DNA from: a virus | IMG/VR virus record: IMGVR_UViG_3300049207_000064 | Coordinates: 1-33,129 of that record | DNA length: 33,129 nt | Direction: 5' to 3' (one strand) | Shown: piece after piece, positions 1 to 33,129 of the stretch | Layout of the letters: each line of letters starts with the position of its first letter | Position numbering within the stretch: position 1 is the stretch's first letter | The notes under the pieces: model-generated | What the model saw: only the letters and a program-made list of their open reading frames with translations | Told to the model about the DNA's origin: nothing | Database searches by the model: none | Translations under genes and position numbers: made by a program

Positions 1-454
1 CCTTAACGCAGTTCTCACGAGTCGGTGACCGCTCCAGCATCAAAGCGGCTGCCTCTAATGACTCGCGATGCTCGGCCGTCTTTTGCTTCTTGGCCGCGAT
101 GCGAAAGCGTATCGGCACGATCATCTGGATGCGCAGCGTGTTGACGCGATCCTTGAACTCCTGCGTATCCAGCACGCCTTTGGAACCCAACTGCGCGAGT
201 CCGAGTCTAGTTAGGCCTTTCGCTCGCGCTGCATTCGATGACCAGTTAGAATCGTTGAGCCTGATTTTCAGCAGGCGCAGCGATTCGTGAACGCAACCCG
301 GATCATCACCGTGAGGCAATCCCAGCGCGTAACAGACGGCGGCTTCAACACAGAACTTGCCCGGCTCTGGTTCGCCCAATCCGTTGACCAATCCGTGACT
401 GAAAACCTCAATCAGCTTCCTGGCGTGCGACTCGGTGATTTCGATATTGCTCAC
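1..454 (-). CDS. Conserved phage hypothetical protein, first gene of the leftward early operon (3' end cut off)
   Basis: The minus-strand frame opens at a GTG at 454 and runs without a stop to the window edge, giving at least 151 residues. A GGGAGC stretch just upstream can serve as ribosome site. The protein begins MSNIEITESHARKLIEVF and contains CVEAAVCYALGLPHGDDPGC, then an SNWSSNAARAKGL segment and a charged helical end. I recall similar proteins of unknown function in phages and prophages of Proteobacteria, but I cannot name a domain. It lies directly downstream of a promoter that carries the operator palindrome, so it should be the first PL gene and be shut off in a lysogen. The C-terminus lies outside the window. 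Confidence 0.75.
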   Translation of the reverse strand, partial: MSNIEITESHARKLIEVFSHGLVNGLGEPEPGKFCVEAAVCYALGLPHGDDPGCVHESLRLLKIRLNDSNWSSNAARAKGLTRLGLAQLGSKGVLDTQEFKDRVNTLRIQMIVPIRFRIAAKKQKTAEHRESLEAAALMLERSPTRENCVK

Positions 455-503
455 TTGTTGCTCCCGATCTATCCGCAGAGCCCAGTGCGCTGCGTGGGGG
501 GAG

Positions 504-532
504 ACATTACAGCATGCTGTACACAATTTCAA
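504..532 (-). promoter_or_regulatory. Putative leftward early promoter PL
   Basis: On the minus strand, TTGAAA (532-527) and TAATGT (509-504) are separated by 17 bases. The operator palindrome fills the spacer and touches the -10 box, so bound repressor or Cro would block RNA polymerase. The start of transcription would be near 497, about 43 bases before the GTG at 454. The same arrangement is seen in the rightward promoter at 1002-1031. Confidence 0.55.
508..521. promoter_or_regulatory. Operator OL, perfect 14-base palindrome
   Basis: TACAGCATGCTGTA is a perfect inverted repeat. Its core CAGCATGCTG recurs exactly at 1016-1025 between the repressor and Cro genes. Occurrence in both divergent control regions is the lambda OL/OR pattern, so this is a likely binding site for the repressor at 701-964 and the Cro protein at 1039-1293. 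Confidence 0.7.
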
Positions 533-700
533 GCAAGCTGGAATGAGTGAGTATTTTCCGTCCCTAGGGAGACGCCTACTTGCGCTAGGTTAAGAACGCT
601 GGGATGGTTGCCGACGGGGGTCGATAGGCAACAAGGACTGTACGAATGCGCCTACGAAGAACGAGAACGTTTCTAATCGAAAACGTCGTTTATGTTGAAT
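533..700. other. Non-coding stretch between PL and the repressor gene
   Basis: No credible reading frame is seen on either strand. It contains a 10-base palindrome TCCCTAGGGA (561-570) and a hairpin with arms GTTGCC (607-612) and GGCAAC (627-632), extended inside by GAC/GTC. A weaker inverted repeat ACGTTT/AAACGT lies at 667-672 and 681-686. No T-run follows on the minus strand, so an intrinsic terminator for the repressor gene is not clearly present. A small RNA or an additional regulatory site is possible. Confidence 0.4.
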
Positions 701-964
701 TCAGCCCCTGGGGCGTTTCTTCGAAGCCTGGACCGGCTTGGAGAGCTCTGAGGCGCCGCGGCCGGGGCCGAACACCAGGTAGTGTGGGTCGGTATCGAAC
801 AGCTTGGCGAGCCTCAGGAACGGCAATAGCTTCACGTTCTCGGTCTGGTCGAGTTCCCATTGAGAGACAGCGGACACCGTGACCCCAACGAGGTCCGCCA
901 GCTGTCCCTGAGTCCAGCCGCGCTGATCGCGCATCTGCTTGATTCGCTGACCCATAGTTTCCAT
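701..964 (-). CDS. CI-like repressor, single XRE-family HTH domain
   Basis: The protein is about 87 residues and begins METMGQRIKQMRDQRGWTQG. The XRE helix-turn-helix is clear: the GWTQGQLADLVGVTVSAVSQ segment is followed by WELDQTENVKL. After the domain there is only a short basic tail. There is no S24 (LexA-like) peptidase domain, so it cannot self-cleave after SOS induction as lambda CI does. The start is uncertain: ATG at 964 and ATG at 955 are both reasonable, and the frame is open upstream to 1021. It is divergent from the Cro gene across the operator region, so it is most likely the lysogeny repressor acting on the CAGCATGCTG sites. A small host-like regulator is the alternative, but the position argues against it. 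Confidence 0.8.
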   Translation of the reverse strand: METMGQRIKQMRDQRGWTQGQLADLVGVTVSAVSQWELDQTENVKLLPFLRLAKLFDTDPHYLVFGPGRGASELSKPVQASKKRPRG

Positions 965-991
965 CTGCCCTAAAGCATAGGCAGAAGGGCG

Positions 992-1005
992 TACAGCATC
1001 CTTGA
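992..1005. promoter_or_regulatory. Operator half-site OR (repressor-proximal)
   Basis: TACAGCATCCTTGA matches the perfect OL palindrome at 11 of 14 positions, with the left half TACAGCAT intact. Its centre is 22 bases, two helical turns, from the centre of the next site at 1014-1027, which would suit cooperative binding. Confidence 0.45.
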
Positions 1006-1031
1006 AGTTCAATTCCAGCATGCTGTATGCT
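1002..1031 (+). promoter_or_regulatory. Putative rightward early promoter PR
   Basis: TTGAAG (1002-1007) and TATGCT (1026-1031) are spaced by 18 bases with the operator core between them, as in PL. Transcription would begin around 1038, essentially at the Cro ATG at 1039. No ribosome site is visible upstream of that ATG, so the Cro message may be leaderless. The promoter is inferred from position and box similarity only. Confidence 0.5.
1014..1027. promoter_or_regulatory. Operator OR (Cro-proximal), near-perfect palindrome
   Basis: TCCAGCATGCTGTA differs from the OL palindrome TACAGCATGCTGTA at one base. It sits inside the proposed PR promoter, overlapping its -10 box, and is the strongest candidate for the site that shuts off rightward transcription in the lysogen. 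Confidence 0.65.
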
Positions 1032-1038
1032 TGCCGCT

Positions 1039-1293
1039 ATGTTGACAAACACCGCTCAGGCTTATTTTGGTGGACGCCGCGCCGATCTGGCGCGTGTTCT
1101 GAGTAACGACTGGTCGGCATCTGCCGTCTATCTCTGGAAGGGAGTCGTTCCACTCGCAGCCGCCAGAAAGCTCGCCGAAATCACCAAGGGTGAGCTTCAG
1201 GTCCTCGATGACCTGTACGACGAGAAGGGCAACATCGTCAACCCCGCAGACAAGATTCTCAAGCCTGTCAAGAAGCGCCGCCGCAACGCCTAA
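1039..1293 (+). CDS. cro: Cro-like DNA-binding regulator (P22 Cro type)
   Basis: This is an 84-residue protein beginning MLTNTAQAYFGGRRADLARV. The pattern YFGGRRADLARVL followed by WSASAVYLWKGVVP and AARKLAEITKGEL matches the P22-Cro-like HTH family, where the GG turn, the SxSAVxxW recognition helix and the VP element are typical. The basic tail ends KKRRRNA. An ATG at 1027 is in frame, but it lies on the proposed -10 box, so 1039 is preferred. The gene is the first of the rightward operon, divergent from the repressor, and should repress early transcription by binding the CAGCATGCTG operators. The P22 Cro family assignment is by recognised pattern, not by search. Confidence 0.75.
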   Translation: MLTNTAQAYFGGRRADLARVLSNDWSASAVYLWKGVVPLAAARKLAEITKGELQVLDDLYDEKGNIVNPADKILKPVKKRRRNA

Positions 1294-1340
1294 CAACTCG
1301 TCGAGGTATTTTGCCTTGTTTTCAGCCTCGAAATGCGACT

Positions 1341-1355
1341 TAACAAAGATTGTTA
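1341..1355. repeat. Inverted repeat TAACAA-N3-TTGTTA upstream of the CII-like gene
   Basis: A perfect 6-base inverted repeat with a 3-base centre lies in the 141-base gap between Cro and the CII-like gene. A degenerate copy, TAACAA-CCG-TTGTGC, starts at 1387, and a lone TAACAA lies at 1291-1296 just after the Cro frame. The spacing of the copies (50 and 46 bases) and the dyad form suggest a regulator binding site or an RNA hairpin. Confidence 0.4.
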
Positions 1356-1386
1356 GCTGGCCATTCTGCATGTCTGCAAGTATCCC

Positions 1387-1398
1387 TAACAACCGTTG
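1387..1398. repeat. Second copy of the TAACAA-N3-TTGT motif
   Basis: TAACAA-CCG-TTG(T) starts at 1387, 37 bases before the start region of the CII-like gene at 1435. It keeps the left arm and the spacing of the perfect copy at 1341-1355, but the right arm decays after TTGT. Confidence 0.35.
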
Positions 1399-1434
1399 TG
1401 CGGTCTTGTACGTTTCTCCCAGAGGCGCACAAGC

Positions 1435-1830
1435 GTGAACCAGTCGGCGCTTTTCCACGAAACGATCTACGACGCGCTAGGCGCGGACATCGCAGCTGCC
1501 GGTGGCTTCAAGGTCGTGGCTGGAAAGCTCTGGCCGACAGAGGCCGGCACGACAGCCTCGACCAAGCTTCGTAACGCCATCAACCCCGAGCAGCCCCACA
1601 AGCTGTGCCCGGACGAGATGCTGGCCATCAAGCGGCTGGCGCGGGAAGCCGGTTCTACGGCAACCATCGATTACGAAGCCCAGCAGCTTGGGTTTCAGGT
1701 CACATGGGTAGATCCCAAGGACGAAGGCGACCAGCTCCGCCGCGACTACATCGAAGCCGCGAAGAACATGCAGCGGCTGGCGGAACGGATCACCAGGGCC
1801 GACGAGCGCGTGCTCAAGGCGGTCAAGTGA
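1435..1830 (+). CDS. CII-like phage regulatory protein
   Basis: The protein is 131 residues from a GTG at 1435 preceded by AGAGG at 1421-1425. It begins VNQSALFHETIYDALGADIA and has the pattern of the phage regulatory CII (CP76-like) family: an N-terminal helical HTH with the KLWPTEAGTTASTKLRN segment, then INPEQPHKLCPDEMLAIKRL and AREAGS. The C-terminal 30 residues are a charged helix (EAAKNMQRLAERITRADERV) that may help it form multimers. Its place after Cro fits a lysogeny-decision activator. It overlaps the next gene by a GTGA junction. The family call rests on the KLWP...NP..P..L motif and is fairly but not fully secure. Confidence 0.65.
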   Translation: MNQSALFHETIYDALGADIAAAGGFKVVAGKLWPTEAGTTASTKLRNAINPEQPHKLCPDEMLAIKRLAREAGSTATIDYEAQQLGFQVTWVDPKDEGDQLRRDYIEAAKNMQRLAERITRADERVLKAVK

Positions 1831-2201
1831 AAAAGCGCATCAGGATTTCTGTACGCGGAGACAGGCCTTTCGAAATCAAACGCATTCAGTGGGACGGCCA
1901 TATCGTCGCCGGCACTGATGGAACGATGGCTGTTACGCGTGAGGCGCGCGGCTCTCCAGTGAAGCCTGGGAAGTGGTGGACCCCTACCCATGTCCCCACT
2001 GGGAACACAGTGCATTGGCTGGTCACAAAGGATTTCAGCCGCGCTGTTAAGAACGCAAAGCGCCTCCATGCGTTGTTCGTCAAGCACGGCATGCCGGTGA
2101 AAAGTCCCAAGCTAGGCGACCACTTCACGCAGGCTCTGAAAGACGAGGCGCACAAAAAGCTCAAGCCGAAATGGCTAAAAAATAGCGTGTTTTGCGCATG
2201 A
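1827..2201 (+). CDS. Hypothetical early protein
   Basis: This is 124 residues from a GTG at 1827 that overlaps the previous stop (GTGA). It begins VKKRIRISVRGDRPFEIKRI and continues QWDGHIVAGTDGTMAVTREA, followed by a WWTPTHVPTGNTVHWLV segment and a lysine-rich end. It is basic and probably a small beta-rich domain with helices at the C-terminus. I do not recognise the family. Coupling to the CII-like gene suggests co-expression early in infection. Confidence 0.65.
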   Translation: MKKRIRISVRGDRPFEIKRIQWDGHIVAGTDGTMAVTREARGSPVKPGKWWTPTHVPTGNTVHWLVTKDFSRAVKNAKRLHALFVKHGMPVKSPKLGDHFTQALKDEAHKKLKPKWLKNSVFCA

Positions 2202-2209
2202 CGCATTTT

Positions 2210-2310
2210 CCCCCATCGTCCGCAAATCTGCGCCCCTGTCTGTCATCCGCCTATCAGCGCGCTGCTCATAGCCATGTCGGATGTTGCCCTTTCCGTATCG
2301 ATGATGGGGG
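2210..2310 (+). promoter_or_regulatory. Long-range inverted repeat covering the methyltransferase ribosome site
   Basis: CCCCCATCGTC (2210-2220) can pair with GATGATGGGGG (2300-2310) at 10 of 11 positions plus one G-U-type contact. The right arm includes the start of the strong purine tract GGGGGAGGGAG (2306-2316) in front of the methyltransferase ATG at 2317. Pairing would hide the ribosome site. The 79 bases between the arms hold no clear gene. Confidence 0.35.
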
Positions 2311-2316
2311 AGGGAG

Positions 2317-3156
2317 ATGAGCGAGCCGACCAGGCCAATCCTTCGATACCACGGTGGCAAGTGGAAACTGGCGCCCTGGATAGTCGGCCATTTTCCGCCT
2401 CATCGCATCTATGTTGAGTCTTTCGGCGGGGGCGGGTCTGTGCTGATGCGCAAGCCACGGTCGTATGCCGAGGTCTACAACGACAAGTGGCCGGTTGTGG
2501 TGGATGTCTTTCGATGCGTTCGCAATCCGGATACCGCCGCAGAACTTGAACGGCAGCTAAGGCTCACGCCATTTGCGCGCGATGAATTCTTTTCCGCTTA
2601 CATCGTTGAAGGCGATGACCTGGTCGAGCGTGCGCGCAAGTCAATCATTCGTAGCTTCATGGGTTTCGGATCAGCCTCAACGAACGGCGAACACCTGACC
2701 GGGTTTCGCGGCAATTCAAACCGCTCAGGTACCACGCCGGCGCACGACTGGGTTAACTGGCCTGACTGCATCAAGGCATTCACCGAACGATTGCAGGGAG
2801 TTGTGATCGAGAACCTGGACTTTGCCGAGCTGATATCTCGGCACGACTCAACCGATACCCTGATCTACGCAGATCCGCCGTACACGCATGACACGCGAAA
2901 CATGGCGCGCGGAAACTCAGCCTACGCTCACGACTTCACCACAGAAGACCACGAGAGGCTCGCTGCCGTGCTGCATGAGTCACCCGGCATGGTGATCGTC
3001 AGCGGATATCCCAACCCGCTGTATGACCGCCTATTCGCCGGATGGGAGGTTCGCGAGTGTCGTGCATTTGCTGATGGCGCTCAACCAAGGCGCGAGATGT
3101 TATGGCTCAACGGCGCTGCTGCTCGTGCGCAATCACAACAGCGGATGTTCGCATGA
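2317..3156 (+). CDS. D12-class DNA adenine N6-methyltransferase
   Basis: This is a 279-residue enzyme that would transfer a methyl group from S-adenosylmethionine to adenine N6 in DNA. The motifs are in the Dam/D12 order: YHGGKWKLAP near residue 11, the SAM-binding ESFGGGGSVL around residues 34-43, YNDKW at 55-59 and the catalytic ADPPYTHD with DPPY at 186-189. The start at 2317 has a very strong ribosome site. It lies in the early region between the CII-like gene and a HTH gene, with an ATGA overlap downstream. It may protect phage DNA from host restriction or modulate replication and gene expression. No cognate restriction enzyme is next to it, so it is probably an orphan methylase. The target sequence cannot be read from the protein. 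Confidence 0.92.
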   Translation: MSEPTRPILRYHGGKWKLAPWIVGHFPPHRIYVESFGGGGSVLMRKPRSYAEVYNDKWPVVVDVFRCVRNPDTAAELERQLRLTPFARDEFFSAYIVEGDDLVERARKSIIRSFMGFGSASTNGEHLTGFRGNSNRSGTTPAHDWVNWPDCIKAFTERLQGVVIENLDFAELISRHDSTDTLIYADPPYTHDTRNMARGNSAYAHDFTTEDHERLAAVLHESPGMVIVSGYPNPLYDRLFAGWEVRECRAFADGAQPRREMLWLNGAAARAQSQQRMFA

Positions 3157-3437
3157 CCAAGGTCACATTGTCGGCTCGCCAGGAGCAGGTGCTCCAGATG
3201 CTGATCGACGGCTATCGGCAAACCGACATTGCCCGTGAATTGGGCATTGCCAATGCGGGTGTGTCTATGCACTTGGGGAAAGCCGCAAAAAAGTTCGGTA
3301 TCCCAAGCTTGAGCGGCAATGGACAGGCTGAGTTGTTTCGCATTGCCCGCGTTTATTTTGTGCGAGGCCAGCCAGCTACTGCTGGCACTTCCCCGGAGGT
3401 GCTCGTGGCCTCCGGATCTTCTGGAGACCAAGTTTGA
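3153..3437 (+). CDS. LuxR-type helix-turn-helix regulator
   Basis: This is a 94-residue protein from the ATG at 3153, overlapping the methyltransferase stop as ATGA. The segment LSARQEQVLQMLIDGYRQTD, then IARELGIANAGVSMHLGKAA, fits a LuxR/GerE-type DNA-binding domain (the LTxRExxVLxLLAxGxSNxEIAxxLxxSxxTVxxHxxxI pattern) near the N-terminus. There is no receiver or ligand domain. The last 30 residues are low complexity. It may be a transcriptional activator for later genes, which matters because no Q-like antiterminator is recognisable. Confidence 0.7.
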   Translation: MTKVTLSARQEQVLQMLIDGYRQTDIARELGIANAGVSMHLGKAAKKFGIPSLSGNGQAELFRIARVYFVRGQPATAGTSPEVLVASGSSGDQV

Positions 3438-3976
3438 GCGCGCGGAAGGCCATCAGCAAAAAGACCCGCTTCGAGGTTTTCAAGCGCGATCTATTCCTTT
3501 GCCAGTACTGCGGGGCGCATCCCCCGGAAGTCATCCTGCATGTCGATCACATCATGCCGGTTGCGGCCGGTGGGACGAACGACAGCGACAACCTGACGAC
3601 CGCCTGCGAGGCCTGCAATCAAGGCAAGGGCTGTCGTGAGCTCACCTCGGTTCCTGAGCCGCTGGCGACCAAAGCCGCTCGAGTGGCTGAGGCAGAGGAA
3701 CAGCTACGCGGCTATCAGGAAATCATGAGCGCCCGCGCCGAACGGCTTGAGGACGAGAAATGGCAGGTGGCCGAGATCCTATGGCCTGGATGTTCTGAAA
3801 ATGGCGCCGACCGCAGGAACCTGCTGAGCATCAAGCAATTCATCGAAAAGATTGGGCTCTATCCAGTGCTTGAGGCCGCAGAGATCGCCAAGGCATGGCG
3901 TCCATGGGGTGGCTACAAGATGTTTCTGTACTTCTGCGGCGTGTGCTGGAAGCGAGTTAGAGGGGAGCAGGTCTAG
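3434..3976 (+). CDS. HNH endonuclease
   Basis: The frame opens at TTG 3434 (TTGA overlap with the previous stop) with GGAG seven bases upstream, giving 180 residues. The HNH fold is clear: zinc-binding CQYCG (C23, C26), the catalytic-type HVDHIMPVAAGG stretch with D38-H39, then N53 and CEACNQGKG (C58, C61, N62). The C-terminal 100 residues are helical and may bind DNA. This form is often seen beside phage replication genes, and here it precedes one with a one-base overlap. It may cut DNA or help replication or repair. It is not at the packaging locus, so a role in terminase cutting is less likely. Confidence 0.88.
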   Translation: MSARKAISKKTRFEVFKRDLFLCQYCGAHPPEVILHVDHIMPVAAGGTNDSDNLTTACEACNQGKGCRELTSVPEPLATKAARVAEAEEQLRGYQEIMSARAERLEDEKWQVAEILWPGCSENGADRRNLLSIKQFIEKIGLYPVLEAAEIAKAWRPWGGYKMFLYFCGVCWKRVRGEQV

Positions 3977-4845
3977 TGGCCCGCATACGCACCGTCAAAC
4001 CAGATTTCTGGACCGATGCCGCAGTCGGTGAGTGCTCGGTGAGTGCTCGGTTACTGCTCATCGCATCGCTGAATTTCGCCGACGACTACGGCGGTCTCGA
4101 CCGCTCGTCGAAGCAGCTCAAGGCTCAAGCCTTCCCGTACGACAACATTGACTGCGAGCCCTTGGTATTGGAACTGCTGCGGAACGGGTTGTTCGTCGAG
4201 TACGAAGTCGATGGACGGAAGTATTTGCATATCAAAGGTTTCCGTAAGCACCAGAAAGTTGAGAACCCTGCTAAGCCTCGTATACCTCTATATGAGAGCA
4301 CACCGACGCCTACGCAAACAATCACCGAGGCCTCACCGAATCCTCCCCGAGTGGTTGCGGTCTCTTCTCTGGAAGGGAAGGGAAGGGAAGGGAAGACTAA
4401 GAGCGCACCTGCGGTGCCGGCATGGTTTTCAGAATTCCGCCTTGCGTACCCACCGAGGGCGGGATCGCAACGATGGCGGGACGCTGAGAGGGCGGCGAAC
4501 TCGAGGCTTGCCGAGGGGCACGTCGCACGGGAACTCATCGACGGCGCGATCCGCTACGCCACGTACTGCCGGGCGTTGGGGAAACTGAAAACCGAATTCG
4601 TGCTCCAGGCCGCGACCTTCCTCGGCCCGAACAAACAATTCCTCGAGCCGTGGGACACGCCTGAAACGCCGGCATCTCGCAACGCCGAACTACGAACGCA
4701 AGCCGACCTACGCGCATTCGCCGAGTTGAAGTCTCGCGCCGAACGAATCGGATACCGCCAGCCACTGGAGGGCGAGGATCTGATCGGCTACCGAACACTC
4801 GTCGAGCGTGCTGAATCAAACACTCCACGGAGAGTCACGCAATGA
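3976..4845 (+). CDS. Phage replication initiator-like protein (O-type)
   Basis: This is 289 residues from a GTG at 3976 with AGGGGAG at 3961-3967. The N-terminus MARIRTVKPDFWTDAAVGEC followed by ARLLLIASLNFADDYGG and YLHIKGFRKHQKVENPAKPR is the winged-helix domain common in phage replication proteins. A proline- and glycine-rich linker at about residues 105-140 contains a tandem DNA repeat. The C-terminal domain (PAWFSEFRLAYPPRAGSQRW to about residue 230) resembles the partner-binding half of such proteins. As in lambda O, the origin may lie inside this gene. No helicase or helicase loader follows, so the protein probably recruits host DnaB by itself or through an unrecognised small partner. 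Confidence 0.75.
   Translation: MARIRTVKPDFWTDAAVGECSVSARLLLIASLNFADDYGGLDRSSKQLKAQAFPYDNIDCEPLVLELLRNGLFVEYEVDGRKYLHIKGFRKHQKVENPAKPRIPLYESTPTPTQTITEASPNPPRVVAVSSLEGKGREGKTKSAPAVPAWFSEFRLAYPPRAGSQRWRDAERAANSRLAEGHVARELIDGAIRYATYCRALGKLKTEFVLQAATFLGPNKQFLEPWDTPETPASRNAELRTQADLRAFAELKSRAERIGYRQPLEGEDLIGYRTLVERAESNTPRRVTQ
4025..4057 (+). repeat. Three tandem 11-base repeats in the replication gene
   Basis: TCGGTGAGTGC occurs exactly at 4025-4035 and 4036-4046, and a third copy with two changes (TCGGTTACTGC) follows at 4047-4057. The period is about one helical turn. It lies in the coding sequence near the start of the replication gene and could be iteron-like. Confidence 0.6.
4371..4395 (+). 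repeat. Five perfect GGAAG repeats in the replication gene linker
   Basis: GGAAG is repeated five times without error. It encodes the low-complexity EGKGREGK linker between the two halves of the replication protein. The unit length of five is not a multiple of three, so gain or loss of one unit would shift the frame. It may be part of an origin or a slippage-prone site. Confidence 0.7.
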
Positions 4846-5039
4846 GCCAGCGCCTAGCTATTCAACGATACCTTGCCATGGGTCACGCCATCACCCCCCT
4901 GCAAGCCCTGGAGAAGTTCGGGTGTTTGACACTCTCGCAACGCATAGGGGAGATCAAGCGCGACGGCTTCAAGGTGCAGAGCACGATGATTCAAGTCGGC
5001 TCTAAGCGCGTGGCGAGCTACACAATGGCGAAGCTATGA
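4842..5039 (+). CDS. Small helix-turn-helix protein
   Basis: This is a 65-residue protein whose ATG overlaps the replication gene stop (ATGA). The sequence YLAMGHAITPLQALEKFGCL then LSQRIGEIKRDGF and V...SKRVASY fits the small winged-helix (HTH_55-like) proteins common in phages: helix, LxALxxFGxxxLxxRIxxLrxxG turn-helix, and a beta wing. It is probably DNA-binding, perhaps an accessory to replication or an early regulator. The target is unknown. Confidence 0.7.
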   Translation: MSQRLAIQRYLAMGHAITPLQALEKFGCLTLSQRIGEIKRDGFKVQSTMIQVGSKRVASYTMAKL

Positions 5040-5224
5040 GTATTCGTCGGCGCGCAATCAAGGCTCGGGTTGATCGCGACACGAGGTTAGCGCGACAGCT
5101 TGCAGAGATGGACGAAAGCTTGTGGCGTATGCAGGCAGTGATAGATGAAGCCAAACGCGATGGTCTGAGCACGTTGTCGCGCTACGAGTTCTGGCGCCGA
5201 TATCACGCAAAGGCAGCCGCATGA
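5036..5224 (+). CDS. Small basic hypothetical protein
   Basis: This is 62 residues, with the ATG overlapping the previous stop. It begins MSIRRRAIKARVDRDTRLAR and continues as one charged, mostly helical chain (QLAEMDESLWRMQAVIDEAK). No known domain is recognised. Coupling on both sides supports that it is a real gene. Confidence 0.6.
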   Translation: MSIRRRAIKARVDRDTRLARQLAEMDESLWRMQAVIDEAKRDGLSTLSRYEFWRRYHAKAAA

Positions 5225-5397
5225 CCCCCCACATCTGCTCCTTCTGCCACCTACCTACCTGTCACGGCCACGCATGGCACAGACACTGCTGGCTCACGGT
5301 AAAGCGACGAGATCCTGAGCAGATCCAGTTAGGCCGGTTCATCGCTGAATTTGTGTGGGATTCAATTTGCGCACTTTCGCGGAGAAATAGGGCATGA
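5221..5397 (+). CDS. Small Cys/His-rich protein, putative zinc binder
   Basis: This is 58 residues from the ATG at 5221, which overlaps the previous stop (ATGA); its own stop overlaps the next ATG in the same way. The N-terminal third has ICSFCHLPTCHGHAWHRHCW, with a CxxC pair, another Cys and several His residues in a treble-clef-like spacing that could bind zinc. The rest is a short helical tail. No enzyme motif is seen. Tight coupling at both ends is the main reason to call it a gene. Confidence 0.6.
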   Translation: MTPHICSFCHLPTCHGHAWHRHCWLTVKRRDPEQIQLGRFIAEFVWDSICALSRRNRA

Positions 5398-5675
5398 GCT
5401 TCAAGGTGGGAGATTTGTGTGTCTGGACTGATGACGCTGGTGGCTCTGTAAATCCGTTAATCGCCGGTCACGAGTGCACCATTTTGAGGGTCGTGGACAC
5501 GCCTAACGGCGAATACGAAGTGGAGTGCCCAACTTATCCATCAGATATTCCAAGCGGGTTGTGGTGTGCATTCAGAAACCAGCTGCGAAAAAAGGACGAA
5601 CCCCAATCAGACTTCACCGCAGGCGATTGGGAGCTATGTCCGTGGCAGCCGTACAAGAAGCGGGAGATGGCATGA
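5394..5675 (+). CDS. Hypothetical small beta-rich protein
   Basis: This is 93 residues, beginning MSFKVGDLCVWTDDAGGSVN. The pattern FKVGDLCVW, GHECTILRVVD and YEVECP suggests a small beta-barrel of the kind found in phage early proteins. It ends with WELCPWQPYKKREMA. Function is unknown. It is coupled to both neighbours by ATGA overlaps. Confidence 0.6.
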   Translation: MSFKVGDLCVWTDDAGGSVNPLIAGHECTILRVVDTPNGEYEVECPTYPSDIPSGLWCAFRNQLRKKDEPQSDFTAGDWELCPWQPYKKREMA

Positions 5676-5779
5676 GCGCGGTTGCAGGATTTTTCATCAT
5701 GGTTGGCTTATTCGTGCTGGGTAGCGACATCAGGCGGGCAGCCAACACTTTGGCGAATGAGCTGCGGAGAGTCAGGTAA
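5672..5779 (+). CDS. 35-residue single-pass membrane peptide
   Basis: The frame starts at ATG 5672 (overlapping the previous stop) and ends at a TAA that overlaps the next ATG (TAATG). The peptide MSAVAGFFIMVGLFVLGSDI has one hydrophobic segment of about 16 residues followed by a basic tail. Translational coupling on both sides supports expression. Its role is unknown; small early membrane peptides of phages sometimes alter host envelope or exclusion functions, which is only a guess here. Confidence 0.5.
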   Translation: MSAVAGFFIMVGLFVLGSDIRRAANTLANELRRVR

Positions 5780-6042
5780 TGCCACGCTGGGCCAAAGCTC
5801 GTGACAAGAACGATCTCGAAATCTATCGAGCGCTGGACGAGGCTTACTGCGCCCCTATTCGTGGCAACGACTGCGACATCTACGCCCGCCACCGCAATGG
5901 TCACGGCATGTTGCTGGAGGTGAAAACCACCAAGGGACGCATGAGACCGATCCAACGAGAACTGGCGATGCTGTTTGGAGATCGCTACGTAGTCGTGAGG
6001 GATGTGGAATCCGCGCTGATTGCTTGCGGGATATCGCCATGA
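5779..6042 (+). CDS. VRR-NUC-like nuclease (PD-(D/E)XK fold)
   Basis: This is 87 residues. After MPRWAKARDKNDLEIYRALD comes the probable active site: DCDIYA with acidic residues, then LLEVKTTKGRMRPIQREL, where E-V-K is the E-x-K signature and the KG...QREL helix is typical of VRR-NUC domains. The end, YVVVRDVESALIAC, is the last strand and helix of the fold. Such small nucleases in phage early regions are thought to act as structure-specific or Holliday-junction nucleases. The length fits a minimal stand-alone VRR-NUC domain. No other resolvase (RusA, NinG-like) is seen in the window. Confidence 0.7.
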   Translation: MPRWAKARDKNDLEIYRALDEAYCAPIRGNDCDIYARHRNGHGMLLEVKTTKGRMRPIQRELAMLFGDRYVVVRDVESALIACGISP

Positions 6043-6176
6043 TCCGCACCTGTAACTGCTGCAAGCTCGAAAAGCGCTTCTTAAGCCTTCATGCCAATTG
6101 CAAGGATTGCAGAATCATTGCCAGGGGAAGGAAGAAGGCGAAAAAGGCCACCAAATTGCTGCGTGCTGGTGGGTAG
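6039..6176 (+). CDS. 45-residue zinc-ribbon-like protein
   Basis: The frame runs from ATG 6039 (ATGA overlap) to TAG 6176, immediately followed by the next ATG. The peptide begins MIRTCNCCKLEKRFLSLHAN and then CKDC, giving two Cys pairs in a zinc-ribbon arrangement, followed by the very basic ARGRKKAKKATKLL tail. It probably binds zinc and nucleic acid. It is small but coupled on both sides. Confidence 0.6.
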   Translation: MIRTCNCCKLEKRFLSLHANCKDCRIIARGRKKAKKATKLLRAGG

Positions 6177-6401
6177 ATGCCAGCCATCCGCAAACTCTCC
6201 GACGAGGAAATCCGCTACGCGCGCTACGTCGTAGACAAGCGCCGGGAAGCGCAGCGCCTGGCGGATGAGTTCCCGACGCTCGATGAGTTGGCCGAGGAAC
6301 TGCACGTCACGCCTCGGTACCTGCGGGACATTCTGAATGGCAGGGCGCGAGTGAGCGATGGTTCCACGGGAAACATCCTCACAGCGGAAGTTTGTTCGTG
6401 A
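6177..6401 (+). CDS. Small helix-turn-helix hypothetical protein
   Basis: This is 74 residues, beginning MPAIRKLSDEEIRYARYVVD. The segment TLDELAEELHVTPRYLRDIL looks like a helix-turn-helix with a recognition helix. It is the last of the chain of tiny early proteins and directly follows the zinc-ribbon frame. A regulatory or small-terminase-accessory role would be speculation. Confidence 0.6.
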   Translation: MPAIRKLSDEEIRYARYVVDKRREAQRLADEFPTLDELAEELHVTPRYLRDILNGRARVSDGSTGNILTAEVCS

Positions 6402-6416
6402 GTACTCTCATGCTCC

Positions 6417-7022
6417 GTGGCCAAGCCCGTGAAACTCACCGCAGCCGAGCGGCGCACATTGAAGCGCCTGCTGGCAAAGTCTGGCACGTTCGTTGAAACC
6501 CCGCTTCTGAAAGGCGGGGAGGGCAAGACAAAGAACACCGGCCGCGCCTTCTGGACCGACGGCACGCATGCCTACCTGCGCCGCAAGAAGGCGAACCCCG
6601 GCATCATCGAGCGCACCGACGGCAAGGTGAGGCGCGGCGAATACCGCCACGTGAAGACGAGCGATGACGTGGAGATCTACGAGATCTCGGACGACTCGCC
6701 ATTGCGCCGCAAGAAGCTCGCACTTACCGAGATGACTGACACAGCGGTGGAGCGATCGATCGTTGTGAGCGCATGCGAGCGGGATTGGAAGACGTTCTAC
6801 GACGCTGTTGGTGAACTCTCGTACCGCTACAAGAATGGCGGATTGCCGCAAGGCACATCAGAGCTCATCCTGCAGCAGACCATGCAGTACCTGCACCTTC
6901 GCATCAGCCGGCGTGGTGGTCCATCGCCTGGTGAGATCGGGCGCGAGCTGGCAGGTGTACGTAAGTCCAGAACTGGCTCTCAGGTGTTTCTGCCGCCTGC
7001 ATCGCATCTGGAGCGGCACTGA
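6417..7022 (+). CDS. Hypothetical protein upstream of terminase
   Basis: This is 201 residues from a GTG at 6417; a second GTG at 6429 is possible, and neither has a clear ribosome site. It begins MAKPVKLTAAERRTLKRLLA and has a central mixed region (FWTDGTHAYLRRKKANPG). The last 40 residues are basic and Gly/Pro-rich. A stop in frame at 6399 rules out a longer start. It overlaps the terminase small-subunit gene by one base (TGATG). I do not recognise the family. Confidence 0.65.
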   Translation: MAKPVKLTAAERRTLKRLLAKSGTFVETPLLKGGEGKTKNTGRAFWTDGTHAYLRRKKANPGIIERTDGKVRRGEYRHVKTSDDVEIYEISDDSPLRRKKLALTEMTDTAVERSIVVSACERDWKTFYDAVGELSYRYKNGGLPQGTSELILQQTMQYLHLRISRRGGPSPGEIGRELAGVRKSRTGSQVFLPPASHLERH

Positions 7023-7285
7023 TGAAGGGCGTCAAGCCGCCGAATGCTGGCAAGGGCAGGAAGCCTGGGCAGACCAACAAGCTCACGCGCGAGCTCAAGG
7101 CAATGATCGAGGGCGCTCTGCAGGATGCTGGTGGCCAAGCCTATCTGGCCACGCAAGCGAAAGAGGAGCCTGCTGCGTTCCTCGCTTTACTGGGCAAGTG
7201 CCTGCCGCGAGACGTCAATCTCGGTGGCGGCTTGAAGCTCTCGGTCAATCTCGTTTCAGACAACTCGGTCGCTCGTAATGGATGA
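7022..7285 (+). CDS. Terminase small subunit-like DNA-binding protein
   Basis: This is 87 residues. The N-terminus GVKPPNAGKGRKPGQTNKLT is the basic arm typical of the short small-subunit-like proteins placed before TerL in podoviruses, followed by a helical ELKAMIEGALQDAGG and AFLALLGKCLPRDVNL. It would recognise phage DNA and deliver it to the large subunit. The next gene starts inside its end at 7278. Assignment rests on position and the GKGRKPG...NK pattern. Confidence 0.65.
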   Translation: MKGVKPPNAGKGRKPGQTNKLTRELKAMIEGALQDAGGQAYLATQAKEEPAAFLALLGKCLPRDVNLGGGLKLSVNLVSDNSVARNG

Positions 7286-8780
7286 CCAGCTGACCATCAC
7301 GTACCAGCCGCCAGGGCCAGTCGTTGCAAGGTTTTTGGCCTCGCGCTCTTTCGTGCGCGGTATCCGTGGGCCGTTTGGTTCTGGCAAGTCCACAGCCTGC
7401 GTCATCGCCATCCTGCAGCACATTCTCGAGCAGCGACCAGACACCCGTGGTGTCCGGCGATCGAAGTGGGCGGTGGTACGTAACACCTACCCAGAGCTCA
7501 AGACAACCACGATAGCGACCTGGCACGAGATCGTTCCGCAGAATGTTGGTCACTGGGTTGCGCAAGGTCCACCCACGCACACGCTGGAAGGCGAGCTTGA
7601 CGACGGTACGAGCTATCAGGCCGAGGTGATGTTCCTTGCGCTCGATAGCCCAGCGGATGTCAAAAAGCTGTTGTCGATGAACCTGACTGCTGCTTGGGTA
7701 AATGAGGCGCGCGAGATCCCGCAGTCGGTGATCGATGGGCTCACGGGGCGTGTCGGTCGATATCCGTCAGAGGCTGATGGCGGTTCGTCGTGGTCTGGCT
7801 TGCTGCTCGATACCAACCCGCCAGATACAGATCACTGGTGGTACACGCTTGCCGAGGGTGACGCGACCACTGCGGGCAAGGCCGAACTCGTCGCGAGCAT
7901 TGCGCGTACCGAGGAGGAGTTGCGCGAGAAGGGGCTTCTGTCGCCAGATCAGAAACTCTTCGAGTTCTTCGCCCAGCCTTCTGGTCTGTCCCCGGATGCT
8001 GAGAATGTCGCGAACTTGCGCCCCGGCTACTACATCCGATTGCAGGCCGGTAAGAGCGAGGACTGGATCAAGGTCTATGTGCGTGGTGAGTATGGCTTCG
8101 TCATGGATGGCAAGCCCATCTATCCTGAGTACTCAGACAGCATGCATTGCGCCTCGGCCATCATCATGCCGTTGGCGCTCAAGGTGGTCATTGGTCTTGA
8201 CTTCGGGCTCACGCCTGCAGCGACCTTCAACCAACGGCTCCCGAATGGACGGCTTGTGACCTTCCACGAAGTGGTCTCCGAGCGCATGGGGGCGAGCCGC
8301 TTTGCAGAAGCTCTGGCGCCAGAGATCGCAAAATTCTCACGCGTCCCCGAGTGGGACATCGTTGGTGACCCATCGGGCGACACACCCTCGCAGACCGACG
8401 AACAAACGGTGTTCCAGATCCTGCGCGCCAAGGACATTCCAGCGAGGCCAGCGCGTACGAATGACTTCACGATGCGCCGAGACGCTGTCGGCAACGCGCT
8501 CGCACGCCTCGTCGATGGCAAGCCTGGAGTGCAGATATCTCCTAATTGCCATCGGCTGAGAAAAGCGCTCGCGGGCGGCTACTGCATGAAGCGCGTGATG
8601 ACGTCAGCGGAGAAGTATCGCGACAAGCCCGACAAGGACATGAATTCGCACGTCGCCGAATCCCAGCAGTATGCGTTCATCGAGATGGGTGAAAACCCGA
8701 AGGTGACGCTCAAGATGAATATCCCAACCGCGCCCATCCAGCATCGGATGAGCAACTGGTCCCCTTTCGACCGGAGATAA
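7278..8780 (+). CDS. terL: Terminase large subunit
   Basis: This is a 500-residue packaging motor. The ATPase half has Walker A GPFGSGKST at residues 31-39 and a Walker B-like AAWVNEARE with E143. The nuclease half has the RNase H-like acidic residues in VIGLDFG (D308), VGDPSGD (D364) and the DMNSHVAESQQYAF region (D454). The order and spacing fit headful or cohesive-end large subunits of short-tailed phages. It cuts concatemeric DNA and drives it into the prohead through the portal encoded at 9826. It overlaps the small subunit and precedes two small genes before the portal. Confidence 0.95.
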   Translation: MDDQLTITYQPPGPVVARFLASRSFVRGIRGPFGSGKSTACVIAILQHILEQRPDTRGVRRSKWAVVRNTYPELKTTTIATWHEIVPQNVGHWVAQGPPTHTLEGELDDGTSYQAEVMFLALDSPADVKKLLSMNLTAAWVNEAREIPQSVIDGLTGRVGRYPSEADGGSSWSGLLLDTNPPDTDHWWYTLAEGDATTAGKAELVASIARTEEELREKGLLSPDQKLFEFFAQPSGLSPDAENVANLRPGYYIRLQAGKSEDWIKVYVRGEYGFVMDGKPIYPEYSDSMHCASAIIMPLALKVVIGLDFGLTPAATFNQRLPNGRLVTFHEVVSERMGASRFAEALAPEIAKFSRVPEWDIVGDPSGDTPSQTDEQTVFQILRAKDIPARPARTNDFTMRRDAVGNALARLVDGKPGVQISPNCHRLRKALAGGYCMKRVMTSAEKYRDKPDKDMNSHVAESQQYAFIEMGENPKVTLKMNIPTAPIQHRMSNWSPFDRR

Positions 8781-8783
8781 CCC

Positions 8784-9029
8784 ATGGCATCTGCCGAATC
8801 CCTGCTACGCGATCTACTTGGTCTGCATGACTTGGGCAAGAAGAACCTGACCAACGACTACGAGGCGGTCCGGAAGATTCGCCGCGAGCAGGACTCGAAA
8901 TGGGAGGAAGCGCGTGTGCTTCTGAACGGCGAACCAGCAATCGACAACAAGCCCCGCACTGCGGGTGAGGCCGAGCGCTGGAACAAGCGGGCTGCGGCGG
9001 TCGCTCAGTCTCGCAAGAAGTCGGCGTAA
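8784..9029 (+). CDS. Hypothetical protein between terminase and portal
   Basis: This is 81 residues from ATG 8784, with GGAG eight bases upstream. It begins MASAESLLRDLLGLHDLGKK and is highly charged and helical (YEAVRKIRREQDSKWEEARV). No domain is recognised. The position suggests a head-assembly accessory. Confidence 0.6.
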   Translation: MASAESLLRDLLGLHDLGKKNLTNDYEAVRKIRREQDSKWEEARVLLNGEPAIDNKPRTAGEAERWNKRAAAVAQSRKKSA

Positions 9030-9043
9030 GACCAGAGTGACCG

Positions 9044-9493
9044 ATGCCATGGCTCAAGCACCACACAGCGTCCCTCATCGACTGCATAGGCGCGTCGCCT
9101 GTCGATTGGTACCTCGTGTATCGGGACATGGACAATCAGCGGCATTGGCTGGCGCGGATCTTGAAGCGCGGCTACCAGCATGTGTTCGCCCTGCGGCGCG
9201 ACGGGGCTGTGTGGGTGGTGGTGCAGCCCACGTTCTCCTTCATCGACGTCGATCTCATCCGCAACGACCTTACGCCCTGGCAGCTGTTTCCCGGCTTCGC
9301 GATCCAGCACGTGACCGTGATGCGCCGCGCGCAGTGGGACATCGGGGAATTCACCTTGGGGCCACTTACCTGCGTCACTCTCATGAAGGCGTTGTTAGGT
9401 ATCCGTGCCTGGCACATCGTGACACCGCATCAACTGTTCAAGCGTTGTACTCAGATCCATCGGAGTAAGTCATGGCACTCGGTAGAAATTTGA
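9044..9493 (+). CDS. Putative permuted papain-like (NlpC/P60-type) protein
   Basis: This is 149 residues. A His in GYQHVFALRRDG is followed by VWVVVQPTFSFIDVDLI, and later by a Cys in GPLTCVTLMKALLGI. The H-before-C order with a small residue and helix after the Cys recalls permuted NlpC/P60 or LRAT-like folds (cysteine peptidase or amidase). This is an inference from spacing only. It lies between terminase and portal, and its end overlaps the next gene by 22 bases. It may act on peptide bonds in morphogenesis or be a non-catalytic structural protein. Confidence 0.45.
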   Translation: MPWLKHHTASLIDCIGASPVDWYLVYRDMDNQRHWLARILKRGYQHVFALRRDGAVWVVVQPTFSFIDVDLIRNDLTPWQLFPGFAIQHVTVMRRAQWDIGEFTLGPLTCVTLMKALLGIRAWHIVTPHQLFKRCTQIHRSKSWHSVEI

Positions 9494-9825
9494 AGGCTGG
9501 CTTAAGTGGCGACCTCAAGGGTAAGTGGGAAGGCCACCAAAAGACGCTGAAAGGGTTGAAGCCTGAAGCACCAAAGCCGACAGAGGCGGAAGTTGCGCTA
9601 GAGAGTCGCCAGCGCGAGGAGCTATCGAAGCTCGATGACGAGGAGAACGTGCGTATCAAGCGCGGTACTCGCGGCCGGCTAGGCACCCGCATGCTCGCGA
9701 GCCGCCGCGCATCACCGCGCAGTTCGATGTTGGGTGGTGGTGCTAGCACATCGGCTGGCGGATCGAGCGGTGGTGAAGGCTACTCCGGTCGCACGGGTCG
9801 TGGCATGGCGCAGAGCAGATCTTAA
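9472..9825 (+). CDS. Small structural-cluster protein before the portal
   Basis: This is 117 residues beginning MALGRNLKAGLSGDLKGKWE. It has a charged, likely coiled region (EAEVALESRQREELSKLDDE) and then a Ser/Gly-rich tail starting near residue 75 with RRASPRSSMLGGGAST. Proteins of this form often sit directly upstream of T7-type portal genes in BPP-1-like phages. Its function is unknown. The stop is followed at once by the portal ATG. Confidence 0.6.
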   Translation: MALGRNLKAGLSGDLKGKWEGHQKTLKGLKPEAPKPTEAEVALESRQREELSKLDDEENVRIKRGTRGRLGTRMLASRRASPRSSMLGGGASTSAGGSSGGEGYSGRTGRGMAQSRS

Positions 9826-11439
9826 ATGCCGCTCATCGCCAAACTGCCGCGCGAGCTTGAGAACGGCGAAGCGCTGATCACGCGCCGCGCGAAGGCTGCG
9901 GCTCGCAAGGATCTGTGGCGCGACTATTACCGAGAGTGCTACGAGTACACGATGCCGCAGCGCGAGACGTTCAACTTCTACGCACCAGGTCAAAGAAAGA
10001 ACCTGCACCTGTACGACTCGACGGGACAGGAGATGACCTACCTCGCAGCCAACAATGCGCAGGCGTTGCTGTGCCCGTCGTGGAAGCACTGGGCGCAGCT
10101 CGCCCCTGGCGGCGATATCCCGAAGGAGGAACGTGAAGATCCAGACGTAGTGGAGCAGCTACAGGAAGCGACAGACATCCTGTTCAACTACATCAACCAC
10201 AGCAACTTCTCGACGATCATCCCCGAGGTGTTGCTCGATTTCATGGTGGGCACCTGCGCCCTCACCATCGATGAGGGCGAGGACGATGATCCGCTGGTGT
10301 TCGATGCGATTCCGCTCTCCACCATTGAGCTCGAAGAGGGGCCGAACAGCCGCATCGAAACCACGTGGATGAAGCGCACACCGCTCGCGCGCAATCTAAT
10401 CCGTACGTATCCCGGCATGAAGATGGCAGACCTTCCAGCTTCATTGCAGGAGCAGATTCGCAAGAAGCCGGACACCGAGGCGTCCGTTATCCAGGGCTGT
10501 GTGTATCACCCGAAGGACCGTCACTACTACGGCGTAGTCGTGCACGAGGCGTCGAAGGCGATCATCTGGCGCTACGACTACGAGGATTCAAGCCCGAAGA
10601 TCGTGGCGCGTGCGTCGGTCGTAGCCGGCGAGATATACGGCCGTGGGCGGGTCATGATCGCGCTGCCCAACATCAAGACACTGAACGTGATGCAGGAATA
10701 CATCCTGCGCCAGTCCGCGCTGCAAGTGGCGCCGCCCTACACAGCAGTCAGTGATGGCGTGCTGAATCCATACACCGCGCAGCTTGTACCAGGTAGCGTG
10801 ATCCCGGTTGCCAGCAACGACAACTCGAACCCGAGCCTGCGCGTGCTCGAGACCGGTGGCAACTTCGTGATTACCGATGCGATCATGGAGAACCTGCGCG
10901 CCACGGTGCGCCGCATCCTGCTGGGGCCACAGCCGAACGACGGGCCGGTTAAATCCGCAACCGAGTGGGCCATCACGGATCGCAATCGGCTGTGGGACAT
11001 GGGCTCGGAGTTCGGTCGTTCGCAGGCTGAGCTCTTCTCGCCGATCATCGCGCGTTGCGTGTGGATCTTGCAGAAGCGTGGAAAGATGCCGCGCATCAAG
11101 GTCGATGGCAAAATGGTGACGCTCAAGTACGCCTCACCCTTGGCGCGCGCGCAGGATCAGGAGGACTTGCTCGCAATGGGCCAGTCGCTGGAACTGATGA
11201 CAGCCGCTGCTCAGGCCGGTGGCGAGGCCGCCATGGCGGCTATCGCAACGGCCCTCAAGTTCGAAGCACTGCCAGCCTGGATCACCAAGCGCACTGGCCT
11301 CGATGCATCGCTGGTCAGATCCGAGAGCGAGCAGAAACAGGTGGCCACCACCGCCGTGCAGCTCGCGCAACAGGCGCAGGCTGCTGAGGCTGGCGTCGTT
11401 CCGCCTAGCAACGTCACGCCCATGCGCAGGGCAGCATGA
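9826..11439 (+). CDS. Portal protein (T7-type head-tail connector)
   Basis: This is 537 residues, close to the usual length of podovirus portals. The N-terminal region has WRDYYRECYEYTMPQRETFN, then LYDSTGQEMTYLAANNAQAL and LCPSWKHWAQLAPGG. The middle has GEIYGRGRVMIALPNIKTLN and the C-terminal half has helices rich in Ala/Gln, matching the head-tail connector family (T7 gp8-like). It forms the ring through which DNA enters and leaves and on which the head is nucleated. The next gene overlaps by four bases. Confidence 0.93.
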   Translation: MPLIAKLPRELENGEALITRRAKAAARKDLWRDYYRECYEYTMPQRETFNFYAPGQRKNLHLYDSTGQEMTYLAANNAQALLCPSWKHWAQLAPGGDIPKEEREDPDVVEQLQEATDILFNYINHSNFSTIIPEVLLDFMVGTCALTIDEGEDDDPLVFDAIPLSTIELEEGPNSRIETTWMKRTPLARNLIRTYPGMKMADLPASLQEQIRKKPDTEASVIQGCVYHPKDRHYYGVVVHEASKAIIWRYDYEDSSPKIVARASVVAGEIYGRGRVMIALPNIKTLNVMQEYILRQSALQVAPPYTAVSDGVLNPYTAQLVPGSVIPVASNDNSNPSLRVLETGGNFVITDAIMENLRATVRRILLGPQPNDGPVKSATEWAITDRNRLWDMGSEFGRSQAELFSPIIARCVWILQKRGKMPRIKVDGKMVTLKYASPLARAQDQEDLLAMGQSLELMTAAAQAGGEAAMAAIATALKFEALPAWITKRTGLDASLVRSESEQKQVATTAVQLAQQAQAAEAGVVPPSNVTPMRRAA

Positions 11440-11786
11440 CCTTCGAGCAGACACCGGAGCAGCGCGCCGAGCTACTGGCGAAGGCCATCGACTTCGCAGG
11501 CGGCTACGCGCGCAGCTTTGCCCCCGAGGTGTTGCAGCACCTGTATCGCTCCATCGTTGAGCACACGCTACCGCCAACAGCCAGCTTGCAAGAGCACGCC
11601 GAATTGAACGGCCAGCGCAAGCTAGTGATGGGCATCATTCGACAATACCAACTCGCCACCACCGGCAATACGGATACACCATGGCAGACGATCCCAGCGC
11701 AGCCCCAGCAGCAGCCAGCAGCGCCCCCCAAGCAGGCGCCCCAGCGGGCCAACCGGCAGCAGCGTCAGAAACGGCAACGCTCTTAG
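11436..11786 (+). CDS. Hypothetical head-assembly protein
   Basis: This is 116 residues beginning MTFEQTPEQRAELLAKAIDF. The first 75 residues look helical; the rest is Gln/Pro-rich (IPAQPQQQPAAPPKQAPQRA) and overlaps the start of the scaffold gene in another frame for about 106 bases. Its place between portal and scaffold suggests a head function. I do not recognise it. Confidence 0.6.
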   Translation: MTFEQTPEQRAELLAKAIDFAGGYARSFAPEVLQHLYRSIVEHTLPPTASLQEHAELNGQRKLVMGIIRQYQLATTGNTDTPWQTIPAQPQQQPAAPPKQAPQRANRQQRQKRQRS

Positions 11787-12551
11787 ACCAGGCTGTTAGT
11801 CCGGCCGCTCCCGCTGGGGCGCCAGCTCAGGCAGATCCAGCAGCTGCCGACTGGTTCCTGGCCGATGGCATCAAGGGCACGGACAAGGCGCCGGAATGGT
11901 TCGACAGCAAGAAGTACAAGACGCTCGCCGACCAAGCGAAGGCATACCCGGAAGCGCGCAAAGAACTCGATGCGATGCGGGAGAAGATGAAGGGCTTTAC
12001 CGGCGCTCCAGACAAGTACGAACTGAGTGTGCCTGAGGAACTGAAAGACGAGCTTGAGTGGCTGCCGGACAATCCGCTGCTCAACCAGTTCCAGTCAATT
12101 GCGAAAGAGGAAGGCATGTCGCAGAAGGCGTTTGATCGCCTCCTGCACACCTTCGCTCAATACGAGCATTCGAATTCGACCGTGGATTTCAAGTCGGAGA
12201 TGGCGACGCTCGGCGAACGAGCCAACGAGCGCCTGCAGGGATTCTGGCAGTGGGCGGAGTCCACGTTCGATGAGGAGACCGCAGGCACCGTCAAGAAAGC
12301 GCTTGGCGTTTCAGGCGCTGGAAGCCGTGCGCTCAGGAACCCGCCAACCCGCGATCCAGGTTGCTAACGATGCTGATGGTGGCGCGACGTCGGTTGAATC
12401 GATCAACTCGAAATACCGCACCGTCGATCCCGCGACCAAGAAGGCGCTCATTGATACTCCAGACGGACAACGCGCGTATCGCGCTGAGCTCGCCAAGGTC
12501 GTTGGCACCGGAGACCACAAGGTCATCGTGGGCCAAAGGAAGGCCGGCTAA
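11681..12551 (+). CDS. Scaffolding protein, reading frame shifted near 12310
   Basis: The first frame (11681-12367) begins with an Ala/Pro-rich stretch (MADDPSAAPAAASSAPQAGA), continues with ADWFLADGIKGTDKAPEWFD and a helical body, and ends soon after TAGTVKKALGV. The next frame carries the natural continuation: QALEAVRSGTRQPAIQVAND, INSKYRTVDPATKKALIDTP and AKVVGTGDHKVIVGQRKAG up to 12551. Moving forward one base at GTT TCA (TTT at 12309-12311) joins them into a roughly 289-residue protein. Place and composition fit an internal scaffold upstream of the capsid gene. The cause could be programmed +1 frameshifting, a one-base indel in the genome, or a homopolymer sequencing error. If read without a shift, the product is 228 residues with an odd tail. 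Confidence 0.7.
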
Positions 12552-12742
12552 CTTTCTCGCGATACCTCCTCACGCCGGAACTTTCCTTAGTCATATATTC
12601 ACCCCGCCTGCAGTAGCGGTCACCTCCTCGTGAGCCCGTGAACGCAAGCCGTAAGACGTAGCGCGCTGCTACGAGATTCGGCCCGTTTACCGGTCACCCG
12701 AATCGAAGACACAAGTTTTCGATTTCCCTGGAGGTAGCTCAG
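12552..12742 (+). promoter_or_regulatory. Untranslated leader of the capsid gene with hairpins
   Basis: No reading frame is seen in these 191 bases, unusual for this compact genome. A hairpin CGTAGC-GCGCT-GCTACG lies at 12657-12673, and another with arms AATCGAA (12701-12707) and TTCGATT (12718-12724) sits just before the strong TGGAGG ribosome site of the capsid gene. No convincing promoter was identified. A role in mRNA processing, stability or high-level capsid expression is inferred. Confidence 0.45.
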
Positions 12743-13597
12743 ATGAGCCGCTTTTTAAGTGCCGTTGCCAATACGGAGTTCGACTCCGAAGTCAAGCACG
12801 CCTACGAACACGGGATGAAGTTGCGTCCCACCGTGACCGTGCGCTCGGGTGTCGTCGGCGACACCTATCGATTCCGCAGCATGGGCAAGGGCCTCGCCCG
12901 CCAGCGACCAGCCCCGTCGTCCGATGTCACGCCGATGGACATCACCCACGCGCAGCAGACCGCGACGCTCACCAACTGGTATGCGCCGGAATACACCGAC
13001 ATCTTCGATGCCGCCGAAGTCAACTTCGACGAACAGCGCGAGCTCGCATCCGTCATCGCCAACGCGCTCGGTCGCCGCGATGACCAGCTCATCATCGATG
13101 CGCTGGAGGACGGCACGCCGACTTCCACGGTCGATGAGGACGTGGGCGGTGCAGATACGGGACTGAACCCCGACAAGATCCGTCGCGCCTCACGACATCT
13201 CAACGAGCGTGGCGTGCCTGGCACCGAACGCACCTTCATCCACACCGCAATCGGTCTCGAGCAGCTGCTCGGCGAAACCGAAGTCACGAGCTCCGACTAC
13301 AACACGGTCAAGGCGCTGGTGAACGGTGAGGTGAATTCGTGGATGGGCTTCAAGTTCATCCCGATCGAGATCCGCACGGAAGGTGGCCTGCCGATCGACA
13401 CGGGTGCAACCCCGGACGAGACGCACAACTTCGCCTATCACAAGGCGGCGGTGGGTTACGCCTGCGGTATCGATGTGAAGCAGGAGACCAACTACATCCC
13501 TGAGAAGGTCTCCTGGCTCGCCAACGGGATGCTCAAGTGCGGAGCGATTCCGCGCGATCTCGACGGCTACGTCGAAGTCCAGACGGTGGAGGTCTGA
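12743..13597 (+). CDS. Major capsid protein
   Basis: This is 284 residues from ATG 12743 with TGGAGG upstream. The sequence FLSAVANTEFDSEVKHAYEH, a VRSGVVGDTYRFRSMGKG stretch and the C-terminal segment FNEQ-free region VKQETNYIPEKVSWLANGML match the podovirus HK97-fold capsid proteins of the BPP-1 type in length and layout. It follows the scaffold and precedes a small protein and a terminator, as expected for a very highly expressed head gene. It forms the capsid shell. The family assignment is by pattern and gene order. Confidence 0.88.
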   Translation: MSRFLSAVANTEFDSEVKHAYEHGMKLRPTVTVRSGVVGDTYRFRSMGKGLARQRPAPSSDVTPMDITHAQQTATLTNWYAPEYTDIFDAAEVNFDEQRELASVIANALGRRDDQLIIDALEDGTPTSTVDEDVGGADTGLNPDKIRRASRHLNERGVPGTERTFIHTAIGLEQLLGETEVTSSDYNTVKALVNGEVNSWMGFKFIPIEIRTEGGLPIDTGATPDETHNFAYHKAAVGYACGIDVKQETNYIPEKVSWLANGMLKCGAIPRDLDGYVEVQTVEV

Positions 13598-13598
13598 C

Positions 13599-13901
13599 AT
13601 GGCTTACGTGAGAGACAGGCTCGCCAAGATTGGCGGCGGTTGCGGTGGCGCGCCGACCCTCTGGAGTTACAAAACCGACGACACGGCAGCGACCGTGGAC
13701 ACGGCAGCGTACTTCAACGAGGACGGCTCGCCACTCAAGCAGAACGACATCATCTATCGGGTGACGGTCACCAACATTGATGCCTCAAACGAGGCGGTGT
13801 CCACCTACGGCACGCACATCGTGAACTCGGTGGTGCGTGGCAACCCGGACGTGATCGACGTGAGCGATGCGACCGCCGGCACGATGACCGACACGGACTG
13901 A
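13599..13901 (+). CDS. Small head protein, likely decoration or stabilising protein
   Basis: This is 100 residues beginning MAYVRDRLAKIGGGCGGAPT. It has a LWSYKTDDTAATVDTAAYFN and NDIIYRVTVTNIDAS pattern typical of small beta-rich proteins that follow capsid genes in many phages. It starts one base after the capsid stop and ends ten bases before a strong terminator, so the two head genes form the last part of a transcription unit. A decoration role is inferred from position. Confidence 0.6.
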   Translation: MAYVRDRLAKIGGGCGGAPTLWSYKTDDTAATVDTAAYFNEDGSPLKQNDIIYRVTVTNIDASNEAVSTYGTHIVNSVVRGNPDVIDVSDATAGTMTDTD

Positions 13902-13910
13902 CCCCCTCTC

Positions 13911-13937
13911 GGCGGGGCTTCGGCCCCGCCTCTTTTT
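13911..13937 (+). terminator. Intrinsic terminator after the head genes
   Basis: GGCGGGGC-TTCG-GCCCCGCC forms a perfect 8-base-pair GC stem closed by a UUCG tetraloop and is followed by TCTTTTT. It lies directly after the small head gene and before the ribosome site of the next gene at 13948. It probably reduces transcription into the tail genes. Confidence 0.9.
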
Positions 13938-13947
13938 CGGAGGCACG

Positions 13948-14373
13948 ATGAGAGTTTTTTCCCTCACGGAGAATTCGAGGCGGGTGAACTTGGTGACGAG
14001 CCACAGCCGTGGCACAGCAGCCGCTGGTGCTGCCGGCACCATCACGCTGCAGAACCACCCGGATGTGACGGCTTCATTCCCGTCAGACAATCACGCCGGC
14101 ATCGTCGGTTCCGTGATCGTCGTTATCTCTGGCACTGGCGCCTTTCAGGCGAAGAACGTGGCGAGCTACGTTGCCGCGACACGTGTCGCCACTATGGCTG
14201 CCAACTGGCCCACCACACCCGATGCGACATCGGTGTACCTGATCATCCATCCGACGGCGGCCATGGAGTTGAACTTCAACAAGTCGCTGTTCAACGGCCT
14301 GAGTCCTGGCGGTATCGATCGACTGGCGAAGATTTTGGGCGAAGAGGCGCGAGAGTCGTCGCTGATGACCTGA
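13948..14373 (+). CDS. Hypothetical virion-cluster protein
   Basis: This is 141 residues starting at ATG 13948 after CGGAGG. It has a beta-rich central part (AGTITLQNHPDVTASFPSDN, VIVVISGTGAFQAKNVASYV) and a helical end. Function is unknown. It opens the tail-gene part of the operon after the terminator and could be a head-completion or structural protein. Confidence 0.6.
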   Translation: MRVFSLTENSRRVNLVTSHSRGTAAAGAAGTITLQNHPDVTASFPSDNHAGIVGSVIVVISGTGAFQAKNVASYVAATRVATMAANWPTTPDATSVYLIIHPTAAMELNFNKSLFNGLSPGGIDRLAKILGEEARESSLMT

Positions 14374-14380
14374 GGTTGCC

Positions 14381-14956
14381 GTGCCCATCGTCACGCCGAC
14401 CAAGATCAGCCTGATATCCGATGCGCTGGTGCTCCTCGGCGAGAAGCCGGCGTCGTCGCTGACGGAAGATCGCTACGGCATGACGGTGGGCTCGAATCTC
14501 TTCGAGGCCATCTATGAGAACGAGCTCACGTCGAACCGCTGGCGGTTCGCGATGACGAAGGCGCAGCTGTCGCAGTTGGTCTCGGTACCGCTCAACGAGT
14601 GGAAGCACGCCTATCAGTTGCCATCCGACATGCTGATGCCGATTGGTGTGTATCCGAAGGCGCAGTACGAGATCTACGCGGATCATCTCTACACAAACCG
14701 TTCGACGGTCGAACTCGACTATCTATTCAAGCCAGATGTGCCGGAGATCCCGCCGTACTTCGCGCAGCTGATGAGATACGCACTGGCGCGCGACATGATA
14801 AAGCCCATCACCGAGAGCGATACGGGCGTGTCGATCATGCAGCAGAAGTATTCGATGCAGCGTGACCGGGCGATGTTCGCAGATGCGCAAGGTCGTCCAA
14901 ACATCAGCATTCAGCACTCCCCGTTCACAGCGGGCCGTGATCACACATCGAGGTAG
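14381..14956 (+). CDS. Tail tubular protein A (T7 gp11-like adaptor)
   Basis: This is 191 residues from GTG 14381. The start PIVTPTKISLISDALVLLGE, followed by LFEAIYENELTSNRWRFAMT and YQLPSDMLMPIGVY, is the recognisable pattern of podovirus adaptor proteins that bind the portal and start the short tail. The length fits the family. It precedes tubular protein B with one small gene between. Confidence 0.85.
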   Translation: MPIVTPTKISLISDALVLLGEKPASSLTEDRYGMTVGSNLFEAIYENELTSNRWRFAMTKAQLSQLVSVPLNEWKHAYQLPSDMLMPIGVYPKAQYEIYADHLYTNRSTVELDYLFKPDVPEIPPYFAQLMRYALARDMIKPITESDTGVSIMQQKYSMQRDRAMFADAQGRPNISIQHSPFTAGRDHTSR

Positions 14957-14958
14957 AC

Positions 14959-15261
14959 ATGAGAAGCCTTTTCACAGCCACCGGTGTCGCAGCTGCTGTC
15001 GGCGAAGCCAGGAACCTGCGCGGCGCGCGCAACGCGACGCTCGTCATCAGCGGGCTCACCGTAGAAACCATCGCGGTTACGAGCCGAGTCGGGGCCGTGG
15101 TTGGCACCGGGCCGCCAGCTGTCGTTGCTGCAGGTACGTTCAGCGCCAGCGCTGCACTTACGAACGGCACGTTCGCCCTGCGTGATTTGGCAGTGGACGC
15201 ATTGATCTTCACCAAGAGCGCAGGAGCCGAGGCCGTAACGCTCACGTTGCTAGCCACCTGA
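14959..15261 (+). CDS. Small hypothetical tail-cluster protein
   Basis: This is 100 residues, ATG 14959 with AGGTAG upstream. It is Ala/Val/Thr-rich and beta-like (TLVISGLTVETIAVTSRVGA, VVAAGTFSASAALTNGTFAL), with no charged motif. It may be a minor virion protein. Not recognised. Confidence 0.55.
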   Translation: MRSLFTATGVAAAVGEARNLRGARNATLVISGLTVETIAVTSRVGAVVGTGPPAVVAAGTFSASAALTNGTFALRDLAVDALIFTKSAGAEAVTLTLLAT

Positions 15262-15267
15262 GGGCTG

Positions 15268-17763
15268 ATGCCCCGCGTCCACTACTTGCAGACGTCTTTC
15301 GTTGCCGGCGTGCTCGATCCACGCATGGCGGCTCGTACCGACGTGCGCCAGTACTACCAGGGGATGAGTCGTGGCGACAACGTCGTGCCGGTCCCGCTGG
15401 GTGGCTGCAAGCGGCGACCAGGCCAGAAGTATGTGGCGGCGCTCGGAACGCAGCAGACCGCTGTTCACACGAGTGCGACCGAGACCGCGCCGAATGGTGG
15501 CACGGCAGCGAATGCCTCAGATGACAGCTGGGACACAGCGGTTCTCACGACGGTCAATATCTCGACGACCAACCCATACGTCGTCGTGCACTACGATCTC
15601 GGCAGTGCGCTCACCGTGAACTTCGTGGATGTCGTCGGCCTCTCCATTACGGCCGGCAGTTCCGCTCTTGAGTTCGCCGCGCAGAGCTCGACAGACAACG
15701 TCGCCTGGACGACGCAGTTCCTCTTCACGACCGTTGACACCATTGATCGCAGCCGCCGCGTCAATATTGGCTCGGTGTCCGCCCGCTACTGGCGCGTCGC
15801 ACGCATTGGCGCCACAGACCTGTCTACCGCCAAGGCGCAATTGCGGGATTTTCTTTTGTGGACGAATGCTGCTGCGGTATCCGAGGTGCGCCTAAAGCCC
15901 TTCGCGATCAGCACCGATGATTCCTATGTGGTGTCGTTCACCGACCGCAGCATCGGAATCTACGAGACGGCTGGCGATACGTTTCTCATGAACGTGCCGA
16001 GCCCGTACGCGAATGCGCAAATCGATGAGGTTGACCACGCGCAGGCTGCCGAATCCATGATCCTCACTCACGAGGATGTAGCGCCGCGCCGGCTGCTTCG
16101 TGATGCGATTGCGGTCAATTGGGACATCGAGCAGGTCGAGTTCACGAACATCCCTGACTTTGACTTCAACGACGCGCTCTCGCCGGCCGTGACGAATGAC
16201 GTGCAGGACGTGACCTTCACGAACTTCGTGGAGGGCAATACCTTCGCGCTAGAGCTCGAGGGGGCGCGTACCGGCGTCATCGTCTATCAGGGCGTAGGCA
16301 CTGCTGCCGCTCAGGCCGCAACCGCAGCCAACATCGCGCGCGCTGTGCAGAAACTATACACGGTGGGGTTGAGTGGAGTTGCGTGTGCATTCACTGCCGG
16401 CACCACGTTCCGCATCACCTTCGGTGAGGACTCCGCCGACAACCACCAATTGATCTCCGGCACGCCACTCACCGCAGGTACCACTGCCGCCATTACGGCT
16501 GTGAAGATCGCCAATGGCGTATCACGCCGTGAGCCCGTGTGGAGTGCGACCCGAGGCTGGCCGCGCTCATGCACCTTCCACGAAGGACGCCTTTGGTTCG
16601 GCGGATCGCGCTCGTTGCCGTTGTCGCTCTTTGGTTCGGTCGTCAACGATTTCTTCAACTTCGATCTTGGTGCTGGACTCGATGATGACGCGATCTTCAT
16701 CACGCTTGCCACGGCACAGCTTAACAAGGTGGTCGCGCTGTTCTCCGGCCGCGACCTTCAGGTGTTCACTTCGGGCGGAGAATTCCGATTCCTCTCATCC
16801 CCGATCACGCCTGCTACCGCTGCACCGAAAAACCAGACGCAGTACGGGGCGGCGCCGATCAAGCCGGTGTCCACAGATGGTGCAACGGTATTCATCCAGA
16901 AGACCCGCAAGGTGTTGCGCGACTTCCTGTTTCGTTACGAGGAAGACGCTTACAGCTCGGTCCCGCTGTCCGCTCTCTCGGCGTTCCTGCTCTCCGATGT
17001 GCGCGACATGGCCGCTTGGCAGGGCGATACCTCAGACGATGCCAACCTCGTGATGCTGGTGAATGCGGACGGCACACTGGCCATGCATGTGACCTTGCGC
17101 TCACAAGAGATTGCGGCATGGTCGAAGTGGACGACTGCCGGGCTCTACAAGGCAGTGTGCTCGCCAGAGAGCGCCCGGTACTGCGCGGTGCAGCGAACCA
17201 TCAACGGCTCAGATGTGCTGTATCTCGAGCGGTTCGATGAGTCATATCGTCTGGACGCGGCCCTCAGGGTCACGTTCGCCTTGCCGGGCCAGAGCTCAAC
17301 AGGCGGGCTCGTTCATCTGAACGGCGAGCTATGCCGTGTCCGTGATGGGAATATCGTGCTGGACGATGCGACGCCGGCCGCTGGCAGCGTGAACCTCACT
17401 GGCGATGGGGCGGAGTATTTCGCCACAGATCTTGAAGTCGGACTTGATTGGCAGCCCGTGATTGTCACGATGCCGCTCAACAACGACTTCGGCAACGGCG
17501 ACAACTTCCTGCGCAAGAAGCGCGTCGTCAAAGCGCGCATCGATGTCTACGAGTCCTTGGGACTGCTCTACAACGACCGGATTCTTCCAGACGATTACTG
17601 GGATCTCGACAGCTACGACGAAGCACCGGACCCGTACACAGGCGTACATCCGCTTGAAGAGTCCAGCAACTATGTGGAAGGAGGGCTGGTACAGACCATC
17701 AGCCAGCGTGACCCACTGCCGTTTCACGTGCGCGCGATGGATATCTCCGTGGAGACCAGCTGA
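15268..17763 (+). CDS. Tail tubular protein B (gp12-like) with a discoidin-like insert
   Basis: This is 831 residues. The N-terminus MPRVHYLQTSFVAGVLDPRM with YYQGMSRGDNVVPVPLGGCK and RPGQKYVA is typical of the tail nozzle protein family. Residues about 80-200 look like an inserted F5/8 type C (discoidin) domain: SDDSWDTAVL, VVVHYDLGSALTVNFVDVVG, STDNVAWTT and RYWRVARI. Discoidin domains bind glycans in other systems. The body continues with FAISTDDSYVVSFTDRSIGI and the usual nozzle repeats, and the end has YDRILPDDYW-like YNDRILPDDYWDLDSYDEAP. It would form the tail tube tip and might contact surface sugars. Confidence 0.85.
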   Translation: MPRVHYLQTSFVAGVLDPRMAARTDVRQYYQGMSRGDNVVPVPLGGCKRRPGQKYVAALGTQQTAVHTSATETAPNGGTAANASDDSWDTAVLTTVNISTTNPYVVVHYDLGSALTVNFVDVVGLSITAGSSALEFAAQSSTDNVAWTTQFLFTTVDTIDRSRRVNIGSVSARYWRVARIGATDLSTAKAQLRDFLLWTNAAAVSEVRLKPFAISTDDSYVVSFTDRSIGIYETAGDTFLMNVPSPYANAQIDEVDHAQAAESMILTHEDVAPRRLLRDAIAVNWDIEQVEFTNIPDFDFNDALSPAVTNDVQDVTFTNFVEGNTFALELEGARTGVIVYQGVGTAAAQAATAANIARAVQKLYTVGLSGVACAFTAGTTFRITFGEDSADNHQLISGTPLTAGTTAAITAVKIANGVSRREPVWSATRGWPRSCTFHEGRLWFGGSRSLPLSLFGSVVNDFFNFDLGAGLDDDAIFITLATAQLNKVVALFSGRDLQVFTSGGEFRFLSSPITPATAAPKNQTQYGAAPIKPVSTDGATVFIQKTRKVLRDFLFRYEEDAYSSVPLSALSAFLLSDVRDMAAWQGDTSDDANLVMLVNADGTLAMHVTLRSQEIAAWSKWTTAGLYKAVCSPESARYCAVQRTINGSDVLYLERFDESYRLDAALRVTFALPGQSSTGGLVHLNGELCRVRDGNIVLDDATPAAGSVNLTGDGAEYFATDLEVGLDWQPVIVTMPLNNDFGNGDNFLRKKRVVKARIDVYESLGLLYNDRILPDDYWDLDSYDEAPDPYTGVHPLEESSNYVEGGLVQTISQRDPLPFHVRAMDISVETS

Positions 17764-18185
17764 TGGCACAGGCATTGCCCTTCATTTACTTGGGCGCCAC
17801 CGTGCTGTCTGGCGCGGCTGCTGTGTACAGCCAGAAACGCGCTGGCGCACTGCAAGCGATTGCCTACAAGGAGCAGGCGAAGGACGAGGAATTTTCGGCG
17901 CGCGATCGGGAGATCGAGAGGCGCCAGCGTCTCGTCCGTGCGTTGGCTTCACAGAACGCAGAGGCCGGCGCGTTGGGAATTGACAATACCGGTAGCCGTC
18001 GCGCCATGGTGCTCGATGACGTCAAGCGCGCACGCTTCGATGACCTGACAGACCGAGCCATGACAACCCGCAGGGCCGCATCGTTGAAGTCCGCAGGCCG
18101 CGAGGCGCGCAAACAATCGAACATCCAGGCCGGCATGACGCTGTTAGACACAGCGGGCAGCGCCGCCAACGCGTGGCCAGGCTGA
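17763..18185 (+). CDS. Internal virion (ejection) protein, small, gp14-like
   Basis: This is 140 residues beginning MAQALPFIYLGATVLSGAAA, a hydrophobic N-terminal segment, then a helical body with many Arg/Glu residues (EFSARDREIERRQRLVRALA) and an Ala-rich end. In T7-like phages a short protein of this type precedes two large ones and forms part of the DNA ejection channel. The start overlaps the previous stop by one base. Confidence 0.7.
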   Translation: MAQALPFIYLGATVLSGAAAVYSQKRAGALQAIAYKEQAKDEEFSARDREIERRQRLVRALASQNAEAGALGIDNTGSRRAMVLDDVKRARFDDLTDRAMTTRRAASLKSAGREARKQSNIQAGMTLLDTAGSAANAWPG

Positions 18186-20290
18186 TGGCATCGCGCTACG
18201 AAAGGTCCGTGGCCTACCAGCCGACTGGCGCGAACTTCGCGCGGGCGAACACAGCTGGAAAACTGGCCGATGCGCTGTCGGAGTTCTCAGGCCGTGCAGG
18301 GGAGATGGGCGCGCAACTGCAGAGCGCGCGCGGAACTGCGGCTGGTGCGCAATCAGAGGGCGTGCCTCAGCCCAAAAGCTCGGTGACGGCCTACGGCCGC
18401 GCTTTCAACAACGCCGCCACCGCCGCCTATAAAGCCCGCGCGCAGATCGACATCGAAGACACCTACGCGCGTCTTGAGCGGGAGAATCCGACAGATCCGA
18501 TGGCCTACGAGGCGAAGTCCGAGGGGTATCGAAAGGGCTTGCTGAAGCTGCAGCGCGACCCGGTGTTGCGTACCGAGATGGACATTCTGTCGGCCAGTCG
18601 TGCCTCTGAGGGACGCCGCCGCGTGGCCGATCAGGCGCTCGCCGTGGAACAAGACAGCCAACGCACCGACATCCTGAGCGGACTCGATTCGATGGTGCAG
18701 GCCGCGGCGCGCAAGGTGCCGATGGAAGGGCCGCTTGCCGATGAGGCGATGGCGGTACTTCAGACCAACATCAACGAATCCCTGCTCGCCGGCCAGGAAG
18801 CGGGGCTTTTCAGCGCCTCGCAGGTTCGGCAGTTACGCGACAAGTACGCAGAGACCGCGCAGCGCGGCTTCCAGAGCGGCCAGGTCAACACGCTCGCTTC
18901 CTCGATCATGGGCAAGTATCAGGCGGATGTCCGCGCCGGAGATCGTGCGCTTGCAGAGCTTGACGGGCTCGAGCTGGATGACGGAACAAAGATCGAGGTA
19001 CAGGAGGAGGTTCGCAAGCGCTTCGGTCTCATGCAGGACGAGCGCAAGCGTCAGTACGTCGAAGCCTCCTCCGCCCTGCACCGTGACATCGAGGATGGCG
19101 ACCCATCGCCGGATGCGGAGGGTGCGGCCATCGCTCTGTACCGCAAGGGAGTGTATTCGCCTGCCGAGTACACCTCGATCTTGGGGCGCATCGACACCGC
19201 GCGCGCGAAGCACGCCGAAGACGAAGCAACGATCACCAACATCGAAAACGCCTTCGTGAATGGCGTTCGCCTCGATCCCAAGAACGAGAAGGTAGTCAAA
19301 GCCGTGGACAAGTGGTTCGCCAAGGTGGCGACCGCCAACAACCTCGCGCCCGGTTCCGATGAGTGGACGAGCTACGCCGCGCAGATTGCTTCCCGTACCA
19401 ACATCCTGCCGCCACAAGCCATGAGCTGGGCACGCTCCTCGCTGCTGTCTGGCGAACCCGAACTCGCATCCTCAGCAGCCAATGCGATGACGCGTTGGTC
19501 GGATGCGGCGCCCACCGCCTATTCGTACTTCGACGACCCCAACATGAAGGCGTACGCCGATCAGGTGTCGTCGATGGTGCAGGCGGGGGCGTTACCTGAG
19601 ACAGCGGTGGAAGTCGCGCGCGCCAACACCTTCGACATCCCCGAGCAGCGCAAGAAATCACTGGGATCTGCTTACACCAAAGAGAAGTACGCAGAAAGCA
19701 ATGCGGGCGACCTGAAATCGAAGATGGACGGCGACGATGCGTTTGACCGTGCGCTTCTCGCAGGCTCTCCGACCCCGCCGCTTGGCATGCGAGACGAATA
19801 CGAGCGCTCGGTGCGCGCCTACTACGACCGCACCAACGGCGATATCAATAAGGCACGGGAGCTCGCGTGGAAAGACATTCGCGGGGTCTACGGCTATTCG
19901 GAGGTGAACGGTGAGCCTGAGGTAATGAAGTACGCGCCAGAACTCATATTTCCTGGCATCGATGTGAAGGTGATTCAGGCGGATCTAGCTGAGAGCGCGA
20001 AGGCTGCGGGCATCCAAACGCCCGTACGCCTGACACCAGCGCCCGCGACCGGCGACACCAATGGTGTGCTCTGGCAACTCACTACGACAGACGAGGATGG
20101 CTTCGAAGAGGTCGTTCTGGATGAGAAGAACCGACCTCGGGTTTACGCCATCCCGACGCAGACCGACGAGTACGTGCGGGCGCAGGAGGATGCGAAGAAG
20201 AAGGCCGTGGCGGATGCGCGCGCGGAGAGCGCGAAGCGCCGCAAGATTGCAGAAGAAATGGCGGAGCTGGGCTCGTTCCCTGGGTACTGA
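18185..20290 (+). CDS. Large internal virion (ejection) protein, gp15-like
   Basis: This is about 701 residues. The ATG at 18185 overlaps the previous stop (TGATG); a GTG at 18173 would add four residues. It begins MASRYERSVAYQPTGANFAR and is mostly alpha-helical with long charged stretches and no enzyme motif. Position between a small hydrophobic protein and a 980-residue protein is that of the second ejection protein in T7-like podoviruses. It would be packed in the head and injected with the DNA. Confidence 0.7.
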   Translation: MASRYERSVAYQPTGANFARANTAGKLADALSEFSGRAGEMGAQLQSARGTAAGAQSEGVPQPKSSVTAYGRAFNNAATAAYKARAQIDIEDTYARLERENPTDPMAYEAKSEGYRKGLLKLQRDPVLRTEMDILSASRASEGRRRVADQALAVEQDSQRTDILSGLDSMVQAAARKVPMEGPLADEAMAVLQTNINESLLAGQEAGLFSASQVRQLRDKYAETAQRGFQSGQVNTLASSIMGKYQADVRAGDRALAELDGLELDDGTKIEVQEEVRKRFGLMQDERKRQYVEASSALHRDIEDGDPSPDAEGAAIALYRKGVYSPAEYTSILGRIDTARAKHAEDEATITNIENAFVNGVRLDPKNEKVVKAVDKWFAKVATANNLAPGSDEWTSYAAQIASRTNILPPQAMSWARSSLLSGEPELASSAANAMTRWSDAAPTAYSYFDDPNMKAYADQVSSMVQAGALPETAVEVARANTFDIPEQRKKSLGSAYTKEKYAESNAGDLKSKMDGDDAFDRALLAGSPTPPLGMRDEYERSVRAYYDRTNGDINKARELAWKDIRGVYGYSEVNGEPEVMKYAPELIFPGIDVKVIQADLAESAKAAGIQTPVRLTPAPATGDTNGVLWQLTTTDEDGFEEVVLDEKNRPRVYAIPTQTDEYVRAQEDAKKKAVADARAESAKRRKIAEEMAELGSFPGY

Positions 20291-20291
20291 T

Positions 20292-23234
20292 ATGCCGCTC
20301 GTCCCATACGAAGCTTCCATCACTGCGCGCAAGCAGACATTGCCTGCGCAGCCGCAGCCGTTAGATCTGCAGCGCCAGGCTGACGAGGCGGCTGGCGATA
20401 AGAATTCGTTCATCGACTTGGCGGCATCCGCACTGCGCCAGAACAATGTGGTGTCTGGTATCCCGCGCCTCGCCGAAGGGTTCGATGATGTCTACGACCC
20501 CAATTACGACCCACTCACCGAGACCAACCTTGCGGGTTATGAGCCGTACGCGGAGCGCTTTATCAACAGCGGAAGCGTTCAGGAGAGCCAGCGCATCAAG
20601 GGGCGCATCCACGAGGAGCTCTCCGACCGCGAGGTGATTCGCCAAGCCGGAGCTGCTGGTATCGCAACCAGCATCGCATCTGGCGTCATCGATCCGGTGA
20701 CCGTTGCCAGCATGGCCTTGCCTGGTACTCAAGGGCCGCGTGCAATTCGCATCGGCAAGACAATCCTGTCGTCGATCGCGCTGGACTCAGCGCAGGAAGC
20801 GATCCTGCACGGTGAACAGTCGCTGCGCACTCTCGGGGAATCCGCCATCAATGTCGGCGCCGGAGCGTTGCTGACAGGCGCGCTTGGAACACTGGCGACG
20901 AGAGTTCCGAAGGATGAGTTCAACGCCCTCAAGGCGGACCTGAAGCGCGCGAGTGACGCCTCAGCACCACACTTGGGCGAAGTTGAGTCCACTGGCGGCG
21001 CTGCCCGCGTTGGCTTCGGCACCACGATGGAGGATGAGACGATTGCGAAGGGCGGGCAGGCGATTGCCAAGTCCATCGGCGCAATCAACCCCATCGCGCG
21101 TGTCATGACGTCGATGTCGAAGCGCGCCCGCATTCTCATGCAGGAAGTGGCTGATGTTCCGTTCCTGCTGAACAAGCACTTGAAGGGCGTGGCGACGCCA
21201 CGGTCAGCCGAAGGCGAGATCCTGGGTGAGCAGGGCGTGCGCTACCGGCTCATCAAGGAGACCGACGCAGCTTACGCTGCGCACAAAGCGGCTGGCGGGG
21301 CATTGAAACGCGGTGAGTTTGGAGAGGCTGTGGCCTCAGCACTGCGTCGCGGTGATGAGAGCGCGGTGCCAGAGATTGCACAGGTTGCGAAGTCGTACCG
21401 CAAATACTTCGATGATTCGTTGAAGCAGTTGAAGGCTGCTGGCCTGGTGGGCGAGGAGTCGGCGGTCAAGTTCGCAAAGAGCTATCTGCCGCGCCTCTAC
21501 GATCATTCGAAGATCCGGGTGAGTCGTGTCGAGTTGGAAGATGCGCTCAGGGACTGGTTCAGCCGTTCCGGCGAGGTAGACAAGGCCGAGGTGAATACTG
21601 CGGTCGCAGACGTCATCGACACCATCAACGGCAGTCTCCGAGATCACGCGCAGATCGAGCCCGGTTTCGTCGGCAAGGCCGGCAACCTCAAAGAGCGCAC
21701 GCTCAACGTCCCCGATGAAGTGCTCGAGCCGTGGCTCGTGAACGACGTCGAGAAGATCATGGAGAGCTACATCCGCTCCGTGACACCGCAGATCGTGATC
21801 AAGCGCAAGTTCGGCGATCTCGATATGCGCCAGCAGATGCAGGACGTACGCGACGAATATGTCGCCTTACGAGAGCGAGCCAAATCCAGCGAAGCCAAGG
21901 ACGCGATCACCAAAGAGATGGAGGCGACGCTTCGTGATGTACAGGCGGTACGCGACATCCTGCTGGGGAAGTTCGCAAAGCCCGCAGACCCCGATTCTCT
22001 GCTGGTCAAGACCGGTCGCGTGTTTCGCGCCTGGAACTACGTACGGCTCTTGGGCGGTCAGGTGCTGTCATCGCTACCGGATGCCGGCCGTATCGTGGCC
22101 AAGCATGGCTTGGTCAAGACAGGCGCCAAGATCGCCCGCCTGGTTACCGACTCGAACCTGCGCAATCTCACCAAGGCCGATGCACACCGCGTAGGCACCG
22201 CGCTCGACTACGTCCTAAATACGCGCGCAGACACGTTGGGTGAAGTCGGCGATGAACTGGCGTCGTCCAAGTTCGACCGCATCATGCGCCGCGAGTCCAA
22301 TCGGTTCAGCCGATTAACCGGCATGGCGTCGTGGAACAGTGCGTTGAAGACTCTTGCCGTAGGGCTCGAGCAGGATGCCATCGTGAGGGCGGCCAAGGGC
22401 GGAGCACTGACGAAGTTTCAGCGCGGGCAGTTGGCATCCCTTGGTATTGGCGAGCGGATGCTGAGTCGTATCGCCAAGCAGATCGACAGCCACGCCGAGG
22501 ACGCAGATGGTCTGTTCCGATCGAATGCCGAGAAGTGGACGGATCGCGAGGCGGCCACTGAGTTTGAAGGCGCGCTGCTGAAATCCGCAGATACGCTGGT
22601 CATGAACAAAGGCGCGGGCGACGTGCCTCTTTTCATGAACCGCGAGATCGGAAAGACGCTGTTGCAGTTCAAGAGTTTCGGCATGGCGTCCGTCAACCGG
22701 ATGCTGATCCCGATGGCGCAGGGGCTGTCACACGGCGATCTCGCCACTATGAACGGCGCCTGGATGATGCTGGCGCTGGGGGCGATGGCGAACGCCGCGC
22801 GTGATGTGGCCTCTGGTTACAAGCCAACCACAGATCCAGCCCGTATCGCCATCGAGGCATTCGACCGCGCCGGCTTCTCCGCCTATCTATCGGAACCGTT
22901 TGACATCGTCAGCGGCACATTTGGCGGCCCGAGGTTCGGACGATTCACATCGTCGGCCATCACGGAAACTGCGGCTGGCCCCACGTTCGGCACAGCCGAG
23001 GATATCCGCAGCACGCTGCAGGGGATGTTCACCGATAGTGGGAAGTTAGAGCCGGAGGTTAAGGCGTCCGATGTTTACCGATTCCGAAAGCTCATGCCGT
23101 ACCAGAATCTTTTTTATCTTCGCCGGCTGATCAACGCGCTGGAAGGCGAATTCAGTGAGGGAGTCGGCGCATCCGGCGCCGGAGTCAAGTCACTACCGGA
23201 GCGCGTCACCGAAACGAAGGAATTGCACCGATGA
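20292..23234 (+). CDS. Largest internal virion (ejection) protein, gp16-like position
   Basis: This is about 980 residues from ATG 20292. The first 120 residues contain SALRQNNVVSGIPRLAEGFD and YDPNYDPLTETNLAGYEPYA. Two hydrophobic stretches follow (around residues 125-145, with AAGIATSIASGVIDPVTVAS, and around 190-205), then a long helical body. No lysozyme or transglycosylase domain is recognised, unlike T7 gp16. It probably forms the ejection channel and crosses the inner membrane. The frame is open upstream to 20061, but that part lies in the previous gene. Confidence 0.7.
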   Translation: MPLVPYEASITARKQTLPAQPQPLDLQRQADEAAGDKNSFIDLAASALRQNNVVSGIPRLAEGFDDVYDPNYDPLTETNLAGYEPYAERFINSGSVQESQRIKGRIHEELSDREVIRQAGAAGIATSIASGVIDPVTVASMALPGTQGPRAIRIGKTILSSIALDSAQEAILHGEQSLRTLGESAINVGAGALLTGALGTLATRVPKDEFNALKADLKRASDASAPHLGEVESTGGAARVGFGTTMEDETIAKGGQAIAKSIGAINPIARVMTSMSKRARILMQEVADVPFLLNKHLKGVATPRSAEGEILGEQGVRYRLIKETDAAYAAHKAAGGALKRGEFGEAVASALRRGDESAVPEIAQVAKSYRKYFDDSLKQLKAAGLVGEESAVKFAKSYLPRLYDHSKIRVSRVELEDALRDWFSRSGEVDKAEVNTAVADVIDTINGSLRDHAQIEPGFVGKAGNLKERTLNVPDEVLEPWLVNDVEKIMESYIRSVTPQIVIKRKFGDLDMRQQMQDVRDEYVALRERAKSSEAKDAITKEMEATLRDVQAVRDILLGKFAKPADPDSLLVKTGRVFRAWNYVRLLGGQVLSSLPDAGRIVAKHGLVKTGAKIARLVTDSNLRNLTKADAHRVGTALDYVLNTRADTLGEVGDELASSKFDRIMRRESNRFSRLTGMASWNSALKTLAVGLEQDAIVRAAKGGALTKFQRGQLASLGIGERMLSRIAKQIDSHAEDADGLFRSNAEKWTDREAATEFEGALLKSADTLVMNKGAGDVPLFMNREIGKTLLQFKSFGMASVNRMLIPMAQGLSHGDLATMNGAWMMLALGAMANAARDVASGYKPTTDPARIAIEAFDRAGFSAYLSEPFDIVSGTFGGPRFGRFTSSAITETAAGPTFGTAEDIRSTLQGMFTDSGKLEPEVKASDVYRFRKLMPYQNLFYLRRLINALEGEFSEGVGASGAGVKSLPERVTETKELHR

Positions 23235-23256
23235 CCAGACAGGCCGGAGAGCATAC

Positions 23257-25308
23257 ATGCCATCCGTAGATGATGTTCAAGACATAAGCCCGCTGCAGCA
23301 GTACAACGCCGCACCAGCGCAGACGGTGTTCGCGTATCCGTTCCCGATCTTCGAGGACGACAACCTCGTGGTCTACAAGGACGACACGTTACTGGTGCTC
23401 GCTACGGACTACACGGTTGCTGGCGAAGGCGACGACACAGGCGGCGACATCACCCTCATTGTTCCGTGCGTGGGCGGCGAGGTAATCACGATCTACCGCG
23501 ACGTGCCGATGGAGCGCCTGACCGACTTTCAGCAGAACGGACCACGCCGCTCAGCTGATATGAACGATGAGCTAGACCGCATGACGATGTACATGCAGCA
23601 GCTCAAGCGCGATCTAGGGCGAAAGATCGGGCTGTCCCTGCGCAATCCGCAGGCTAGCAGTGAACTAACGCTAGACCCGATCTCAAGCTGGCTAGAACGG
23701 TATTTCTTTATCAATGCAAGCGGCGAGCTTGAGCCTGCAGCCAATATTGGTTCGACCGCGCTGACGCAGTCGGTCATCGGCGGTCTGCTCTATCCGCAAA
23801 CCGCTGCCGAATTATCAGCCGGCGTCACCCCGGTCAACTATGCGTATGCGCCTGGCGAAGTAGACAGATACGGCACGAACGCCATCCCCGGCACGACCGA
23901 CATGACTGCCGCATTCAACGCAGCATTCAAGGTGGCTAAAACCTCAGGTACCGATGTCGTTTATGGACGGTCATGGCCTTATCTGGTGACATCCGCAATC
24001 GATGTCACCGTTGACACGGGCGCCGACAATTTCGGATTCAACGTGCGCAACATCGGTCAAGCGCACGCCGTCACCGCCAATGCGCCTGGCTACCCGAGCA
24101 TCCTCGCCGATCACGCGGGCCACGTCTTCGATTGTGCCGGCGCTCCTGCAATCAACTGGTATGACGTGTCTGTTGGAGAAAATTCAGGGGCAGCAGCGAA
24201 GTCCGCCTGCTGGTTCTTAGCGCGGCATTCTGGCGGATCATCGCAGATTCATCGCTTCATCAATTGCCGCGTCAACGGGACGTTTGATGATGCGGTTGTA
24301 TATAACTACGGCTCCGAGGAAGAGGAATACCACGGCTGCGTCTTCGTCAACCAGTCAACGGCCGCTGGCTCGAAGATCTTCTGGTTAACGGCCAACAACA
24401 TCCTGGGGCTGAGTTCGACCTTCATCACGATTGCGACTGGCACGCAATCAACAATCAACCACAAGATCTTCGGCGGCTCGTTCTACAGCTTCAACACCGA
24501 CAATACCTCCGATGTCATCGGCGTAGACAACTGCAGAAACATCTACGTGTACGGCGCCTTTTTCGTGTGCAAGGGCCGCTCGTACCTGCATATCGATCCG
24601 ACCAATGGATCGAGCGACCGTATCGTCTTTCACGGGCTAGAAGGAGAGAACGCTAGCCCATTGAACCTCTACGGCATCCACATGGGCGCGGGCGCCGTCA
24701 ATAACGCCCAGATCGTAATTCGAGATTCTTACATCCCTTCGCAGACGCGCGCGGTATACGCAGGGGCTGGCGTGACTGTGTCTAGCTCGACCTTCGACAA
24801 CATTTCGGAGCTTGCCTCGAAGGGCATAGAGATCGTGACGAAGCTGCAACAGAGCTATGTCAATCAGGTTTCTGTCGTCGTCATCGGTGAGTCGGAACTA
24901 AACACGCTGATCGGCGACACTTCAGGCTTCACGATCACGACGCGCGACGATGACAACTGGCACGAGACAGGCGCGACCAATACCACTTGGACACCAGGCA
25001 CAGCCGCCATCACCCACGGCGGCACGTTGACGGTCGGTAACCTTCGACTATCTCTCGAAGGCAAGAAGATGTTCTTCAGCTTGAGCCTTGTCGATACGGT
25101 GTCTATGTCTTGGGCTGCCCTTGCCGCGATCACGGGGCTGCCGTTCAGCACTGCGATTGTATCAGCGGACGTGACGGTCGTGAACTACAACACCGGCGCC
25201 TCGTTGGGCGTCGGCTTCGTCGAAGGCACTTCGATCAAGCTACCGGTGAACGCTGGCGTCGGAGCAGGCGTCTTCGTGATCATCAGCGGGTCTGCGTATG
25301 TGGCGTAA
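23257..25308 (+). CDS. Tail fibre/spike with T7-fibre N-terminus and beta-helix
   Basis: This is 683 residues. ATG 23257 has GGAGAG upstream. Residues 1-140 match the T7-type fibre anchoring domain: QYNAAPAQTVFAYPFPIFED, YRDVPMERLTDFQQNGPRRS and MNDELDRMTMYMQQLKRDLG. Residues about 210-560 have the repeated short strands of a right-handed beta-helix (pectate-lyase-like), and the last 110 form a beta-sandwich-like end (AITHGGTLTVGNLRLSLEGK). It attaches to the tail and recognises surface glycan; enzymatic cleavage is possible but no active site was identified. Its end overlaps by 26 bases with the minus-strand acyltransferase. Confidence 0.85.
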   Translation: MPSVDDVQDISPLQQYNAAPAQTVFAYPFPIFEDDNLVVYKDDTLLVLATDYTVAGEGDDTGGDITLIVPCVGGEVITIYRDVPMERLTDFQQNGPRRSADMNDELDRMTMYMQQLKRDLGRKIGLSLRNPQASSELTLDPISSWLERYFFINASGELEPAANIGSTALTQSVIGGLLYPQTAAELSAGVTPVNYAYAPGEVDRYGTNAIPGTTDMTAAFNAAFKVAKTSGTDVVYGRSWPYLVTSAIDVTVDTGADNFGFNVRNIGQAHAVTANAPGYPSILADHAGHVFDCAGAPAINWYDVSVGENSGAAAKSACWFLARHSGGSSQIHRFINCRVNGTFDDAVVYNYGSEEEEYHGCVFVNQSTAAGSKIFWLTANNILGLSSTFITIATGTQSTINHKIFGGSFYSFNTDNTSDVIGVDNCRNIYVYGAFFVCKGRSYLHIDPTNGSSDRIVFHGLEGENASPLNLYGIHMGAGAVNNAQIVIRDSYIPSQTRAVYAGAGVTVSSSTFDNISELASKGIEIVTKLQQSYVNQVSVVVIGESELNTLIGDTSGFTITTRDDDNWHETGATNTTWTPGTAAITHGGTLTVGNLRLSLEGKKMFFSLSLVDTVSMSWAALAAITGLPFSTAIVSADVTVVNYNTGASLGVGFVEGTSIKLPVNAGVGAGVFVIISGSAYVA

Positions 25309-26440
25309 CCACTCCACGCAAACGCTGTACCCACTGCCGCTGCATGAACGGCTTCTCAAAGGCGAGGAACAGCAGCGATGCGACGACAAGCAGCGCGGGC
25401 ATGAGGATTGCCCAAGCAATGGCGTAGTTCACCCACAGCGCTCTAGTGGGTTGGAAGCGCATCGCGTGCGGTCCGAGAGCAGAGATCACGTACTCGTGGT
25501 AGAGGTAGGTCGTGTAGCACATGCCGCCGACAACCGCGATCCATTGGTTCGCGAGGATGGCGTGCGTGATGCGGCCATAGAAGGCCGCACAGGTGAGGCC
25601 GAGCAACCCCACGCAGGCGAGCGCGCACCAGATGGCGTCGAACATGCCTCCACCCGGACTCCACCACACCCGCGTGATGCATCCGGTGATGGCGTAGAGC
25701 AGCGCGACGCTACCGAGCGCGACCCAGTCCATGCGGTAGGTTTTCTCTGCCGTGCCACGGCTGACGTAGATGTCGGCGATGAGAAAACCCACGAGGAAGC
25801 AGTGTGCGAAGGCGAGCACGGAGAGGCGCCACTCGTTGATGAACGGCTGCAGGGCGCAGAAGCCCACGATGATGGCTATCAAGATTTCTCGCCGCTGCTT
25901 CAAAGCGAAGACTCGCGCGATGAGCGGCGCCAGCAGGTAGAACTGAATCTCGATCTCGAGCGACCAAGCGACCTCGGCAATCGTGCTTTTCTCGCCATAC
26001 ACCAAATTGTGGCTGTAGGTCAGCGTCGAGATGTAGTGAGGGAGAAACTCGGCGAAGTCCCCGTGCCAGGCGCGCAGCACGAAGATCAGCGTGACGAAGA
26101 TGAAGTACGGCGGCTCGAGCCGGGTGAGCCTGCGCAGGTAGTAGCTCGGCAGATTCACGCCTCGTTCGCCCGCCAGGTAATGAGCGGCGAACGGAAGCGA
26201 GATGATGAGTCCGCTGATCGTGAAGAACAGGATCACGCCGAACCAGCCTCGATCCAGTGTGTCGGCAAACGCGCCTTCTCGCGCGAGGCCCGCCGGGGAC
26301 TTCGCGATCACATAGCCGAGCAGGTGATACATCACGACCGATGCGATGGCGATGAACCTCAGGCCATCGATCTCCCTGACTACCCGGCCACTCGTCGTAA
26401 CGCGCGTCAGGGTTTCTATCAATCTGTCGGCTATTCGCAT
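25283..26440 (-). CDS. Acyltransferase-3 family membrane protein, likely O-antigen acetylase
   Basis: This is 385 residues from ATG 26440; the frame is open to 26542, but the extra part overlaps the next gene. The family motifs are present: REIDGLRFIAIASVVMYHL with the conserved His, GVILFFTISGLIISLPF, YYLRRLTRLEPPYF and AEVAWSLEIEIQFYLLAPLI. About ten hydrophobic helices are visible. Such enzymes transfer acetyl groups across the inner membrane onto surface sugars. It is the only minus-strand gene inside the late region and lies next to the tail fibre, as the O-acetyltransferase does in phage Sf6. This suggests lysogenic conversion that blocks superinfection. No clear promoter was seen. Confidence 0.9.
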   Translation of the reverse strand: MRIADRLIETLTRVTTSGRVVREIDGLRFIAIASVVMYHLLGYVIAKSPAGLAREGAFADTLDRGWFGVILFFTISGLIISLPFAAHYLAGERGVNLPSYYLRRLTRLEPPYFIFVTLIFVLRAWHGDFAEFLPHYISTLTYSHNLVYGEKSTIAEVAWSLEIEIQFYLLAPLIARVFALKQRREILIAIIVGFCALQPFINEWRLSVLAFAHCFLVGFLIADIYVSRGTAEKTYRMDWVALGSVALLYAITGCITRVWWSPGGGMFDAIWCALACVGLLGLTCAAFYGRITHAILANQWIAVVGGMCYTTYLYHEYVISALGPHAMRFQPTRALWVNYAIAWAILMPALLVVASLLFLAFEKPFMQRQWVQRLRGVVTPHTQTR

Positions 26441-26467
26441 AGGCCCATTTCCAAAGGATAGCGCAAC

Positions 26468-26815
26468 TTGGACATTGACGACCAGAACGAGGAATTGCGC
26501 TCCAAGGGCCGAAAGAGCGGGGGTGGCTCCGTTGAAATGCACGATGCCCGCTTTTCATCGCTCATCAAGTGGGTATGGGCAGCCCTGGGTGGATTGGCTG
26601 TACTCATCGGACTTGGCGTCTACAGCAAGCTTTCTTCGATTAACGACACCCTGATTGCCGCTGTCTCGGACATCAAGAACCAGGGCGCGCAGGTTGCGGA
26701 ACTGAAGATTGAAGTGCGCGACCTTCGTGGTGCTCAAGGAGCCATGCAGCGTCAAGTCGATAGCCTGGAAGGAAAGACGCTCCGTGGCATCGAGGAGATG
26801 AAGCGTGAACGATGA
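26468..26815 (+). CDS. Single-pass membrane protein with coiled coil
   Basis: This is 115 residues from a TTG at 26468 (AAAGGA nine bases upstream); ATG 26537 is a shorter alternative. A charged N-terminus is followed by a transmembrane helix (WVWAALGGLAVLIGLGVYSK) and a coiled coil (VAELKIEVRDLRGAQGAMQR). It starts only 28 bases from the divergent acyltransferase and opens the lysis region. A holin or antiholin-like role is possible but unproven. Confidence 0.6.
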   Translation: MDIDDQNEELRSKGRKSGGGSVEMHDARFSSLIKWVWAALGGLAVLIGLGVYSKLSSINDTLIAAVSDIKNQGAQVAELKIEVRDLRGAQGAMQRQVDSLEGKTLRGIEEMKRER

Positions 26816-27122
26816 CTATCCGGCCTTCGTTCATGGAGAACAGGGCGAACGCTCCGCTCAGGTCATCACCGTGGATTACGGCAAGCACATCGCTTCCCTT
26901 GGGTTTTCCATCGCTGCTTTTGCTGTCTCGCTTGCCTGTGCATTGTGGCTGATGGGTCGCACCGTAGCCGCAGAACTTCGGGCAAGTGCCATTGAATCAC
27001 AGGCATCGAACCAGCTAGCCATGGAAAAGCGCCTCAACACTCAGGCCATCGACGAACTGAAGTTAGAGATGCGCGCGGCTTTCAAGAATCGCGATCTCAG
27101 TGATACCCACGAATTGAAGTAG
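26805..27122 (+). CDS. Membrane protein with helical C-terminus
   Basis: This is 105 residues from GTG 26805, with CGAGGAG upstream, overlapping the previous gene by 11 bases. One clear transmembrane helix lies near residues 31-51 (GFSIAAFAVSLACALWLMGR), followed by an amphipathic helical tail. It resembles the previous gene in layout, so the two may work as a pair in the lysis region. Confidence 0.6.
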   Translation: MNDDYPAFVHGEQGERSAQVITVDYGKHIASLGFSIAAFAVSLACALWLMGRTVAAELRASAIESQASNQLAMEKRLNTQAIDELKLEMRAAFKNRDLSDTHELK

Positions 27123-27130
27123 GAGTCCAT

Positions 27131-27280
27131 ATGCCTAGCGACCAAGATGTAATCATAATTTCCAACTACCGAACGCGCGTGAACTACTACGGCTGGTTCA
27201 CTGTACGCGCTTGGGTATTCCTTGCTGCACCAGTTGCTGCGCTCATTGTCGGTCTCATCGTTGGGGCGATAGCGGGCTAA
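27131..27280 (+). CDS. 49-residue membrane protein, small-holin-like
   Basis: The frame runs from ATG 27131 (AGGAG at 27121-27125) to TAA 27280, which overlaps the next ATG. The peptide has a polar N-terminus (MPSDQDVIIISNYRTRVNYY) and a hydrophobic C-terminal helix (FLAAPVAALIVGLIVGAIAG). One membrane span fits a small accessory membrane protein. Strong ribosome site and coupling support it. Confidence 0.6.
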   Translation: MPSDQDVIIISNYRTRVNYYGWFTVRAWVFLAAPVAALIVGLIVGAIAG

Positions 27281-27525
27281 TGGAAATCGCGATTGGCATA
27301 GGCGCGACCGTCATTCTCGGCTTGCTCGCCGTCGTGTGGAATCTCTTGAACGAAAAGATCAAGTCTCACAAGGAGCACTGCGACGATGAGATCAAGCAGC
27401 TGTGGGCGCAGATCGGGCGCGATAGCCACTCTGGTATGAGGGCTGAAGTGCACAAGATCCCCAGCATTCAAACCACGTTGCTCATGCACGGCGATTTGAT
27501 CAGGCGCGCGAGGGATGAGCGGTGA
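27280..27525 (+). CDS. Membrane-anchored small lysis-region protein
   Basis: This is 81 residues from ATG 27280 (TAATG overlap). The N-terminal helix MEIAIGIGATVILGLLAVVW is a membrane span, followed by a charged helical region (NLLNEKIKSHKEHCDDEIKQ) and a soluble end. One N-terminal span plus coil is common in phage lysis cassettes. It overlaps the DUF5675 gene by a GTGA junction. Confidence 0.6.
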   Translation: MEIAIGIGATVILGLLAVVWNLLNEKIKSHKEHCDDEIKQLWAQIGRDSHSGMRAEVHKIPSIQTTLLMHGDLIRRARDER

Positions 27526-27980
27526 AACTCATCCTGCGCCGCGAGCCTCCTCATCCTGACTGCACGCTGGGACTGCTCGAGATTGGCAGCCTGACGCTGT
27601 GCACGATTGAACGGCCCTGGATTTTCAGTCCTACCTGCAAGGGCGGGTTGAAGGGCAAGTCCTGCGTACCTCCAGGCACATACCAGCTCGTCAAACACGA
27701 CAGCAAGAAGCACGGCAAGACGTGGGCGCTGGTGAATCACGACTTGGACGTTGTTCATTACGAAGGCGATGACCACGATCCGGATGAGGACAGAGCTACC
27801 TGTCTCATTCACATCGGGAATTACGTGCATCAAGTTGAAGGCTGCATAGCTGTCGGCCTCACTCATGCACTGACCAACGGTGAGCACTGGGTGACTTCAT
27901 CCACTCGTGCCATGCAACGTCTGCAAGCCGTTCTCCCTTGGACTAACGAACATCAGCTTGAGATCACGGAGGCCGCATGA
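27522..27980 (+). CDS. DUF5675 family protein, possible cell-wall enzyme
   Basis: This is 152 residues from GTG 27522. The pattern LGLLEIGSLTLCTIERPW, then CVPPGTYQLVKHDSKKHG and the HIGNYVHQVEGCIAVG core (H97, C108), identifies DUF5675-like proteins common in phage lysis regions. The H...EGC core recalls the H...(S/T)HGC of YkuD L,D-transpeptidases, but the spacing is shorter and the order is not proof. No signal peptide is seen. It is the only enzyme-like protein among the holin-like genes, so it could be the murein-degrading protein. That is an inference. Confidence 0.65.
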   Translation: MKLILRREPPHPDCTLGLLEIGSLTLCTIERPWIFSPTCKGGLKGKSCVPPGTYQLVKHDSKKHGKTWALVNHDLDVVHYEGDDHDPDEDRATCLIHIGNYVHQVEGCIAVGLTHALTNGEHWVTSSTRAMQRLQAVLPWTNEHQLEITEAA

Positions 27981-28177
27981 AATGGCTGTGGAAGAACCGC
28001 ACTAAGGTCGTGGGCTATCTAGGTGCTGGCCTCGCCCAACTCGGCACCAGCGGGCTTATAGAAAGTCCCAAAGCCATAGCTTGGCTCGCCTTCGCCGCAT
28101 CGATGTGCACGCTCGCCATCGGCCACTTCAACGACTACCAAACAAAACGCGCCAAGGCGCAGGAGACACCGCAATGA
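27977..28177 (+). CDS. Holin-like two-helix membrane protein
   Basis: This is 66 residues, ATG 27977 overlapping the previous stop. A basic start (MKWLWKNRTKVVGYLGAGLA) leads into two hydrophobic helices (KVVGYLGAGLAQLGTSGLI and AIAWLAFAASMCTLAIGHF) and a polar basic end. This is a common phage holin layout. The next gene begins at an ATGA overlap. Confidence 0.65.
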   Translation: MKWLWKNRTKVVGYLGAGLAQLGTSGLIESPKAIAWLAFAASMCTLAIGHFNDYQTKRAKAQETPQ

Positions 28178-28716
28178 ACCCATTCTCTCGCCGCATCCAT
28201 CCAGCTGCTGTGCTGGCAGTCGCACTCGGACTGCTATGTATCACGGGCATCGTGAACGCGCAGTCCACCACTCGCGTGACCAACTGTAACGCAGCGACTC
28301 CAACCAACGCCCTGTGTCTGGAATGGACCGCCCCCGCCACCATGACGGACGGAACCCCCACGGTCCTGCCGCTCAACTATCGGGTGCAGCAGCGCGTGGG
28401 AACGACAGGCACTTTCACGACCATTGCCAGCAATCTCACCGTGCTCAAGCTGTACGTGGAGAACCTGGCGCCGGGTGAATATTTCTACAGAGTTTTCGCC
28501 AATTGCACGGGCTGTACGGCTGAAAGCGCGGCATCGAATACGGCCTCGAGATCAGCTACGACTCCGCCTGTGGTGCCCGGTGCGCCGGTATTGATCATCG
28601 CTGCCACGATCCGTGCAGGACAGCCACCGACGTACCGAGTGGTTTACACAGTGCGTCCAAGGACTGGAGAGCTTGTGTTTGTCGCGCCTGAGGCGATGCG
28701 CAGTGCATTCAGGTAA
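28174..28716 (+). CDS. Secreted protein with fibronectin type III-like domain
   Basis: This is 180 residues, ATG 28174 in an ATGA overlap. A signal peptide is clear: basic start, hydrophobic VLAVALGLLCITGIVNAQ and a likely cut after NA-Q. The mature part has LCLEWTAPATM, PLNYRVQQRVG and the Tyr-rich LAPGEYFYRVFANCTG pattern of a fibronectin type III fold, with two Cys residues that may form a bridge. The C-terminus is a second beta-like segment. A secreted FN3 protein in a lysis region is unusual; it may bind the envelope or act as a lysogenic conversion factor. Confidence 0.65.
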   Translation: MNPFSRRIHPAAVLAVALGLLCITGIVNAQSTTRVTNCNAATPTNALCLEWTAPATMTDGTPTVLPLNYRVQQRVGTTGTFTTIASNLTVLKLYVENLAPGEYFYRVFANCTGCTAESAASNTASRSATTPPVVPGAPVLIIAATIRAGQPPTYRVVYTVRPRTGELVFVAPEAMRSAFR

Positions 28717-28873
28717 AGACCGCTACGGCGTCCGTCCCCTGAACCATCACGAGCTCGCCCTATGGGAGTCTCGTATGGCTGAACTGAAGGACAAAAAGCG
28801 TCCCGTGGTAAAGCAGGTATGGCATCCCATGACATACGCACAGGTGTGTGCGTTGAGGTGGCCTAAGTGTTAG
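28703..28873 (+). CDS. Short hypothetical protein
   Basis: This is 56 residues from a GTG at 28703 with GAGG nine bases upstream, overlapping the end of the FN3 gene. It begins VHSGKDRYGVRPLNHHELAL and ends with PMTYAQVCALRWPKC. Weak evidence: only length, ribosome site and placement. Its stop lies just beyond the Rz start at 28867. Confidence 0.4.
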   Translation: MHSGKDRYGVRPLNHHELALWESRMAELKDKKRPVVKQVWHPMTYAQVCALRWPKC

Positions 28874-29229
28874 GACAGTGGAAATTGATCGCCGGCCTCG
28901 CTGTCCTAGCCGTGATAGGGGGGCTGATATGGTACGAGGTTGGTGTCCACAAAAAGGCTGCCCGTGTGGATCAAGCTGAGGACCGTGCAGAGGCTGCCGA
29001 GAAGGGCAGGGCTCAAGATATGGCTGAGGTAGTAAGGCGTCTGGATGCCGATGCTATTCAGCGTGGCGAGTTACTGGCGAAGTTCGCGAGCATCGATGAG
29101 CGTTTCAACTCGATCAAGATTCCAGATCCCAAGGTGTTGGTTCAGACGCGGGAGGTTCCCGGTGCGTGTCCTGTGGTTGGCGTTTCTGACGAGTTTGTGC
29201 GCGTGTTCAACGAAGCCTCAGCCCCTTGA
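28867..29229 (+). CDS. Rz: Rz-like inner-membrane spanin
   Basis: This is 120 residues from GTG 28867. One N-terminal membrane helix (LIAGLAVLAVIGGLIWYEVG) is followed by a long charged, coiled periplasmic part (AARVDQAEDRAEAAEKGRAQ and further to residue 85). This is the usual i-spanin layout. Its 3' end contains the start of the Rz1 frame at 29162 in another frame. Together they fuse inner and outer membranes at the last step of lysis. Confidence 0.75.
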   Translation: MLGQWKLIAGLAVLAVIGGLIWYEVGVHKKAARVDQAEDRAEAAEKGRAQDMAEVVRRLDADAIQRGELLAKFASIDERFNSIKIPDPKVLVQTREVPGACPVVGVSDEFVRVFNEASAP

Positions 29230-29425
29230 GATTCCCTCCCCAAAACCATTAGAGGCAATGCAGCCGTGTTCGCTACAGCTATGCACGCTGCGGCCAGAGA
29301 TTGTGAATCTCGAACCTGCTGACCAGTTGGCGATGATCCTGGCTTGTAAAGTTGCCGACGCAGAAACGTACCGTCGATGCCAAGCCAAACAAGATGCGTT
29401 AGTGTCATGGATCAAAGCTCGCTGA
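29162..29425 (+). CDS. Rz1: Rz1-like outer-membrane lipoprotein spanin, overlapping Rz
   Basis: This is 87 residues from GTG 29162, with GGGAGG six bases upstream, inside the end of Rz in a different frame. It has a hydrophobic signal (VRVLWLAFLTSLCACSTK) with a lipobox-like L-C-A-C ending at Cys15, then a Pro-rich start (PQPLEIPSPKPLEAM) typical of Rz1. The Cys-rich middle is unusual. The nested, shifted-frame layout is diagnostic of Rz/Rz1 pairs. Confidence 0.75.
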   Translation: MRVLWLAFLTSLCACSTKPQPLEIPSPKPLEAMQPCSLQLCTLRPEIVNLEPADQLAMILACKVADAETYRRCQAKQDALVSWIKAR

Positions 29426-29442
29426 GTTTGTAAAATGCTCGC

Positions 29443-29637
29443 ATGCACCTCTCCGACGACGACCTTCGCGACGCTGCCATGGGCCTTCGTGCATTAGCCC
29501 ATATCGCTGAATCAGATGCTGCAAAAACACAAAACCCCTCTGTGCGAGATGCATTTCTAGAGCAGGCGAGGAAGTACAGGGCATTGGCGGAAAGATTTGA
29601 GAGGGCTAGGGCCATTCCTTCATCAGTCGTTCGGTAA
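29443..29637 (+). CDS. Small helical hypothetical protein
   Basis: This is 64 residues from ATG 29443 with no clear ribosome site. It is mostly amphipathic helix (MHLSDDDLRDAAMGLRALAH). The end overlaps the convergent minus-strand gene by 32 bases. A real gene is likely but not certain; similar short proteins follow spanins in other phages. Confidence 0.5.
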   Translation: MHLSDDDLRDAAMGLRALAHIAESDAAKTQNPSVRDAFLEQARKYRALAERFERARAIPSSVVR

Positions 29638-29818
29638 GCGACTGCTGTCGTTCAGCTTCGGCTTTCTCAGCTTCTCGCTGTCTGGCCGTTCGCGCCATCC
29701 AGCATATCGAACAACCGCAATGCGCTGTCATCATGGCGTGCTCACGAGCTACGTCCATGATGGTTACCGGCCGTGAGAGGGCAGAGCTGAAACTCGGATC
29801 GTAGGTTGGCTCACTCAC
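29606..29818 (-). CDS. Small leftward hypothetical protein
   Basis: This is 70 residues from GTG 29818, chosen because AAGGAG lies at a good distance upstream; an ATG at 29839 would be longer. It begins VSEPTYDPSFSSALSRPVTI and contains an HCGCSICW cluster and an ARTARQREAEKAEAERQQSL charged helix. It is the last gene of the leftward region, converging with the late genes. Function unknown. Confidence 0.55.
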   Translation of the reverse strand: MSEPTYDPSFSSALSRPVTIMDVAREHAMMTAHCGCSICWMARTARQREAEKAEAERQQSLTERLMKEWP

Positions 29819-29953
29819 TGCACACTCCTTCCCGCACATTCCTCACACACACTCGAAGCATTTTCAGCTCTCAGGTGGAGGCTCGAAGCTTTTCCCGCAG
29901 ATTCTGCAGACGAAGGTGCGCTGGGCGTAGGGCGGTGGAGCTGGCTCGGACAT
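29815..29953 (-). pseudogene. Possible zinc-ribbon protein split by a frameshift
   Basis: From ATG 29953 the minus frame reads MSEPAPPPYAQRTFVCRICG and KSFEPPPES and stops at 29864. The frame shifted by one base continues with RAENASSVCEECAGRSVQ and stops at 29815-29817, where the stop overlaps the GTG of the next gene. Together the two give CxxC and CxxC with normal zinc-ribbon spacing. Either a one-base indel broke the gene or this is chance. Confidence is low. Confidence 0.35.
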
Positions 29954-29973
29954 GACCTAATTTACCCCCGCCA

Positions 29974-29995
29974 CAGTGTGCTCCCATTGTGCTCC
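29974..29995. repeat. Candidate integrase arm-site pair, left of attP
   Basis: CAGTGTGCTCC starts at 29974 and contains TGTGCTCC (29977-29984), repeated at 29988-29995, a period of 11 bases. A similar stretch, CAGTGTGCGCC followed by GTGTGCC, lies at 30162-30181 on the other side of the tRNA core. The direct-repeat layout around attP is what arm-type integrase sites look like. Confidence 0.4.
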
Positions 29996-30003
29996 GTCCA
30001 CCC

Positions 30004-30022
30004 CCGAAACAGCCCGTTTCGG
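30004..30022. repeat. Inverted repeat CCGAAAC/GTTTCGG left of attP
   Basis: CCGAAAC (30004-30010) and GTTTCGG (30016-30022) form a perfect 7-base stem with a 5-base loop. It lies about 46 bases from the tRNA core. It may bind an accessory protein, or terminate transcription coming from the integrase side, although no T-run follows. Confidence 0.4.
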
Positions 30023-30054
30023 CCCGCGAAAACCCCATAAGTGGACTGATTCCA

Positions 30055-31149
30055 TTATGAGCCTAGCCTTCGCAATGCGAAGGTCGAGGGTTCGATCCCC
30101 TTCCGCTCCACCAGTCTTTTACGCTGTTTGGCTGCATTAGAGGCCCTAGGCGCGGTCTTCTCAGTGTGCGCCCCGTGTGCCACCAGTTCGGCCGCTCTGG
30201 CCGTCTGAGACGGCGCCAAGTGGGCGTAGCGAAGCACGCTTCGGTAGTCGCGCCAGTCGCCGAGCACCATCAATTCTTGCAACGTCACGCCGTTCTGCAC
30301 AGCCCATGAAGCTCCTGTGTGCCGCAAATCGTGCCAGCGCAAACCGGTAATGCCGGCTTTCCAGCTTGCACGGCGAAAGGCCAAGGTGTTGCAGTCATCG
30401 ATGCGCTTGCCGTTCCACACGAACACATACGGCGATGTTGGAGGCGACAGCCAGCGGAGCATGCGAAGAGCTATCACGGTCGGCTCATTGAGTGCGAAGC
30501 CAAATGTGCGGCCGGTCTTTTGGTGAGCTCGCGGTATCCAAGCCCGCCGCTCATACAGGTCAACGCGCGACCATTCCAGTTGCAGCATGGCCCGCATCCG
30601 AAGCATGGTGAATACCGCGACCTTGGCGGATAGCACGAGATGCATTGGTAGGTGCTGACACAGCCTATGAAACTCCGCGTGCGTCAGGAATCGCGGCTCG
30701 TCGGTTGCTGGCCGGTACATCGGGATTGCCGGCGCCTTGTCCAGCATGTCTCTGGAGACGCAGTATTTCAGCACCGCTGAGACCGTCCCCATCATCCGAT
30801 CGATGGTCGAATGGCTCCAGCCATCGGTAAGCCCGTCTTTCCTCAATTCCTCCAGAGCATCGGAATCCACTTCCCGAACCTGCGCATCGCCAATTCGCTT
30901 TTCCAGCCACGTCAGTATCCATCGGTCGCGTTTCTTGTCTCGAGTCGATGAATCTAGCCATTCTCGCGAGGCCGCTTTCCACGAAACGGCACCACGGTCT
31001 CCGAGTTCTTCGAGACGCCAGAGGCGCTTTCGCAGAGTGCGCTCGTATTCCTCGGCATCGTTCCGGTCCGCAGTGCGCGTCGATTCGCGAGTCTTGCGGC
31101 CAAGCCGGACCCACCAGAACGGGGAATTGGCGCGTTTGTAGAGCGGCAT
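30055..31149 (-). CDS. int: Tyrosine-recombinase integrase
   Basis: This is 364 residues. The N-terminal arm domain (MPLYKRANSPFWWVRLGRKT and RESTRTADRNDAEEYE) and a SAM-like core-binding domain precede the catalytic domain. The catalytic residues are R184 (TMLRMRAM), K211 (HQKTGR), H273 and R276 (WHDLRHT), W299 (LGDWRD) in the His/Trp position, and Y308 (RYAHL). It integrates phage DNA into a tRNA-Ala gene. The last 16 residues (KGIEPSTFALRRLGS) are encoded by the antisense of the tRNA segment that forms attP, a known result when the gene overlaps its own site. On integration those residues would change with the host flank. Start ATG 31149. Confidence 0.95.
   Translation of the reverse strand: MPLYKRANSPFWWVRLGRKTRESTRTADRNDAEEYERTLRKRLWRLEELGDRGAVSWKAASREWLDSSTRDKKRDRWILTWLEKRIGDAQVREVDSDALEELRKDGLTDGWSHSTIDRMMGTVSAVLKYCVSRDMLDKAPAIPMYRPATDEPRFLTHAEFHRLCQHLPMHLVLSAKVAVFTMLRMRAMLQLEWSRVDLYERRAWIPRAHQKTGRTFGFALNEPTVIALRMLRWLSPPTSPYVFVWNGKRIDDCNTLAFRRASWKAGITGLRWHDLRHTGASWAVQNGVTLQELMVLGDWRDYRSVLRYAHLAPSQTARAAELVAHGAHTEKTAPRASNAAKQRKRLVERKGIEPSTFALRRLGS
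30069..30113 (+). other. attP core: 3' part of a tRNA-Ala(CGC) gene
   Basis: The sequence reads as a tRNA from the anticodon loop to CCA. Loop bases T32-T33 are at 30069-30070 and anticodon CGC at 30071-30073. Position 39-43 TGCGA and variable loop AAGGTC-like AGGTC follow. The T-arm GAGGG-TTCGATC-CCCTT is at 30086-30102, the acceptor CCGCTCC at 30103-30109, A73 and CCA at 30111-30113. The 5' half of a tRNA is not present upstream: bases at positions 27-31 do not pair with 39-43. So this is a phage copy of the host tRNA 3' end, the usual tyrosine-integrase attachment core. It overlaps the 3' end of the integrase gene. Confidence 0.8.
30162..30181. repeat. Candidate arm-type repeat right of attP, inside int
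   Basis: CAGTGTGCGCC then GTGTGCC match the pair at 29974-29995 in sequence, order and orientation, with small differences. It lies in the coding sequence for AHGAHTEK near the C-terminus of the integrase. Binding by the integrase is inferred only from the symmetric placement. Confidence 0.35.
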
Positions 31150-31304
31150 CTGGCGTCAATCCATGCTTGGAATACTTCTTCGCTGACGATCCAGCGCCGG
31201 CCCACCTTGGTCCCCGGCGCTTCCCCTTCGGCCATCATCTTGCGCAAGGTGTCGGGATGACACAAGGCGCGGCGGGCAGCTTCCTTGTGGTCTATGATGC
31301 TCAC
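30954..31304 (-). CDS. Excisionase-like HTH protein overlapping int by about 196 bases
   Basis: From GTG 31304 (GTGA overlap) the first 51 residues form an HTH_17/AlpA-like domain: IIDHKEAARRALCHPDTLRK, GEAPGTKVGRRWIVSEEVFQ and AWIDARCRS. The frame stays open for 116 residues to 30954, running inside the integrase gene in another frame. The last 65 residues are low-complexity basic sequence that may be a by-product. It would help excise the prophage or repress the int promoter. Its position just upstream of int supports an Xis role. Confidence 0.7.
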   Translation of the reverse strand: MSIIDHKEAARRALCHPDTLRKMMAEGEAPGTKVGRRWIVSEEVFQAWIDARCRSTNAPIPRSGGSGLAARLANRRALRTGTMPRNTSALCESASGVSKNSETVVPFRGKRPRENG

Positions 31305-31453
31305 TCTGGCAGCTCGCCGATATCCACCAGTTCAGCCATGACATTCTCGTCAATCTCTTCCAGAGCGTTGCCGATTCCACGGCGGCCCTCTAGTTCCTTG
31401 AAGATCGCTTCCACGATGTCTTCTGATAGCTGTCCGATTCCGGCGCTAGTCAT
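31301..31453 (-). CDS. 50-residue acidic hypothetical protein
   Basis: The minus frame from ATG 31453 to TGA 31301 overlaps both neighbours by ATGA and GTGA junctions. It reads MTSAGIGQLSEDIVEAIFKE, then LEGRRGIGNALEEIDENVMA and ELVDIGELPE. It is highly acidic and helical. It is too short for usual cutoffs, but coupling on both sides supports it. Function unknown; small acidic proteins can be DNA mimics, but nothing shows that here. Confidence 0.6.
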   Translation of the reverse strand: MTSAGIGQLSEDIVEAIFKELEGRRGIGNALEEIDENVMAELVDIGELPE

Positions 31454-31782
31454 GCTGCCATCTCCAAATGTTTGTTGACCTTCGCTAACAACTCATCGTC
31501 AGTGCCATAGCGCTCACGAAAGGCTTTCGACTCCAATCTCAGCGAGGGGCCGAAATACATTCGCATCTGATGGGGCGTCCAGCCGGGCAGTGGGATGCCC
31601 TGATGGTGGTAAAGCCCAAGCGGAACCGTGAAAGCATGGCCCCGTCGTCTGCCGCCGCTGAGTGTGTGATGCACTTCAGTCCGGCCACATGTCAGGCCAT
31701 AGCTCCAACAAGCCACACAGCGAGTCATGGACAGAAGTTCCATTCGCCTGCTTTCAGACTTGGTGGGCTTCTTGCGGGTCAC
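31450..31782 (-). CDS. Ref-like RecA-dependent nuclease
   Basis: This is 110 residues from GTG 31782 (GTGA overlap). It has C22 and C25 (RCVACWSYGL), an HH pair (EVHHTLSGGRRRGHAF, H38-H39, H49) and a second HH (LGLYHHQG, H59-H60), the HNH-type arrangement of phage P1 Ref-like proteins. In P1, Ref cuts DNA in RecA-bound loops. It sits in the leftward operon with an exonuclease and a probable annealing protein, so it fits a phage recombination module. Confidence 0.75.
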   Translation of the reverse strand: MTRKKPTKSESRRMELLSMTRCVACWSYGLTCGRTEVHHTLSGGRRRGHAFTVPLGLYHHQGIPLPGWTPHQMRMYFGPSLRLESKAFRERYGTDDELLAKVNKHLEMAA

Positions 31783-32174
31783 GCGGCTCTCTCGTGAACA
31801 AGGTACTCAGGCCCGAAGTGCTGGCAAATTGCCGCCTCAACGCGTTCCCAGTAGCTAATCCACTGCTCCTGGCTCATCTTGTCGAACGCAATCCGCTTGG
31901 GCGTTCTGATCTCAAAGCCATCACCCGGCATGACGTTGAAGTGACCAGCGAGAATGCGTAGCTCGTAGTCAATCGAGTCTTTGTCGCGTGGCGGATCTTG
32001 GTTCTCACCAATGGCCGTGCAGATCGCGTAGTACCTACGAAGCTCGTTCGCGCATCGCGGCCGAATGATCGACACCAGCAAACACTCGCCATCGCCCATC
32101 TTCATCAAGCCCTTCAATGCGGCTTCGTCCGATGGGTGAAGGGCCATGCCACGCTTGTGGAAAAACGCACTCAC
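31779..32174 (-). CDS. DUF1367-like phage protein
   Basis: This is 131 residues from GTG 32174 (GTGA overlap). The pattern MGDGECLLVSIIRPRCANEL, RRYYAICTA, PKRIAFDKMSQEQWISYWER resembles DUF1367 proteins, which are often next to recombination and nin-like genes and have no proven function. It is coupled to the HTH gene upstream and the Ref-like gene downstream. Confidence 0.65.
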   Translation of the reverse strand: MSAFFHKRGMALHPSDEAALKGLMKMGDGECLLVSIIRPRCANELRRYYAICTAIGENQDPPRDKDSIDYELRILAGHFNVMPGDGFEIRTPKRIAFDKMSQEQWISYWERVEAAICQHFGPEYLVHERAA

Positions 32175-32368
32175 GCTCTTTCCTCCGCGCGCTTCTTCAA
32201 TCGATTAAGGATGCAGCGCAGGGTTTCTGGTTTTACCCCAAGTTCGCGCGCTTTCGCCTGCGGCGTTCCCAAATGCTTTCTCGCGCAATACCAAGCCCAC
32301 AGTTCGATCTGCTGCAATCGGGTTAGCTTCGATGCGCGGGCGCGCTTTCGGGGCTCGGGGAAGTTCAC
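32171..32368 (-). CDS. Small helix-turn-helix protein
   Basis: This is 65 residues from GTG 32368 (GTGA overlap with exonuclease). The sequence LTRLQQIELWAWYCARKHLG and TPQAKARELGVKPETLRCIL forms a clear helix-turn-helix. It may regulate the leftward operon or bind DNA during recombination. Confidence 0.65.
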   Translation of the reverse strand: MNFPEPRKRARASKLTRLQQIELWAWYCARKHLGTPQAKARELGVKPETLRCILNRLKKRAEERA

Positions 32369-32970
32369 GCCGCCGCCCTCGTGGGTTGAATCTTCTCGAT
32401 GAGTTCGAGCATTTCGGAGTTGAATCGCGCGACTTCTGCGGCGAGGTTCTTGATGTAGTCCTCATCGCGGTACACGCGCTTGACGAACAGCGGCAGCTTC
32501 GGCCAGTAGGAAACGAAGTCCAGCCACTCGCGCTCTGCGACCCACAAGGCCCCTTGGACCTGAGCCACGTGCTCACTCGGGAGCTTGTCGGCGAGGATGC
32601 ATTCGAGCTGCAGGGCTGGAAGCTTGGTCTTGATCTCTAGCATCCCCTTGTCGCCGATGAAAGAGTCAGGTGAAACACCCTTGTCACCGTTTCGGATGAA
32701 GCCGACACGGTCTATCTCAGCGTCCGTCATGAACACATACAGATCCCGCGCCTCAGCCTCCATAAGCTTGCCCCGCTCCATGTAGTCGTTGCAGTAGGAC
32801 TCAGCGGGTTCGCCCGTCAGTCGCTCTCCTGCTAAGTCCAGCAGGTACCTTTTGCGGGTCTTGCCTTCGCCCTTCGCCAGCACCTTGGAGAAGTTCGAAG
32901 CCGTGGGAATGCCGAGACGGCATGCAAACCATTCCGGCGTGCCTTGTTCGCGGTCGAAGCGTTCGATCAT
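32365..32970 (-). CDS. YqaJ/lambda-Exo-type viral exonuclease
   Basis: This is 201 residues from ATG 32970. The fold signature is complete: GTPEWFACRLGIPTASNFSK at the N-terminus, ERGKLMEAEARDLY, VSPDSFIGDKGMLEIKTKLP with D102, E112 and K114 of the PD-(D/E)XK active site, and HVAQVQGALWVAEREW. It degrades the 5' strand of double-stranded ends so that an annealing protein can pair the 3' strand. Its partner is the truncated gene to the right, whose stop overlaps this ATG (ATGA). Confidence 0.93.
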   Translation of the reverse strand: MIERFDREQGTPEWFACRLGIPTASNFSKVLAKGEGKTRKRYLLDLAGERLTGEPAESYCNDYMERGKLMEAEARDLYVFMTDAEIDRVGFIRNGDKGVSPDSFIGDKGMLEIKTKLPALQLECILADKLPSEHVAQVQGALWVAEREWLDFVSYWPKLPLFVKRVYRDEDYIKNLAAEVARFNSEMLELIEKIQPTRAAA

Positions 32971-33129
32971 GCCCGCGCCCTCTTGGCCTCAAGAAGTTTG
33001 ATGACAGCGGAATAGTTCGCGGCCGGGATTTCCTCGAGACTCTTGACCTTGAGGTACTTGAGGAACTTGGCCTTGTCGGAGTTGCTCTCCGTGAGCAGCG
33101 CAACGATATTGGCGATCTGCTCATTGTTC
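32967..33129 (-). CDS. C-terminal fragment of a probable single-strand annealing protein
   Basis: Only the last 53 residues are in the window, on the minus strand. They read NNEQIANIVALLTESNSDKA, then KFLKYLKVKSLEEIPAANYS and AVIKLLEAKRARA. This helical ending resembles the C-terminal domain seen on several phage recombinases of the RecT or Erf type. Position just upstream of the exonuclease, with a four-base overlap, supports that reading. The catalytic part lies outside. Confidence 0.5.
   Translation of the reverse strand, partial: NNEQIANIVALLTESNSDKAKFLKYLKVKSLEEIPAANYSAVIKLLEAKRARA

Follow-up and report, generated by a model that had tools for sequence, protein, structure and literature searches.

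A candidate prophage lysis cassette with a DUF5675 protein as proposed endolysin and remote relative of Tlde1-type LD-transpeptidases

Gene content of the region between tail spike and integrase

The window, by which we mean the whole stretch of DNA analyzed here (33,129 nucleotides), is the 33-kb viral record IMGVR_UViG_3300049207_000064, a prophage of podovirus type with genes for a terminase, head-tail connector, capsid, internal virion proteins, T7-type tail spike and integrase. The tail spike gene is followed by a minus-strand acyltransferase gene, a series of overlapping small plus-strand genes (Table 1) and the integrase gene. The acyltransferase (25283-26440, PF01757, E=2e-26), situated between the tail spike and the small genes, is likely a lysogenic-conversion gene whose product modifies surface sugars.

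Table 1. Predicted genes of the candidate lysis region and their positions in the window
Position	Strand	Product	Features
26468..26815	+	Membrane protein, one span and a charged coil	TTG start, alternative ATG at 26537; one hydropathy peak
26805..27122	+	Membrane protein, one span and a charged coil at the C terminus	One span
27131..27280	+	49-aa protein, single span at the C terminus	Hydropathy 2.69; good ribosome-binding site
27280..27525	+	81-aa protein, N-terminal span followed by charged helix	Hydropathy: one clear span
27522..27980	+	DUF5675 protein, 152 aa, proposed endolysin	PF18925, E=1.1e-20
27977..28177	+	66-aa membrane protein, one clear and one weak helix	Hydropathy: clear span 1.65; weaker first helix below cut
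28174..28716	+	Secreted protein, signal-like segment at the N terminus	Hydropathy peak at 11-29; overlaps the 27977..28177 gene by 4 bp
28867..29229	+	Rz-like inner-membrane spanin	N-terminal span; Rz-like spanin PHROG_1152, E=9e-4
29045..29425	+	Rz1-like outer-membrane lipoprotein spanin	Overlaps the Rz-like gene out of frame; phrog_2425 (function unknown), E=5e-7

A preceding sequence-only reading had described a lysis region at 26468-28177, in which five small membrane proteins surround a DUF5675 protein. Open reading frames were indeed found at all of these positions, with all six on the same strand. Their junctions consist of an 11-bp overlap (26468 and 26805 genes), an 8-bp gap, a 1-bp overlap at TAATG (27131 and 27280 genes) and 4-bp GTGA/ATGA overlaps, which link the DUF5675 gene to the 27280 gene upstream and, through ATGA, to the 27977 gene downstream. 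Hydropathy analysis gave one clear span for each of the four proteins encoded before DUF5675, whereas the "two-helix" description of the protein encoded after it held only in part, a second helix being weak. The first protein of the series weakly matched an Rz-like spanin PHROG (E=2.7e-4); the second had no family match above chance, and family searches with the 49-aa protein gave no match. The latter is a candidate holin or antiholin. The product of the 27977 gene, which had a weak match to a holin PHROG (E=0.08), is a candidate holin, and a 76-aa membrane protein occupies the equivalent position in a distant viral contig, L001.

The region had been taken to end at 28177, where the earlier listing stopped, and both a secreted protein and a pair of spanin genes further downstream were missed. 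A Pfam scan of the secreted protein gave no family, but its counterpart in L001 (6698-7288) was 37% identical (tblastn E=2e-6); a secreted protein between the candidate holin and the spanins is thus kept in two divergent cassettes (28174-28716 in the window). The Rz1-like protein contains a lipobox-like FLTSLCAC sequence (judged by eye) followed by a proline-containing stretch. A lipoprotein gene that overlaps an inner-membrane protein gene and follows the cassette (28867-29229/29045-29425) is the arrangement of Rz/Rz1 spanins; unlike known pairs, the window sequences are diverged and their PHROG support is weak. Taken together, the region is a candidate canonical Gram-negative lysis cassette, with candidates for the holin, the endolysin slot and the Rz/Rz1 spanin pair.

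In agreement with the sequence-only reading, which had reported no classical endolysin, a six-frame search of the whole record gave no match to Phage_lysozyme, Amidase_2, M15_3, GH19 or GH108, and no known endolysin emerged when the main ORFs were scanned against Pfam. For a gp16-like internal virion protein (20292-23234), the alignment to the PHROG "internal virion protein with endolysin domain" did not begin until position 207 of the profile; the protein lacks the first ~200 PHROG positions, where the lytic domain would be expected, and had no Pfam transglycosylase match.

Conserved residues, profile comparison and structure models of DUF5675

The window DUF5675 protein scored 74.1 bits against a curated PF18925 cut-off of 26.7, which bears out the original family assignment, and had no signal or transmembrane segment. 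Two residues, H97 and C108, were invariant in 102 non-redundant DUF5675 sequences, including 62/62 that were detected with patterns not covering these positions. R91 and N100 were nearly invariant; R91 was absent from the protein of G196, a relative of the window discussed below. Another Cys, C48, was rejected as the nucleophile, as it is replaced by Ala in phage 1.122.A and by Arg in G196. In CHAP and NlpC/P60 domains the Cys precedes the His; the order in DUF5675 is the opposite, and a relation to these domains was set aside.

The closest similarity was to Tlde1 (PF10908, Tlde1_dom), an LD-transpeptidase effector of the type VI secretion system. The window protein itself scored 14.4 bits (E=0.05), below the Pfam cut-off of 30.1, and is therefore a relative of Tlde1 rather than a member. 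Tlde1_dom was the commonest second Pfam match among DUF5675 members (15/102, compared with 2 for YkuD). When profiles were compared by HHalign, DUF5675 matched Tlde1 domains with a probability of 93% and a score of 47.9 in an alignment spanning 56 columns, whereas the maximum was 18.7 in 60 column shuffles, 10.2 with a reversed profile and 16.2 (mean 11.5, SD 2.1) for 61 unrelated natural families from the same contigs. The match to YkuD (PF03734) was weaker (27.3; shuffle maximum 20.5) and extended over the R, H and GC positions. The Tlde1 alignment pairs a PxGxY strand, R91, H97 and G-C108 in order, with R91, H97 and C108 opposite R115, H121 and the catalytic C131 of Tlde1a. R-X5-H spacing was found in 100 of the 101 DUF5675 sequences having the Arg, as well as in the Tlde1 sequences examined, and the R-X5-H-X10-GC spacing of DUF5675 agrees with that of the Tlde1a residues (PMC9638812). 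In Tlde1a, R115 binds the D-amino-acid carboxylate (PMC9638812).

Differences were also evident. The canonical LD-transpeptidase motif HX14-17(S/T)HGC, which sets YkuD domains apart, was not found in DUF5675; most members have H-X10-(E/Q/L/R/K)GC, with HGC in 4 and SGC in 2, and differ from Tlde1 in a His-to-Cys loop of usually 10 residues and in the residue before GC, mostly E, Q, L or R. The settings differ as well: Tlde1 is a secreted effector and YkuD acts in cross-linking, whereas DUF5675 would be a phage lysis gene. The profile comparisons, judged against shuffled and natural nulls and combined with the conserved spacing, support a remote relationship of DUF5675 to the Tlde1 branch within the LD-transpeptidase superfamily, and with it the initial impression that its H...GC core resembles L,D-transpeptidases.

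AlphaFold2 models of the window protein (pLDDT 94.8) and of the L084 homolog (pLDDT 94.6) were confident. The predicted fold consists mostly of strands, followed by a strand with H97, a loop, C108 with a strand, a helix (127-137) and a final strand. Foldseek searches of the PDB with both models gave no match at E<=0.001 and no LD-transpeptidase, and PDB sequence searches with DUF5675 profiles returned chance matches only. Among viral models, Foldseek matched further members of DUF5675 and one protein to which its depositor gave the name L,D-carboxypeptidase/transpeptidase (TM 0.70); nothing on this annotation was found in the crAss-like phage literature searched. Thus, the relation of DUF5675 to LD-transpeptidases is seen in sequence profiles; a relation in fold was not borne out by comparison with the PDB.

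Exchange with known endolysins and gene neighborhoods

The order of the cassette recurs in L001, whose DUF5675 protein is 67% identical to that of the window. It is preceded by four small ORFs, mostly for membrane-span proteins, and followed by a membrane protein, the related secreted protein and an Rz/Rz1-like pair. Only DUF5675 and the secreted protein are recognizably similar in sequence between the two cassettes, which indicates that it is the arrangement that is conserved.

Relatives of the window were gathered by the portal protein. The closest one found, G195 (38 kb, portal 77% identical), had no DUF5675. Directly after its tail spike come the genes of a membrane-coil protein, of a peptidase of the M15_3 family (E=6e-17; E=2e-41 to a PHROG endolysin) and of a membrane protein of 174 aa. 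In G196 (portal 64%), DUF5675 directly follows the tail spike and precedes a homolog of the 174-aa protein (36%, E=8e-20). By homology, the enzyme has been swapped between these two genomes while the slot and the membrane partner were kept. The family of this partner, phrog_1544, was rejected as a general holin family, and the holin label for the partner is tentative, because a homolog in Pseudomonas phage PB1 lies outside the lysis cassette; in PB1-like phages it adjoins MazG and DNA ligase genes (2474-3079 in PB1, L314).

A similar exchange was seen in another lineage, the Mu-like phages. In Vibrio phage martha 12B12, a late activator is followed by a hypothetical protein, DUF5675, a 91-aa protein, a 196-aa membrane protein, DksA and DUF2730, and the order in Shewanella MuM16-2 is activator, hypothetical protein, GH108 lysozyme, homolog of the 91-aa protein, membrane protein and DksA, the two downstream proteins being 53% (91-aa protein) and 58% (membrane protein) identical between the phages. 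Homologs of this membrane protein also occur near GH108 in Klebsiella phage Kp4866-3 and beside a LydA holin and M15 endopeptidase in Janthinobacterium phage Donnerlittchen. M15 and GH108 endolysins, although unrelated to DUF5675 in fold and chemistry (metallopeptidase and glycosidase), are found in its slot with homologous genes as partners. In Vibrio phage 1.122.A, DUF5675 abuts a Pfam-recognized GTA_holin_3TM protein. Besides DUF5675, this phage (L006, 20891-21307) has an NlpC/P60 gene in the tail region, which is taken by its position as a putative tail component.

The occurrence of known endolysin families (PF00959, PF08291, PF00182 and PF05838) was compared between 51 DUF5675-positive records (44 viral contigs, 5 phage records, G196 and the window) and 26 DUF5675-negative portal relatives. 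They were present above cut-off in none of the former and in 11 of the latter (Fisher p=1.2e-6), in a comparison in which fragments are numerous among the records, controls included, and close kinship is limited to the window, G195 and G196, the controls being otherwise not matched by phylogeny. At E<=0.001 the counts were 0/51 and 14/26 (p=1.1e-8). Amidase_2 was absent from both sets and is uninformative here. Gene neighborhoods pointed in the same direction: by one simple gene caller applied to DUF5675 loci and controls alike, a small membrane ORF adjoined DUF5675 in 58/96 non-redundant loci, compared with 49/343 control genes (14%), i.e., nine-fold odds (p=2e-18), and 4-bp overlaps were frequent. 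Because L001 repeats the gene order and membrane neighbors exceed controls, the grouping of genes at 26468-28177 is not due to chance.

Proposed function and distribution

We consider it probable, at roughly three in four, that the region is a canonical lysis cassette and that DUF5675 is its endolysin, a remote Tlde1-type relative using a cysteine mechanism. The sequence-only reading had raised an endolysin role as a possibility, which the slot swaps with M15 and GH108 endolysins and the mutual exclusion, both computational, now strengthen. As the enzyme has no signal or transmembrane segment, it would be cytoplasmic and would reach the cell wall when the holin lets it through. C108, activated by H97, would be the nucleophile and R91 would grip the D-amino-acid carboxylate; the target in the stem peptide would be the L,D bond that joins meso-DAP3 to D-Ala4. 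Cutting of 4-3 cross-links or trimming of stems could then lead to wall failure, after which the spanins would disrupt the outer membrane. Tlde1a is a carboxypeptidase and exchange enzyme and is not known as a cross-link cutter (PMC9638812), which makes fast lysis by such chemistry less certain, and both cross-link cutting and indirect weakening of the wall are possible for DUF5675.

DUF5675 might instead be an endolysin that works by other chemistry, e.g., as a cysteine amidase or D,D-endopeptidase, its likeness to LD-transpeptidases being convergent or confined to the active-site motif. The two PDB searches that gave no LD-transpeptidase, the noncanonical spacing and the limitation of the HHalign match to 56 columns would fit such an enzyme, but with a Tlde1 score far above all nulls, a PxGxY strand, R, H and GC matched in order, and a structural match (TM 0.70) to the viral protein named L,D-carboxypeptidase/transpeptidase by its depositor, we regard it as unlikely.

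Two further readings would deny DUF5675 the part of endolysin altogether. It is improbable that it serves as an accessory wall-modifying or lysis-timing enzyme while the real endolysin is an unrecognized protein encoded at another place or on genome sequence absent from the record: the record is classed as linear and may be a fragment, the function of DUF5675 is predicted from sequence, and the domain also occurs inside a 1251-aa protein of phage RP31, but where other phages have M15 or GH108 endolysins in the slot, DUF5675 stands in their place and not beside them, none of the 51 records with DUF5675 carries any of five known families, and the cassette is intact, flanked by tail spike, spanins and integrase. 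Least of all do we expect a late gene outside lysis that lies among small membrane genes by accident. Approximately 40% of loci are without an adjacent small membrane ORF according to the simple gene caller, yet the excess of membrane neighbors, the many 4-bp overlaps, the swaps in the slot and the exclusion of known endolysins all speak against such a gene.

The preferred reading, that of DUF5675 as the endolysin, bears on many other phages. DUF5675 was detected in at least 575 viral contigs (in a single scan) and in 96 phage records, where it is mostly annotated as hypothetical, and it is likely a large family of endolysins. The lytic Vibrio phages Virtus (ORF1) and R21Y (ORF73) carry DUF5675 followed by a membrane-helix gene (ORF2 and ORF74, respectively) (PMC9229204, PMC10671443). 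The words "endolysin" and "holin" are absent from the Virtus text (PMC9229204), and the available portion of the R21Y paper assigns no lysin gene (PMC10671443). We found no assignment of DUF5675 to lysis in the open-licence literature searched; the only two papers there that mention the family (PMC9229204, PMC10671443) do not call it a lysin. The accessible sections of the PhaLP paper list 10 YkuD-type phage lytic proteins under cd16913/PF03734/PF10908 (PMC8310338). These are likewise phage lytic proteins of the LD-transpeptidase superfamily, which is thus not new among phage lysins, and to call DUF5675 a "new kind" of endolysin, as had been suggested, was too strong; they differ in that PF18925 is absent from the entries given there (PMC8310338).

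If DUF5675 is an endolysin, it would explain lysis by phages that have no annotated lysin and would bring a cysteine L,D-peptidase into a class made up mainly of glycosidases, amidases and metallopeptidases. It would also suggest that both bacterial weaponry and phage exit have recruited Tlde1-like chemistry. We lean slightly towards the broader view that DUF5675 is a widespread endolysin class, in which small cysteine L,D-peptidases lyse Gram-negative hosts by the meso-DAP3/D-Ala4 cut with LD-transpeptidase chemistry, in tailed phages and even in a 5-kb microvirus. The last case is a 5-kb circular Microviridae genome (MW202581, L007) that encodes DUF5675 at 7-384; microviruses are not expected to carry endolysins. 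In Ralstonia phage RP31, the DUF5675 domain lies within the 1251-aa protein (BFVD A0A1L7N1E2), which is possibly a virion-associated lysin.
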